From Victivallales bacterium (GTDB lineage: Bacteria > Verrucomicrobiota > Lentisphaeria > Victivallales > GWF2-38-69), in the NCBI GenBank assembly GCA_021733985.1, contig JAIPJT010000004.1, positions 1 through 64,000 of the forward strand: DNA of 64,000 nt, given 5' to 3'. The translations under genes and the position numbers were made by a program. Each line of letters opens with the position of its first letter. Position 1 is the stretch's first letter. Shown one piece after another: positions 1-64,000 of this stretch. A model generated the notes under the pieces. It was given only the letters and a program-made list of their open reading frames with translations. It was not told the DNA's origin and made no database searches.

Positions 1-213
1 AGCTGATCACGTCATTCGACACGACAAGAGCTTGAACTCCAACATTTTGATTTTTAATCGCACCAAAAAAATCTTCGTTTAAAAAATAACGATAAAAGTC
101 TAATTATAAAGCCTATAGATGTTTTCGTTCAATCACTATTTAAAAAAAACACTCTTTAATTTATGCAAATGATATAGGGTGTTTGATCAGAAAAACGGAT
201 AGGGTTAAGAGCA

Positions 214-285
214 GGATTACGATCAGGATCAGGATCAAGATTAAGATCAAGATTAGGATTAGGATTAGGATTAGGATTAAGATTG
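214..285. repeat. Degenerate hexamer tandem array, 12 units, consensus RGATYA (GGATTA/GGATCA/AGATTA/AGATCA)
   Basis: Read directly: ggatta cgatca ggatca ggatca agatta agatca agatta ggatta x4 agattg. Confidence 0.9.
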
Positions 286-344
286 TTGATTTTGGGGCAG
301 TTTCCTGAAATTATAGATTTACTAAAATTAAGAGAAAGAATAGT

Positions 345-1241
345 ATGGGTAAAAAAGACAGTTCATCCAGGAAAAGAGGAAACAGGATCGGGTTAGGATT
401 TTTTAAATTTCTAATTCGTACTATGGGAATAAATTCAGCATATTCATTTCTGAAGGTCGTGACATTATATTATTTGCTGTTTGACCGTGAAGCAGTAACA
501 AATGCTGAAGCTTATATGAAAAGGAGGTTTCCTGACTCCTCAAAATTTAATATTTACAGGCACATATACAAATTATTCATAAGCCAGGGAAAGCAGCTTG
601 TAGACAGGTACGTTTACCAGGCAAAACCGGATTTTTTTGAATTTACCGAACACCATGAAGATGGTTTTTATGACATGCTGCAGAAAAATAAAGGTTTTAT
701 TATATTAACTTCGCACTTCGGCAACTGGCAGATAGGCCTTGGGAAACTCAAGCTTTTAAAATCAAAAAAACTTAATATTCTGATGAAAAAAGAAATTAAT
801 GATTCTGTAGAGAAGACATTCAGCTATCACGATAATACAGCAACATTTAAAGTTGTATTTTCTGATGAGGAGTTCGGCGGAATCCTGGAGCTTACTAAGG
901 CACTGCAAAACGGAGAAGCCGTTTCTGTTATGGGAGACAGAGCTTACGGTTCAAAAACACTTAAAGCTGAATTTTTAAATGAAACTGCGGTTTTCCCTGT
1001 TACTCCTTATTACCTGGCTACTACGGTAAAATGTCCTATTATTTTTCTTTATGTGATAAAAAGTGCGCCTAGGAAATATGATGTATACATGAAAAAAGTT
1101 GATGCAGCTGATTATATAAAGTCTGAACACAAAAAGGAAAACATTAAGCTGCTGCTGAATGAATATATTAAAGAGCTTGAGGGTTTTATAAAAAAATACC
1201 CTTATCAGTGTTTCATTTTTAAAGATATTTGGAAATTCTGA
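345..1241 (+). CDS. LpxL/HtrB-like lysophospholipid acyltransferase family protein
   Basis: ORF; 'ILTSHFGNWQIGL' matches the HxxxxD-like acyltransferase block (here HFGNW), plus 'VMGDRAYGSKTLKAEFL' typical of the LpxL/HtrB family. Confidence 0.75.
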   Translation: MGKKDSSSRKRGNRIGLGFFKFLIRTMGINSAYSFLKVVTLYYLLFDREAVTNAEAYMKRRFPDSSKFNIYRHIYKLFISQGKQLVDRYVYQAKPDFFEFTEHHEDGFYDMLQKNKGFIILTSHFGNWQIGLGKLKLLKSKKLNILMKKEINDSVEKTFSYHDNTATFKVVFSDEEFGGILELTKALQNGEAVSVMGDRAYGSKTLKAEFLNETAVFPVTPYYLATTVKCPIIFLYVIKSAPRKYDVYMKKVDAADYIKSEHKKENIKLLLNEYIKELEGFIKKYPYQCFIFKDIWKF

Positions 1242-1300
1242 CAATGTAAGATATATTTTATAAAATTTAGAAATAATTATTATAAAATATAGGTTTTTTT

Positions 1301-1576
1301 ATGAGCAATGTAAATGAATTGGATGAACTGAGGGAACAGCTTAAAAAACTGATTGTTGAAGCACTTTCTCTTGAAGATATTGAACCGGATGAAATCGCTG
1401 ATGATGAGGCGCTCTTCGGGTCCGGGCTCGGGCTCGATTCACTGGATGCTGTAGAAATTTATGTTATGCTTCAGCGAAATTTCGGAATTGAAATTAAAAA
1501 TACTTCTGATGCGAAGAACATATTTTATTCTATAGATTCTTTGGCTAAGTATGTACAGAAACACAGGAAGAAATAG
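1301..1576 (+). CDS. Acyl carrier protein
   Basis: 'GLGLDSLDAVEIYVML' phosphopantetheine attachment motif (DSL). Confidence 0.9.
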   Translation: MSNVNELDELREQLKKLIVEALSLEDIEPDEIADDEALFGSGLGLDSLDAVEIYVMLQRNFGIEIKNTSDAKNIFYSIDSLAKYVQKHRKK

Positions 1577-1634
1577 ACTGCTGCAGTTAATTGCAGTATC
1601 TATACGATTATGAAAAGAACAGGGGTCAATTTAT

Positions 1635-2804
1635 ATGAAAGTTGTTGTTTCCGGATACGGAGTAATTTCAGGGATAGGCAAAGACATCGGGGAAACCCTT
1701 AAAAATTTTTCTCCTGCTGAAATTGAACCTGAAGCGGTAACAGTTTTTGATTCTGAACTTAAGAACCCTGTTTTTGAAGTTAAAGAGTGGCCTGCTGAAA
1801 AATATTCAACCGGTCAGAGGAGTGCTTCTCTCCTGTTTCATGCCTTAGGTGAGGCACTAACATCAGCCGGACTGAAGCGGGATTTAAAAAAATACAGAAT
1901 TGGTATATGTATCGGAACTACTGTAGCATGTCAGTTAAATGATATTGGGTTTTATGAAAATTATAAAAAAAATGGTTTAATTGACAACAATTCTCTAAAT
2001 CGATATTTAAACGGAAATCTTGCGGAATTAATTAAAGTTAGGTATGGTTTATCCGGTCCTGCTTTGACTGTTGTAAATGCCTGTACATCCGGGGCCGATG
2101 CGATCGGCACTGCTTCTTTATGGATAAAAAGCGGGTTATGTGATATTGCAATTGCCGGAGGGGCTGATGAAATAAACAAAGTGCCGCTTGCCGGTTTTGC
2201 TTCTTTGAATAATATGAGTGAAGAAAGGTGCCGACCGTTTGACAAAAACAGAGCCGGGCTTAATGTCGGGGAAGGCTCGGGTGTTGTTATCCTGGAAACT
2301 GAAGATCACATAAAAAAACGAAACTGTCATTCGGATATTGTCCTTTCCGGTTATTCAACAGCTACGGACGCCTACCATCTTACCGCACCGTCCCCTGAGG
2401 GCACGGGCCTTAAAAAAGCCGTTAGGAATTCAATGAAGGAAGCCTCTGTAACCGGTGATGAAATAGCTTTTGTTAATGCTCATGGCACTGCAACGAGAGA
2501 TAATGACCTTATAGAAGGACAGGTTATCGGAGAACTCATCGGTAAAAAGATTAAATTTCTTTCAACAAAAGGGTATACAGGTCATACGTTAGGGGCAGCA
2601 GGAGGTATTGAAGCCGTATTTACAATTCTGGGCTTAAAGAAAAAATGGATTCCGAAAAGTCACGGTTTCAGGGATTTTGACGAAGAAATTGGGATTTCTC
2701 CGGTGACAGAAAGAACAGAAATAGAAAAAAATGCGGCTATGTCAACTTCTTTAGCTTTCGGAGGTAATAACACTGTACTGATCTTTAAGAGACAGGAGAA
2801 TTAA
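1635..2804 (+). CDS. Beta-ketoacyl-ACP synthase (FabF/KAS II-like), catalytic residues present
   Basis: 'VVNACTSGADAIG' (Cys), 'NAHGTATRDND' (His), 'TGHTLGAAGGIE' (His). Confidence 0.9.
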   Translation: MKVVVSGYGVISGIGKDIGETLKNFSPAEIEPEAVTVFDSELKNPVFEVKEWPAEKYSTGQRSASLLFHALGEALTSAGLKRDLKKYRIGICIGTTVACQLNDIGFYENYKKNGLIDNNSLNRYLNGNLAELIKVRYGLSGPALTVVNACTSGADAIGTASLWIKSGLCDIAIAGGADEINKVPLAGFASLNNMSEERCRPFDKNRAGLNVGEGSGVVILETEDHIKKRNCHSDIVLSGYSTATDAYHLTAPSPEGTGLKKAVRNSMKEASVTGDEIAFVNAHGTATRDNDLIEGQVIGELIGKKIKFLSTKGYTGHTLGAAGGIEAVFTILGLKKKWIPKSHGFRDFDEEIGISPVTERTEIEKNAAMSTSLAFGGNNTVLIFKRQEN

Positions 2805-2805
2805 A

Positions 2806-3825
2806 ATGACTATGTATATTTCCGGTCTTGGGATGCTCGGGATTTTCGGAAAAGGCAGAGATGAGCTTATAAAGGCCGTTAAAGACAGCCGTACTACAGA
2901 ATCCTATGAAAAATTAAATGTGGACCTGAAAGCTGCTAAAAATAAAAAACTTTCCTCTAAAATGAGGCGTGCGGACCGTTTTACAAAAATGGCCGTTTAC
3001 TCTGTCGGCGATGCTGTCGAGAATCATGAAACAGAAGAATTTAACCTACGGGAAACAGGCGTGATTTTAACAACTGCTTTTGGCCCCCACAATACTACTT
3101 TCGGTTTTCTTGATGAACTTATTACATATGGCGAAAAAAATGTTTCGCCTATCAAATTTTCTCATTCTGTACACAATGCCGCCGCTTCATATATTGCACA
3201 GATCTTTAACATTAAAGGCCCTGTCACTACAGTTGCACAATATAAATTTCCTGTAGTTCACGCAATTACTCTTGCGAGGAGCTGGTTAGAAAATAAATTA
3301 TGTGAGAACGTACTGGTCTGCAGTGTAGAGGAAAAGGGAAATGTATTTGATGCTGCTGTGAATCAAAAACTGAAAATTTCTGATAATAACAGACTGAAAC
3401 CTATTAATTTTTCAGAAGCCGGAAAAGCAGTTCCTGCAGAAGGAGCGGTAAGCTTTTTATTGACTTCAGCGAAAATAAAAAGTTCCTGCTGCAGAATCTC
3501 TCAGTGCGGTTTCAACAGTTGTGATTTTTTAAGTACTGACTGCTACATCGCAGGTGCCGACGGTATACCCCCTGATCAAACCTTTTACAAGAAAATAACC
3601 AGTAATCCAAAGCCTGTGTGTGTGTTCTCTCCTGTTTACGGAAGTATAATGACAGGTACTGCTTTTGATATCGGGATAGCTGTTTTAATACTGAATAATT
3701 ATTGCGGCTATAATGATTATATTGTGAATCAGGCTGCATCTTCCTGTCTGCAGCCTAAAAAGATTACCTGCGTTAAATCAGACTGCTGTAACGATTTTGC
3801 AGCAGTCAGCCTGGAAACTCTTTAA
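2806..3825 (+). CDS. Beta-ketoacyl synthase-like protein without the active-site Cys (chain-length-factor-like)
   Basis: Thiolase-fold KS N-terminal similarity ('HSVHNAAASYIAQIFNIKGPVTTV...'); the ACTSG and HGT motifs are absent; directly follows the active KS. Confidence 0.7.
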   Translation: MTMYISGLGMLGIFGKGRDELIKAVKDSRTTESYEKLNVDLKAAKNKKLSSKMRRADRFTKMAVYSVGDAVENHETEEFNLRETGVILTTAFGPHNTTFGFLDELITYGEKNVSPIKFSHSVHNAAASYIAQIFNIKGPVTTVAQYKFPVVHAITLARSWLENKLCENVLVCSVEEKGNVFDAAVNQKLKISDNNRLKPINFSEAGKAVPAEGAVSFLLTSAKIKSSCCRISQCGFNSCDFLSTDCYIAGADGIPPDQTFYKKITSNPKPVCVFSPVYGSIMTGTAFDIGIAVLILNNYCGYNDYIVNQAASSCLQPKKITCVKSDCCNDFAAVSLETL

Positions 3826-3909
3826 CCTGAAAACTGCATGCTACACGATTACAAAAGCATAGTTCTTAATTCAACGACATTGACATGTTATACACTCTGC
3901 TATTGATTT

Positions 3910-5469
3910 TTAGACAGGCTTAGCTATTCCGTGGAAAATAATGTTTGTTCCTGGCATTTTCTGCCTGGATAATGAAGTCCTTATATTTAATAAAGTGCCG
4001 TTTCCCTTTTTTATTTTCAGCTTTATTTTTCTGTTTGAAGCTTTGTCAAAAAATCTTTTATTCATTATTCTGTGATACCTTTTTTCTATTATGTGAAAAG
4101 GCGTTTTTTTTTCCTTGTTAATATGTGAGTCCTTAAAATGTTCTTTAAGAGTAACAAGCTTGCGATTATAATTAATAAAATCCGAGATAGAATGTCCGGT
4201 TATTTCCTCAAAATTTTTGCTCAGATATGTAAACTGAAGTTGGTTTTCTCCGGTGAACTCTGCAGTCCATGCAATAGAATTTGTTCTGCCGGAGAGTTCA
4301 TCCATCAGTTTTTCATAGGCCGCGGAATTACTTTCTTTCTGTTTTTCTTTATTGTATAAGAAAGTACATCCTATTGTATATAAAGAGCTTCCTATTTTTA
4401 CACCGCTCTTTATAGCCTTTACCCATCTTGTGCCATATTTGCTGCTGATAAACCTGTAGATCTTATTAGTCATTATAAAAGGGTTTCGGTAAATATTATC
4501 ATCAATTCCTTCTTCATCCATTTCTTTATCCATCTGTCCTACATCTTCAGGATGCCTCTTGCCGTTCCTTAAGTAATCGAGCTGTTCATTCCTCTTGGCT
4601 TTCATGTCTTCTGAATAAAATTCAAGCATACTTTCCCCGGAAACATCAAAAAGGGTTTTACCGTCTTTCCAGACCGAAACATTAAAACCCGGACCTGTTT
4701 CCAGCAGTATATGTAAAATCTTACTAATCTCTTCAGCCTGTTTTCTATCAGTTATGTCAACAAAAGTACCCACGATTCCGGCTATCCTGTTTTCAGTATC
4801 GAATATGGGTAATTTTGAAATTATACCCCACTTCTTTTTTCTTGTACCCGGAATATATGATTCAGAGTTTTCTACAGGGATTCCGGTATTAGTAACATAT
4901 TGGTCTTGCTGATGGTTCTCTGCTGCCTCTTTTCTGTTAAAAAAATCAAAGTCGTTTTTATTGTTCACGTTGAAATCTGAACTTAAGCTCAGATTATTCA
5001 AAAATGAATTGTTTGCCGTTATGTAATTTAAATTCTTGTCTTTAATGTAAAATATTGTAGGCATGGATTTTAAAAGTGCATTTATAATTGTTGTTGCCTG
5101 TGTTAATTTTTCCTCCAGCTTTAATATCTCCCTGTTTATCAGGCTGAACTCCCTTTTCTGAACTTCCTTGTCCGCGCTGCCGAGCAGATACCAAGAATCA
5201 ATGGATTCAGATAAGTTGCTGGTTGATTTAGTGACTGTTTCTTCAAGGTCAGATATTTTTGTAACAGAAACATTTAAGGCCTCTGCTAAATTTCTAATGT
5301 TTTTCTCTCCAGGCGCGTAACGTTTTTTTTTCCATGCCCAGAAGGTAGTACGGTTTATATTTATCAAACTGCAGAGACCGGTTACGGAAAGGCCCCGTTC
5401 CTTCCGCAATGTATCGATTTGTTTGAAATTTATATTCACAATTGACCATTTGTTAACCATTGACAACAT
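3910..5469 (-). CDS. XRE-family HTH-PAS fusion regulator (paralog 1)
   Basis: N-terminal HTH 'LRKERGLSVTGLCSLININRTTFWAWKKKRYAPGEKNIRNLAEALNVSVTKISDL' followed by PAS 'IFYIKDKNLNYITANNSFL...PGTRKKKWGIISKLPIFDTENRIAGIVGTFVDITDRKQ'. Confidence 0.85.
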   Translation of the reverse strand: MLSMVNKWSIVNINFKQIDTLRKERGLSVTGLCSLININRTTFWAWKKKRYAPGEKNIRNLAEALNVSVTKISDLEETVTKSTSNLSESIDSWYLLGSADKEVQKREFSLINREILKLEEKLTQATTIINALLKSMPTIFYIKDKNLNYITANNSFLNNLSLSSDFNVNNKNDFDFFNRKEAAENHQQDQYVTNTGIPVENSESYIPGTRKKKWGIISKLPIFDTENRIAGIVGTFVDITDRKQAEEISKILHILLETGPGFNVSVWKDGKTLFDVSGESMLEFYSEDMKAKRNEQLDYLRNGKRHPEDVGQMDKEMDEEGIDDNIYRNPFIMTNKIYRFISSKYGTRWVKAIKSGVKIGSSLYTIGCTFLYNKEKQKESNSAAYEKLMDELSGRTNSIAWTAEFTGENQLQFTYLSKNFEEITGHSISDFINYNRKLVTLKEHFKDSHINKEKKTPFHIIEKRYHRIMNKRFFDKASNRKIKLKIKKGNGTLLNIRTSLSRQKMPGTNIIFHGIAKPV

Positions 5470-5681
5470 ATAAGTTGAGTAAACACAACAATAATGTAAG
5501 ATTATTTTTTATTTAAATAAAACAAGCAGATTTATAAATTTTATTAAATATTTTAAAGTTAAACCTTCAGTTCTTTTTGATAATTCACGTTAATCTGTGA
5601 GATCAGCGGATATGAAAAAGGAACTCTGTCCGCGGATTACGCTGATTTCCGCTAATAAAAAAAATAAAATCATCATTTACA

Positions 5682-6392
5682 ATGTCCTCTAAAATACAAT
5701 ATTTACTGATCGGCAACGGCAGGCTAGCGAAGCATCTTGTTAAATATCTGGATGACATGAATATTTCATTTATTCGCTGGTTCCGTGGATGTAAAGCTTA
5801 TCTGTGCGAAGCGGCAGCCGGAAAAGATAATATAATTCTGCTTGCTGTCTCAGATTCGGCAATAGAACCTTTTATCAAAAAAAACAGGAACATATTAAGG
5901 AACAAGACCATAGTCCATTTTTCAGGTGCTTTATATACACCTCTTGCATATGGCTGCCACCCGTTAATGACTTTTTCAGATAAGCTTTATGAAAAAGAAT
6001 TTTATCAGAGGATTTTGTTTACGCTTGATGAAGATGCTCCCGATTTCAATGAGCTTTTCCCTGAACTTGACAATCCTAATATAAAGATTTCATCTGATTC
6101 CAAAGCTAAATATCATTCGCTATGTGTCATGGCTAATAATTTCACTTCTCTGCTGTGGCGTAAATTTTTTGTTGAAATGAATGAAAGCTTTAATGCGGAC
6201 AGCTCATGGTTAATTCCGTTTCTTGAGCGCACTGCTCAAAATATAACAGAAGATTATAAAGGATGTCTTACAGGGCCACTGGCAAGAGGGGACTATGAAA
6301 CTGTTGAAATGAATATCAAAAGCCTTTCCGGGGACCCCTGGCAGAATGTATACAAAAGTTTTGTTGAAATATACCACAAAAAGGAAGAATAA
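5682..6392 (+). CDS. Rossmann-fold DUF2520-type dehydrogenase; probable PanG-like ketopantoate reductase
   Basis: 'YLLIGNGRLAKHLV' Rossmann motif, 'FSGALYTPLAYGCHPLMTF' DUF2520-like; stop overlaps the panB start. Confidence 0.65.
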   Translation: MSSKIQYLLIGNGRLAKHLVKYLDDMNISFIRWFRGCKAYLCEAAAGKDNIILLAVSDSAIEPFIKKNRNILRNKTIVHFSGALYTPLAYGCHPLMTFSDKLYEKEFYQRILFTLDEDAPDFNELFPELDNPNIKISSDSKAKYHSLCVMANNFTSLLWRKFFVEMNESFNADSSWLIPFLERTAQNITEDYKGCLTGPLARGDYETVEMNIKSLSGDPWQNVYKSFVEIYHKKEE

Positions 6393-7180
6393 TGAAGATT
6401 AATGAATTTATACAAAGGAAGCAGTCAGGACAGAAAATATCCATGATTACCTGTTATGATTATACTTTTGCCGGCATTATTAACGAAACTGATATTGACA
6501 GTGTCTTAGTCGGCGATAGCGGTACAATGATTATGCACGGTTCAAAAACAACGACAGAAGCAACTGTGGATGAGATCAGTTTTATGATTAAAGGTGTTTC
6601 AAGGGCAATTGATAATAATAAAGTTATCGTTGGTGATATGCCTTTTCTGTCATACCGGAAAGGGCTGAAATTTGCGATGAATACAGTGGACGCATTTGTC
6701 AGGTCCGGCGCTAATATTGTGAAGCTTGAAGGTGTTGAGGGAAATCAGAAAATTATAAAGCATATAATAGGATCCGGCGTACCGGTAATGGGGCATATTG
6801 GATTAACTCCGCAGTCAATAAATGCGCTCGGCGGCTATTTTGTGCAGGGAAAACTTGAGAAGGATGCTGAAAAGTTGCTTGAACAGGCAAAGGAATTATC
6901 AGATTTAGGCTGCTGTTCGATTGTTCTTGAATGTGTACCTTCAGAACTGGCCCGCATCGTTACCGAAACGGTTGATATACCTACTGTAGGTATTGGAGCA
7001 GGCCCTAATACCGACGGACAGGTCTTAGTGCTACAGGACATGCTGGGAATGTTTAAAGATTTAAAACCGAGATTTGTAAGACGTTACCTGGATGGATTTC
7101 AACTGGTTAAGGACGCTTTAAATCATTATCACAGAGAAGTAGCAGAGTCGGTTTTCCCTGATTCTAAAGAAAGTTTTTAA
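6392..7180 (+). CDS. panB: 3-methyl-2-oxobutanoate hydroxymethyltransferase
   Basis: 'ITCYDYTFAGIINETDIDSVLVGDSGTMIMHG', 'GHIGLTPQSINALGGY', 'GIGAGPNTDGQVLVLQDMLG'. Confidence 0.97.
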   Translation: MKINEFIQRKQSGQKISMITCYDYTFAGIINETDIDSVLVGDSGTMIMHGSKTTTEATVDEISFMIKGVSRAIDNNKVIVGDMPFLSYRKGLKFAMNTVDAFVRSGANIVKLEGVEGNQKIIKHIIGSGVPVMGHIGLTPQSINALGGYFVQGKLEKDAEKLLEQAKELSDLGCCSIVLECVPSELARIVTETVDIPTVGIGAGPNTDGQVLVLQDMLGMFKDLKPRFVRRYLDGFQLVKDALNHYHREVAESVFPDSKESF

Positions 7181-7183
7181 ATT

Positions 7184-7942
7184 ATGAAAATATACAAAAA
7201 TATATATGAATGGCAGAATACAAGGCGAACTATCCCTAACGATAAAAAATTGGGAGTAGTACCTACAATGGGTGCTTTACACGAAGGACATTTAAGCCTT
7301 ATTAAACAAAGTAAAGCTGAAAATGACTTTACTTTAGTGACCATTTTTTTAAACCCGACTCAGTTTAATAATAAAGAGGACTTAGTTAATTATCCTGCCA
7401 CCTGGAACGTTGATGTTAAACTCTTGAAAAATTTGAAGACAGATTATCTCCTGGCGCCCGATTTTAAACAGATATATCCTGATAATTATAATTTTACGAT
7501 AAAGGAAAACAAGCTAAGTAAAATTTTGTGCGGCTCAGCGCGTCCCGGACATTTTGACGGCGTCCTGACAGTTGTAATGAAACTTTTGATGTTGGCGGAT
7601 GCTGACAGGGCATACTTCGGAGAGAAGGATTTTCAGCAGTTACTGCTTGTGAAAAAGATGGCTGAAGCCTTTTTTGTGAAAACTGAAATAGTTCCGTGTC
7701 CGACTATCAGAGAAAAAGACGGCCTGGCATTGAGTTCAAGAAACAGGCGGCTTTCCTCAGAAGGAAGGAAAAAAGCTTCTGAATATGCCCGTATTATCAA
7801 GCAGAAAAAAAATCGATCAGAAATACGGGAAGAACTTGAAATGAACAATATAAAAGTGGATTACCTGGAAGAGTTTTTCGGCAGAAGGTTTGCTGCCGTA
7901 TTTATAGACAACATCAGACTTATAGATAATTTTAAATTATAA
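7184..7942 (+). CDS. panC: Pantothenate synthetase
   Basis: '[17 protein letters not shown]', 'FLNPTQF', '[12 protein letters not shown]', 'YFGEKDFQQ', '[11 protein letters not shown]'. Confidence 0.97.
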
Positions 7943-7953
7943 AGGAATATCCT

Positions 7954-8319
7954 ATGAAAAGAACAATGCTGAAATCCAAAATTCACATGGCTACCGTAAC
8001 GGAGGCGAATTTAGAATATCACGGATCAATTAGTATCTGTCCCGATTTGTATGAAAAAGCAGATATGCTGCCCTTCGAGAAGGTGGATATTTACAACTGC
8101 AATAACGGAAATCGATTTTCAACTTATGTAATTCCGGGAAAAAAAGGTGAGATTTGTTTAAACGGTGCAGCGGCAAGGCTTGTAGCACCCGGTGATAAAG
8201 TAATTATTGCATCTTATGCTGAATATGAACAGGGAGAATTAAAAAACTTCAAGCCTGAGCTGGTTTTTGTTGATAAAAATAACGAAATTTCAGAGGTCAG
8301 ACACCAGTATATAACTTAA
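7954..8319 (+). CDS. panD: Aspartate 1-decarboxylase proenzyme
   Basis: '[25 protein letters not shown]' with the GS self-cleavage site. Confidence 0.97.
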
Positions 8320-8518
8320 AGTACACAAAAGCCGATTTAATTTATTTATCCATCTCACTTTACGGTATGACCTGTAACCAATGATAAGGACGAAAATTAG
8401 CGATAAAAATATATTGAAATCATCCGGGATACAAGTAACCTTTTTAAAGTAACTTCTTCTTGTATCTGATATTTAAAAAAAAATTAATGAGTACATCTGT
8501 GTTGAATAATCTGCTTAT

Positions 8519-9115
8519 TCAATGCTTTACTGTCTGGTGCTGCTCACGGATCCTTTCAGTAGAAATATGCTCACCATCAGTATTCTGCAGGTAGAGATAA
8601 CCTACAAAAATACCGCCTTTTCTTACAATAAGGCTGCGGCAGGTTATATTGCCCCTTACTTCTCCCTTTTTCAGGATTTCAACTGATCCTTGTGCGGTAA
8701 TATCTCCTATGACTTTGCCTCTTATCACTGCATTGCCAACCTGAATGGTTGAAGTCGCTATAATGCCTTTTTTCTGTAAATAAAGTTGACCATGGGTCTG
8801 TATAACTGCACCAAAAATAGTTTTTAATTTATGATCGCTTAAATCATTGCGCTGATAACAGTATTTACATATTACAGCCTGTGCATTCTTGTCAGCAATA
8901 ATTTCTTTTCCGCATTTGTAACAAAAAAGCTTTCTTTTTTCAATTTCAAATTTTTGCTTTTGATTATTCGTTCCTGGGAGTTCCTTCACATTTATCTGCC
9001 GTTTGCAATTTTGACATTGAACCAGCGAGCTATATTGAGATAAAAATAGTGTACCCTGACAGTAGGGACACACTATTTTTTTCTTTTCGGGAGATTCTGA
9101 AGTGTGGTGATTCAT
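8519..9115 (-). CDS. Bactofilin-family protein with two N-terminal zinc-ribbon-like CxxC pairs
   Basis: CPYC...CQNC and CYKC...CKYC followed by the beta-helical repeats 'IRGKVIGDITAQGSVEILKKGEVRGNITCRSLIVRKGGIFVG'. Confidence 0.85.
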   Translation of the reverse strand: MNHHTSESPEKKKIVCPYCQGTLFLSQYSSLVQCQNCKRQINVKELPGTNNQKQKFEIEKRKLFCYKCGKEIIADKNAQAVICKYCYQRNDLSDHKLKTIFGAVIQTHGQLYLQKKGIIATSTIQVGNAVIRGKVIGDITAQGSVEILKKGEVRGNITCRSLIVRKGGIFVGYLYLQNTDGEHISTERIREQHQTVKH

Positions 9116-9170
9116 AGACTAATAATTCTTGGTATAGTATTTTCCGAATTATTAATTAGTTCTATATTTG

Positions 9171-9638
9171 TTATTTCTTAGTTTCTTTTTTTTGAGCATT
9201 TTCCATATCAATCCCACTGGGATTTACATTACATTTTCCAACAAAAAGTACGCCCTCTTCAATAGAAAGTGTTTTTGCGGTTAAATCACCGGTAAGCTGT
9301 GCTTTATTTTTAAGTTCAATTTTCTCTGAAGCAGTAACGTTTCCTTCAACTTTTCCTTCGATAGTTGCATTTTTTCCTTTAAGGTTTGCTTTAACTTCTC
9401 CTGTTTCGCCGACAATTACTTCCCCGTCTTTAGTAATCAGGTCTCCTTCGAATTTGCCGTTCATTTCTAAAACATTATTGAATTTGATAGTTCCCTTGAT
9501 CTCAACATCAGGTGTTAAAATTGTTACATTATTTTTACTCATTTTCTTTTCCTTTTTAAACTCATTTTCTTTTATATTTTTGTTGTTCTCATAACTTAAC
9601 AAATCCAAATCTTCATCTTTTTTGAAAAACTTTTTCAT
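9171..9638 (-). CDS. Bactofilin (polymer-forming cytoskeletal protein)
   Basis: 'VEIKGTIKFNNVLEMNGKFEGDLITKDGEVIVGETGEVKANLKGKNATIEGKVEGNVTASEKIELKNKAQLTGDLTAKTLSIEEGVLFVG'. Confidence 0.92.
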   Translation of the reverse strand: MKKFFKKDEDLDLLSYENNKNIKENEFKKEKKMSKNNVTILTPDVEIKGTIKFNNVLEMNGKFEGDLITKDGEVIVGETGEVKANLKGKNATIEGKVEGNVTASEKIELKNKAQLTGDLTAKTLSIEEGVLFVGKCNVNPSGIDMENAQKKETKK

Positions 9639-10297
9639 AAATGCTACCCCTTGAACCTCCTTGATATTTTAAATTATATCACTGCATGCACCTGCTATGA
9701 AAAAGACAAAATTTACAGCCTTAAGTGAACTAAGGAGAGATAAACCTTTTCCATGCAACATCTGAATATAACTAAAGTAATATAAATTCTTATCAGGAAG
9801 CATTCAAGAGCAATGAATAAAAAAACAATCTATAAAAGGATAAGGTGCCAAATGAATATGAACAGTGGACAGAGCAGAGCTTTGGCTGAAGAACATTTAA
9901 ACACAAATTATGCATATGAACTTTACAAAGTTTTAAAGTAATTTATTTTTATAGATTCCCAACTGTTTGCATTTTGCTGCTCTGCAGCCACAGCACACTC
10001 GTATCAGCATAATCCGGGTTAAACTTAATAAATGATGATTTAAAAGCTTTTAACTTCTGTAAGATATGATATTTTAAAAGGTAAAATCAATATAATTAAG
10101 CATATGTTAAAAAAATACTTGTAAAATCAAGTTTTTATTATAAATTTTTGATTCAAATCGTTATTTTATACTGTATATATTACATGTTTTTCTAACTGCC
10201 TTCAGAAGAACATTTTTCAATAATATTGCATAAAATCAACGGTTTATATTGGGAATATAATTAAAAATTTAAACTATATTAATTTAGAGGACATATA

Positions 10298-10567
10298 ATG
10301 GAAACAGAACACAAACAGGATATTATAAAGAAATTCGCTACAAAAGAAGGTGATACCGGCTCAACTGAAGTACAGGTTGCTGTATTGACTGAAGATATTA
10401 AAAATCTTACAGAACATTTAAGGTCTAATAAGAAAGACCACAGCACTCGTCGCGGCCTTCTTGCAAAGGTTACCAGAAGGCGTAAACTTTTAGCTTATTT
10501 AAAAAGAAAAAATCATGAGAGTTACCTGAATCTTCTTAAAGAATTAGGAATCCGCCATCGCGGATAA
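10298..10567 (+). CDS. rpsO: 30S ribosomal protein S15
   Basis: 89 aa; '[55 protein letters not shown]'. Confidence 0.98.
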
Positions 10568-10579
10568 AAAAGTTAATAT

Positions 10580-10620
10580 ATTGGGGGGTATAAGATATCT
10601 TCTTAATATACACCTCCAAT
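10580..10620 (+). terminator. Stem-loop downstream of rpsO (attggggggtata ... tatacacctccaat)
   Basis: Imperfect 13/14-nt inverted repeat; no strong T-run follows. Confidence 0.5.
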
Positions 10621-10705
10621 TTGCAGTATTATAAAGTTGTTTTATCGGAAAGAAAAGTCTTTTGACTACTAAATAATAAATTATACATATTATATGTATT
10701 TTATT

Positions 10706-10772
10706 GTGGAATCCGTGCCGATATCAGTTTCTTTTTGTATTGGGAAAAAAGGTATTGATATCGCGGTTCCAC
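10706..10772 (+). promoter_or_regulatory. Long stem-loop in the pnp leader, candidate RNase III/PNPase autoregulatory structure
   Basis: gtggaatccgtgccgatatca (10706-10726) pairs with tgatatcgcggttccac (10756-10772), inner cttttt/aaaaag. Confidence 0.6.
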
Positions 10773-10888
10773 TAGGAAAAGCCTGTCTCTAAAATTCTTT
10801 CCTGTATGAAATCTTCTACATACGCTGCAAAAGAAGAAATAAGAAAACATTATTTATGTTTGAAATACATTAAAACAAAGAGGAAAAA

Positions 10889-12997
10889 ATGACAGAAAAA
10901 AGTGTAAGTTTTGGAATTGGGAAAAATCGTGAAATTACTGTGTCTACCGGTAAATTAGCCGGTTTGGCAAATGGTTCATGTACTGTAAGAATGGGTGACA
11001 CAATTGTTTTTACCGCAGCATGTTCAGGTCCGGCTAGAGAGGGAGCGGATTTTTTTCCGTTACAGGTCGATTATAGAGAAAAATTCAGTGCGTCCGGCCT
11101 TTTCCCGGGTGGATATATAAAAAGAGAAGGAAGGCCCAGTGACAAAGAAATCCTTATTTGCAGAATGGCTGACAGGCCTATAAGACCGCTTTTCCCGAAA
11201 GGTTTTTTTAATGAAGTCCAGGTACAGTCCATGCTGTTAAGCTGTGACCAGTCAAATGAACCGGATGTATTGAGTATGCTCGGTGCATCTGTAGCATTAA
11301 CTTTATCCGATATGCCGTTCCATGGGCCAATCGGTGCAGTGAGGGTTGGACTTATTGATGGAGAATTTATACCAAATCCGACTAATGAAGAAATGGAAAA
11401 GAGTTCATTAGATCTTATATATGCAGGATTGGCTGATAAAGTAATAATGATAGAAGGGGATGCTGATGAGCTGTCAGAAGAGCAGTTGAAAGAGGCTCTG
11501 GAAACAGCTAATGAAGCTGTAAAAAAACAGATTGCCGCACAGGAAGAACTGGCTGAAAGAGCGGGAAAGGAAAAAATTGAACCGGAGTTAAATTTAGTTC
11601 CTGAAGTTATAGAAGCCGATGTAGATGAATTTTGCAGCGGGAAAATCGAAGAGGCATGTTTTATACCTGAAAAGGAAGCAAGAGGCAATGCACTTAATGC
11701 TGTTTATGATGAACTTGAAAAAGAACTTTGTGAAAAGTATTCAGCCAAGTATGAAGAGAAAGACCTTATATTTAAACTTAAAATTGCTTTTGATGAAAAA
11801 GTAAAAAAAACAGTTCGTCTTGCTATCCTGAAAGAAGGAAAGAGGTCTGACGGCAGAAAAGCTGATGAGGTCAGGACTTTAAATGCTGAAGTTGGCTACC
11901 TCCCGAGAACACACGGTTCTGCAATATTTTCAAGAGGCGAAACGCAGGCTTTAGTTTTAACTACTCTCGGTTCTTCTAAAGATGTGCAGATACATGATTC
12001 AATAACAACCGAAGATAAATCTGTGAAAAAGAAATTTTATCTTCACTATAATTTCCCTAATTACAGTGTCGGTGAAGTTGGAAGAATAACAGGTCCGGGC
12101 AGACGCGAAATAGGCCACGGTAACCTTGCTGAACGTTCTCTGGCAAAAGTAATGCCCGAGGAGTATCAGTACACTGTTAGATGTGTCTCTGAAATTATGT
12201 CATCAAACGGTTCTACCTCTATGGCCAGCGTATGCGGCGGTTCACTGGCTCTTATGGATGCCGGTGTACCAATAAAAAATGCTGTAGCCGGAATTTCGTG
12301 CGGGTTGGTTAAAGAAGGCGATGAAACTGTCCTTCTTACAGATATACTTGGTTCGGAAGACCATTTCGGTGATATGGATTTTAAAGTTACAGGTTCTAAA
12401 GAGGGAATTACAGCATTCCAGCTTGATCTGAAACTTGACGGTATTTCAATAGATATGCTGTATGAGGCTATGTTAAGAAATAAAACTGCAAGGATGCAGA
12501 TACTGGAAGTAATGAATGGCTGTATTGCCGAGCCGAGAAGCGATATAAGTCCTTATGCTCCGAGAATTGAAGATGTAAAGATTAAATCTGAAAAAATTGG
12601 TGCTCTTATTGGCCCGGGCGGAAAAGTTATTAAAGAAATCTGTGAAACAACAGGTGCGGAGATAGATATCGAAGATGATGGAACCGTTCATATCTTTGCT
12701 AAAGACAAGGATAACATGAATGAAGTTAAAGATATGATCGATGGAGTTATCGGCGATCCTGAGATTGGTAAAATATACAGAGGAACTGTTGTGGCAGTTA
12801 AAGATTTCGGTGCTTTTGTTGAATTCCTACCCGGCAAAGAAGGTTTTGTCCATATTTCAGAACTTGCAAATTACAGAGTTCCAAGTGTTGCCGATATCTG
12901 TAAAGCTGGCGACAAAATGTCTGTTAAAGTTACCGGCGTTGATGGACGCGGCAGAGTTCGCTTAAGCAGAAAAGATGCTCTGGCAGAACTCGACTGA
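10889..12997 (+). CDS. pnp: Polyribonucleotide nucleotidyltransferase
   Basis: RNase PH x2, KH '[31 protein letters not shown]' and S1 '[28 protein letters not shown]' domains. Confidence 0.98.
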
Positions 12998-13037
12998 ACA
13001 GAATAACCTTACAAACATTGATATGTTACGGGGTCTA

Positions 13038-13055
13038 AGCCTTCGCACGAAGGCT
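13038..13055. terminator. Perfect hairpin downstream of pnp (agccttcg-ca-cgaaggct), flanked by gggg/cccc
   Basis: Read directly; no strong T-run follows. Confidence 0.45.
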
Positions 13056-13092
13056 GCCCCAATGTTTTGCCCGGATTATGCAATTAATTATT

Positions 13093-13554
13093 CAGTGTTG
13101 CCGGTAGCTGCAAGGCACCAAAACGCAGCTTTTGTAACTAATGCATCAATGTCATTGAATTAAGGCAAAATTATTGGTTTTGCTTTTTTACGGAACGATC
13201 AGTCTTCGCTGGAAGCTACACCAAGACACAGGAGGACTGGTTCCCTCCACCACGCATTCTGTATTTTGTGAAGGGAATCAATCCCTTGATTCCGAGTATA
13301 GAATCCTTAATTCAACGGCATTGACTAATGCATATCAGTCATGCGACGGTACTTGAATTGCTTTTAACCTAAATAATGCAGCTGATTTTGAAGCTGAAGC
13401 TGAGACCTGTCCTCAGAAGCCTTGGCGTAGGAGGAGGCAGCAAAGCGAAGCTGTACTTCGTAATGCATACCAGTTAACCACGGCGGGAGCAGGTAATTTA
13501 GTTTAGTACCGCTCAAGGTACTATACAGGGCAGAGATTTCAGTAGTCCTTACCT
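13093..13554. repeat. Composite intergenic repeat region sharing segments with 9968-10020, 15267-15300, 23171-23276 and 3865-3884
   Basis: For example 13331-13355 vs reverse complement of 23206-23230 (23/25 identical); 13480-13492 vs reverse complement of 23171-23183 (13/13). Confidence 0.7.
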
Positions 13555-13761
13555 GGTTAATATATTTGAGTCCATCTCAAAAAGAGAAGGGCGAAAATAA
13601 TAATCGCGCCGGAAAACAAACCTAAAGCATTGAACTCCTACAGCAGCTATCATAACTGTATATATTTTTTTAAAAATATAAATGATCAATTTTAATCTTA
13701 TTTCAGATAAAACCTTCACTTTTTTGGAGTTTAATGCAGGTTTATTGTATATGGAAAAAGG

Positions 13762-14958
13762 TTAGTCGTTCAGCACTTCTGTAAATGCTTTACAGACATA
13801 ATCTATATTATTTCCATTTAGCCCGGCAAGGTTGATTCTTCCTGAATTAACGAAATAAATAGAATATTTTTCCCTTAATTCAATTACCTTGTCCTTTGTG
13901 AGGCCGGTGTACGAAAACATACCGTGCTGTTTCTTAATAAAATCGAAGTTCTTTTTGCAGCCCTGTACTTTAAGATTTTCCACAAAAATATTACGATAAG
14001 AATTAATTCTGTCACGCATTTCTTTTACTTCATCCTCCCAAACAGTTCTCAGGTCCGGAGTAGATAGGATTGTAGTCACTATTGATGAACCGTGGGAAGG
14101 AGGATTAGAGTAGTTTGTTCTTGCACATATTTTTAGTTGACTCAATACTTTTGCGGCTTCTTTCTGTTTTGGAGTTACAATAGATAACGCTCCAATTCTC
14201 TCATTATATAAACCAAAGTTTTTAGAAAATGAATTTGAAACCAGAAATGATTTAACTTTTTCCGCAAAGGTCCTAATTCCAACTGCATCTTCTTTCAGGC
14301 CATTCCCGAAGCCTTGATAAGCAAAATCGAAAAACGGTATAAAGGATTTTTTCAGAGAAAGAGATGCAAGTTTTTTCCATTGTTCCGGTGATATATCCAC
14401 TCCTGTCGGATTATGACAGCAAGCGTGAAAGAGTACAAGATCATTTCCTGGAATTTCGGACAGAGTTTTGTACATCCCGTCAAAATCAAGACCGTTTGTT
14501 TTCGGGTTATAATACGGATAAGTCCTTGTTTCCAAGCCTGCAGAATTAAATACTTTTTTATGGTTGGCCCAGGTTGGATCACTGATCCATACTTTTGTTC
14601 CTGGATAAAACTTTTTAATGAAATCAGCTGCTAATTTTATCCCTCCAGTACCGCCCGGTGCCTGAATAGTAGCTGCCCTGCCTGAATTCACTATTTCACT
14701 GTTTGCTCCGAATACCAGCTTCTGAACAACTTTTTTATATGACGGTTTGCCGTCTATCGGCAGGTAAGATTTTGTCTTTTCTTCCTCAAGATTTATTCTT
14801 TCAGCTGCTTTAACACTGTTTAAGATAGGAGTTTTTCCTTCTTCATTTTTGTATACCCCAACTCCAAGATTTACTTTATTTGCTTTTTTATCCAGGTTAA
14901 ACGCCTCATTTAAGCCCAAAATAGGATCTGCCGGTGCCATTTCAATTGTTTCAAACAT
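13762..14958 (-). CDS. aspC: Aspartate/aromatic amino acid aminotransferase (class I)
   Basis: 'ADPILGLNEAFNLDKKANKVNLGVGVYKNEEGKTP', 'HACCHNPTGVD', 'SNSFSKNFGLYNERIGAL'. Confidence 0.93.
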   Translation of the reverse strand: MFETIEMAPADPILGLNEAFNLDKKANKVNLGVGVYKNEEGKTPILNSVKAAERINLEEEKTKSYLPIDGKPSYKKVVQKLVFGANSEIVNSGRAATIQAPGGTGGIKLAADFIKKFYPGTKVWISDPTWANHKKVFNSAGLETRTYPYYNPKTNGLDFDGMYKTLSEIPGNDLVLFHACCHNPTGVDISPEQWKKLASLSLKKSFIPFFDFAYQGFGNGLKEDAVGIRTFAEKVKSFLVSNSFSKNFGLYNERIGALSIVTPKQKEAAKVLSQLKICARTNYSNPPSHGSSIVTTILSTPDLRTVWEDEVKEMRDRINSYRNIFVENLKVQGCKKNFDFIKKQHGMFSYTGLTKDKVIELREKYSIYFVNSGRINLAGLNGNNIDYVCKAFTEVLND

Positions 14959-15444
14959 GATATTTGTCCTTTCGAACTAATAATAATTTAGCTAAGAAAA
15001 TAGTTTAGACAATTAATCAAAACTATATCAATATTCAATTTATTCAAGAAAAAAATTATAAAATTTATTAATTTGATGTTACACGATGAAGCTTCATACA
15101 TTGAGTCTCTATTCTCCCCTGAAACAAGAATTATTATATCAGGGTAAAATTACTATTAAATAGAAAATATAAAATATTTAGTTAACGATGCTGTATTTTG
15201 GCGCACTAAGCCGTCGCCCCGCAGTCGTGGGGGGCTATGGCTCACCCTGCTTCGTACCGTATAAGCACTACGCAGGGCAGGCAGTTTTTTAGTCTTAACT
15301 ATTATCGAGTACTACGGCGAAAGATCGTGCCCTACCGGTTTGTTTCAATAGGATAGAAATTTCGCGAACGAAGATAAACGCTAATGAGGTATTTTTATTT
15401 TTACTAATCAGCACAGTTCATCGTGCATTGAAATTACTTTGTGT

Positions 15445-16791
15445 TTACAGGTTCGGAATCGTCCTGGGTATAATGCATTTACTGCATTGCATATCAAGTT
15501 TTTCGCAGTAATTTTTACATAGGTGGATGACTCCCTGCTGGGATGCTGTACATGAGATTACTTTCTTAGAGCGTTCCCCGGGTATTAACCATCGCTGGGT
15601 AGACATCTTTAAAATTATGTTATCTTGGGCCGGTGGAAGCTTTAAGAAAAGATTTATGACTTTGTTTACAATTTTTTGATTTTTATTGATTTTTCCATAA
15701 CCATAGATAGTTGGCAGTATGATGTTAATGATAATATCCAGAGATCTGGAATGTCCAAGTACGGCTGATTTACTGGTTGGCTTTGTTGAAAAACCTGAAT
15801 ATTTATCCCATAAACTGTTACTGCATAAAAAAAATTGTTCAAATTCTCTGTAGGAGGAATTTGGTTTCAGGCTGTTAAAGGTGTTTAAAATACAGCCGAA
15901 TGGGTCGTCGAGACTAATTCTGTTCAGCAGTACTGTAAGAGCCGCTATACGTTTACAGGGATGATTCTGAGGTCTGACGCCGCATAAATTCCATTTTATA
16001 GCTTTATGTTTCTTCTGTCTTAACTTCCACCAGTGTTTCCAGGTTTTTTTAATAAACTCCTGCATTTCAGGTTCAAAATTATTGAGTGATCTACTCGGTA
16101 GAAGTCCTGACTCTCCCCATAAAATAGAATTAACCTCGCTTTTTGTTAAAGTATTAAGGTCATACTCAGAAAATCTTCGGTATAATTCCTTGAACTGTTC
16201 TTTATTTTTTTTGTAACCAAGAGATTCGAATAATGCTGTCTGTATTGTTTTATCGGCTCCGTTCCTGAGTACATTGTCTGCTGCTTCCCGGGACTTCAGT
16301 TTTAAACGTTCTAATCCGGCTGAAATAAAAATTCTATTCAGTTTTCTGTCCGGGATATCTTTGAAAAATTTACTGCAGTAGCCTTTTGGAAATTTGTTTC
16401 TAAGTGCTGAATTAAATTCTTTTATTATTCCGTTCTCAATGACTATTGTCGGCATTTGCAATGTATGGCTGTCGGTTTTTTCGTGTACAATATGCAGTAT
16501 TACATTGGAATAACGAGGATCTTTATTGTGTCCATGGTTAATCCAGCCATTTTCCGATAGGTGAATTTCAATGTCACCGAAATGTTTTGTCCCGTTTATT
16601 TCAACGACAGCATTTTTAAAGTCCGGTCCTTCTTCGTTATTCCATGTTCCAGGACTTACAATATTTATTACTTTATTGCATATTGACCTGAAAACTGTAT
16701 TTGATTTTATACAGCTCCAAAAATGTTGTAATTGATATTCTTTAATATCTTCAGATAGAATAAAAAAGCAGTTATTTTTCATAAAACACAT
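15445..16791 (-). CDS. DUF2851 family protein
   Basis: 'VNIVSPGTWNNEEGPDFKNAVVEINGTKHFGDIEIHLSENGWINHGHNKDPRYSNVILHIV', characteristic DUF2851 N-terminal region. Confidence 0.8.
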   Translation of the reverse strand: MCFMKNNCFFILSEDIKEYQLQHFWSCIKSNTVFRSICNKVINIVSPGTWNNEEGPDFKNAVVEINGTKHFGDIEIHLSENGWINHGHNKDPRYSNVILHIVHEKTDSHTLQMPTIVIENGIIKEFNSALRNKFPKGYCSKFFKDIPDRKLNRIFISAGLERLKLKSREAADNVLRNGADKTIQTALFESLGYKKNKEQFKELYRRFSEYDLNTLTKSEVNSILWGESGLLPSRSLNNFEPEMQEFIKKTWKHWWKLRQKKHKAIKWNLCGVRPQNHPCKRIAALTVLLNRISLDDPFGCILNTFNSLKPNSSYREFEQFFLCSNSLWDKYSGFSTKPTSKSAVLGHSRSLDIIINIILPTIYGYGKINKNQKIVNKVINLFLKLPPAQDNIILKMSTQRWLIPGERSKKVISCTASQQGVIHLCKNYCEKLDMQCSKCIIPRTIPNL

Positions 16792-17091
16792 TTCCGTAAA
16801 ACTTAATTATTAAAAATATTTTGTTATGGTTAAAAGTCAAACAGAAACTGGAAGAATTAATTTCTATTATCTTCAGCATAGAAACAGCAGAGGAATGTCA
16901 AGTCCTGATTATAATTTGACACTTTTTTTTATTGGATATTCAAAATAAAAAAAATTAAAATCAGCGCGTTGATTTAGCTCATTAGAGGGAAACCAGAAAC
17001 TTTAGGTATATATTCGGGGTGTTTTCTTAATCCGTTAATGAAGTTATATTTGAGAGGCATATCGAGTACAGTATGCCGTTTACTTAAAAGA

Positions 17092-17159
17092 GCTGTATCA
17101 AAGTGATGTAAAGCCGGCAATTTGTGTGAAGATAGAAAGCAATGACACTTTGATACAGC
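17092..17159. repeat. 14-bp perfect inverted repeat (gctgtatcaaagtg / cactttgatacagc), 40-nt spacer
   Basis: Arms at 17092-17105 and 17146-17159, immediately 3' of the chitinase gene. Confidence 0.85.
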
Positions 17160-17223
17160 CCCAAAAAAGGGAGATAATTTATTTTAAGAAATTAAACCTA
17201 AATCAAGGAGTTAGGTTATATTT

Positions 17224-20200
17224 TTACAAATATGACGCTTTCCCATCGGATTCGAATGTGTGATGGATTATATCCAGAAGCGGAGTTGACACATTCGAGC
17301 AGTATGGAAGTTTTTTTGCATAAGTTTTTTCAACTTTGCCTGCATCCCAGTCGCCGAATACCTGCCAGATTATAACACCGCCCGCATTGTGATCCATTAC
17401 GTAATCAGCTTTACACTGGATGGAGTTTTCATCGTCATAACTTAAGAAATAGTTATCCTTAGTGAGATACGGAACTTTTGCCGTATCATCCCAGTGATAA
17501 GTCCATCCCTGTTTATTCTGCATTATGTAACCGTAATTAGGAGTTCCTTCAAAAGCACTCCAGTTTGCAAAATCGGATGCAGTCATTACCGGTCCGTCGG
17601 CACCGAAAACTCTCTGGGTTTTTACTGTTGGAGCACCTAAATCACCCTGACCGTCTGTGACTACGCCTCTGCCGTAGAAGCCGAGCCCCATATTGATTTT
17701 GTTAGCCGGTACATGTTTTTCCTGTGTAAGGAACTTAAATGTTTTGTCCCAGCATAAACCTGAACCGTACAGAGGTGAATGATGTCCTGCATTTTTTGAC
17801 CAGCCGCCGTTCATGTCATATGTCATCATATTGAAATAATCCATATACCGGTTAAGTTCTGACCAGTTGAAGCCTTCAAGCCTTTCCGGAACACAGCTGA
17901 ATGCAGCAGTCAATATTTTATTCGGGCCAATTGTATTCCTGATATCACGCATCAGTTTGGTAAAATTGGCGTAATCAGCTTCAGAACCTGTATAGTTCAT
18001 TCCGGGGAAAGGACCCGGAAATTCCCAGTCTATATCTATTCCGTCAAATCCCATATCAATCAGGGTTCTGCAGTCTTCAAGGAATCTTGCTTTTTTTACA
18101 GGATCGGCTGCCATTTCAGGGATGTGTTTGCACATGCTCCAGCCGCCGATTGTGGCTATAAGTTTAACATTATTTTCATGGCAGAGCTGTATTAAACCTT
18201 TAGCGCCGCCTTCTTTGTGCATAGGTATAGGCATTTTGCCGGATAAGCCGGTTTTTGTATTGTACCAGGAATTGCCGTCTACAACGAAACCTTTTGCTTT
18301 GGCTTCCTGAGTATTTTCCCAGAGAAGGTCTAATTCACCGTAAAGTAACCAATAATCCCAGCTGCTGTAAACATCTCCGTGTAGTATTTGTGCCGGTTCC
18401 TGGACTTCGCCTTCTTTATAGATATTCTTGTTTCTGTAATCTCCGCTGTGCAGAGAACCGTCCTTAGCGACGCCGAAGAAAGAGAAATTAAGTATTGTAT
18501 ACTTTGAATAATCTACATTGAGCTGATTACAGGTGCCTTTTGCCGGGTATCCGTGTTTTGTGCCTTTCCAGGCATCCCACTGCGTAAAGTATCCGACAAC
18601 CTGCTTTCTTTCTACAGAGGGGTCATAAGCCTGTATTGCGACATCTACTGATTTTTCCGTAACGGCACCTAAGTTATCTATTGCAGTTGCTGTGACAGTG
18701 TATGACCTGAATCCAGACGGTGTCCAGTCTGCGGTGGAGCCGACAAAGGTTTTGCCGTCAACATCTATAACAACACTTTTTACTTTTCCGTCAGGATCAT
18801 CAGCTGAAACGGAGATATGTACAGGGGACAGTGTTTCCTGTCTTATTACTTCATTGTTGTAAGGTGTGTTAAAACTTACGTTCGGATGGAGGTTGTCTCC
18901 GCCTGACCCGCCTGAATCTTTTTCTATTGTAACTGTAATTGCTCTGACTGTTTCAGCTCCTTTGTTGTCAAGAGCTTTTGCTGTAACATTATATGTACCG
19001 AAATCGGATGGAGTCCATTCAGCGGAAATTCCGTTATATGTATGTCCGTCTACGGATATAGAGCTTTCCACTACTGTGCCGTCGCTGTCACTTACGTTTA
19101 TTGCTATGTTCACAGGAGAAAGTGTATTCTGTTCAATAACGGCACTATTTGCAGGTGTAGTGAAATTTACAGTTGGTTTCAGGTTTATGTCAGAACCGGA
19201 ACCGATGACATCAGCAACAGCTCTACCTGTAGCCCATTTCGGATGCGAATATCCGGGTGAGAGATCGCCGTCCGCAATATTCATTGCATCCCAGTCAACG
19301 CTCCAGTTCATAAATCCTGAGACAGGGCTGTTCTGGGCAGTCATTTTGTCCCATGTGCTTTTTATCAGCTCTGGAGTTGCTATATAACTCATTTTTCCGC
19401 CTGCAGCGCCTTCTGTTGCCGGGATACCCAGACAGAGTTTGTCGGCGGGAATAAATACCCCTTTACTTCCGTTGGCTTTATAACCTTTATTTGTAGAGAT
19501 ACCCCATGACATAGCGGCGAGGAAGTTATCCATACCGTTTGCCGGAGATACTTTGCTTCCGTCAGCACCGGTTATACCGTTTGCAGGGCCCTGATTATAG
19601 GTTTGAGGCCAAATATAGTTAAAATTGTCAATTCCTATATCGCTTATAAGTTTTTTGAAGAAGACACCTTCCATTGAATGTGAAGCCCATTTACCTGAAC
19701 CGTATGTATAAGGGATTATATATCCCCATTCAGGCGCTGCTGTCAGCCAGAAATCCTTACCCTGATTCCTGTAATGGTTTATAACTTCTTTGACGGCCTT
19801 GCTTAAGAGTTCCGGATTGATTGTTGAAAGTGAATTGTGTTCAAGGTCAAGGTCAATACCTTCGAATCCGTATTCATCTATGATTTTTTCAGCCTGGCTG
19901 ACAAAAAAGTCAACATCTTCATTGCTGGACATTTTCATATCGAAAAACTGCCCTCCTAAAGATACAATAACCTTACGTCCCTGAGCTTTAGTTTTTTCTA
20001 TGAAAGATTTAACCTGTTCAGGAGTATAAGTTGACGGAGCGGTTGAACCCGGATCTTTGAATGCAAGCGTGTAGTTGCCGTCAGTATCAGTAACAATAAA
20101 TGCAGTTATTATAACGTTATAAGACGGATCAATTTTATCCATTTCGACAGGTTTGGATTTAATCTGTTTTCCATCAACATTGTATGAAGTATTACCACCC

Positions 20201-21798
20201 CATATGCACCAGTATGTTGCATTGACCTTATTCAGTGCAACCTGTTTTTTTACAGTTACGGCAACGGTGCCTACAGCTGTTAAACCTGCTGCATTTTTAA
20301 CGGTATAAGTAAATGAATCGCTGCCGGTATAACCGCTTGCCGGAGTATATTTGACCCTGTTGTTTTCAATAGCAGCTGTTCCGTGTCCGGGCCGGGTAAC
20401 AGTATTAACAGTCAATCCTTCGCCTTTATCATTGGCGAGTACGTCGATTGTCTGGGCCGTGCCTTCGTGTACAAAAACTGAATCATCTTCGGCTGTCGGA
20501 GCCTGAGCTTTTTTAACTGTAACATCAACAGTTGCTTCCGAAGTTTTACCGTTTTTATCTACTATGGTATAAGTGAACGAGTCGTCCCCTGTATAACCTT
20601 CCGTAGGATTATAAGTTACCTTAGAGTCAGTATTTGCAGCAGTTCCGTACTGAGGGTCGGATACAGTCTGTATTTTAATATTGCTGCCTGTGTCGTTGGC
20701 GAGTACGTTAACTGTTTTAGCCGTGCCTTTGTCTGTTGTGAAAAAATCTTTATTTGCCACAGGATCTTGCGAAGGGCTTCCCCCGTTGTTCATATCAATT
20801 TCAACATTTGCCGGAACTTCTGTAGCGTTTCCCGGAGACCCGTTGAAACCTATAGATACTGTTTTGTCCTGTGCAAGTGCTTTATTCCATGACTGATTTT
20901 CAATTATGTAATGATTTCCATTATGTGATTTGATCTTTGCTCCCCACATAGAATTGATATTATACGGATAATCAAATTCGACCGTCCAGCCGTCTGAAGT
21001 TTTTCCTGTAGTATTTGTCAGAAGAATTTTACCGCCGAAACCGCTTCCCCAGTCTGATGTGACTTTGTACTCAAAGCCTTCTGTCGGAGTCGGGGAGGGG
21101 GTATTGTCTTCTACCGTGACAGAAACTGAAGCATCTGCAGTGTTACCGACTGAATTTTTTATTTCATATTTAAATGAATCAGAACCTGTATAGTTGCTGT
21201 CAGGTGTGTATTTAATAGATGAAGGCGAAACAGCAACAGCTTTGCCGTGCTGGGGGAGTGAAGTTACAGTAGATACTTCGATAGTTTTTCCGTCAGGATC
21301 ACTATCGTTTTTGAGTACATTGACTGTAACGCTTTTATTTTTTTCCGTTTTAACTGTGTCGTTTTCAGCAATAGGTGAACTTTCACCGCCGGAAGCGCTT
21401 TTCCCGTTTATCTTAACATTGGTTAAGCCCTCTTTTACGTTTCCGGGTTTTCCTCCGAAACCGAAAGAAGTACTTTTTCCCGGAGCTAATTTACCGTTCC
21501 ATGATGCATTTTCTATTACATAATGGCTGCCATTGTGAGATTTGATCTTTGCGTTCCATATTGAAGTTATATTATATGGAAAATCAAATTCCACCTTCCA
21601 GGAATCATATATTTTTTGTGTGTCGTTTTTAACTGTGATATTGCCGTTGAACCCGTTTCCCCAGTCTCCTGTAATCTTAAGAGATACCGGTGAGTCGGCG
21701 GCTGATGCGCTGAAATTCAGCATAAAAATTCCGACAATTACTGCCGATAATTTCCATTTTGTCAAAATGTTTTTGACACTTTGAAATTTGTTGGTCAT
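17224..21798 (-). CDS. Secreted multimodular chitinase: signal peptide, two CBM2-like and three cadherin/Big-like modules, GH18-A, two Ig-like linkers, GH18-B
   Basis: GH18 motifs 'GFEGIDLDLEHNS' and 'GFDGIDIDWEFPG'; duplicated CBM2-like 'SDWGSGFGGKILLTNTTGKTSDGWTVEFDYPYNINSMWGAKIKSHNGNHYIIENQSWN'. Confidence 0.93.
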   Translation of the reverse strand: MTNKFQSVKNILTKWKLSAVIVGIFMLNFSASAADSPVSLKITGDWGNGFNGNITVKNDTQKIYDSWKVEFDFPYNITSIWNAKIKSHNGSHYVIENASWNGKLAPGKSTSFGFGGKPGNVKEGLTNVKINGKSASGGESSPIAENDTVKTEKNKSVTVNVLKNDSDPDGKTIEVSTVTSLPQHGKAVAVSPSSIKYTPDSNYTGSDSFKYEIKNSVGNTADASVSVTVEDNTPSPTPTEGFEYKVTSDWGSGFGGKILLTNTTGKTSDGWTVEFDYPYNINSMWGAKIKSHNGNHYIIENQSWNKALAQDKTVSIGFNGSPGNATEVPANVEIDMNNGGSPSQDPVANKDFFTTDKGTAKTVNVLANDTGSNIKIQTVSDPQYGTAANTDSKVTYNPTEGYTGDDSFTYTIVDKNGKTSEATVDVTVKKAQAPTAEDDSVFVHEGTAQTIDVLANDKGEGLTVNTVTRPGHGTAAIENNRVKYTPASGYTGSDSFTYTVKNAAGLTAVGTVAVTVKKQVALNKVNATYWCIWGGNTSYNVDGKQIKSKPVEMDKIDPSYNVIITAFIVTDTDGNYTLAFKDPGSTAPSTYTPEQVKSFIEKTKAQGRKVIVSLGGQFFDMKMSSNEDVDFFVSQAEKIIDEYGFEGIDLDLEHNSLSTINPELLSKAVKEVINHYRNQGKDFWLTAAPEWGYIIPYTYGSGKWASHSMEGVFFKKLISDIGIDNFNYIWPQTYNQGPANGITGADGSKVSPANGMDNFLAAMSWGISTNKGYKANGSKGVFIPADKLCLGIPATEGAAGGKMSYIATPELIKSTWDKMTAQNSPVSGFMNWSVDWDAMNIADGDLSPGYSHPKWATGRAVADVIGSGSDINLKPTVNFTTPANSAVIEQNTLSPVNIAINVSDSDGTVVESSISVDGHTYNGISAEWTPSDFGTYNVTAKALDNKGAETVRAITVTIEKDSGGSGGDNLHPNVSFNTPYNNEVIRQETLSPVHISVSADDPDGKVKSVVIDVDGKTFVGSTADWTPSGFRSYTVTATAIDNLGAVTEKSVDVAIQAYDPSVERKQVVGYFTQWDAWKGTKHGYPAKGTCNQLNVDYSKYTILNFSFFGVAKDGSLHSGDYRNKNIYKEGEVQEPAQILHGDVYSSWDYWLLYGELDLLWENTQEAKAKGFVVDGNSWYNTKTGLSGKMPIPMHKEGGAKGLIQLCHENNVKLIATIGGWSMCKHIPEMAADPVKKARFLEDCRTLIDMGFDGIDIDWEFPGPFPGMNYTGSEADYANFTKLMRDIRNTIGPNKILTAAFSCVPERLEGFNWSELNRYMDYFNMMTYDMNGGWSKNAGHHSPLYGSGLCWDKTFKFLTQEKHVPANKINMGLGFYGRGVVTDGQGDLGAPTVKTQRVFGADGPVMTASDFANWSAFEGTPNYGYIMQNKQGWTYHWDDTAKVPYLTKDNYFLSYDDENSIQCKADYVMDHNAGGVIIWQVFGDWDAGKVEKTYAKKLPYCSNVSTPLLDIIHHTFESDGKASYL

Positions 21799-21953
21799 AC
21801 GTCCTCCTATTTTTGTATTAATTCTACCGATTTTTACTTCACATTTACAATTTAATATAAAAATACAAACCTTGAATTATTTTTTTAGAAAAAAGTAAAA
21901 AGTTAACAGATGGGTAACAAAAAAATGGAAAATATGTTAATATAGCCTTATAA

Positions 21954-21981
21954 TTTAGACAAAAATAAAAAACCGTCTAAA
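21954..21981. promoter_or_regulatory. Inverted repeat TTTAGAC-N14-GTCTAAA in the chitinase/regulator intergenic region
   Basis: Perfect 7-bp arms in the divergent promoter region. Confidence 0.4.
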
Positions 21982-22045
21982 ATAATAAGCCACAGAGTGT
22001 GAAGCTTTTTAGTGTAACATTTAAACTTTTAATAAGGAGTTTTGT

Positions 22046-23137
22046 ATGGAGTTTTATTATAAAAAATTCAGGGAGTTACGAAAAAGCAGGGGGATCAGCA
22101 GTCAAGAACTATGCAGGATGCTTGATATTAGCCGTACAACTTTATGGAAATGGGAAAATAATAAAGTTACTCCATCTCCCGATTTTATTAGACTGATTTC
22201 AAAAAAGCTTAATATTAATGTTTCAGAGGTCAGTTCGCTTTTATCAGAGCCCAAACAAGCCTTAATAGATTATTCAGATTCTGCTGAAACATGTAATCTT
22301 CTACTCGACATAGATATGTTTTCTGTTAAAAATAAAAAACTTAATAAGGCATTAGCAGAAATAGCATCATTACAAACTGACCTGGACCAGGCGTCTCTTA
22401 TACTGAACGCGATTTTTCGCGGAATTGGTTTAATATTTTATATTAAAGATACTAACTTAAAATATGTTGCAGCAAACAAAATGTTTTTAAATAATCTCTC
22501 GCTTCATTCTTCATACAAAGTTATTGGAAAAACAGATTATGATTTTTTCCCTCAAAATGAAGCTAAGGAAAATATAGAACTGGATAAAGAAGTCCTTTAT
22601 AAAGGAAAATCGTATTGTTCAGAAGGCTTTATATATGGAACAAGGAAAAAAAAGTGGGGAATAATAGAAAAACATCCGATACCTGATCAAAACGGGAAAT
22701 TAATTGGTTTAATTTGTACATTGAAAGACGTAACAGAGCAGAGACGTGCCGAGGCCGAAAATGTAGAGCTACAGAGAGAAAAGGATATACTTTACTCAGC
22801 AGTTAACAGTATTGAAAAGGTTATAGTGCTTCTATATAACATAGATATCAACCGTAAAGTAAAGTATAGATTTGTAAGCAGGAATTTGCAGAAAATTCTA
22901 GGTTATAATACAGAGAATTTTATAAAAAACTGTTATCCGCTTATATCAATTATTCATCCCGATCAAAAACAATTAATAGACAATCATTTTCGGAAAAAAG
23001 ATTCTGGATTCTTTAAGTATATATTTGATATCAGAAAAGAAGACGGCAGTTATATTAAGATGGAAGGAAGGGGGGAAAAGAGGAAAAATCCGGACGGTAC
23101 ATTTACAGTATTAGGTATATTGACTAAATTAGATTAG
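22046..23137 (+). CDS. XRE-family HTH-PAS fusion regulator (paralog 2), divergent from the chitinase
   Basis: 'LRKSRGISSQELCRMLDISRTTLWKWENNKVTPSPDF' plus PAS 'IFYIKDTNLKYVAANKMFL...GTRKKKWGIIEKHPIPDQNGKLIGLICTLKDVTEQRR'; RBS aaggag. Confidence 0.9.
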   Translation: MEFYYKKFRELRKSRGISSQELCRMLDISRTTLWKWENNKVTPSPDFIRLISKKLNINVSEVSSLLSEPKQALIDYSDSAETCNLLLDIDMFSVKNKKLNKALAEIASLQTDLDQASLILNAIFRGIGLIFYIKDTNLKYVAANKMFLNNLSLHSSYKVIGKTDYDFFPQNEAKENIELDKEVLYKGKSYCSEGFIYGTRKKKWGIIEKHPIPDQNGKLIGLICTLKDVTEQRRAEAENVELQREKDILYSAVNSIEKVIVLLYNIDINRKVKYRFVSRNLQKILGYNTENFIKNCYPLISIIHPDQKQLIDNHFRKKDSGFFKYIFDIRKEDGSYIKMEGRGEKRKNPDGTFTVLGILTKLD

Positions 23138-23170
23138 GGGATTCAACTCAAATTATGCACTGCGCTGTAT

Positions 23171-23276
23171 CTGCTCCCGCCGTCGTTTACCGAACTATGG
23201 CGGGTCAAGTACCATCGCATGACTGGTATGTAGAAACTACAGCTGTATTTTGTTGCCTTGCATCTACAGCACACTG
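23171..23276. repeat. Dispersed intergenic repeat copy
   Basis: 23241-23276 matches the reverse complement of 13093-13130 and is similar to 9968-9999; 23206-23230 matches the reverse complement of 13331-13355. Confidence 0.7.
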
Positions 23277-23294
23277 CATGTTGCGGGTTTAAAA

Positions 23295-23323
23295 AACCTG
23301 TCTGAATAATATGCAGACAGGTT
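23295..23323. terminator. Bidirectional hairpin aacctgtctg/cagacaggtt between convergent genes
   Basis: Perfect 10-bp inverted repeat between the regulator (+) and kamE (-). Confidence 0.65.
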
Positions 23324-23377
23324 ATCATATTAGAATAGACCGAAAAGTAAAGAATTTGCATTACATAACTAAGAATA

Positions 23378-24133
23378 TTAAGTCTCAGTTTTCCCAGTTA
23401 TCTTTTTTGCTATATAAGAAGCCACATCTTCAGGATAAGTCCCTCTGCTGAAACCCGCGTCGTAGCCAAGTTCTATAGCCAATCTGTTAGTGATTCTGGG
23501 GCCGCCAACCACTACTATAAGTTTATCTCTAAGTCCTTCTGCCTCCAAAAGTTCAATAAGGTTAGTCATATTATGAATATGAACCTCTTTTTGTGTAACA
23601 ATTTGAGAAATCAATATTGCATCTGCATTAACTTTTTTTGCGTACTCAATAAATTCTTCATTTTCAACCTGGGCACCAAGGTTATGAGCTTCTATCATGG
23701 TGAATCTTTCGAGCCCGTAATGATGGTCATAGCCTTTCATGTTCATTATGGCATCAATGCCGACAGTATGTGCATCTGTACCGGTACAAGCACCTACTAT
23801 TACAAGTTTTCTTTTGATGTTTTCTTTTATGTAGTCATTGACTTCATAGAAATCCATACCTTTTTCTACTTCATCGACAACAATTTTATCAAAATCAACA
23901 GTAATTGAAGATGTTCCATAAGCAACAAAAAAAGTAAACCCCCTGCTTAATTCATGTGAATGAGCTATTTCACATTCTTCAAATCCCAGTTTTTTCATAT
24001 ACACAGAAGCTGCTTCATTTGCTTTGGCGGAAGCATCAACCGGCAAAGTGAAAGATACTTGAACTTTACCGTCGTTTAAAGTATCCCCGTAAGGTCTAAT
24101 CATCATTTTACAAACCCTTTCTTTTATATTCAA
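23378..24133 (-). CDS. kamE: Lysine 5,6-aminomutase beta subunit, B12-binding
   Basis: 'VVGACTGTDAHTVGIDAIMNMKGYDHHYGLERF' with the B12-ligand-type DxHxxG motif; next to the alpha subunit. Confidence 0.95.
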   Translation of the reverse strand: MNIKERVCKMMIRPYGDTLNDGKVQVSFTLPVDASAKANEAASVYMKKLGFEECEIAHSHELSRGFTFFVAYGTSSITVDFDKIVVDEVEKGMDFYEVNDYIKENIKRKLVIVGACTGTDAHTVGIDAIMNMKGYDHHYGLERFTMIEAHNLGAQVENEEFIEYAKKVNADAILISQIVTQKEVHIHNMTNLIELLEAEGLRDKLIVVVGGPRITNRLAIELGYDAGFSRGTYPEDVASYIAKKITGKTET

Positions 24134-24136
24134 TTA

Positions 24137-25726
24137 TTATTTAATATTAAGCTTTTTCTTAAGGAATTGTTCCATCGGATTCCAGTAGTCAACTTCTTTT
24201 TCTTCTACGCCTTCCAGCCCTTTACCTCCATTTTTTGGACGGCTTATGTCTGCAAACATTTTCTGTTCTACAGCATCAAACAGACCGGAATCATTAACCT
24301 GGTTAAGAAAATCAATTGTTTCCTGCAGTACCTGTTGAGCTCTTTTCTGGATAATACCATCTTTTTTATATACTATATCTTCAGAAAAATCTGCTATATT
24401 ATTTAGAACATACTGCGCATTGGCAACGGCGAGAAATCTATCCTGTATAAATGGAGTATGGATTGCTTCTGTGAGCATACCAAGGAGCAATATACCCTGT
24501 TTCGTTGCCCTTGAAACAAAGTTGAACATGGTGTTCATGGCATAACCTTTAAAAATATCGCCGGTCATATATTTTGTAGGAGGCATATATTTAAGCGGGG
24601 CTTCAGGGAAAATTTCACGAGCCATTTCAGCCTGGCTGAGCTCATACAGGAAACCGTTTTTAATTTCAGGATTCATTTCGAAGGCATGACCAAGGCCCAT
24701 TTGAGAAGGTTTCATTCCGGAACCATAAGCAAACTGTTCATTTATAAGCTGTGAAGCAGTTACTGTAAATGCTTTTTCATATGCGTCAGAAGTAGTCAGA
24801 TAATTATCTTCACCAGTATTAATAACAATGTCGGCAAATGAATTAATCATTCTGGAAAAATGCTGATCAACGAATGTTCTGTACATATTTATATCACGGA
24901 AAAGTATACCGTACATTGAGTCATTGAGCATCATATCGAGTCTTTCGACAGCGCCCATTGCGGCTATTTCCGGCATGCAAAGACCTGAGCAGTAGTTTAC
25001 AAGTCTGATATATTTACCAATTTGTTCACCTGTCTCATCAAGGGCTTTGCGCATTATTTTAAAATTTTCCTGAGTAGCGTAAGTTCCGCCGAACCCCTCT
25101 GTTGTCGCCCCGTAAGGTACATAGTCAAGTAGGCTTTGACCTGTTGTTCTTATAACGGCTATGACATCAGCACCCTGGTTTGCAGCCGCCTGTGCCTGTT
25201 TAACATCTTCATATATATTACCTGTAGCAACAATTAAATAAAGGAGAGGAGAGTTTTCCTTGTTTTTGCAGCTGTTAATTTTTTCTGTTCTGTATTTTAC
25301 ATTTCCGGAGACTTTTCTGTCAAATTTATTGACAAGTTCATTTCCTTTTTCCTGAATATATTCGAAATCAACGAGGTCGATTTTTGAAATATCCAGGCCG
25401 TTTATTATTTCAGTATTTAATTCCTCAACGCTTAATCCCTTTTTTAGCAAAGCATTGATATAATATCGTGCGGCACCCCTTCCGAGGTTTTCCGAAAGCT
25501 GATTTGATATTATATTTGGAACAGGAACACCATCCCGGTTTGCTCCGTCAGCACCGAGCATTCTTAATGTTGCTCTTTCTGTTGAATCTGTTGTATTTTT
25601 TCTGATATATTCTTCTACCGGTTTAACTATTTTTGATGCAAGTTTTCTTGCTTCGGCAATTTTGTTTTCCGATAAACCAAGTTTAGACTTAAATACCCCA
25701 TTGGTTCTCATTCTATTTCCTTTCAT
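24137..25726 (-). CDS. kamD: Lysine 5,6-aminomutase alpha subunit (true start probably 25711)
   Basis: 'TDSTERATLRMLGADGANRDGVPVPNIISNQL', 'VIAVIRTTGQSLLDYVPYGATTEGFGGTYATQENF'. Confidence 0.95.
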   Translation of the reverse strand: MKGNRMRTNGVFKSKLGLSENKIAEARKLASKIVKPVEEYIRKNTTDSTERATLRMLGADGANRDGVPVPNIISNQLSENLGRGAARYYINALLKKGLSVEELNTEIINGLDISKIDLVDFEYIQEKGNELVNKFDRKVSGNVKYRTEKINSCKNKENSPLLYLIVATGNIYEDVKQAQAAANQGADVIAVIRTTGQSLLDYVPYGATTEGFGGTYATQENFKIMRKALDETGEQIGKYIRLVNYCSGLCMPEIAAMGAVERLDMMLNDSMYGILFRDINMYRTFVDQHFSRMINSFADIVINTGEDNYLTTSDAYEKAFTVTASQLINEQFAYGSGMKPSQMGLGHAFEMNPEIKNGFLYELSQAEMAREIFPEAPLKYMPPTKYMTGDIFKGYAMNTMFNFVSRATKQGILLLGMLTEAIHTPFIQDRFLAVANAQYVLNNIADFSEDIVYKKDGIIQKRAQQVLQETIDFLNQVNDSGLFDAVEQKMFADISRPKNGGKGLEGVEEKEVDYWNPMEQFLKKKLNIK

Positions 25727-27333
25727 TATTTTTTGGCTAAGTATTTTTTTGCCTGTTTAATTATATTCGTATCAAGGCCGAGAATTTCGGCTATTTTAAG
25801 TGCGTCATAACAGGAAGCCCTGTTTGTATCATGTTCTATTTCATATTGCATAAAACTGTTAATCAGTTTTATTCTTTCTATGAAATCATAACCCGATTTA
25901 GATTTATAGTATTCAGTATACTTTTTATAATCCAGCCCTTTCATTCGGTAGAAGCACATTTCATCAAACTCAGGAAGATTCATAAAATGTGTTGATAAAA
26001 ACGCATAGGCTATTTTTCTTGTGCTGAAATCGTTCAGTATGGCGGTTATAAGCGCTTCTGCCTCATGTGAATTTGTAGTACCCGCAAATTCGTCTATTAG
26101 ATATAAGGCCTTTTCATTTGTAATTCTGCAGGATTGAATAAAAGAAAAAATTTCCATACCGTAACTGCTCAAACCTGAAGAGTGTTCATGGTGAAGGTCT
26201 CCTATATAATGGAGGTTTTCAAAGACAGTGGTTTTATATTCTTTTGCAGGTACAAAGAACCCCATCTGTGTTAATACCTGAAGGAAAGCTATAGTTTTAA
26301 GAACAACTGTTTTACCACCCATATTAGAGCCGCTAATTACAATCATACGGTTTTTAAACAATACATTCAGCGGATAATATATAGTTTCCAGTTCAAGACA
26401 GTGTTCCATTACCGGTATACTTCTGCCTTCTTTTACTTCAATATTGCATCCGTATTCCTGTAAAACCGGTTTTTGCATATTATATTTTTCTGCAAGTACG
26501 GCTTTAGCTAAAATAACATCAAATTTGTGTATTGATTTGATGTAACTTTTAATAAGTTTCAATTCTTTTTTTATTTTTGAAGACAGTTCTGTTATAACAT
26601 TTTTTTCTTCCTGTTTTTCTTCTATAACAAGCTCTTCCTTGGTATAGTGCAGAGTAAAGTATTTTTCCGGGAGTACAGGCTTTATCAATACTTTGCTTGA
26701 GTCATAGCTTTCCTTATAGATATAGTTACTGTCCATGTTTAAGACTTTCGCTTCTTCTATAACAATAAAGTTTTGAAATCTGAAATCCAGATTGAAGTTA
26801 TTCTTAATATATTCAAGCCGTTCCCGTTTAAGGTTGAATAACTGTTTATCAAAATGTTTTATCCTGTTTCTTATTTCAGCCAGTTTTTCAGAGTAATTTT
26901 CACTTAGATAAAATGTTTCCTTATTCCCGTTAAGGTTTAATTTTTTAAATAAACCGGTGGGTCTGAATTTCACAAAAAAGAGCATATATATTTCTTCAGG
27001 AAGAATTTCAGATATTTTTTTATAGTTAAATAAAAACTTTTTAATTTCAAAGATATTAGTTGCGGTATAGCAATCGTTCTCAAGGAAGTTTAAATGCGGT
27101 ATTCTTTTTAAATGGTATTCCAGTGAAGATGTTTTAGCAGTATCGCTTACAAGAAGAGAAATAAATTTTTTAATAAAAGAGTATTCAGTATTTAAATATT
27201 CTTCAGATGTAAATAATTCCCGTTTAGTTTTATCATTTTTTCCGTAAGGTGTAAACGGTGAGTATTTTTGATAAAAAGATTCAAACTCTGCAAAATCAAA
27301 TATATTCATAAGGATTGAAAACAACTTTCTCAT
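25726..27333 (-). CDS. MutS-related ATPase of lysine-fermentation clusters (kamB-like)
   Basis: MutS domain V motifs 'MIVISGSNMGGKTVVLKTIAFLQVLTQMGFFVPA', 'LYLIDEFAGTTNSHEAEALITAIL', 'AFLSTHF'; no mismatch-recognition domain. Confidence 0.85.
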   Translation of the reverse strand: MRKLFSILMNIFDFAEFESFYQKYSPFTPYGKNDKTKRELFTSEEYLNTEYSFIKKFISLLVSDTAKTSSLEYHLKRIPHLNFLENDCYTATNIFEIKKFLFNYKKISEILPEEIYMLFFVKFRPTGLFKKLNLNGNKETFYLSENYSEKLAEIRNRIKHFDKQLFNLKRERLEYIKNNFNLDFRFQNFIVIEEAKVLNMDSNYIYKESYDSSKVLIKPVLPEKYFTLHYTKEELVIEEKQEEKNVITELSSKIKKELKLIKSYIKSIHKFDVILAKAVLAEKYNMQKPVLQEYGCNIEVKEGRSIPVMEHCLELETIYYPLNVLFKNRMIVISGSNMGGKTVVLKTIAFLQVLTQMGFFVPAKEYKTTVFENLHYIGDLHHEHSSGLSSYGMEIFSFIQSCRITNEKALYLIDEFAGTTNSHEAEALITAILNDFSTRKIAYAFLSTHFMNLPEFDEMCFYRMKGLDYKKYTEYYKSKSGYDFIERIKLINSFMQYEIEHDTNRASCYDALKIAEILGLDTNIIKQAKKYLAKK

Positions 27334-28159
27334 TTATACAGTTTTTAGTTAAAGCCTGGTTAAAATCTTCCCTCGTTATGTCAAATAAATTTACAGATAT
27401 AAAGTTCAAGTGGAATTTTTCTTTATAATATACTGTTGTCCTTTTCAGCAGATCAGAGAGCTCATTCCAATTTAGAAAAATTTTAGTGAAATCATTAATT
27501 AGTATTATATTAAAAGCTTCAGGTATCTTTGAAGCTTTGATATTTGTAAGCGCTCCTTCACAGACAAAGCATTCTTCTTCTTCAAAATCTTTTTCTTTCT
27601 TAACAGGAAATTTTTTTACCAAATTTAGTGTTTTGATTTGATTTAATGATTTAATTAAATTTTTCTGTGATACTTTCATAACATAAATGAATTCAGCTTC
27701 AGGGGCTGAAGTAATTTGAGTTATTCTGTTGACTGCTCCGTCAATAAGATTAGTCTTTATAACTGTTTCTTCTCTTAAATATTTTAAAATAAAATCAAGC
27801 TGTGAATTGTTTTCGGGGCCGATAAGTTCTATAGAACCTTTCCTGAGGATTCTGATTAACACAAGCCGTCCGAGTTTTGAGATAAAAGGGAATACTTCTA
27901 CTACTTCAAAAACTGCATCTGTAACAGTTAATGCATATTCACAAGTTACAATATAATCATTTTTTTCTGCTGTAATACCGGGTTTTGGAGTTCCGAAGAT
28001 CATATCTTCTTTTTCTCCGTCAATGCCGATCGTCATATAACATAATGAATCGGCCTTCTTCCTTATGAGCGGAAGAAGGTAATTCAAAAATGTTGTTTTT
28101 CCGGCATTTTTGCTGTTCCCGGTTATAAAAGTAGTTTTATTGATTATACTATTTATCAT
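27296..28159 (-). CDS. P-loop protein of lysine-fermentation clusters (kamC-like)
   Basis: 'FITGNSKNAGKTTFLNYLL' Walker A; overlaps and co-oriented with the MutS-like gene. Confidence 0.7.
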   Translation of the reverse strand: MINSIINKTTFITGNSKNAGKTTFLNYLLPLIRKKADSLCYMTIGIDGEKEDMIFGTPKPGITAEKNDYIVTCEYALTVTDAVFEVVEVFPFISKLGRLVLIRILRKGSIELIGPENNSQLDFILKYLREETVIKTNLIDGAVNRITQITSAPEAEFIYVMKVSQKNLIKSLNQIKTLNLVKKFPVKKEKDFEEEECFVCEGALTNIKASKIPEAFNIILINDFTKIFLNWNELSDLLKRTTVYYKEKFHLNFISVNLFDITREDFNQALTKNCINEKVVFNPYEYI

Positions 28160-28165
28160 GTCTTT

Positions 28166-29368
28166 TCAATTTGCCTGTTTTGTTCTAACATCTATTACTT
28201 TTTCATTTTCGGTTTCAAATGTGATAGAACCATATTTTTTTGTCTCCATACAATAACCTGCTATGAATTCATCGAGGGTAAGTTTCTGACTTTCCAATGG
28301 GGGGAAAAGCCCGTTTTGCAATGCACATTTTGCACCATGCGGCATGCCGTCAGAACTGAAAATTAAATCTACGCCGGGAATATAGCCAGCCTGGTCAATA
28401 AGCATCCTGAACGGATTATTTTTCTTTAGGCACTCGTCAGTTAATTTACCTTTGAAAAGTATGGATTCTTCCGAGAAGTTTATCTGCATAGAAAGTACTA
28501 TTCCAAGTTTTTTGCATTTTAAAGCTACTTCCGGTGATATATACTGAGCATGTTCGATTCTCATACATGGAAGCTTAATGTTTTCCTGTTCTATAATATC
28601 TACTAATTGTTCAATTACTATTTCACCTAAAGCATGTGCCGCGACAGCCTTACCTTCGGATTCGGCAAATTTGAGATCATTTTTAAGTTCCTCATCTGTA
28701 TAGAGTTTTATTCCACCGTCAAAGTCGGAGTTTACATACCCGTTAATAGCTGCTGTACCGGGACTTATTGCCCCGTCAAGAAAAATTTTAAAACCGGCTA
28801 TTTTATCTTTATATTTTTCAGGCAGAGTTTTATAAGATTTCAGGTCTATCCAGATTTTTACTCTGTGTAAATAACCGGTTTTTTCATATAAATCTATAAA
28901 ATCTGTGTTGGGTAAAAGCAGATCCTGCATTTTGTAAATTTGATTTTCTTTAAGCATGTAATCGAAAAATTCATGAACATCTTTTTCAGTAATTTTTTTA
29001 ATTTGCGGAATAAATTTAATAATCGAGTAAAGGTTATGTTCGATCCATTCAAGATTTTCAATATTATTTACAATTTCCGGAAATTCATCTATTAACTTGT
29101 CTTTTGCCTTCTGATTCATTATGTAATTGTGAAGGGAACTATCGCATATCAGTACTGCAGGAAGTTCTTTTTCAATTCTGTCTTTTGCTGTATCTCCGAA
29201 AGTCCATCCAAGAACAACATTTACATCTTCGTCAAGTTCTTTTATTCTGTTTAAAGCTTTTTCCAAATCCTTAACGTTTCTCAGATCGAGACAGTTTCTC
29301 AGTGCCAAATAAAAGGAAGTGTGAGTGTGATGGTCATTAAGCAGCGGAATATTGTGTGTTGTTTTCAT
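28166..29368 (-). CDS. Amidohydrolase family protein
   Basis: 'LLNDHHTHTSF' HxH motif, 'VAAHALGE', 'MRIEHAQYISPE', 'FSSDGMPHG'. Confidence 0.85.
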   Translation of the reverse strand: MKTTHNIPLLNDHHTHTSFYLALRNCLDLRNVKDLEKALNRIKELDEDVNVVLGWTFGDTAKDRIEKELPAVLICDSSLHNYIMNQKAKDKLIDEFPEIVNNIENLEWIEHNLYSIIKFIPQIKKITEKDVHEFFDYMLKENQIYKMQDLLLPNTDFIDLYEKTGYLHRVKIWIDLKSYKTLPEKYKDKIAGFKIFLDGAISPGTAAINGYVNSDFDGGIKLYTDEELKNDLKFAESEGKAVAAHALGEIVIEQLVDIIEQENIKLPCMRIEHAQYISPEVALKCKKLGIVLSMQINFSEESILFKGKLTDECLKKNNPFRMLIDQAGYIPGVDLIFSSDGMPHGAKCALQNGLFPPLESQKLTLDEFIAGYCMETKKYGSITFETENEKVIDVRTKQAN

Positions 29369-29396
29369 TTTTAACTCCTGTAATATTTAGTTAATA

Positions 29397-30680
29397 TTAT
29401 TCTTCTTCATGGATTGCCTGAGGATTGTAGCCTTTTAACTTGTTTACCAGAATCACTAAAATTAAAAAAGCGGTTATTAACAGCATAAATACTGCTCCGG
29501 AAATAAAAACAAGTTTAAGCCCGACAGTTGCTTTGATGTAACTGGAAGCCAATGGAGCGATAACAGTGCCTACTGCTCCGCTTCCTAATACAGCAGTAGT
29601 CAGTCTGCTGGTTGCATGAGGAACCTGGGTAGTACCTGTAGTAGCAATTGTTGAATATGCTGCTGCAAAGCACATTCCTGTTACTGCGGTAAATAAAAAA
29701 GCCCAAATAATACTGATATTCAACACGGCCATGAGAAACAGGAGAATACCTGAAAGAGTGCAGATGAAACAGATATAAGTTTCCTGGGAAATTTTTTTTA
29801 GTATAAAAGTTGCGGAAAAGCGGCCGATTATTACAAAACCCCAAAAGGTCGAGATAAGGTAACTGCCGACACTGGCTGTCATTCCTATTTCTTTTTGTCC
29901 AAAAATAGGCAGCCAGAATATTACAATGGTTTCAGCAATCACATAGAACATTAAAGAAAAACTCATTAAATATACTGTAACAGGCCAGTTAACTAGTTCA
30001 TCAAGCCATGTCCTGCGGACCTCCAAATGTTTCGGCCTGGTTTTTTTTGAAGTTGAGACTGAAACTTTTTTGGGCGCTTCAAAGTTTGTAAATAGACAAA
30101 GTATAAATGCTAATACTATAAAAAGAATCACACTTGAAAGTGTTATATTCCAACTGAATTTAAGTTCATCAAGCATATAATTGAAAATTTTAGGAGCAGT
30201 AGTTGCACCGATGGCATATACCAGGGAAACTAATGCCATTTTAGAGGCTCTTTCTTTGTTATCCGTGATATAGATTATCAGATAGTATCCTAAGGAGAAG
30301 CACATTCCGTAACCAATTCCGTATACAAACAATGCTATGTAAAAAATATGGATATTGGTTGAAATCAGTATTATCCCAATGCCAATAAAAAGTAAAATAC
30401 TTGTAAGGATATTAGTTGTCTTAAGTGAAACAAATTCCAGCACAAGGCCTGTTGTGGCAAAAACCATAACTGCACTTGATAATGTAAAAAACGAATAACT
30501 TGCTACAGCGCTTGAAACATCCACACCTAAAGCTTTGGCTATATCTCCGATCACAACTCCGATTGCCGGAAAACTCGCACCTAAAAAAATCATATAAAGA
30601 TATGATACATATTCAATTTTTTTCTTTTCTGTTTTTAGATAACGCATATAGCGCTGTTTCATCGTTTCAGCAGCATACAT
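29397..30680 (-). CDS. MFS transporter, candidate lysine/amino-acid permease
   Basis: ~12 hydrophobic segments; inside the lysine-fermentation operon. Confidence 0.8.
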   Translation of the reverse strand: MYAAETMKQRYMRYLKTEKKKIEYVSYLYMIFLGASFPAIGVVIGDIAKALGVDVSSAVASYSFFTLSSAVMVFATTGLVLEFVSLKTTNILTSILLFIGIGIILISTNIHIFYIALFVYGIGYGMCFSLGYYLIIYITDNKERASKMALVSLVYAIGATTAPKIFNYMLDELKFSWNITLSSVILFIVLAFILCLFTNFEAPKKVSVSTSKKTRPKHLEVRRTWLDELVNWPVTVYLMSFSLMFYVIAETIVIFWLPIFGQKEIGMTASVGSYLISTFWGFVIIGRFSATFILKKISQETYICFICTLSGILLFLMAVLNISIIWAFLFTAVTGMCFAAAYSTIATTGTTQVPHATSRLTTAVLGSGAVGTVIAPLASSYIKATVGLKLVFISGAVFMLLITAFLILVILVNKLKGYNPQAIHEEE

Positions 30681-30757
30681 AAACTCCCCCCTTTTATTTT
30701 TAATTAAACATAGTAACAGATTCAGCGTAAACCTACGCTGGATCTGTTTTAAACAAA

Positions 30758-31795
30758 TTAAACATATAATTGTTTGTAGAGCTCTCTGATTCGGGTGCTT
30801 TCACGGATGATATTAATAGCTATATTTGCGTGATTATAAGCATAACCGTTTCCTACAATCATATCAATATCTTTGCCTACACCTTCAGCGCCCAGGGCTG
30901 CTTTAGTAAAAGATGTGGCCATGCTGAAAAAATATACAGTTCCTCTGTCCTTTGTCATGAGAATTGAACCCATTTCTGTATTCTGTATGTTTACATTATT
31001 TATAACTACATCGCAGAGCTTTCCATTTGTTGCAGCCATAGCTTTTTCATAGCAGCTGATAGCGTCAGTTGCGTCAAGCTTTATGACCTCGTCACATAGT
31101 TCCAAACTTTTCAGGAGTTTAAGGTTTTCATCTGAGTAGTCCATGCCTATGATTTTACCGTTGGGACCGGCGGCTTTTTTAGCGGCATAAGCGCAGAGAA
31201 TGCCTGATTTTCCTGCAGCACCGATAATTGCAACTGTATTGTCTTTTTTGACAAGCCTTTCTGTCTGGGCCGGTGCCCCGGCTACATCTAATACAGCCAA
31301 AGCAAGTGAAGGTGGAATATCATCAGGAAGCTTTGCATATATAGCTGATTCAAATAGTATTGCCTGTCCTTTAATTACAACCTGGTCAATGTTCTTTTTT
31401 ACTTCCACAATTTCATCTATTTTTAATGGAGTCAGTGACAAGGATACCAGGCTTGCAATTCTGTCTCCCTCTTTGACTGAAACTTTAGATTTTATTTTAT
31501 CTCCGATTGCATCTATATTCCCAATAAACATGCCGCCTGAACCGGTCACGGGATTTTTAAGTTTGCCGTTTCTCTTTACTAAATCCAGGATGATTTCCTT
31601 GATTTTTTCACTATCCCCGCCTGCTTGTTCTTTTATCTGTGTAAAACTTGCAGAGTCCACATTTAAAATATCAACATTGACACGTATTTCGTTGTCAAAT
31701 AGCTCCATGTCATTTGAAATTTTTAAAGCTGGCTGAGGCAGTACTCTGGCCGGCTCGATTACTCTGTGGATTCCGTATGGGTTCCCTTGTTTCAT
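30758..31795 (-). CDS. kdd: L-erythro-3,5-diaminohexanoate dehydrogenase
   Basis: 'MKQGNPYGIHRVIEPARVLPQPALKISNDMELFDNEIRVNVDILNVDSASF'; 'AIIGAAGKSGILCAYAA'; the listed ORF starts at 31864, but the RBS-supported Met is at 31795. Confidence 0.92.
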   Translation of the reverse strand: MKQGNPYGIHRVIEPARVLPQPALKISNDMELFDNEIRVNVDILNVDSASFTQIKEQAGGDSEKIKEIILDLVKRNGKLKNPVTGSGGMFIGNIDAIGDKIKSKVSVKEGDRIASLVSLSLTPLKIDEIVEVKKNIDQVVIKGQAILFESAIYAKLPDDIPPSLALAVLDVAGAPAQTERLVKKDNTVAIIGAAGKSGILCAYAAKKAAGPNGKIIGMDYSDENLKLLKSLELCDEVIKLDATDAISCYEKAMAATNGKLCDVVINNVNIQNTEMGSILMTKDRGTVYFFSMATSFTKAALGAEGVGKDIDMIVGNGYAYNHANIAINIIRESTRIRELYKQLYV

Positions 31796-31817
31796 GTTAC
31801 CTGTTCCTTTGTTTGTT

Positions 31818-32636
31818 TTAATTTTTAAGTTTAAACATTTCTCTGACATCTGCGGGCGTTGCAACAGAATATCCTGCGGCTTTGGATATTTTTGCAGCTC
31901 GTTCTACAAGCTGAGCATTGCTTTCGGCTAAAATACCTTTATCGAAATATATATTGTCTTCAAAGCCTACGCGCATAAAACCGCCAAGAGCAAGAGCTCC
32001 GTAATGGGCTTCAAGTGCTGCTTTGCCGCCAATGCCTATTACTGTCCAGCAAGTGCTTTCCGGCAGTCTCCTTACAAAAAAGCCAAGAGTTTCGACATCA
32101 TATTTTGCCGCACCAGGGACATTTAAAACAAAACTGTAATGGTAAGGCGGTTCTATGAGTCCTTCTTTAACAAGGAGATTTGCAGAATAAACATGGGACA
32201 AGTCAAAACATTCGAGAGTAGGTTTAACATTCTGTCTTTTCATTTCTTTAGCAAATTGCCGCATAATAGGCAAAGTATTGACAATATATTCATTTCCGAA
32301 ATTCACTGTTCCGCAGTCAAGAGATGCCATTTCTGGTTTCAGTGAAACAACTTCAAGTCTTTCCTCGGGTGACATACCTACACCGCCGCCGGTTGTGACT
32401 TCAATGACTATATCACATTTTTTTCTAATAAGTTCAACTGCTTTTTGGAAAATATTAATATCCATCGTTGCTCTGCCGTCTTTGTCTCTGACATGCAAGT
32501 GGCAGATAGAAGCTCCCTTAAGATATGAATTATAAGTACTTTCTGCTATTTCTTCGGGAGTAACAGGCAGGTTCGGATTATCTTTTTTGGATGTTTCGGC
32601 ACCGCAGACAGCCACAGTAATGACCATTTTTTTCAT
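31818..32636 (-). CDS. kce: 3-keto-5-aminohexanoate cleavage enzyme
   Basis: BKACE family: 'MVITVAVCGAETSKKDNPNLPVTPEEIAESTYNSYLKGASICHLHVRD'; next to kdd. Confidence 0.95.
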   Translation of the reverse strand: MKKMVITVAVCGAETSKKDNPNLPVTPEEIAESTYNSYLKGASICHLHVRDKDGRATMDINIFQKAVELIRKKCDIVIEVTTGGGVGMSPEERLEVVSLKPEMASLDCGTVNFGNEYIVNTLPIMRQFAKEMKRQNVKPTLECFDLSHVYSANLLVKEGLIEPPYHYSFVLNVPGAAKYDVETLGFFVRRLPESTCWTVIGIGGKAALEAHYGALALGGFMRVGFEDNIYFDKGILAESNAQLVERAAKISKAAGYSVATPADVREMFKLKN

Positions 32637-32671
32637 AGTTAAATTTCTCCTGTATTTTATGATTCCCGTTA

Positions 32672-33346
32672 TTATTTAATATCTATAGTTTTTATATCGT
32701 CAGGAACAAGAAATTCTGCATCTGTTGCTTTTTTGATATCATCTATTGTTGTATCCGGAGCGATTTCTTCTAAAACCATTCCTTTATTAGTTATCTTAAA
32801 AACACCCATTTCGGTTATAATGTCAGTAACTTTTCCTGCAGCTGTTAACGGCAGGGAACATTTTTTCATTATTTTAGGATTCCCTTTTTGAGTGTGCAGC
32901 ATTGCGACTATAACTCTCTTTGCGCCGGAAACAAGGTCCATAGCCCCACCCATTCCGGGAACCATTTTGCCGGGTATTTTCCAATTGGCAATATCGCCGC
33001 TTTGGCTTACCTGTAATGCGCCGAGAATTGTGACATCTACATGTCCGCCGCGGATAATACCAAAAGAAGTAGCCGAATCGAAATACATTGCACCCGGGTT
33101 TGCAGTAACAGGCTGTCCTCCTGCATTTGTAAGCCTGAGATCTTCATTACCTTTTTCAGGAGCAGGTCCCAGTCCCATAATTCCGTTCTCTGACTGAAAA
33201 GTAATATCCTGGCCACTTTCTATATAATTTGCCACCATGGTAGGAAGGCCTATGCCGAGGTTAACTACATTGCCGTCATTAAGCTCTTTTGCGGCTCGTT
33301 TAGCGATTAATACTTTAGGATTCATATTACAGTTTTCCTCCATCAA
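32672..33346 (-). CDS. atoA: CoA-transferase subunit B (butyrate-acetoacetate type; start probably 33325)
   Basis: 'NDGNVVNLGIGLPTMVANYI...ITFQSENGIMGLGPAP'. Confidence 0.92.
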   Translation of the reverse strand: MMEENCNMNPKVLIAKRAAKELNDGNVVNLGIGLPTMVANYIESGQDITFQSENGIMGLGPAPEKGNEDLRLTNAGGQPVTANPGAMYFDSATSFGIIRGGHVDVTILGALQVSQSGDIANWKIPGKMVPGMGGAMDLVSGAKRVIVAMLHTQKGNPKIMKKCSLPLTAAGKVTDIITEMGVFKITNKGMVLEEIAPDTTIDDIKKATDAEFLVPDDIKTIDIK

Positions 33347-34028
33347 CTATATAATCAACAAAGATATGAGAAGTTACTACATTGTCGGGGTCAATCTCGC
33401 CGACTTCAACGATTTTTGCTGCTTCAACAATTACTCTGTCACAAGCCATTGCCATTAGCGGATTAAAGTTTCTTTCAGTTTTGCTGTAGCAGATATTGCC
33501 TTTTCTGTCTACAATAGCACCTTTTATCAGAGCGACATCTCCTCTCATAGGCTTTTCCAGGAGGTAGGTCTTTCTGTCAACAACAATTTTTTGCTTATCT
33601 TTTTCCACTTCTGTTTTTAGTCCTGTCGGTGTTAAAATACCTCCAAGCCCGAAACCAGCGGCTCTGATTTGTTCGGCGAGTGTGCCTTGCGGAACTAAAG
33701 TTACTTTAGCTTCTCCGGTATTCATCTGTTTACCGGTTTCCTTATTTGTCCCAATGTGGGTTGATATAAGATGTGAAATCTGTTTATTGACTATTAATTT
33801 GCCTATACCGGCTTTAATATTACCGATATCTTCTGCGAAGCCTGAGTCATTACATATTACTGTAAGATTTTCAACTTTTTTATTACATAGTTCATCAATA
33901 AGCCTGTGCGGTGCACCGCAGGATAAAAAACCGCCTATCATTAGAGTGTCGCCTTCTCTTATGAGGTCGGCGGCGATTTCTGCTGTAATAATTTTACTTT
34001 TACTCATTTCTATTTCCTGTTTTAGCAA
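33327..34028 (-). CDS. atoD: CoA-transferase subunit A (start probably 34007)
   Basis: 'LIREGDTLMIGGFLSCGAPHRLIDEL...AAGFGLGGILTPTGL'. Confidence 0.92.
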   Translation of the reverse strand: MLKQEIEMSKSKIITAEIAADLIREGDTLMIGGFLSCGAPHRLIDELCNKKVENLTVICNDSGFAEDIGNIKAGIGKLIVNKQISHLISTHIGTNKETGKQMNTGEAKVTLVPQGTLAEQIRAAGFGLGGILTPTGLKTEVEKDKQKIVVDRKTYLLEKPMRGDVALIKGAIVDRKGNICYSKTERNFNPLMAMACDRVIVEAAKIVEVGEIDPDNVVTSHIFVDYIVDGGKL

Positions 34029-34073
34029 ATATAAAATATTAAAAATGACGTTTCCTGTTAACCGATTTAAACT

Positions 34074-35321
34074 TTAGCAGTATTTTTCTTCTAAAGCTTT
34101 AAAGGTTTCATCGATTGACTTTAAGGTGTATTTTAAGTCTTTATCTGTATGTCGATAACAAACATACCAGTGGTGATAAGGCTGCAGGAATACATTTTTT
34201 CTAATCATTTCAGTATAGAATTCTTTCCTGATCGCTTTATATGATCCATCTTCATTCTTTGGAAAAGTGATAAAGAACATCGGCGGAATTCCTGTCAGAT
34301 CTGCATCAATTTTACTTTCAACGAGAATTTTTTTAATGCCGTTCATCAAGTATTCGCCCTTTTTCCATATTGTTTCAAGAATATCATTATTTTCGAGTAG
34401 TTCTATTGTTTTAAGAGCAGCAACATGGCTTATACTGTTGGGGAAGAATGTAGAAGATATGAATACATTTTTGACTGCTTCTTTCATGAATTCTTTTTTT
34501 CCGGCTACAGCTCCTATCGGGTAACCGTTAGCCATAGCTTTGCCGAAAACAGCCATATCAGGTGTTACCCCGTAATATTTCTGTGCACCCCCAAGCGTGA
34601 CTCTGAAACCGGTTCTTATCTCGTCAAAAATAACTACAGCGCCATACCTATGTGCAAGTTCCTTAACACTTTCCAGATATCCGGGTTTGGGAGCTTCCAT
34701 AGGTTTTGCAGTCGGATGCGCAAAAGGGGTGATAATAACCGCTGCTGTATTGTTCTCATGTTCTTTCAGTAAACTTTCGAGATTTTCAAGATCATTATAA
34801 TGAAATTCGTGAATATCTTCATAAACTTTTTTAGGGACTCCGCCTTTTACTTCTACGCACCAGTTATGCCACCCGTGATATCCGCATCTTAATACTTTTG
34901 TCTTCTGTGTATAGGATCGGGCTATTCTTATTGCGCTTGTTGTTGCATCTGAGCCGGTTGTTACAAAAAGGCTCATTTCTGCGCAGGGAATGTGTTCACG
35001 CATTTTTACAGCCAAATCATTCTGAAATTTCTGAGTTAAGGAAAAACAAAATCCTTTTTCTCTTATTTGTTTAATAACGGCTTCATCGATTTCTTCTTCT
35101 CTGTATCCTAAAAGTATCGGGCCGTATGCACAAAGGTAATCAATATATTCATTACCGTCAATATCTTCTATTCTGCCGCCTTTAGCTTTGTCAAAATAAA
35201 TAGGATATTCACCTTCTACAAAGTTATAAGGCCTTCTAATCCCGAGTACACCGCCGGGGATATTTTCTTTGCCTCTTTCGTATTCATTGAGTGAATTGGT
35301 GAGATTCAGCTTTTCTGTCAT
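34074..35321 (-). CDS. Class-III (GSA-like) PLP aminotransferase; candidate 3-aminobutyryl-CoA beta-transaminase
   Basis: 'VTTGSDATTSAIRIARSYTQKTKVLRCGYHGWHNW', 'FDEIRTGFRVTLGGAQKYYGVTPDMAVFGKAMANGYPIGAVAG' (PLP Lys). Confidence 0.85.
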   Translation of the reverse strand: MTEKLNLTNSLNEYERGKENIPGGVLGIRRPYNFVEGEYPIYFDKAKGGRIEDIDGNEYIDYLCAYGPILLGYREEEIDEAVIKQIREKGFCFSLTQKFQNDLAVKMREHIPCAEMSLFVTTGSDATTSAIRIARSYTQKTKVLRCGYHGWHNWCVEVKGGVPKKVYEDIHEFHYNDLENLESLLKEHENNTAAVIITPFAHPTAKPMEAPKPGYLESVKELAHRYGAVVIFDEIRTGFRVTLGGAQKYYGVTPDMAVFGKAMANGYPIGAVAGKKEFMKEAVKNVFISSTFFPNSISHVAALKTIELLENNDILETIWKKGEYLMNGIKKILVESKIDADLTGIPPMFFITFPKNEDGSYKAIRKEFYTEMIRKNVFLQPYHHWYVCYRHTDKDLKYTLKSIDETFKALEEKYC

Positions 35322-35455
35322 AATTAACTCCTAATGTTATTTTTTATCCAAAAACTGATATTTGTGAGCCTCTGAAAAATAATGATATCATTGTATATTT
35401 TCATTACAATAAAAAAAATAATTTACTATTGAAAATAAAAAAAATATATAACTAA

Positions 35456-35477
35456 AAGTCAAACAAATAATTGACTT
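35456..35477. promoter_or_regulatory. Inverted repeat AAGTCAA-N8-TTGACTT in the lysine operon/regulator divergent promoter region
   Basis: Perfect 7-bp arms read directly. Confidence 0.45.
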
Positions 35478-35529
35478 ATAAATTAATTAATATTTATTTG
35501 AATAAAAAAGATAAATAAAGGAAGGTGAA

Positions 35530-37095
35530 ATGTTACTATACTATAAAAAATTAAGATCACTAAGAAAAGCCACAGGCTTACAGACCAAAGTGTTTTGTGA
35601 ACGCATAGGTGTTTCAGTTTCAACTTTGTGGCACTGGGAGAAAGGCAGTAAAACGCCATCAGAGAAAAGAGTTAGAAAATTAGCGAAAGTTTTATGCGTA
35701 TCGGTTGATGAAATATCGGATCTGACTCCTGAATACAAAAAATCAGATCAGGATCTGTCTGAGATAATCAATATCTGGCGTGACAATTCGGGTTTGAGTA
35801 TGAAGGAATCGGAAGCCGAGTTTAATATACTTATAAATAAATTAATTAGGCAGCATAAAAACCTGATTCAGCATTCCTTAATAACAAAAGCAATACTTTC
35901 ATCTATTAATTCAATTATATATATTAAAGACATCAATCAAAAATATTTAGTTGCCAATGATGCTTTTATTGAATTATTGGGATTGATTAATGGTTACAGG
36001 GTTGACGGAAAAACAGATTTTGATTTTTATAATAGTACAGAAGCTAAAGAGATTATTAATCAGGACAATCAGGTTCTTTCTACTGGTAAGCCCATAACAA
36101 ATTTAAACAGTTTTATGCCCGGTACAAAAAAGAAGAGACATGCATTAATTTCAAAGTTTCCAATTCTTGATTCAGAGAATAAAATTGTAGGACTTATTGG
36201 GACTTACAATGATATTACAGAAATGAAAAAGGCGGGAAGAGTAAGAGAGATACTTGAAATATATGTGGGGGCGATGACAGACTGCTTATCTGTTTTTTTC
36301 AGTCACAATTATAAGTACATATTTGTAAATAATGCTTATGCAGATATTTTCGGATATCCTGTAGAAAAATTTTATGAGGGTGGACTGATTGATTTTTTTG
36401 CTGAAAAATGTGTTCATCCTGATGACAGGGAACAAGAAAAAAAATATTTAAAGGAAAAAAACTGGCCTAAACAACGTATTTACAGGATTATTAAACCGAA
36501 CGGTGATGTCAGGTGGCTGGAAGGAAGTGTGAACAGAAGAAAATATTTTGGTAAGGAATGCTGTATTTCAGTTAACCGTGATATAACAGAAAGAGTTTAC
36601 GAATCTGCCTTTAGCGACCTGTTCGGGCTTATACTGGAACATTCTGATGATGTCCTGTGGATTAGAGATAAAACAGAAAATGAAGGGTTGGTTTTTGTAT
36701 CAGTTTCTGTCAGAAAACTTTATGGTCATTCAGAAGATATTTTTTACAAAGATTCATTTTTTTGGTTAAATAAATGTCTTTATTCAAAAGATAAAACTGT
36801 ATGGTTATTAAACGAAGAAAACAGTTCTCTCCGGGACTATAAAAAGGAATACAGGATATATGATTCTAAACAGCAGCTTAAGTGGATAGAATTAACATGC
36901 TTCGAATACAAATTTTTAGGTAAAGAGTGTTATTGTTATCTTGAAAAAAATATTACTGATAAAAAGGCTGTGGAAAAGTCAAAGGAAAATGAAAGCCTAA
37001 GAAAGGTTGCGAAAAAACTAAGAAAAATGGATTTTAATACAGATTTAATTTCCGAGATAACAGAATTAAGTAGAAAACAAATTGAAGTTTTATAG
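35530..37095 (+). CDS. XRE-family HTH-PAS fusion regulator (paralog 3), multiple PAS domains, divergent from the lysine operon
   Basis: 'LRKATGLQTKVFCERIGVSVSTLWHWEKGSKTPSEKRVRKLAKVLCVSVDEISDL' plus PAS repeats 'IYIKDINQKYLVANDAFI...GKTDFDFYN...PGTKKKRHALISKFPILD'. Confidence 0.9.
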   Translation: MLLYYKKLRSLRKATGLQTKVFCERIGVSVSTLWHWEKGSKTPSEKRVRKLAKVLCVSVDEISDLTPEYKKSDQDLSEIINIWRDNSGLSMKESEAEFNILINKLIRQHKNLIQHSLITKAILSSINSIIYIKDINQKYLVANDAFIELLGLINGYRVDGKTDFDFYNSTEAKEIINQDNQVLSTGKPITNLNSFMPGTKKKRHALISKFPILDSENKIVGLIGTYNDITEMKKAGRVREILEIYVGAMTDCLSVFFSHNYKYIFVNNAYADIFGYPVEKFYEGGLIDFFAEKCVHPDDREQEKKYLKEKNWPKQRIYRIIKPNGDVRWLEGSVNRRKYFGKECCISVNRDITERVYESAFSDLFGLILEHSDDVLWIRDKTENEGLVFVSVSVRKLYGHSEDIFYKDSFFWLNKCLYSKDKTVWLLNEENSSLRDYKKEYRIYDSKQQLKWIELTCFEYKFLGKECYCYLEKNITDKKAVEKSKENESLRKVAKKLRKMDFNTDLISEITELSRKQIEVL

Positions 37096-37145
37096 TTTTA
37101 TAAGTTTACCGAATAACTTTTTTATAAAGGGAATTTAAAATATCT

Positions 37146-37538
37146 ATGAATAATAATAAAAAATATATTTACAAAGAGGGGTTTAATTTTAATTTTGATA
37201 ATTCCGCCTGTGAACATTGCGGAGGAAAATGCTGTTCCGGAGAGAGCGGTTATATCTGGATAACTCAGGCGGAAATAAAAAAAACAGCTGAATATTTAGA
37301 TGTTAAATTAAATACTTTTTTTACAGAATATTTAAGATTTAAAAATGGTAGTTATACTATAAAAGATATTAAGTACGGTGGTTATTATTCCTGCCTCTTT
37401 TTTGATAGAGAAGAAAATAAATGTCTAATATATCCGGTTAGACCTTTACAGTGTAGAACATACCCGTTCTGGGAAATGTATATGGGAGATTCTGAAGAAT
37501 TATTTGATGATTGTCCAGGTGTAAAAAAGCTTCCATGA
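37146..37538 (+). CDS. YkgJ-family zinc/iron-chelating Cys-cluster protein
   Basis: 'CEHCGGKCCSGESGYIWIT...CLIYPVRPLQCRTYPFW'. Confidence 0.85.
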   Translation: MNNNKKYIYKEGFNFNFDNSACEHCGGKCCSGESGYIWITQAEIKKTAEYLDVKLNTFFTEYLRFKNGSYTIKDIKYGGYYSCLFFDREENKCLIYPVRPLQCRTYPFWEMYMGDSEELFDDCPGVKKLP

Positions 37539-37561
37539 AACAGGGTGCATGCACCCTGTTT
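37538..37561. terminator. 24-nt perfect palindrome aaacagggtgcatgcaccctgttt plus T-run
   Basis: Read directly; followed by ttgttt; lies between convergent genes. Confidence 0.8.
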
Positions 37562-37607
37562 TTGTTTCAGAAAAGATTAAACTTCGCTGAACGAAGAACA
37601 GCATTAA

Positions 37608-38855
37608 CTATCTCCTGTTCAAATTCTGTATATTTTCCTCGAGCAGGGTTGCCACTCCTTCTGATGGAGTAAAAAATTTATATGTGTTTTTACAGATATT
37701 ACATCTTCCGCAGTCTGAAGAGGTATCTGATGGCTGAGTATATACTGTTATTGTACCTTCATAGTTACGCAGTATGAGTTTTTTATCAGATCTCGAAATT
37801 ACATAGTTGGGCATTACCGGTATTTTACCACCTCCGCCTGGTGCATCTACAACGTAAGTCGGAACAGCCATTCCGGAAGTATGGCCTCTTAAATTTTCGA
37901 TTATTTCAATACCTTTTCCTACGGAAGTTCTGAAATGACTTATTCCTGTAGATAGATCACATTGATATATATAGTACGGTTTTACTCTTATTTTCAAAAG
38001 TTCATGCATTAACTCTTTCATAATAAAAGGACAGTCGTTTACATCACGCAGCAGTACGGTTTGATTGCCCACAGGGACCCCGTTCTCAGTAAGTTTGTCG
38101 CAGGCGATTTTTGCTTCTTCTGTTATTTCGTCCGGATGATTAAAGTGAGTATTGAAGAAAATAGGCTGATATTTTTTTATAATATTTACAAGGTTGTCTG
38201 TTATTCTCTGCGGCATAACTACAGGAGTTCTGCTTCCAATTCTGATGATTTCGACATGATTAATATTTCTTAAAGTTTCCAGAATATACTCAATCCTGCT
38301 ATCCGGTAATGTTAAAGGATCACCTCCGGAAACAATTACATCCCTGATCTGCTTATTTTTTTTAATATAATTTACAGCATCCAAAAAACATTCCTTATTA
38401 AAACCGCTTTCATCACAACCTACAACTCTGCGGCGAGTACAGTGTCTGCAGTACATAGAGCATTTTCTTGTAACAAGGAGGAGAACTCTGTCAGGGTATC
38501 GATGAGTTAAACCTGGTACAGGTGAATCTATATCTTCATGGAGTGGGTCAGAAATATCCGAATCATCTTTAATTAGTTCCTGTATTCTTGGGACAGCCTG
38601 TAATCTGATGGGGCATCTAATATAATTTTCATCGATGAGTGCGGCGTAATAGGGGGTAATTGCCATTTTGAATTTTTTTAAACTTATGGCCAGCTGTTCT
38701 TTTTCCTTTTCATCAATTGTAATGATCTTTGAAAGAGACGAAATGTCTTTAATTGTGTTATTTAACTGCCATTTCCAGTCATTCCAGTCTTCGTCTTTTA
38801 CATCCTTAAATATCGGAATATGCTTGTGGAGTACTTTTCTGTAGATCTTCTTCAT
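37608..38855 (-). CDS. kamA: Lysine 2,3-aminomutase (radical SAM)
   Basis: 'RVLLLVTRKCSMYCRHCTRRRVVG' CxxxCxxC; 'DVIVSGGDPLTLPD'; 'YVVDAPGGGGKIP'. Confidence 0.95.
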   Translation of the reverse strand: MKKIYRKVLHKHIPIFKDVKDEDWNDWKWQLNNTIKDISSLSKIITIDEKEKEQLAISLKKFKMAITPYYAALIDENYIRCPIRLQAVPRIQELIKDDSDISDPLHEDIDSPVPGLTHRYPDRVLLLVTRKCSMYCRHCTRRRVVGCDESGFNKECFLDAVNYIKKNKQIRDVIVSGGDPLTLPDSRIEYILETLRNINHVEIIRIGSRTPVVMPQRITDNLVNIIKKYQPIFFNTHFNHPDEITEEAKIACDKLTENGVPVGNQTVLLRDVNDCPFIMKELMHELLKIRVKPYYIYQCDLSTGISHFRTSVGKGIEIIENLRGHTSGMAVPTYVVDAPGGGGKIPVMPNYVISRSDKKLILRNYEGTITVYTQPSDTSSDCGRCNICKNTYKFFTPSEGVATLLEENIQNLNRR

Positions 38856-39127
38856 GGTAATGTTTTCTCCCCCAAATTATTTTATTTAAAATGATAAAAA
38901 CCCGAATAATATAGCTCGGTTCAGAAAATTAAACAGCCAAGAAGTAAAATAATATTTTATATTTTATATTTTTCCAGTTTTTTTGTATGAATCGATTGTT
39001 CTTTTTTTAATAGAGATTTATAATATAAGCTGTAACAATTAATATGAATTGTAATTATTTAACAGTTAACTAATAGAGTTACTGTTCTTATTATGTTTAA
39101 TTTACCATTATCGAAAGGGAAGTAACA

Positions 39128-40558
39128 ATGCCTGATATTGGCACTATATTTAGAGTAGGAGAAACTTTAAAACGAGCTATTCAGGCAGACGCTGTATTCA
39201 GACAGTCTGACCAGGAACATGTAGATAGAATTGTCAGATCTGTATACAGAACTGTAATGAATAATAGAATTAAGTTTGCTAAAATGGCCGTAGAAGAGAC
39301 TGGACTTGGACGCTGGGAGGATAAAGTCTTAAAGACTGTAGTCGCATCCCAGTTTGTTTACGAATATATCAAAGATAGAAAAACTGTCGGAGTTGTTTCT
39401 GACGATGTAGAGAAAGGGATAACTGAAATAGCTCACCCTATAGGAACGGTTCTCGGAATAGTATCAAAGACGGATCCCATTGCTTCAGCAGTTTTTAAGA
39501 TAATTATAGCAATGAAAACAAGAAACCCTATAATTATTGCTTCTGACCCAAAAGCCGTTAAGACTACAGAAGCTGTTTGTGATTTATGTTATGAAGCAGC
39601 ATTAAAGGAAGATGCTCCCGAAGACTGTATTCAGTGTTTTTATGATACTTCAACAGATGAGTTTGAAAACTTAATAGCGGACAAACGTTTGAACCTGATT
39701 ATTGCTGCCGGAGACGGAGCAGTAAAAGAAAATAATAATGTTAAAGCACCTGTAATTGGAAGCGGCAGCGGCAATGTTCCCGTTTACATTGCCGAAGACA
39801 TTGACCCTGATTTTGTTGCTAAGCAAATTATCGATTCAAAAGTTTTTGACCAGGGTGTAATGAATTCAAGCGAACAGGCTGTTGTAATAAACAAAAATAT
39901 TACAAAACAGTTTAAAACTGCAATAGAGAAAAAGGGCGGACATTTTGTAACAGAAAAAGAAAAGAAAATGTTAATCGATTATGTTCTGGAAAAAGGAGAT
40001 AAGGTAAATAAAGATATAACAGGCCAAAGTCCACAGATTATTGCAGCAAACTCAGGCTTCAAAGTACCTGAAACTACAAAATTATTAATTGTACCTCTGA
40101 AAGGTGTGGGAAGTGAATATCCGCTCTCGGAGAAAGTGCTCGCACCTTTAATAGCGTTTTACGAAGTAGAAGATTTTCATGAGGCTATTAATGTTTGTAT
40201 CGATTTGAATTATTATGAAGGTATTGGTCATACAGTATGCATTTATTCTAATGACCATGATAAAATAAAGAAATTTGCTATGGAGATGAATGCCGGGCGA
40301 GTTATTGTAAACAGCCCTAGTTCAATGGGTGCTGTTGGTGGAATATACAATCTTCTGCCTCCATCTTTTTCATTGGCATGCGGAGCTGTTGGGAAGACTA
40401 TAACTATGGATAATGTTTCCATAAAGCATCTTATAAATTTACAGAGAATCTCGAGAAGAAGAATAAATCAGAGGTTACGGGATTTTGACAGGAAGATGTA
40501 CATTGATGAAAGTAAAAATATAGATGAAATAGAGAGGTTGTTTAATAAAAACTATTAA
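39128..40558 (+). CDS. AdhE/acylating-type aldehyde dehydrogenase homolog with degenerate active site
   Basis: 'EIAHPIGTVLGIVSKTDPIASAVFKIIIAMKTRNPIII' and 'FDQGVMNSSEQAVVI' align to the AdhE ALDH domain (…TTNPT… and FDxGxICASEQ), with N->D and C->N. Confidence 0.85.
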   Translation: MPDIGTIFRVGETLKRAIQADAVFRQSDQEHVDRIVRSVYRTVMNNRIKFAKMAVEETGLGRWEDKVLKTVVASQFVYEYIKDRKTVGVVSDDVEKGITEIAHPIGTVLGIVSKTDPIASAVFKIIIAMKTRNPIIIASDPKAVKTTEAVCDLCYEAALKEDAPEDCIQCFYDTSTDEFENLIADKRLNLIIAAGDGAVKENNNVKAPVIGSGSGNVPVYIAEDIDPDFVAKQIIDSKVFDQGVMNSSEQAVVINKNITKQFKTAIEKKGGHFVTEKEKKMLIDYVLEKGDKVNKDITGQSPQIIAANSGFKVPETTKLLIVPLKGVGSEYPLSEKVLAPLIAFYEVEDFHEAINVCIDLNYYEGIGHTVCIYSNDHDKIKKFAMEMNAGRVIVNSPSSMGAVGGIYNLLPPSFSLACGAVGKTITMDNVSIKHLINLQRISRRRINQRLRDFDRKMYIDESKNIDEIERLFNKNY

Positions 40559-40588
40559 TATTTTATATAGAATATATGAGGAGGAAAC

Positions 40589-40882
40589 ATGGCTGTTACT
40601 TTAAATCGTAATGATGGGACAGTAAATTTTGTTTTTGAAGGCAGAATGGACACAATAAAATGTATGTCGGCAGAGAAAGATGTAGTAGAAAATATTAATG
40701 AGAATGACCAGGTAGTATTCGACCTCAAAGAGGTTGATTATATTGCATCTTCTTTTCTAAGATTATGCGGTAGAGCATCGAATACTGTTGGTGTGGAAAA
40801 TTTTTCTGTTATAAATGTATCTCCCTCTGTTAAAAAAGTATTTAAAATAGCCGGCCTTGCCAACAGATTAAATATCAAATAA
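40589..40882 (+). CDS. STAS-domain anti-sigma factor antagonist (RsbV/SpoIIAA-like)
   Basis: 'DQVVFDLKEVDYIASSFLRLCGRASNTV'; good RBS gaggagg. Confidence 0.85.
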   Translation: MAVTLNRNDGTVNFVFEGRMDTIKCMSAEKDVVENINENDQVVFDLKEVDYIASSFLRLCGRASNTVGVENFSVINVSPSVKKVFKIAGLANRLNIK

Positions 40883-40898
40883 TTGCCTTTAAAATTAA

Positions 40899-41306
40899 AT
40901 GAAAAGAATAAAGAAAAAGGCAACATTCGAGAATTTAGAGGAAGTCCTGCAATTTGTGAAGGTCGGTGCAAAAGCGTTTGGTTTTGACAAAGCTGCTATT
41001 GCCGATCTAATTCTTGCCGTTGAAGAGGTTTTGGTCAATATTATTAGCTATGCCTATACAGATCAGTGTAAAAGTGGATACATGGAAGTAAGATATAAAA
41101 ATAATAATAGTTCTTATTCAATAACTTTTCTTGATACCGGCAAAAAATTTGATCCTACTGCAGTAAGTGAGCCAGATACCTCAATTCCTATTAACCAAAG
41201 AAGGATGGGGGGAATGGGAATACACATTGTAAGAAATATTGTCGATAATCTTCAATATAAAAGGGAAGGCGGTAAGAATATTTTCACTATTGAGAAGAAA
41301 AAATAA
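40899..41306 (+). CDS. RsbW/SpoIIAB-like HATPase anti-sigma/serine kinase
   Basis: N box 'LAVEEVLVNIISYAY', 'FLDTGKKFDP', 'RRMGGMGIHIVRNIVD'. Confidence 0.88.
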   Translation: MKRIKKKATFENLEEVLQFVKVGAKAFGFDKAAIADLILAVEEVLVNIISYAYTDQCKSGYMEVRYKNNNSSYSITFLDTGKKFDPTAVSEPDTSIPINQRRMGGMGIHIVRNIVDNLQYKREGGKNIFTIEKKK

Positions 41307-41395
41307 TTTCTAAATATTGCCTGTAGGCTTCTTTGGAAAAATTTTTGGAGTCAGAAAAAGTGTGGTTTTATTTTTTTATATGATTAAGAAGAATA

Positions 41396-42124
41396 TCAGT
41401 TTGAGACAATGCTTGCTTTATTGGTATTTCCATTTAGCACTTCTATCAGATTATTGGGATTCGAATAATTGAAAACTACAATGGGTAGGTCATTGTCTTT
41501 ACATAAAGAAAAAGCTGTTGAATCCATTATTTTAAGATTTTGCATTAAGGCTTTTTCATAAGTTATTTTTTCGTAACGCACAGCGTCCGGTGAAGTTTCA
41601 GGATCAGCTGAAAAAATTCCATTCACTTTTGTTGCCTTCAACACAGCTTCGGCGTCAATTTCAAGGGCTCTTAAAACTGCTGTAGTATCAGTTGTAAAAA
41701 AAGGATGCCCGGTCCCACCGGCAAAAATCACAACACAACCTTCTTCGAGGTACTTTACTGCTTTTTCATGATCAAATGTTTCTGCAATAGGTTCTATATG
41801 TTGTGAAGTTTGAATTTTACATGTAATGCCATTAGCCTCAAAGCAGTCTTTTATCATGAGTCCATTCATAACAGTTCCAAGCATTCCCATATAATCAGCC
41901 CTGACAGGGTCCATTCCTATTTTTTTCCCAAGTTTTCCCCGCCATATATTTCCTGCACCTATGACAAGGGCAAGTTCTATCCCTGCATCAAGAACATTAA
42001 TTAAATTATTAATGAGAGTTTTAAGTGCATCCGGACAGTAACCGGGTTCATTTGGCTTACTTAAAGCTTCACCACTTATTTTTAGAAGAATCCTTTTATA
42101 AGGGAAATTACTTTTCATTTTCAC
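41396..42124 (-). CDS. pyrH: UMP kinase
   Basis: 'YKRILLKISGEAL', 'VIGAGNIWRG', 'DPVRADYMGMLGTVMNGL', 'GGTGHPFFTTDTTAVLRALEI'. Confidence 0.97.
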   Translation of the reverse strand: MKMKSNFPYKRILLKISGEALSKPNEPGYCPDALKTLINNLINVLDAGIELALVIGAGNIWRGKLGKKIGMDPVRADYMGMLGTVMNGLMIKDCFEANGITCKIQTSQHIEPIAETFDHEKAVKYLEEGCVVIFAGGTGHPFFTTDTTAVLRALEIDAEAVLKATKVNGIFSADPETSPDAVRYEKITYEKALMQNLKIMDSTAFSLCKDNDLPIVVFNYSNPNNLIEVLNGNTNKASIVSN

Positions 42125-42192
42125 TCCAAAAAAAACATTTCATAATAGATCATTATAAAAAATCTATTATGAAATTTTAAAAATTATAATTT

Positions 42193-42654
42193 TTAGATAG
42201 TTGCAAGCAGTACTATAGCGAAGGCCATTACAAAAATTGCTACCGTTTCAATAATACCGAGTGCCATAAGATAGTTTACAAATCCTTTACCGGTTTCTCC
42301 AAATGCATCGCAGGATGCAGCAGCAGCTTTTCCCTGCCAAAGAGCTGACATTCCAAGACCTGCTCCGCCTGCAAAGCCGATAATCAAATAAAGTGGCCAC
42401 ATTCCTGGGTTTGCTGTTACTTTTCCGTTAAGAATGAACATTAAGATCATACCGTAAATAGTCTGTGAGAGTGGTGCTCCTGCAAATACAACAAGCTGGA
42501 AAGGTGCCGGTTTACTTTGTGCATAGCACCTTTTCCAAGCTCCAACAGCAGAAGTACCTGCTGCTCCTGTTCCTAATGCTGAACCTATTGCACCCATTGC
42601 TATTGCTGCAAAGGCTCCACCCTGTCCTAATGCTGTAATTGTTGCTGCGTCCAT
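42193..42654 (-). CDS. atpK: V/A-type ATPase subunit K (rotor ring)
   Basis: Two hairpins of hydrophobic helices; 'ALGIIETVAIFVMAF' with the ion-binding Glu. Confidence 0.92.
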   Translation of the reverse strand: MDAATITALGQGGAFAAIAMGAIGSALGTGAAGTSAVGAWKRCYAQSKPAPFQLVVFAGAPLSQTIYGMILMFILNGKVTANPGMWPLYLIIGFAGGAGLGMSALWQGKAAAASCDAFGETGKGFVNYLMALGIIETVAIFVMAFAIVLLATI

Positions 42655-42705
42655 AAAATAACTCCTTTTTTATAATTTTTATCTTTAGTTTGAATATGTA
42701 TAAAT

Positions 42706-44514
42706 TTAATTGTTAGTTAACTCATCTTTACTTCTGTCTCTGATATGACGTTTAAATGGATTGTAGAAAAAACCGGACCATTCTAATTCCATATGGTTTG
42801 AAAACTCAAGTGTATTAAGCCTTATGCCATGTACAAGAACACCCATAAATGCAAGAGCAATATTCAGTAAATGTCCAAGAGCTATAATCAGCATTGCGAA
42901 TACTAAAAACCAGGGGGAAAGTTCGTAGACCATTTTTCCCATATTATTAAAACTCATCGCAATATATAGAGTGGCGAGGCCGACTGCAAAAAGTCTTATA
43001 TAGGATAATAAGTCAACGAAACTGCCTATAAAATCAAATGGTGTATTGAAAATACTTCCGGCATCATTCCATTGAATATAGAACAATATTATAAGCACAA
43101 AGCCTATGCCGTATAGATAAAATGCGATGGTAGGGAATTCCATTTTCGAGTAAACTATAAGTTTGAGTGCTGTAAAATAGTTTCCCCAGATAAATAAGCC
43201 CCATCCCAACTGTCCTAAGGCCTTGAGCTTGTTACTGTAGATTATAGTTTTCCAAACTCTTGCCAGGGATAAATGTATTGCACCAAGTGTAAAACAAATA
43301 AAAAGCATCGTATCGTTTTTTGTTTTGGGATTTGTCAAAGGCTTAAGCCCCTGCATATCTCCCGGCAGGACTTTATGAGGTAAACCGAAATATGTACAGG
43401 TCAATGCTCCCCATATAATTGTTGCAATACTTAGAACAAGAAACAGATTTAATGGAACCCGCATTTCTCTTTTTCTTTTGAATATAATTTTCAATGCTAT
43501 ACCGACAATCAGGAAAAGTATTCCATAACCGGCATCACCGACAATCATGCCGAAAAAGATGGTAAAAAAGAAAAGAAAGCATATACTTACATCCCATTCA
43601 TTGTATCCGGGTGAAATCCCTATAAACTTGAAAACTGGTCTAATTATTGAAAAAACTTTTGGAATATTTAATAAAGTTGGTACAGTATCATCTGCTGAAG
43701 GAGCCTCGAAGGTCGCAGCCCATCCGCACTTCATTGCGGCACGAGAAATTCTATTCTTCTTTTTAGCCGGTATAAAGCCTGTAATATAGGTCAGGGTATC
43801 TGCTTCACCCATTCCATGTTTATTATAGATGAATTCATACTGCTGCTGTATTTCCTTCTGATACAGTTTAATCTCATTTATAGACTGGGCAATACTTTGT
43901 AGTTCAGAAGTACAATCCTGTATAACTTGTTTATTCTTCTCAATTTTTTCATCTAACTCAGCAAGAGATAATCTGGAAGACGGAAGGGATACAATGGGTA
44001 GTTCTTCTTTAGGCTGTTTGCTGTCCGATATGAGGGCAAAGTATGTTTTCTCTTTTACATGTTTAATAATTTCTACCGTACCATATTTTTCAAAGCTGCT
44101 TACATTTCTGTTGTTTGCAACGCATAGATAAACATGAACACCTTTTTCTTTAAGGGAATCAATTTGTGAAATAGAAAAATTCCCCCATGGTTCGAGAAGG
44201 GCTCGTTCTCTGTATAAATGGTTGAGGGTTTTTTTAGCCTCTGAAAGCCGGTCATAATTTTCCAAAGCCATTTTTGATAAGGCTCTGGGGCTTTTTTTAG
44301 AATAGGGATCAGCTTCAGCATTTTCATATTCGGATAATATATTGACAATTTTAATCTGTCTATCCAATGCCTGCTCTATATCAGTTAATATCTGGCTTTC
44401 GGGTTTCTGGATCTGATTAACATGCAGAACACCGAGATTTCTTAAGCTAAGAAGTGTCTTTTCCCGATCTTCCTTTCTACAAATAATCGTAGTTTTAAGC
44501 ATTTTTTCAATCAT
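42706..44514 (-). CDS. atpI: V/A-type ATPase subunit I (listed ORF starts at 44544; Met at 44514 preferred)
   Basis: Coiled-coil N-terminus plus C-terminal TM domain; 'SYIRLFAVGLATLYIA', 'LVHGIRLNTLEFSNHMELEWSGFFYNPF'. Confidence 0.9.
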   Translation of the reverse strand: MIEKMLKTTIICRKEDREKTLLSLRNLGVLHVNQIQKPESQILTDIEQALDRQIKIVNILSEYENAEADPYSKKSPRALSKMALENYDRLSEAKKTLNHLYRERALLEPWGNFSISQIDSLKEKGVHVYLCVANNRNVSSFEKYGTVEIIKHVKEKTYFALISDSKQPKEELPIVSLPSSRLSLAELDEKIEKNKQVIQDCTSELQSIAQSINEIKLYQKEIQQQYEFIYNKHGMGEADTLTYITGFIPAKKKNRISRAAMKCGWAATFEAPSADDTVPTLLNIPKVFSIIRPVFKFIGISPGYNEWDVSICFLFFFTIFFGMIVGDAGYGILFLIVGIALKIIFKRKREMRVPLNLFLVLSIATIIWGALTCTYFGLPHKVLPGDMQGLKPLTNPKTKNDTMLFICFTLGAIHLSLARVWKTIIYSNKLKALGQLGWGLFIWGNYFTALKLIVYSKMEFPTIAFYLYGIGFVLIILFYIQWNDAGSIFNTPFDFIGSFVDLLSYIRLFAVGLATLYIAMSFNNMGKMVYELSPWFLVFAMLIIALGHLLNIALAFMGVLVHGIRLNTLEFSNHMELEWSGFFYNPFKRHIRDRSKDELTNN

Positions 44515-45118
44515 AATAAGCCTCCGCCAATTTTTTCTTAGCAATTTTAGAGCGGCCTACAGCTGCAGTCTGCTGGTCTCCGAGATATATCTGGATTTGC
44601 CTGATGTTTTCCCTGCATTCAGGTATTTTGACTTTTTCAAACAAGTTTACCCTTTGAGTGGTCGTCTGAAGTTCTTTATGTAACCTTATAAACTGTTCCT
44701 GCAGAATATCCCGTTCAATTCTAATTTCTAGTATAGACTTCAATATTTCAATACCGTCATCAATCCATGGGGTTTCAGCAAAAAGGTCATATTTTTTTAT
44801 ATTAAAATAGGTTTTATTATATACGGGAATTTTAACTCCGGCAATATTACTGAACTGGTAATCTATTTTGTCTATCGAAATAAAGTTTATAATCTTTTCA
44901 TTTTCATCGTTCTTACCAAACATAGAAATCCAGGACATAATATGCTGTTTTGCCTGTTCTTCTTTCCTTTTATTTTCCTCAACTCTCTGGAGGCTGAGTC
45001 GGGTTTCAAGTTGAAGCTGCTGTTTCTTTAATTGTAGTGTAGGTAGAAAACGCTGAAACTGCTTCAGAGAGTCTCTCTGAGTTTTCAGTTCACTTTTTGT
45101 CAATTTTATTTTAGGCAT
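44507..45118 (-). CDS. atpD: V/A-type ATPase subunit D
   Basis: 'IKLTKSELKTQRDSLKQFQRFLPTLQLKKQQLQLE'. Confidence 0.9.
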   Translation of the reverse strand: MPKIKLTKSELKTQRDSLKQFQRFLPTLQLKKQQLQLETRLSLQRVEENKRKEEQAKQHIMSWISMFGKNDENEKIINFISIDKIDYQFSNIAGVKIPVYNKTYFNIKKYDLFAETPWIDDGIEILKSILEIRIERDILQEQFIRLHKELQTTTQRVNLFEKVKIPECRENIRQIQIYLGDQQTAAVGRSKIAKKKLAEAYYD

Positions 45119-45138
45119 TATTAGCTCCGATCATCTAA

Positions 45139-46437
45139 TTAAGCGTTTTCAGGCCAAAACTCCTTAATAAAGTCAGTTTTAATACCTGTCTCAGTTTTAT
45201 CAAAACATTCGGCCAGAGTTTTCCATCCTAAGTCGAGCGCTTCTTCGAGTGGGATATTAACAGACAGGTCCATCATTCTGGATTCAAACATTTCTCCATA
45301 TTTAAGAAGTTTATTGTCCCAGTTAGTCATTTGGAAGCCCATTGACTGCTTTTCACAGGTACTCTTATAATCAGCGTATAACCGTACCATAGTGTCCATG
45401 ATAACACGATGGTCTTTTCTTGTTTTGTCATTTACCTGCTGTTTAAGACGGCTTAGAGAACCGAAGGGTTCTATCCTTCCATTCTTAAGATAGAACTGGC
45501 CTTCTGTTATATATCCAGTATTGTCCGGCACCGGATGCGTTACATCATCACCAGGCATAGTTGTAGCTGCCAGGATTGTAATAGAACCCGCATCATCAAA
45601 GTCTACAGCTTTTTCATAGCGTGCTGCCAGCTGGCTGTAAAGGTCACCGGGGTAACCACGGTTTGACGGGATCTGTTCCATTGTAATAGCAATTTCTTTA
45701 AGTGCATCAGAATAATTTGTCATATCAGTCATTAGAACGAGTACATCTTTTCCTTCCAATGCATAACTTTCAGCTACAGCAAGTGAAACATCCGGTACAA
45801 GCAGACATTCTACAATAGGGTCAGCTGCAGTATGAATAAACATAAGTGATCTGGAAAGAGCACCGTGTTCATCAAGAGTGTTTTTGAAATATAAATAGTC
45901 GTCGTATTTCAGGCCCATTCCACCAAGAATTATTATATCAACTTCAGCCTGCATTGCTATTCTTGCAAGAAGATCGTTGTATGGTTCACCGGCAACAGAA
46001 AAGATAGGAATTTTTTGTGACACGACAAGTGAATTGAAAACATCTATCATCGGAATACCGGTTCTAACCATTCTCTGTGGAATGATTCTTTTAGCCGGGT
46101 TAACAGAAGGACCGCCGATTTCTATTAAATCTTCAGTAATTTCGGGGCGATTGTCACGAGGACGGCCTGCACCGTTAAAAACTCTGCCCAGTAGATTGTC
46201 CGAGGATGAAATCTGCATAGGTTTTCCGAGAAAACGAACTTCATCATTTGTAGAGACTCCGCGGCTTCCTGCGAAAACCTGAAGATACACCTTATTGTCC
46301 TGAAGTCTTATAACCTGTGCAAGAGAGACTCCGCGTTTACTGGTGACTTCCGCAAGATCATTATATGCTACATTTTCGGCTTCAACTGTAATAACATTTC
46401 CGGCAACCTGTATTATTTTATGATATACCTTACGCAT
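45139..46437 (-). CDS. atpB: V/A-type ATPase subunit B (start MRKVYHK at 46437, overlapping the subunit A stop)
   Basis: '[32 protein letters not shown]'; '[16 protein letters not shown]'. Confidence 0.95.
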
Positions 46438-48163
46438 TTGTACTCTCCTTAAGTTTTCTGTCAATCGATTGTTCGAGTTCTTTAAACTCGTTGCTGCCCA
46501 TCTTTGCATAATTCCAGTCAATGTACAGCTGGCGGAGTTCCATAAAAAATTTTCTTACAGAATCTTTATCTTCAAATTTCATCTCGGTTTTGAGTATATT
46601 CATTACTTTGTCAAACATATGTTTCTGGCGTTTTTCATTTGTAGCGCCATCAACACTGTCAAATGTGTTTTGCTGCAGATAAACTGAATCAATAAATTCA
46701 CTTTTCAGATAAATCATGAAATCGTCAATGCTTGTTCCTTCTTCACCGACGACTTTCATCATCTGATTAACTTCATTTCCTCGTTGGAGAGTTTTTCTTG
46801 CAGTTTCGAGTGCTTCCGGAGCAGCAATACTGTTATATTTACTCCAGCTGTCAAGTGGATGTATTGAAGGGAATCTTCTGGCTTCTGCACGTTCACGGGA
46901 AAGTCCAAGGAAAGCCCCTACTACTTTTAATGTTGCCTGTGTTACGGGTTCTTCAAAATTACCGCCTGCTGGGCTGACTGAACCGCCGATAGTAACGGAA
47001 CCTGACTCACCGTTATTCAGTTTAACGAGACCTGCCCGTTCATAAAAACCTGCTATAAGAGATTCGAGGTAAGCAGGGAATCCTTCTTCGCCCGGAATCT
47101 CTTCGAGTCTGCCGGACATTTCACGAAGGGCCTGGGCCCATCTGGATGTTGAATCAGCGAGGAGAAGCGTGTTAAGCCCCATTTGCCTGTAGTATTCGGC
47201 CATTGTAACTGCGGTATAAACAGAAGCTTCACGCGCTGCAACAGGCATTGAGCTTGTATTGCATATAATAATGGATCTTTCCATTAAAGTTTTTCCGGTT
47301 CTCGGGTCTTCAAGGTGTGGGAATTCCTTAAGAATTTCTACAACTTCCCCAGCTCGTTCACCGCAGGCTGCGATAACAACGATATCAGTTTGGGCATGCT
47401 GACTTATTGCATGCTGAAGAACGGTTTTGCCGGCACCGAAAGGCCCTGGTGTACAGAAAGTTCCTCCAACAGCTACCGGAAAAAAGGTATCAATAATTCT
47501 TTGCTGTGTAATTAATGTATCTTCCGGTAGATATTTTTCTTTATATGCGTTTATGGGGATTTTTACCGGCCAGTTCTGGACCATTTTTATTTCTAATACT
47601 TCCCCTTTCTCATTTTCAGCTTTTCCGATAATATCATCTAAGGTATATTCACCAGATTCAGCAATCTCTGTTATAGTCCAGTTTCCCTGTGCGGAAAACG
47701 GGAAAGATATATAGTGAGTATAAATTCCCTCAGGTACATGCCCTACATAATCCCCGGCTTTTATTTTGTCATCCTTTTTGGCTGTAGGAGTAAATTCCCA
47801 TTTTGTTTCTCTGTCAAGAGGCTGCATGTATACACCTCTTTCAAGAAAGAAACCTGATTCTTCTGCAAGGTTATCTAACGGATTCTGGAGCCCGTCATAA
47901 ACCATTGTCAAAAGTCCCGGCCCGAGTTCTACACTTAATAAGTTATCAGTAAATTCGATAACGTCGTTAATCTTTAATCCTGACGTTGATTCAAATACCT
48001 GCAGGTCTGCTTTGTTGCCATTTACACGAATAACTTCGCATTTCAGTTTTTTATCACCGATAATAGCGAATGCTACTTCGTTCTGTGTTACAAAAGTGTC
48101 AAACCTGACAGTGATCATGTTGCCATTAATACCAACTATATGGCCTCGATTATTATCCAGCAT
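46430..48163 (-). CDS. atpA: V/A-type ATPase subunit A (catalytic)
   Basis: '[41 protein letters not shown]' Walker A; '[32 protein letters not shown]'. Confidence 0.97.
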
Positions 48164-48248
48164 AATGGATTCTCCTCACTGTTGCTTTATATATTATTTT
48201 ATTCATCATTAGTTTTCCGTGGAGTAAAAAAAAACAGAACAGGGCTGT

Positions 48249-48803
48249 TTAAACAATCTCCAGAATATCTCCTTTATATAGTTCATTAAGAGCTTTTTCA
48301 AAATTATTCTTTCCCCTGTCGGTAGTTCGATGAAGCCATTTTTCACAGAGCTGCAGCTTTAATTTATAAATACATAGCAGATCCAGATCAAAAATATGAC
48401 ATGCTTCAAGGCTATTGAGAAAGACCCATCTTTGTTCATCTAAAACCTTTTCCTTTTGAAGAGGTGTTTCAGCGCTTAAAGCTTCCTGTACTACACGATC
48501 GACTTCGGAAAAGTAATCATATTCTTCGCGGAGGTATAATGTCTGGTCAAGGTCAAGTTTTGTTGAACGATGCCTGACTAAACGGTTTCTCAAGCAGGTT
48601 TCCCAGTTATACCATCTTTCAGTAGTAGTGATTGAATGGTTCGGTGATTTTTTGGGCTGGACATCTGTCTCTTTTAATATTTCCATTTCATTTACTGTCA
48701 ACCATTCTTCACAGTTTAAAAGAAAGGTATCCATATCTACTTCTAACTCGTCCCATAGATATATTGACGGCAGACTACTTATAAGATAGTAAAATTTAGA
48801 CAT
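48249..48803 (-). CDS. DUF2764 protein of V-ATPase operons
   Basis: 'MSKFYYLISSLPSIYLWDE'; located between subunits E and A. Confidence 0.8.
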   Translation of the reverse strand: MSKFYYLISSLPSIYLWDELEVDMDTFLLNCEEWLTVNEMEILKETDVQPKKSPNHSITTTERWYNWETCLRNRLVRHRSTKLDLDQTLYLREEYDYFSEVDRVVQEALSAETPLQKEKVLDEQRWVFLNSLEACHIFDLDLLCIYKLKLQLCEKWLHRTTDRGKNNFEKALNELYKGDILEIV

Positions 48804-48821
48804 ATTATACAGCTTCCTTTT

Positions 48822-49424
48822 TTATTTTATAACTGAAGCGAGTCTGGGGCCAACATATTCGCATACAATATCAGTCAATGCTTCATCTGAAAAATCAAAA
48901 AATACATCAGAACCTTTAAAGCCGATTTTCATGCCTGTTGCAAAATCGTGACCTGTAAATACTTCAGGTTTTTCCTCGAAAGAGTCAAGAAAGCTTTTTT
49001 TAAGTTTATCCACTATTTCATTTAACTCCTTTTGAGGGAAAATCAACTTCATTGATGCTTCTTTCCCTGAAGTTTCAATATAATGCTCAGACATTTTTTT
49101 GATAATTTCCCCCATAAGTTCGGGTGTTAAAGCTTCTGAGATTAGATCTTTAATGCAGTTACGCATTCTTTCCTGTAGGGTAGAGTTAAGTTCTATGATG
49201 ATATCCCTCGCAGCCTGTTTTATAGAGGACTTGGCACGTTCTTCATTTTTCTTTGCATCTTCAGACGCTTTTTTCAGAATTGAATCTGCCTCCTCTTTTG
49301 CCCCCTGAACAATATCCTCAGCTTCTTTTTGTGCATTTTTAATAATGTCAGCTTTTTCTGTTTCAGCTTTTTTTATACCTTCTTCATTGATTCTATTAAG
49401 AAGTCCCTGCAATTCTTCAGCCAT
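48822..49424 (-). CDS. atpE: V/A-type ATPase subunit E (peripheral stalk)
   Basis: Ala/Glu/Lys-rich coiled coil N-terminus; first gene of the V-ATPase operon. Confidence 0.85.
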   Translation of the reverse strand: MAEELQGLLNRINEEGIKKAETEKADIIKNAQKEAEDIVQGAKEEADSILKKASEDAKKNEERAKSSIKQAARDIIIELNSTLQERMRNCIKDLISEALTPELMGEIIKKMSEHYIETSGKEASMKLIFPQKELNEIVDKLKKSFLDSFEEKPEVFTGHDFATGMKIGFKGSDVFFDFSDEALTDIVCEYVGPRLASVIK

Positions 49425-49739
49425 ACTTACTCCTTTAATTATTTGTATATAAAATTTAATCTAAGGTGTATTTTGATATCCAAATTAATGTCGCAATTTT
49501 GATATTAAATTTTTCTCTAATCTAAAGGGAATAATACTAATTTTACATAAGTTCTTTTAGATTGTAAAGATTTGTAAGAAAAAAAATATAAAAATTTGTT
49601 TTGAATAAAATACTTTTTACAAAATTGAAAAAGTTTTGAAGTTATTTACTTACTTCAAATTATTGTTTTTTTCAAGAATGAATGTAATTTTTATGTTCAA
49701 ATATAATTTTTTATATGATTTACAATAATTTAAATATTT

Positions 49740-50606
49740 ATGGAGTTTATTATGTGGAATTATACAGATAAAGTGATGGAACATTTCCTTAATCCCAGAA
49801 ACGTAGGCAAAGTTGATAATCCTGACGGAGAAGCAATAGTTGGAAATCTCAGTTGTGGCGATGCGCTAGAAATTTCTTTCAGTCTTGATGAGAATAAAAA
49901 AATAAAAGATGTAAAATTTAAGACTTTCGGCTGCGGCAGTGCTATTGCTTCTTCTTCTGTGCTTACAGAAATGGTAAAAGGTAAGACACTTGAGGAAGCG
50001 GAAAAAATTACGAATCATGATATAGTGGATAAACTGGGCGGATTACCGGATAAAAAAATTCACTGTTCTGTAATGGGTACTGATGCTTTGCATGCTGCCA
50101 TAGCTAATTATCGCGGTGAAAAACCGAAAGATACTAATGAAACCAAATATGAAGGGACTGTGGTTTGTCATTGTTTTGATGTGACTGATGTCAAAATTAG
50201 GGAGCTTGCAAAAGAGAATAACTTAAAAACTGTGGATGAAATAACAGATTACTGCAAAGCCGGAGGTTCATGCGGAGAGTGCAGAGAAGAAATTAAGCAA
50301 ATTCTTGACGGGCTCTGGAAAAGGGAAAAGGAAACCAGTGGAAAGGATATTTCGAATCAGAAAACAGTACTGACGTTTGCACAGAAAGTGATGAAAGTAC
50401 AGGAGGTTATAGAACAGGAAATACGGCCTGCCTTAGAGAGAGACGGTGGGAGTATCGAATTTATTGATTTATCAAAGGATACAGTAGTAGTCAGGCTCAA
50501 AGGAAGATGCGCAAGCTGCCCGAGCTCAAAAGTTACTATTAAAACTTTTGTTGAGAAAAAATTAAAAGAACTTGTTTCTGAAGAACTAAAGGTTGAACAG
50601 GAGTAA
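49740..50606 (+). CDS. nifU: NifU, three-domain Fe-S scaffold (IscU-like, BFD-like 2Fe-2S, C-terminal NifU; start may be 49752)
   Basis: 'NLSCGDALEISFSL', 'KTFGCGSAIASSSV', 'VCHCFDVTD...CKAGGSCGEC', 'IRPALERDGGSIEFIDL...GRCASCPSS'. Confidence 0.93.
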   Translation: MEFIMWNYTDKVMEHFLNPRNVGKVDNPDGEAIVGNLSCGDALEISFSLDENKKIKDVKFKTFGCGSAIASSSVLTEMVKGKTLEEAEKITNHDIVDKLGGLPDKKIHCSVMGTDALHAAIANYRGEKPKDTNETKYEGTVVCHCFDVTDVKIRELAKENNLKTVDEITDYCKAGGSCGECREEIKQILDGLWKREKETSGKDISNQKTVLTFAQKVMKVQEVIEQEIRPALERDGGSIEFIDLSKDTVVVRLKGRCASCPSSKVTIKTFVEKKLKELVSEELKVEQE

Positions 50607-50624
50607 AACTTAACCACTGGATTT

Positions 50625-51470
50625 TCAGTTATTAACTTGTAACTTTTTCAGATATTTTATATCATCAGTATTCATGCCGTTGACAAGTTTATGATTTTTA
50701 TATGCATTTATAAACCACGCAGTACCGATAATTATCATAGGGAAGGATAGTACCTGTCCCATTGTCAGCCAACCCCAGGCCAGATACCCTAATTGCGGAT
50801 CAGGCGCTCTTACAAACTCAACTGCAAATCTGAAGATACCGTAGAGTAATAGAAATAAACCTGAAACAGCCATTCTCGGCCTGGTTTTTCTGGAGTAAAA
50901 CCATAAAATTATAAACAGTACTATACCTTCTAACAAAAATTCGTAGAGCATTGAGGGGTGCCTGGGTAATTGTGCAGGATCTGTCGGGAAAACCATAGCC
51001 CAGGGGATGGTAGTTGTTTTACCCCAGAGTTCACCGTTTATAAAGTTTCCAATTCGTCCGGCTCCTAATCCTATAGGCACAAAAGGGACTATAAAATCAC
51101 CAACCTGAAAAAGATTCTTCCTGTTTTTTTTTGCAAATATAATAAATGCTGTAATTACACCTATTAATCCGCCGTGAAACGACATGCCTCCATCCCAGAC
51201 TTTAATTATTTCCGAAGGATTAGATAAATAATATGGAAGATTATAAAAAACAATGTATCCTAAACGTCCGCCTAATAAAACCCCTATAATACCATAAAAA
51301 ATTAAATCTGAAAGTTGTTCTGAAGTCCAGAGGCCTTTTGATTTTCTTACTCTGATTGATGCGCAGAGCCAGATTAATATGAATCCAATTAAATACATTA
51401 CTCCATACCAATGTATTTTTATCGGCCCAAGTTTTAAAAGGACAGGGTTAATGTCAGGGTATTTTATCAT
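50625..51470 (-). CDS. lgt: Prolipoprotein diacylglyceryl transferase
   Basis: '[18 protein letters not shown]', 'HGGLIGV', 'PRHPSMLYE'. Confidence 0.95.
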
Positions 51471-51473
51471 AAT

Positions 51474-53339
51474 TTATCCGTAAGAAAGAATATCTATATT
51501 ATCCAATATTTTTTCTGCGATTCGTTCTGGAGTCAGTCCCATTTTCTTCTTTATCCCGCCGGGAGTCCCGTGAGGTATAATATTGTTGCTATATCCGAAA
51601 TGGAGTATTTCTTTGTGATCAATGTTTATCAACGTTTCATCAACTGTAGAAGCCAACCCTCCTGATTTTCTGTTGTCTTCAATTGTAACTACAGGCATTT
51701 TTTGTGCAGTGTTTATTAGTTTCTCCTCATCGAAGGGTCTGATGAACCTCGTATTTACTATATTAATTTCCACTTTAGAAAAGGTATTGATAATATTTTT
51801 AACTTTAAGTGCTGTCAGGAGCTCTCCTCCAGTTGCCCATATCGACAGGTCCTGTCCTTCTGTTATATCTAATGCCTTTCCCCATTTAATTTTTTTATCA
51901 GTATTTTGAAATTTTGAAATTTTATCCTTAGAGTATTTAATAATAACCGGGGCTGCTTTTTCATATGCTTCGAACAACATGTTTTCCAGTTCAATTTTAT
52001 CAGCGGGATAAAGTATTGATATGTTTGGAAGGGACCTGATATAGCTAAGGTCATTTACGCCGTGGTGTGTCGGCCCGTCTGCTACAATGCCGGCACGGTC
52101 GGCACATATTATTAACGGCAGTCCCTGTAGGCAGATATCATGGAAAAGGCATCCCAAAGAGCGTTGAAGAAAAGTTGAATAAACTGCAAATACTGGCCTT
52201 AATCCTTTGGCGGCCAGTCCTGCTGCAAAAACAGTGGCATGTTCTTCTGCAATTCCGACATCAAAAAACCTGTCGGGAAATTTTTGGGCAAACTTGTCCA
52301 TTCCGGTTCCGGATTTCATTGCTGCTGTAATTCCAACAATCTCACGGTGTTTATCAGCCAATTTGACTAAAGAATGTCCGAACGCTTCTGAAAAAGTTAA
52401 ATGTTTGGATGATTTTGATTTACCCGTTTTCAGTTCAAATCCGCTGAGGCCGTGGAATTTTTCAGGATAAAGCTCGGCAGGTTTATACCCTTTTCCTTTG
52501 GTTGTCAAAACATGAACGACTACCGGTGAATCAAATTCCTTAATCAGCTCAAACGTCTGTAAAAGGAGTTTTAGGTTATGCCCGTCAATGGGGCCTATAT
52601 ATCTTATTCCAAGTTCCTCGAAAAAAACTCCCGGGACAAGAAGACTTTTTGCTGCTTCTTCAATTTCGCCGATTGTTTTTCTGATTTTATTTCCGTAACG
52701 GGGTATTTTTAGTATAGTTCTTTTGAAAAAATTTCTTGTTTTATTGTAGCCGCGTTTAAGGATTATTCTATTCAGATATGAAGTCATACCCCCGACATTT
52801 TTGGAAATAGACATTTTATTATCATTGAGAACTAAAATTAAGTCTTTGGTTGTTTCTGAAATATTATTTAATCCTTCAAATGTAATACCGTTTGTGAGGG
52901 AACCGTCACCTATAACCGATATAATTTTTTCTTTTCCGCCCTGTCTGTCTCTTGCAACTGCCATACCGAGAGCTGCAGAAACTGCAGTGCCGGCATGTCC
53001 GGCATAAAAGCAGTCGTATTCTGATTCTTTCGGACTTGTAAAACCGCAGCATCCGTTATCTTTACGAAGTGTGTTAAAGAAAAAATTACGGCCGGTAATT
53101 AATTTGTGAGCGTAAGTTTGATGGCTTACATCCCACAGGATTTTGTCTTTCGGTGTATTGAATATGTAGTGCATAGCAACAGTAAGTTCAACTACACCAA
53201 GATTTGGAGCTGTATGACCGCCGTTTACGGAAGTGACCTCTATAATTTTATTTCTGATTTCTTTGCACAGCGTAATTAATTCCGAGTTGTTGAGCTTTCT
53301 GGCATCTTCAGGACTATTTATAAAACCTAATATACTCAT
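51474..53339 (-). CDS. dxs: 1-deoxy-D-xylulose-5-phosphate synthase
   Basis: 'HTAPNLGVVELTVAMHYIFN', 'VIGDGSLTNGITFEGLN', 'GPTHHGVNDLSYIR'. Confidence 0.96.
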   Translation of the reverse strand: MSILGFINSPEDARKLNNSELITLCKEIRNKIIEVTSVNGGHTAPNLGVVELTVAMHYIFNTPKDKILWDVSHQTYAHKLITGRNFFFNTLRKDNGCCGFTSPKESEYDCFYAGHAGTAVSAALGMAVARDRQGGKEKIISVIGDGSLTNGITFEGLNNISETTKDLILVLNDNKMSISKNVGGMTSYLNRIILKRGYNKTRNFFKRTILKIPRYGNKIRKTIGEIEEAAKSLLVPGVFFEELGIRYIGPIDGHNLKLLLQTFELIKEFDSPVVVHVLTTKGKGYKPAELYPEKFHGLSGFELKTGKSKSSKHLTFSEAFGHSLVKLADKHREIVGITAAMKSGTGMDKFAQKFPDRFFDVGIAEEHATVFAAGLAAKGLRPVFAVYSTFLQRSLGCLFHDICLQGLPLIICADRAGIVADGPTHHGVNDLSYIRSLPNISILYPADKIELENMLFEAYEKAAPVIIKYSKDKISKFQNTDKKIKWGKALDITEGQDLSIWATGGELLTALKVKNIINTFSKVEINIVNTRFIRPFDEEKLINTAQKMPVVTIEDNRKSGGLASTVDETLINIDHKEILHFGYSNNIIPHGTPGGIKKKMGLTPERIAEKILDNIDILSYG

Positions 53340-53345
53340 GTTTCT

Positions 53346-53921
53346 TTAGTTTTGAATTTTAATAAAATTTCGCAGAAGTTTATGGCCGAATTCAGTTAAA
53401 ATGGATTCGGGATGAAACTGTACACCGTAAATGGGTAAATTTTTATGCTGGATACCCATAACTATACCGTCTATAGTTTTAGCTGTAACTTTTAAGCAGT
53501 CCGGTATGGAGGAAGGGGAAATAATTAACGAATGATATCTTGTGGCACTGTATGGAGATGGAATATCATCAAAAATTCCTTCATTATTGTGATATATTTT
53601 AGAAGTTTTACCGTGCATTAATTCCGGTGCATGTACAATATTAGCCCCGAAAACATCACCAATCGATTGAAACCCCAGGCAAACTCCCAGAACAGGAAGC
53701 TCTTTATCTGCAAGCTTTTCAATTAGGCTGCATGATATGCCTGCCTGTTTGGGGGTACATGGTCCCGGCGAAATTACGACTTTGTCAAATTTTTCATTCT
53801 CCATGATGAAATCTGCAGAAACCGCGTTATTTCTTATTACATTTACGTCCTGGTTCAATTCTCTGAAATATTGAACTATGTTATATGTGAATGAGTCGTA
53901 ATTGTCTATCATTAATATCAT
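53346..53921 (-). CDS. pabA: Anthranilate/aminodeoxychorismate synthase glutamine amidotransferase
   Basis: 'MILMIDNYDSFTYNIVQYF', 'LGVCLGFQSI', 'IYGVQFHPESILTEFG'. Confidence 0.93.
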   Translation of the reverse strand: MILMIDNYDSFTYNIVQYFRELNQDVNVIRNNAVSADFIMENEKFDKVVISPGPCTPKQAGISCSLIEKLADKELPVLGVCLGFQSIGDVFGANIVHAPELMHGKTSKIYHNNEGIFDDIPSPYSATRYHSLIISPSSIPDCLKVTAKTIDGIVMGIQHKNLPIYGVQFHPESILTEFGHKLLRNFIKIQN

Positions 53922-54406
53922 TGATACTTATCCATTAGGTATAAAGAAAAAAAGCTAATATATAATATTATTTCGGACTGCTATTTACTGAGATTAGTTA
54001 TTCTTATATTATTTTTATCATTATAAATAGATTAAAACTACTTTAATAAATACATTTTTAGACAAAAAAATCAAGATTCCATATTATGATATGTTTAATA
54101 AAAATTATTTGCTGAATATATGGTTAATGATAATATGGAAATATTGAAAAATATACTATATTGCAATATCTTATAATAAGATAGATTAATACGAAAAGCC
54201 TTCAAAATCCGGGGCCTGAAAAAAAATGGACTTCCGAATTTGCCGGGCCGCTAAGGCCGCCAAATATTTTTTTCCGTTGAATATCTATATTATATAGAGA
54301 TAAACGCAGGAATTAAGGATAATCCGCTATAGGCGGAATGTACTTTTGTATAAGGCTTAAAAAAAGCATTTCGATAATAATAATATAAAATTGGGATTAC
54401 AACACA

Positions 54407-55909
54407 ATGGCTAATGAAGAAAAATCTCAAAATAATGATGATAACAAGAAAACGGGATTAAGATTTAATAAATCCATGCTGGAAAAGACTCTTGCATTAA
54501 AAAGTAAGGAGTCCGGACAACAGGCAGAAAATACAACAGGCACTGAAAAAAAGGACAATACTGAAGACAAACCGGTTAACCCTTTAGACAAAACCAGGTC
54601 TGAACAGAAGTCTGATGACGTAGAAAAAACTTCAAAGCTAAAGATGACTTCTGATAAAGAAGAGCAGTCTTTGGATAAAAATACTAAAGCCGAACCGGAA
54701 AAAACATTGAAACTTAAACCTGATTCTAAACAGGTAAAACATAAAGAGGAAGATTCAAAAACACAAAAAGCAAAATCAACTCATGATGAAACTGTTAAAC
54801 TCAAAAGAGAAAAAAACGGAACAGCAGAGGAAGATAAAAACGTTAAGGATCAGATCGCTGAACACTCTAAGACTTCCGCGGGTTCCGATAAATCATTAAA
54901 TCTAAAACTAAATAAGAAAGACGATAAATCTTCTGCAGAACAGAGGAAAAGCTCAGAAAGCCTAAAGCGGACTATAAAGCTTAAAAGTTTATCTAAAAAA
55001 ACATATGCGGGGAAACAGCCCGGCCATTTAACTACAAATACTATTAAACTGTCTCCGAAAAAAACTGATGATAAACGTAAATCCTCTTCTGATTCGGAAA
55101 AGGAAAAAACTATAAAACTGAAAACACCTGAAAAAAAGGACCCGAATTTATCGAACCTTTCAAAAACATTGAAGTTAAAGAAAAACACTAATAAAAAAGA
55201 AATTGAAGATAAAGCCGAAGGTGATGTAATTTCAACAGTTTCTTCGACAAAAGATATATCTCCTTCTAAAGTTATTAAATTAAAAACTACTGTTGATGAA
55301 GAAAAAAAAGTTGATCCAATGTCAACGCAGACAATCAAGATAAAGTCAGCTAAACCTGATACCGATAAAAAGCCTGAAAAAAAAACAGATAAAAAAGAAA
55401 GCGCTGAACCGGTAGAAAACACTGCAAAAGTTTCTTTGGATAAAACGGAGGACTTACCCTCTATTGACGAAGGTACACAAAAACAGGAACTGGAAAAAAA
55501 GACAAAGCTGTTTGAGTCAAAGAAAGAAGAGCCGGAAGAGAAACAACCTGAGAAAACCTTAAAATTGAAACCCCAAAAAACTGAACCTGAGAGAAGGAAA
55601 CCTGAACTTAAAAAAGAGAAAGACGAAACAGTAAAAGATAATAAGGATGCTGAAAAAACAACTGCTCCGCCTGACCTTGGAGACCTGAAAAATGTTTTAA
55701 ATGATTTCAAAGAGGAAAAAGAACAAAAAGTAAAAAAAAGTATTGCCAAAAGTGCAGAGAAAAAAAAACAGGAAGTTAAAGGGAGAGTTGAGAGTACGGA
55801 AGAAGAACAGACAACATCTTTTTTTACTGTTGCAGTAGGAGCAGCAACTGTAATTGCACTTTCTATTGTTTTATATTTTGTTTTATCTTCATACCTATTC
55901 ATTTCATAA
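54407..55909 (+). CDS. Lys/Glu-rich low-complexity protein with repeated [KT][TS][ILV]KLK motifs and a C-terminal TM anchor
   Basis: Motifs EKTLKLK, DETVKLK, KRTIKLK, EKTIKLK, SKTLKLK, SKVIKLK, TQTIKIK and others; 'FFTVAVGAATVIALSIVLYFVLSSYLF' TM. Confidence 0.8.
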   Translation: MANEEKSQNNDDNKKTGLRFNKSMLEKTLALKSKESGQQAENTTGTEKKDNTEDKPVNPLDKTRSEQKSDDVEKTSKLKMTSDKEEQSLDKNTKAEPEKTLKLKPDSKQVKHKEEDSKTQKAKSTHDETVKLKREKNGTAEEDKNVKDQIAEHSKTSAGSDKSLNLKLNKKDDKSSAEQRKSSESLKRTIKLKSLSKKTYAGKQPGHLTTNTIKLSPKKTDDKRKSSSDSEKEKTIKLKTPEKKDPNLSNLSKTLKLKKNTNKKEIEDKAEGDVISTVSSTKDISPSKVIKLKTTVDEEKKVDPMSTQTIKIKSAKPDTDKKPEKKTDKKESAEPVENTAKVSLDKTEDLPSIDEGTQKQELEKKTKLFESKKEEPEEKQPEKTLKLKPQKTEPERRKPELKKEKDETVKDNKDAEKTTAPPDLGDLKNVLNDFKEEKEQKVKKSIAKSAEKKKQEVKGRVESTEEEQTTSFFTVAVGAATVIALSIVLYFVLSSYLFIS

Positions 55910-55946
55910 AGATTAGTATGTTGTTGTTAACTGAATACTTTGTTCA

Positions 55947-56663
55947 ATGTTAACCGAATTAAGAATTAACTGGGAAGAATTCATGACAAAAAAAGAATAT
56001 GCAGCAGCGATTGATATGACCGGACCGTTCTCTTCATGGTGTATAGCAGACCTATACGAAAAGGTAATTATTGAGGAAAAATCAATAAAAATTTCAAGAA
56101 AATCAAATTCTCTGTTTTTTAATTCGTTTAAAAATACACTTAACGAATTAAAAATTAATATACAGGAGATAAAGAACTGGTATGTCGGAGTAGGTCCTGG
56201 AAGCTATACCGGAATACGTGTCGGGGCTTCTTTTGTCTCTGGAATTCTGTACAGTTCCCAAGAAAATATAAAAATTACAGGTGTACCTTCCTTCTTTCCG
56301 ATAGCTGCGGAAGTTTCTACTGAGAATAATGGGAAAACAGGTGTGGTTTTTCAAGTTACACCTAAGTCATTGTTAATTTATAGTGTATATAAAAGGGGAG
56401 GCGTACTGAATTCATTAGATAAACCTTTGTTGGTAAATGAAGAAAATGCAGAAGTGTTACTGGAGGAATATAGTAAAGTTGTAACGCTCCAGGATTTGAA
56501 AAATAATTTATTAGCAAAAGGTGCTTTAAAAGATAAAATAATATGTCTTAACTCCTTTCCTGTAAGAAGAATGTTTGATAAGGAATGCTGTACAAATTCT
56601 AATAATATTGAGGATCTGATTTATATACGACCCGCCGTAACAGCTGCGGTTAATGCAGGTTAG
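55947..56663 (+). CDS. tsaB: tRNA threonylcarbamoyladenosine biosynthesis protein TsaB
   Basis: 'WYVGVGPGSYTGIRVGASFVSGIL'; true start probably downstream (55983, MTKKEYAAAIDMTG). Confidence 0.85.
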   Translation: MLTELRINWEEFMTKKEYAAAIDMTGPFSSWCIADLYEKVIIEEKSIKISRKSNSLFFNSFKNTLNELKINIQEIKNWYVGVGPGSYTGIRVGASFVSGILYSSQENIKITGVPSFFPIAAEVSTENNGKTGVVFQVTPKSLLIYSVYKRGGVLNSLDKPLLVNEENAEVLLEEYSKVVTLQDLKNNLLAKGALKDKIICLNSFPVRRMFDKECCTNSNNIEDLIYIRPAVTAAVNAG

Positions 56664-56776
56664 TGAACAAAAATTAGAGTTGAACTTTGTACAACGAAGC
56701 TTAATCATTTCTGAAGCCTTAATGTTTATCTTTAAAAAAAATACTGATAGTATAACAGTGTAGAAAATGAGGAAAA

Positions 56777-57394
56777 TTGATGTGTAAATATGTAATTATA
56801 TCCGTTCTGGTCTTTAGTGTATTTTTTACTGGCTGCCAGAAGATTAAAATTGATTATGTTGGACAAAACGATCCTAAAACAAAATTTGCTAAACTGTATT
56901 TTGGAAAAAATGAGGTAAATAAACCTTACAAGGTCATAGGAAAAGCAATTATCAGGGCATCTACCTCCTTCAGTTCAGTTGATATACAAAAAAAATTAAG
57001 AAGAACTGCTGAAGCAAAAGGTGCCGATGCTGTAATAATACTTTCTTATAAAGAGGTTCCTGCTGGAATGTATGCGTACAATAATTATCCAATGTGGGGA
57101 ATGTACGATGGGATGTACGGTTGGGGCGGAATGGGATGTATGCCCTGCAACTACGGACCTTACTGGGGTGAAATGAATTATCCCGGTATGGGGGGGAAGG
57201 GTGAAGAATCAGTGCAGTGTTATTATGATTATTTAATAAAAACATTATTTGTCAGATTCAAAAATAATGACAGCACCGAACCATTATTAACCGGGAAAAC
57301 TGTAAAACATTTGAAAGATCAAGGTAATTCTGGGGGCGCTATGAAAAAATTTTTATCAGAAAAAAAGTATAGAAAAAGTACTAAAAAGTTTTAG
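56777..57394 (+). CDS. Putative lipoprotein with Tyr/Gly/Met/Trp-rich segment
   Basis: Lipobox-like 'VFSVFFTGCQ'; 'AYNNYPMWGMYDGMYGWGGMGCMPCNYGPYWGEMNYPGMGG'. Confidence 0.75.
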   Translation: MMCKYVIISVLVFSVFFTGCQKIKIDYVGQNDPKTKFAKLYFGKNEVNKPYKVIGKAIIRASTSFSSVDIQKKLRRTAEAKGADAVIILSYKEVPAGMYAYNNYPMWGMYDGMYGWGGMGCMPCNYGPYWGEMNYPGMGGKGEESVQCYYDYLIKTLFVRFKNNDSTEPLLTGKTVKHLKDQGNSGGAMKKFLSEKKYRKSTKKF

Positions 57395-57459
57395 CTCTTA
57401 ACTTAATATTCTTTAGATCCTGTGCCGGTCTACCTATAGGAATTTAACGTATAATTTAA

Positions 57460-58665
57460 ATGGAGATTAAAGGAGAAATGGAAGTAAAAACTAATTTATT
57501 TGCTGCTGCAGTTTTATTATTTTGCCTAATGTGTTCAAACTTAACCGGTGTCGAAGTCGGTGAAAAAGCACCACCGCTTAAAGTTGCTAAATGGATTAAA
57601 AATGAACCTGTTGATTATCTGAAAAGAAAAGACGAAGGTATTGAAAAGGATATTGTAGTATTATGCTTCTGGGCTACATGGAGCGAGACAACAGATAATC
57701 TGATAAGATTTATGAATACTGAAAAAGAAGTATATCAGAAAGAGAATGTTGTTTTTATTGCACTTTCAAACGAAAGAACAAGATTAATAGAAAGATATGT
57801 AAAATCAAATAAAAATATTAGTTTTGCAGTAGGTGCGGATAAAAAATCTGAAACTTATGATGAATATATGATAGGGACAAGTGGTGTTCCTATGTTTTTT
57901 ATAATTGATAAATCCAGGGATTTGTTATGGAAAGGTTCTCCTTTCGCTGTTGACAGAATACTTTCAAGAGTGGTTACCGGCACTTATGATGAGGAAAAAG
58001 AAAACAAAATAGAGAAAATCAGAGAAAAACTGCAGCGGTCAATACAATATTTAAATTTTAATCGCCAGAATGAACTTGCGGAGGAAATTCTTAAAATTGA
58101 TCCCATAGACCAGATGGCCATAAATAATATAGTAGATAATTATATAAGAAAAGACGAAATAGATAAAGCGATAAAGTTTATAATGGAAAGGATCAAACTG
58201 GCCAATTATAATCAATTTGTTGCAAGGTCAATGTACTTTAACCTGCTGACTATAATTCAGGGGCTTGATAACGAAAAGGGAAAGAAATATTTAAAAGAAT
58301 GCATTGATGGATATTTCGAAGCTTTTAAAAATAATCCTGAAGCACTCAACTCTTTTTCAGTTGCGATCGTGCAGGGGATGCCTATGTCGATTGTACCGCT
58401 GAATAAGATATATAAAATGGTATCACATGTTATAAAGCTACAGAAAAATATTAATCCGAAAGCTAATAAAGAACTGGGGATATATTATCGTTCAATGGCA
58501 AAAATTTTTTATTTGACCGGTATGCTTGACAGGGCTGTCGAAGTACAAAAAAAATCGCTGGAATACCTTAAAAAAACAAAGGATAATGAATATGTTAAAC
58601 AGGCAGAGCTTCTTTTAAAATATTATAAATCAGCAATAGAAATAAAAAAAAAGTTGAGCGTTTAA
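57460..58665 (+). CDS. TlpA/thioredoxin-fold protein without CxxC, plus helical TPR-like C-terminus
   Basis: 'VVLCFWATWSETTDNLIRFMN', 'GTSGVPMFFIIDKSRDLLWKG'. Confidence 0.75.
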   Translation: MEIKGEMEVKTNLFAAAVLLFCLMCSNLTGVEVGEKAPPLKVAKWIKNEPVDYLKRKDEGIEKDIVVLCFWATWSETTDNLIRFMNTEKEVYQKENVVFIALSNERTRLIERYVKSNKNISFAVGADKKSETYDEYMIGTSGVPMFFIIDKSRDLLWKGSPFAVDRILSRVVTGTYDEEKENKIEKIREKLQRSIQYLNFNRQNELAEEILKIDPIDQMAINNIVDNYIRKDEIDKAIKFIMERIKLANYNQFVARSMYFNLLTIIQGLDNEKGKKYLKECIDGYFEAFKNNPEALNSFSVAIVQGMPMSIVPLNKIYKMVSHVIKLQKNINPKANKELGIYYRSMAKIFYLTGMLDRAVEVQKKSLEYLKKTKDNEYVKQAELLLKYYKSAIEIKKKLSV

Positions 58666-58831
58666 CTTGCGATTCTCATGTTTAGCATTAGCCTCAAGAA
58701 TAGGAGCATTGAAAAATGTTTTCTTTGAATTTGCCCTTTCTTTTGTGCCTGATTTCTAAGTATATTAAACAAAATTGTGGTTTTGTTTAGTAAACCACAT
58801 AAAAATAAAAATATTGAATGTACACACCGTG

Positions 58832-59581
58832 TTAAAATTGACACAGGATTGCAACTGTAAATAATCCGGTGGTTTCACTTATTTCACAGACAGCACCTAA
58901 AACATCTCCGTTAATGCCGCCAATATATCTGTATGAAATTTTTACTAAATATAACATAATAGCAGTCATAATAAACAATGCTGCTATAGTATTAATAAAA
59001 AACAGACATGGAAGGGTAAGGGTAAACGAGATAAGAAATGTTTTTTTACTCACTTTACCTATAATTAAACTTCCAAGACCTTTATTTTCAGACGGTTTGA
59101 AGTAGTGTGCAGCAAAAACAAGAAGCATTCGGGCTAAAACAATAACTGCAGAGGCCTGAAAAAAAGCTTTATTCCTGTAAATTACAGAAAAAGCTGAAAA
59201 TTTTAAAATTAGAAGAATTATAATACCTGTAACTCCAAAACTGCCGACTCTCGGGTCATGCATAATTTCAAGTCGTTTTTCCCGCCCTGCATGACTTCCA
59301 AAACCGTCACAAATATCTGCAAAACCGTCTAAATGCATAGCACCGGTTGTAATGATAAGGCATAATACTGACCATGAAGCAAGTAGAAGTGGAGAAGCAT
59401 TAATATTTATCAGGTATAAAAAATAACCGGGGAAAATAGTTAGTATTGCTATAATATATCCGCATCCCGGAAAAAAGGCGCAGCTTTCTGTCCAGTCAGC
59501 CTTATCAATATCTAAATTATTAACCGGTATCCTTGTAAGTAATGATAATGATAACTTAAAATTTTCAAAAATTTTTGACAT
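58832..59581 (-). CDS. cobS: Adenosylcobinamide-GDP ribazoletransferase (cobalamin synthase)
   Basis: 'SLLTRIPVNN', 'GAMHLDGFADICDGFGSHAGREKRLEIMHDPRVGSFG'. Confidence 0.95.
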   Translation of the reverse strand: MSKIFENFKLSLSLLTRIPVNNLDIDKADWTESCAFFPGCGYIIAILTIFPGYFLYLININASPLLLASWSVLCLIITTGAMHLDGFADICDGFGSHAGREKRLEIMHDPRVGSFGVTGIIILLILKFSAFSVIYRNKAFFQASAVIVLARMLLVFAAHYFKPSENKGLGSLIIGKVSKKTFLISFTLTLPCLFFINTIAALFIMTAIMLYLVKISYRYIGGINGDVLGAVCEISETTGLFTVAILCQF

Positions 59582-59592
59582 TGCGGCTTTTC

Positions 59593-61194
59593 TTAATTTT
59601 TATTTTCCGGAGGAAGAATTCCTATGCCAATTATTACATAACGTGGATAATCAGGGAAAAATCCGGTTTTAACCATGAACTTATAGATAACAGGAAAATG
59701 ATCATGTAAAAAGGCTCGCAGGTACGGTCGGGTATCTTTGTCTGGAATACCTACTTTTTGAAATTTGTAGTTTCCTAAAACTTTAAGTTCAGGATAAGTC
59801 TTTTTTAAGCTTTCGAGTTTATCCTCTGATAACGGAGATTTACCTCCCGTAGGAGTTACCCACCAGGTGAACATAGCTCCGTTCTTCTTGAAATCTTCAA
59901 GGTTAAGCCATTCAGAGTCTTTCAGACTCCAATCTATAAAAGGTATTGGTTTATCTTTGGAATAAGTACATATTGATACAATAAGATAGTGTGAGCCGGC
60001 AATATACTTTAGTTTTTTATGATATTTATTATGCCATATATTAGTAACTTTATTTGCTATCTTTTCTCCCGGGAAATAGTTCCAAAGTCTGTAATTACCA
60101 TTCATGTTGGCAGCCCAGTATCCATAATAAACAGAATATGAAACAGAAATTATTATTATGATAGGAATCAGCAGAAGTAAAAAACGTTTAAAAACTTTCT
60201 TTGTGATTTTCGGTTTGATAGAAGCCATCACTATTATCCCTACAAGTGAAAAGCATGGCCTCCCCCAGCGAACAACAAGTTCCTCAGAGGTTAAAAGTGG
60301 GGATATGAATGCGATAAAAAAAGGTCCTAATCCCATATAAAGGAGGAATTTTTTATTGAAACTGCCGATTTTATTTCCTTTTTTACGCTCAGCTAATAGA
60401 AAAGTTAATGACAGTAGTAAAAATAATGATAAAAAGCCAAGGTGTGCAGCGGCAAAGTTCAGGCTTGACAGGATGCTTTCAAAAAAAGTATAGCCGCCAT
60501 CGCTTGTGGATCTATATGCATAAGCTATTTCCTGAAAACCGTTTTCATAAGACCATATCATGTGAGGGGTTATTAAAATTAAAAAAAGAAGGCCGCATAA
60601 ATAAATTCCCGGTTTTTTAAGGTTTTCTCTTCCTTCTTCGGTGAATATGCACATAAGGGCCATAGGAATATATATTAATAAGGCCTGGTATTTAGCGTAA
60701 AATGAAAGAGCGCAGAACAAGCCTACAAGCAGCCACTGGTATAATTTTTTTTCTCTGAGAGCAATATAAAAAGTAAGTATAGTCAGACCCCAGCAGGGAA
60801 ACTGCATTGTGTCAGGGGTTATGGATACGTTAAAAATATTATAGTACAGTGTGGCATCCAGTAACATTACACTGATTAATGCCTGTACAGGAGGCAGAAT
60901 CCTGTTCGCAAGTTTCCATACAGCCCAGAATGATATAAAAGTTAATAACGCGGCACCTAAAAAAAGCTGAAAATTAATAAAAGGGCCGGCATCTGAAAAT
61001 AAAGCTGCAACCCAGCAGGAAAGAGGGGGATGTTTACTGTATCCGAGCTGCCACTGGTTTCCCCAGGCTATAGTTTCCATTGTATCGCTGAATAAATTTT
61101 GCCAGGTAGCAGTCGGGATGATAGTCCACAATGCTACATGCAGGCCCGAAAATAAATAGAACCACTTCTTTGTATTTATTTTTATTTCTTCCAT
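59593..61194 (-). CDS. GT39/ArnT-like integral membrane glycosyltransferase (copy A)
   Basis: 'DTMETIAWGNQWQLGYSKHPPLSCWVAALF'; multiple TM segments; 533 aa. Confidence 0.85.
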   Translation of the reverse strand: MEEIKINTKKWFYLFSGLHVALWTIIPTATWQNLFSDTMETIAWGNQWQLGYSKHPPLSCWVAALFSDAGPFINFQLFLGAALLTFISFWAVWKLANRILPPVQALISVMLLDATLYYNIFNVSITPDTMQFPCWGLTILTFYIALREKKLYQWLLVGLFCALSFYAKYQALLIYIPMALMCIFTEEGRENLKKPGIYLCGLLFLILITPHMIWSYENGFQEIAYAYRSTSDGGYTFFESILSSLNFAAAHLGFLSLFLLLSLTFLLAERKKGNKIGSFNKKFLLYMGLGPFFIAFISPLLTSEELVVRWGRPCFSLVGIIVMASIKPKITKKVFKRFLLLLIPIIIIISVSYSVYYGYWAANMNGNYRLWNYFPGEKIANKVTNIWHNKYHKKLKYIAGSHYLIVSICTYSKDKPIPFIDWSLKDSEWLNLEDFKKNGAMFTWWVTPTGGKSPLSEDKLESLKKTYPELKVLGNYKFQKVGIPDKDTRPYLRAFLHDHFPVIYKFMVKTGFFPDYPRYVIIGIGILPPENKN

Positions 61195-61197
61195 TTG

Positions 61198-62799
61198 TTA
61201 CCTTTTACATTTTTGTTTGTTTGGCAGTACCATAACTATTTTAATTTTTATAGGATCAATTTTTTCTTTCAAAAACGGTAGATACTTTGAAAGTTCGAGA
61301 ATTTTTTTTCTGATTTGAGGGTGATTCCTGTATTGTTCGAATATGGAACCATTAAGCCAGGGAACCTCTTTGACCGGAAGGACTTTTATCCTGGCGTCAA
61401 ACTTGTCTTTTATTCTATCAATAATTTTATCTGTATTTTTTTCGTTGTGTTCCCAAATAAATAAAGCTCCGTTTTCTTGAATGTCATCTTTACTTGTCCA
61501 GGGGGATTTCGAACTGCAGAACAGCTCATATGTACTGGGCCTGGATTTCAGGTAACTGTTTACAAATGATTTATAGTCCGGACCGAAACCTCCTACATAT
61601 TTGAAGGGGAGGGAAGTATGTTTGTGCCATAAATTGTTACATAAAATTGCAATATTTTTACCCGGAAACTGTATATGAACGGTTTTTCCGTTTATGACCG
61701 GGGGGAGAAATTGTGTCAGGAATGCAATAATTATAGATGGAATTATAATTGTTAAAAAACAGAATACTATAACAAATTTAGAACGAAATTTATTCAGGTT
61801 TATATCGGGTCTGAAAAAATAAAGAAGAGCTGTCATTGTAAAATTAAAAAAAGTCATAGTCCAGTAAGGATTCACGTGTACGCCCAATAGGAGGGTCAGA
61901 AAAAAAGTGAAGACAAAAGAACCGAGCAGCACCAGTATAACAAATGTTGTATTTTGAAAATTTCTTTCGATTTTTTCATCTTTGCCGTTTTTGAAACATA
62001 GTATAACTGTAATTATAATTAACGGTATCGCCGGCAATATTATGTTAACAATATAATCAAGCGGCCAGTGTATATGGTCCCAAATGGATTTAACTGTAAA
62101 AAAGACGTCAGTTTTACCAAAGGCATAATTTACAGGTTCAAAATCATTATTAAAAAGCCAGATTAAGTGTGGTGTTATAATAAAAAAATATAAGATGAAA
62201 GCAAGGAGAAAGCCTACGCTTAAGATTTGCTTTCTTATATCCCTGTTTATTATAAAGTAGACGAGAGCCGGAAGAAAGATAAATGCACCTACATATTTTG
62301 CCAGAACAGATAAACCTGCAAGAACTCCAATTACACACCAGTTAAAAACAGAGTATTTTCTGGATACTTTATAAATAAATAATATTAATAAGGCTGAAAT
62401 CGGAAAACTGATTACGTTCGGATTAAAAGTACAGGTCGGGAACGAATAATAATATATTGTGGAAATTGAAATTACACTTATTAATGCGTAATTTTCGTTC
62501 ATCATGTTTTTTGACAGTTTCCATACAGCTATAAAAGTAATAATTATACATATTTGCGCTAAAGCGTAGAGCGTGAAACCGGGACTTCCCTGAAGTACTA
62601 CTGCTAAATTAGACAGCCAGGCAGCTAAAGGTGGATGTTTATAATATCCCCACTGCCATTCACAGCCCCAGGCTACTCCTTCTGAAGTATCAAGAGGGAT
62701 TGTTTTTAAAAAAATTGAAGGTATAACTGCCCAGAAGAAAAACTGGCAGATAAGGAATGCATAAAAGATTTTTGATTGCTTAGAAAAACTTTTTTCCAT
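61198..62799 (-). CDS. GT39/ArnT-like integral membrane glycosyltransferase (copy B)
   Basis: 'DTSEGVAWGCEWQWGYYKHPPLAAWLSNLA'; 533 aa, tandem paralog. Confidence 0.85.
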   Translation of the reverse strand: MEKSFSKQSKIFYAFLICQFFFWAVIPSIFLKTIPLDTSEGVAWGCEWQWGYYKHPPLAAWLSNLAVVLQGSPGFTLYALAQICIIITFIAVWKLSKNMMNENYALISVISISTIYYYSFPTCTFNPNVISFPISALLILFIYKVSRKYSVFNWCVIGVLAGLSVLAKYVGAFIFLPALVYFIINRDIRKQILSVGFLLAFILYFFIITPHLIWLFNNDFEPVNYAFGKTDVFFTVKSIWDHIHWPLDYIVNIILPAIPLIIITVILCFKNGKDEKIERNFQNTTFVILVLLGSFVFTFFLTLLLGVHVNPYWTMTFFNFTMTALLYFFRPDINLNKFRSKFVIVFCFLTIIIPSIIIAFLTQFLPPVINGKTVHIQFPGKNIAILCNNLWHKHTSLPFKYVGGFGPDYKSFVNSYLKSRPSTYELFCSSKSPWTSKDDIQENGALFIWEHNEKNTDKIIDRIKDKFDARIKVLPVKEVPWLNGSIFEQYRNHPQIRKKILELSKYLPFLKEKIDPIKIKIVMVLPNKQKCKR

Positions 62800-63176
62800 G
62801 GTAAAATATCCTGATAATAAAATGATAATATTGAAGATATATTATATGATAAGTTTTAGATATGTCTATGGGGATTTGTCGGTTTTAAAATTATTTCTTT
62901 GTAAATCTGTTTATAATTTTTCTATCCGGATGTTTATGAAGACCGAGCTTATTTATCCAATATGCGCTGTTTGTCATATATGACCTCAAATTAGGCTGTA
63001 CTTCGCCACTTTAATCCAACAATGTTGATTATTCTATATAAATTATTAAAACGTATTATGAAAAAAAGTTCAGACTGTTTTTTTTTAAAAAATTTAGTTT
63101 TTATATCTGTAAAAGCATTGTGAATATAATAAAATGAACTTATCATTCTTTTTAGTTAAAAATCTTAATAATAAAA

Positions 63177-64000
63177 ATGGGAAAAATCAAGATGGAGAGT
63201 GCTTTAGTCAGTGATTCTTTTGGTATTATTGCAGTATTAATAGCTGTTCCTGCGGTAATTTATACAATGGCAAATTCTAAAACTTTTGGTAAACTGTTTA
63301 CTATCATACCATCCTTAGTTTTTGCCTATTTCATACCTACTGTTTTATCTGCATGCAACGTTATCCCTGTTGATGCACCTATTTATACAGCCATAAAAAG
63401 ATATTTACTTCCGGCAAGTTTACTTCTGCTTACTATTTCTGTAGATATCAAAGGAATTTTCGGTTTGGGATATAAGGCTTTAGTTATGTTTTTTGCGGCT
63501 ACAGCAGGTGTTGTTATCGGAGGACCGATTTCTTTAATTATTTTCAAGAATGCCCTGCCGGCAGATGTCTGGACCGGTATGTCTGCTTTGGCGGGTTCAT
63601 GGATAGGGGGCGGTGCTAATTTTATTGCAATTGGAAATGCTGTAGGAGCTACAAGTACAATGTTGGGAATGATGGTGATTGTTGATGTACTGTCTTCAAA
63701 TATTTGGCGCGGATGTATTTTCTTTCTTGCCGGAAAAGCGCGGACTGTTGATAGGTTGTTCAAAGCTGATACAAATTCCATTGATGAACTTGTAGAGAAA
63801 ACGGTTGAATTTCAGGAATCAACCAGAAGGATTCCAACAACAGTGGATTATATGGTGATGATAGGCGGAACTTTTATTATTACGTGGCTGGCATTAAAAG
63901 CAGGTAAAGCATTACCTGAGATAGGAAGTATTATTTCCCACGGTACATGGGGGTTAATAATAATTACTTCTTTAGGTGTGCTTTTTTCATTTACTAAAAT
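63177..64000 (+). CDS. DUF819 family membrane protein, 3' truncated by the window end
   Basis: Open frame from ATG 63177 (or 63192) to the end: '...SALAGSWIGGGANFIAIGNAVGATSTMLGMMVIVDV...'. Confidence 0.85.
   Translation, partial: MGKIKMESALVSDSFGIIAVLIAVPAVIYTMANSKTFGKLFTIIPSLVFAYFIPTVLSACNVIPVDAPIYTAIKRYLLPASLLLLTISVDIKGIFGLGYKALVMFFAATAGVVIGGPISLIIFKNALPADVWTGMSALAGSWIGGGANFIAIGNAVGATSTMLGMMVIVDVLSSNIWRGCIFFLAGKARTVDRLFKADTNSIDELVEKTVEFQESTRRIPTTVDYMVMIGGTFIITWLALKAGKALPEIGSIISHGTWGLIIITSLGVLFSFTK

Follow-up and report, generated by a model that had tools for sequence, protein, structure and literature searches.

Gene organisation of the locus

A three-gene operon is found on the forward strand of the window, the whole 64,000-nucleotide stretch of DNA that was analysed. 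Its first gene (39128..40558) encodes a 476-aa protein assigned by profiles, alignments and structure prediction to the AdhE-N/EutE-type CoA-acylating aldehyde dehydrogenases (ALDH), with the substitutions C246N, N116D and E336K, and is followed by genes for an RsbV/SpoIIAA-like STAS protein (40589..40882) and an RsbW-like HATPase_c_2 serine kinase (40899..41306). Gaps of 30 nt (ALDH–STAS) and 16 nt (STAS–HATPase) bear out the first-pass annotation, which had placed STAS and RsbW-type HATPase genes at short distance on the same strand. Its divergent kamA gene was likewise located, at 37608-38855, and no sigma-factor gene was noticed around the operon among the listed ORFs of the window.

Both downstream products score over their Pfam cut-offs. 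The STAS protein combines the STAS fold with a phosphorylatable serine, Ser54, which aligns with the phospho-serine of SypA/SpoIIAA, and the kinase retains the N-, G1- and G2-box pattern expected of RsbW/SpoIIAB (EEVLVN, DTGKKFDP and GGMGIHIV). Compared with RsbV/RsbW-type equivalogs, however, both score far under the cut-offs (STAS: TIGR02886, 29.6 versus 114.75, and TIGR00377, 33.9 versus 53.45; kinase: PRK04069, 45.2 versus 145, and TIGR01924, 40.5 versus 155).

The region 30758-38855 contains, in addition to kamA (lysine 2,3-aminomutase), ORFs resembling by eye CoA-transferase subunits, a class-III aminotransferase and a beta-keto-acid cleavage-type protein, which suggests a lysine-fermentation cluster. 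An HTH-PAS regulator is encoded beside the kamA-containing cluster at 35530-37095.

Fold and active site of the window ALDH

The 39128-40558 product matches the Pfam Aldedh family above cut-off, and the nearest NCBIfam models are those for acetylating ACDH and AdhE; the AdhE match scores 457.8 bits across the N-terminal half, the cut-off for the complete two-domain protein being 951. It aligns without gaps to the solved acylating ALDHs 5j78 and 3k9d and to AdhE (E 1e-90 to 1e-88), and the fold is common to the AdhE N-terminal ALDH and EutE/ACDH (5j78, 3k9d, 6tqh) over ~440 residues. Microcompartment ALDHs such as PduP (4c3s) belong to the same CoA-acylating superfamily but share only ~20% identity with it. 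An AlphaFold2 model (pLDDT 80, pTM 0.82) has the acetylating ALDH 5j7i as its top structural match in the PDB (E 4e-40, TM 0.85, 36% identity), in agreement with the earlier description of a well-kept fold. By fold and subfamily similarity, the protein is thus a member of the CoA-acylating (AdhE-N/EutE) ALDHs.

The key residues of E. coli AdhE are Cys246, His367 and Glu335 (PMC7080775). Asn at the catalytic Cys position (Asn246, codon aat, 39863..39865) and Asp at the oxyanion Asn of the TNP motif (Asp116, codon gat, 39473..39475) had both been proposed from the sequence, and the ungapped structure alignment upholds both. A third loss had escaped that reading, as had a broad erosion of the cofactor loops: the position of the catalytic Glu (Glu335 of E. 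coli AdhE) is occupied by Lys336 (codon aaa, 40133..40135), with a Glu one residue before it at 335. The catalytic His is kept as His368 (His367 in E. coli AdhE), such that two of the three catalytic residues and the oxyanion Asn are missing. Unlike AdhE, the window ALDH is also a standalone, STAS-linked protein with a family-specific C-terminal tail.

The extent of change was assessed over 81 invariant columns, defined on 27 intact homologues (19 standalone, 8 AdhE). The window ALDH has lost 20 of these positions, which is beyond chance given that each intact homologue loses only 0-8 (median 0) in a leave-one-out control. Fifteen of the 20 fall inside active-site windows, which were defined by the motifs that surround the Cys, the TNP, the cofactor loop, the Glu and the His (Fisher p 0.001). 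Inside these windows, mean identity to the intact standalone members is 0.43, compared with 0.75-0.84 for the intact members themselves, whereas outside them the corresponding values are 0.48 and 0.51-0.64. The conserved GG and AYSSG loops on the NAD side are among the eroded segments. The 39128-40558 product is accordingly predicted to be a fold-intact but catalytically dead ALDH pseudoenzyme.

A substitute catalytic Cys was sought among the seven cysteines (151, 154, 167, 170, 357, 371 and 418) and ruled out, as most are common to intact members and none lies at the nucleophile position. Sequencing error was also ruled out, the entire loop and several motifs being changed. An active site rebuilt for different chemistry (e.g. 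non-redox hydrolysis or thioester binding) could draw on the retained His368, on Cys371, which is new and close to His368 in sequence, and on the Glu at 335; with the oxyanion Asn, catalytic Cys, Glu336 and surrounding loop all replaced, and no replacement Cys for the nucleophile, we regard this as highly improbable.

Linkage of ALDH and STAS genes in related genomes

Standalone orthologues with 39-51% identity to the window ALDH occur in two classes of the phylum: in the window's own class 14 of 198 genomes have one, and in another class 8 of 346. A prepilin-type sequence in one relative tentatively suggests that this phylum is Verrucomicrobiota, with Lentisphaeria. A search for conserved gene order, as the first-pass annotation had advised, revealed a STAS gene or domain adjoining or fused to the ALDH in 23 of 24 evaluable loci from 12 family-level groups and two classes, nearly always immediately downstream of it. 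The one exception (G002a) has an ALDH with no adjoining STAS, in a genome whose second ALDH copy is STAS-flanked. Other flanking genes vary from genome to genome, save in three species of one genus, which argues that the ALDH–STAS linkage is selected and the kamA neighbour incidental. The divergent kamA was not conserved in the relatives' loci, and the suggested tie to amino-acid fermentation finds no conserved link there.

The first-pass annotation had named retention of the Cys/Asn pair by orthologues in the same context as grounds for refutation. Cys246 is retained in 20 of 24 scorable orthologues, so that death of the ALDH is not a feature of the module. Since the STAS linkage is found in 23 of 24 loci while nearly all keep Cys246, these alignments and gene orders indicate an ancestral linkage, with the ALDH dying secondarily.

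A scan of public genomes with the window protein returned one MAG, with a contig ending at the ALDH. Locus L033, from a MAG labelled Bacteroidetes, encodes an intact ALDH homologue without the terminal NxN tail, and its contig ends before any STAS gene that might follow.

Fusions, kinases and phosphatases

In one genome (G296), ALDH and a STAS domain are encoded in a single 590-aa frame. Fusions of STAS to acetyl-CoA synthetase (Acs) were identified in 10 genomes, at ~770-830 aa and with complete Acs domains, although the evidence for one of the 10 (G456) is a partial match to its STAS end. ALDH is present in 8 of these 10 genomes, against 22 of 544 overall (Fisher p 8e-11, a value that ignores relatedness). 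In G011 and G026 the STAS-Acs and ALDH genes lie on different contigs; in G011, a gene for an Fe-containing alcohol dehydrogenase directly precedes STAS-Acs (L106 204-3711), with ALDH-STAS on another contig. From these gene contents, the apparent theme of the module is ethanol/acetaldehyde/acetyl-CoA/acetate metabolism. Both types of fusion suggest that metabolic enzymes are what STAS acts on. Neither STAS-Acs nor AdhE was found in the window genome, so the enzymes served by the module elsewhere are absent there.

A serine equivalent to SypA Ser56, an established phosphorylation site (PMC10120452), was found in all 33 STAS domains of the module. It is the first Ser of a DSSG motif, and the residue after it varies. 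Genes for candidate kinases and phosphatases are less regular. A HATPase adjoins the module in six loci (the window, G018, G023, G027, G036 and G435), and PP2C-type neighbours occur in about six: SpoIIE-type proteins with a dCache-HAMP-PP2C architecture in G018 and G023, a SpoIIE-type REC-PP2C with a receiver domain in G435, and further PP2C-type proteins in G027, G002b and G648. Five PP2Cs are encoded elsewhere in the window genome, which also has five STAS and several HATPase matches.

Because the linked PP2Cs carry sensor domains of their own (dCache-HAMP or receiver), the ALDH is not needed as an input. This bears on the original proposal that the dead ALDH is a sensor of NADH, acyl-CoA or aldehyde feeding the STAS/kinase switch; the output of the switch would then be a sigma factor or other regulator. 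Pseudoenzymes can turn into sensors, the ALDH sits in a stable operon with kinase and STAS, and the protein keeps its overall fold, including part of the Rossmann fold, and His368. However, Glu336 and the GG and AYSSG loops of the NAD side are eroded along with the Cys, the majority of orthologues have an intact active site, and a second enzyme, Acs, is also found fused to STAS. The coupling of a dead ALDH to a partner switch therefore stands, but the NAD(H)-sensing role is weakened; ligand sensing is possible but unlikely, and is less favoured than a role as a docking or regulatory subunit.

At L057 10338-14320 (G002), two PP2C proteins and fragments of a similar protein adjoin a STAS-ALDH-STAS arrangement, which suggests recent duplication and decay.

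A C-terminal tail on STAS-linked ALDHs

The window ALDH ends in a segment (..YIDES..IERLFNKNY, 40454..40555) of a kind found only in the STAS-linked type of ALDH. Wherever the C-terminus of an unfused, STAS-adjacent ALDH can be read, a Y/F-x-D-E-like segment is followed by a terminal [YF][ND]xNx, and this holds for 4 of 4 dead ALDHs. In the G296 fusion the end of the tail is replaced by the linker to STAS. The tail is absent from AdhE and from SauS-type ALDHs (G009, G094). From this distribution, we infer that the tail may be a STAS-docking element.

Retention of the tail also bears on a second alternative, in which STAS senses flux through active ALDH or Acs in the relatives, transcription is the output, and the link is vestigial in the window lineage. 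Enzymes acting as trigger proteins have precedents, and the lack of STAS-Acs and AdhE in the window genome fits such a scheme. However, preservation of the complete three-gene operon, the fold and the tail is not what one would expect of a vestige, and the genes noticed next to the module included none for a sigma factor, making this distinctly unlikely.

A second lineage of dead ALDHs

Active-site losses were also seen in family f37, in which the Cys position is Phe (G351), Leu (G416) or Phe (G414) and the Glu336 position is Ala, Val or Val, respectively. These ALDHs have lost 18 (G351), 23 (G416) and 18 (G414, a truncated sequence) of the invariant positions, and the three genomes also encode an intact AdhE. 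The ALDH of a fourth f37 genome, G456, has an intact active site and an ORF broken in the assembly (L081, G456:C13), which may be an assembly error. Both dead lineages, the window and f37, retain STAS.

A phylogenetic tree was built from the ALDH sequences without the active-site columns. The best tree has two changes to the dead state, one in the window lineage and one in the f37 clade. A single origin of all dead ALDHs is disfavoured, with placement in one clade costing 26.6 log units, although the AU test is borderline (p 0.050) on account of the long window branch (1.17, compared with a median of 0.29). The exact placement of the window ALDH is unsure for the same reason. Two independent losses of catalysis are likely from these sequences.

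The long branch, the single genome with the window allele and the many conserved residues lost could also signify an ALDH that is simply decaying, its operon partners persisting for other reasons. Against this, the frame is open at full length, its codon-position composition resembles that of the neighbouring genes, identity falls far further below that of intact members inside the active-site windows than outside them, the C-terminal tail is kept, and a second, independent dead clade has likewise been retained. Decay as the whole explanation is very unlikely.

The STAS proteins of G001 are the ones that most resemble the window STAS, whereas the window ALDH groups with other families in the tree. 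This mismatch with the same-family genomes G001 and G002 (L054, L056, L057) reflects either long-branch error or transfer. At two loci of f37 genomes that carry a dead ALDH (L079 5548-8586 and L061 4797-7889), the gene for a full-length AdhE is directly preceded by a STAS gene on the same strand.

Comparison with known partner switches

As in RsbU-RsbV-RsbW and SpoIIAA-SpoIIAB, the parts list comprises a phospho-Ser STAS protein, a HATPase_c_2 kinase and, as neighbours in relatives of the window, SpoIIE-type PP2Cs, but the conserved partner is here a metabolic enzyme rather than a sigma factor. Partner switching is known mainly for sigma-factor control, with few outputs beyond transcription, several of them with unknown targets. 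Non-sigma switches include SypA/SypE, BtrV/BtrW, RbaV and HmpV, whose STAS proteins, as here, have a target that is not an established sigma factor; in the portions of the source consulted, neither ALDH nor acetyl-CoA synthetase appears as a partner or fusion of any of them (PMC8256260). A literature search covering few subscription papers returned none joining a STAS domain with acetyl-CoA synthetase, or an anti-sigma factor antagonist with acetaldehyde dehydrogenase. New here are the ALDH-STAS fusion, the co-occurrence of STAS-Acs fusions with ALDH, the sensor-bearing PP2C neighbours, the tail of STAS-linked ALDHs and the invariant phospho-serine. The association of STAS with enzymes suggests that such switches bind and control metabolic enzymes, beyond transcription. 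The active ALDHs, the ALDH-STAS fusion and the two dead ALDHs form a natural series for asking what a non-sigma STAS protein binds.

A proposed STAS adaptor mechanism

In the reading we prefer, for which the case is about evenly poised, STAS serves C2-metabolism enzymes as a phospho-switchable adaptor, and the dead ALDH has a docking or regulatory role without catalysis. The kinase (40899-41306) would phosphorylate STAS Ser54 and a PP2C phosphatase would reverse this; unphosphorylated STAS would dock on the ALDH, most likely via the C-terminal YxDES...[YF]NxN[YF] tail, and docking would tether or regulate the ALDH, plus STAS-Acs where it is encoded. We infer this direction of signalling from gene context and sequence. 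In the window lineage, the ALDH would have given up its chemistry and been kept as a STAS-binding docking or regulatory subunit, most simply one for docking or titration, whose binding sets the amount of STAS free for the kinase. If this were true, central carbon enzymes would be under direct phospho-switch control through the link of STAS to acylating ALDH and Acs.

Counting against the adaptor reading, a HATPase lies beside the module in only six loci and a PP2C in about six, the window genome lacks STAS-Acs and AdhE, and the dead allele of the window is known from one genome only; that single occurrence and the branch of 1.17 make a late stage of gene decay possible. STAS could also act on an unlinked sigma factor. 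More tentatively, STAS domains, whether on their own or as fusions with ALDH and Acs, might scaffold a C2 metabolon, perhaps by stressosome-like STAS-STAS packing, with the RsbW-type kinase and sensor PP2Cs in control and the dead ALDHs as pure scaffold or regulatory subunits; we think this less probable than not.

Elsewhere in the genome of the window, a distant AMP-binding protein frame of 1191 aa was noted (L087, G000:C35:25380-26408), adjoined by a PP2C gene on the opposite strand (C35:24774-25337).
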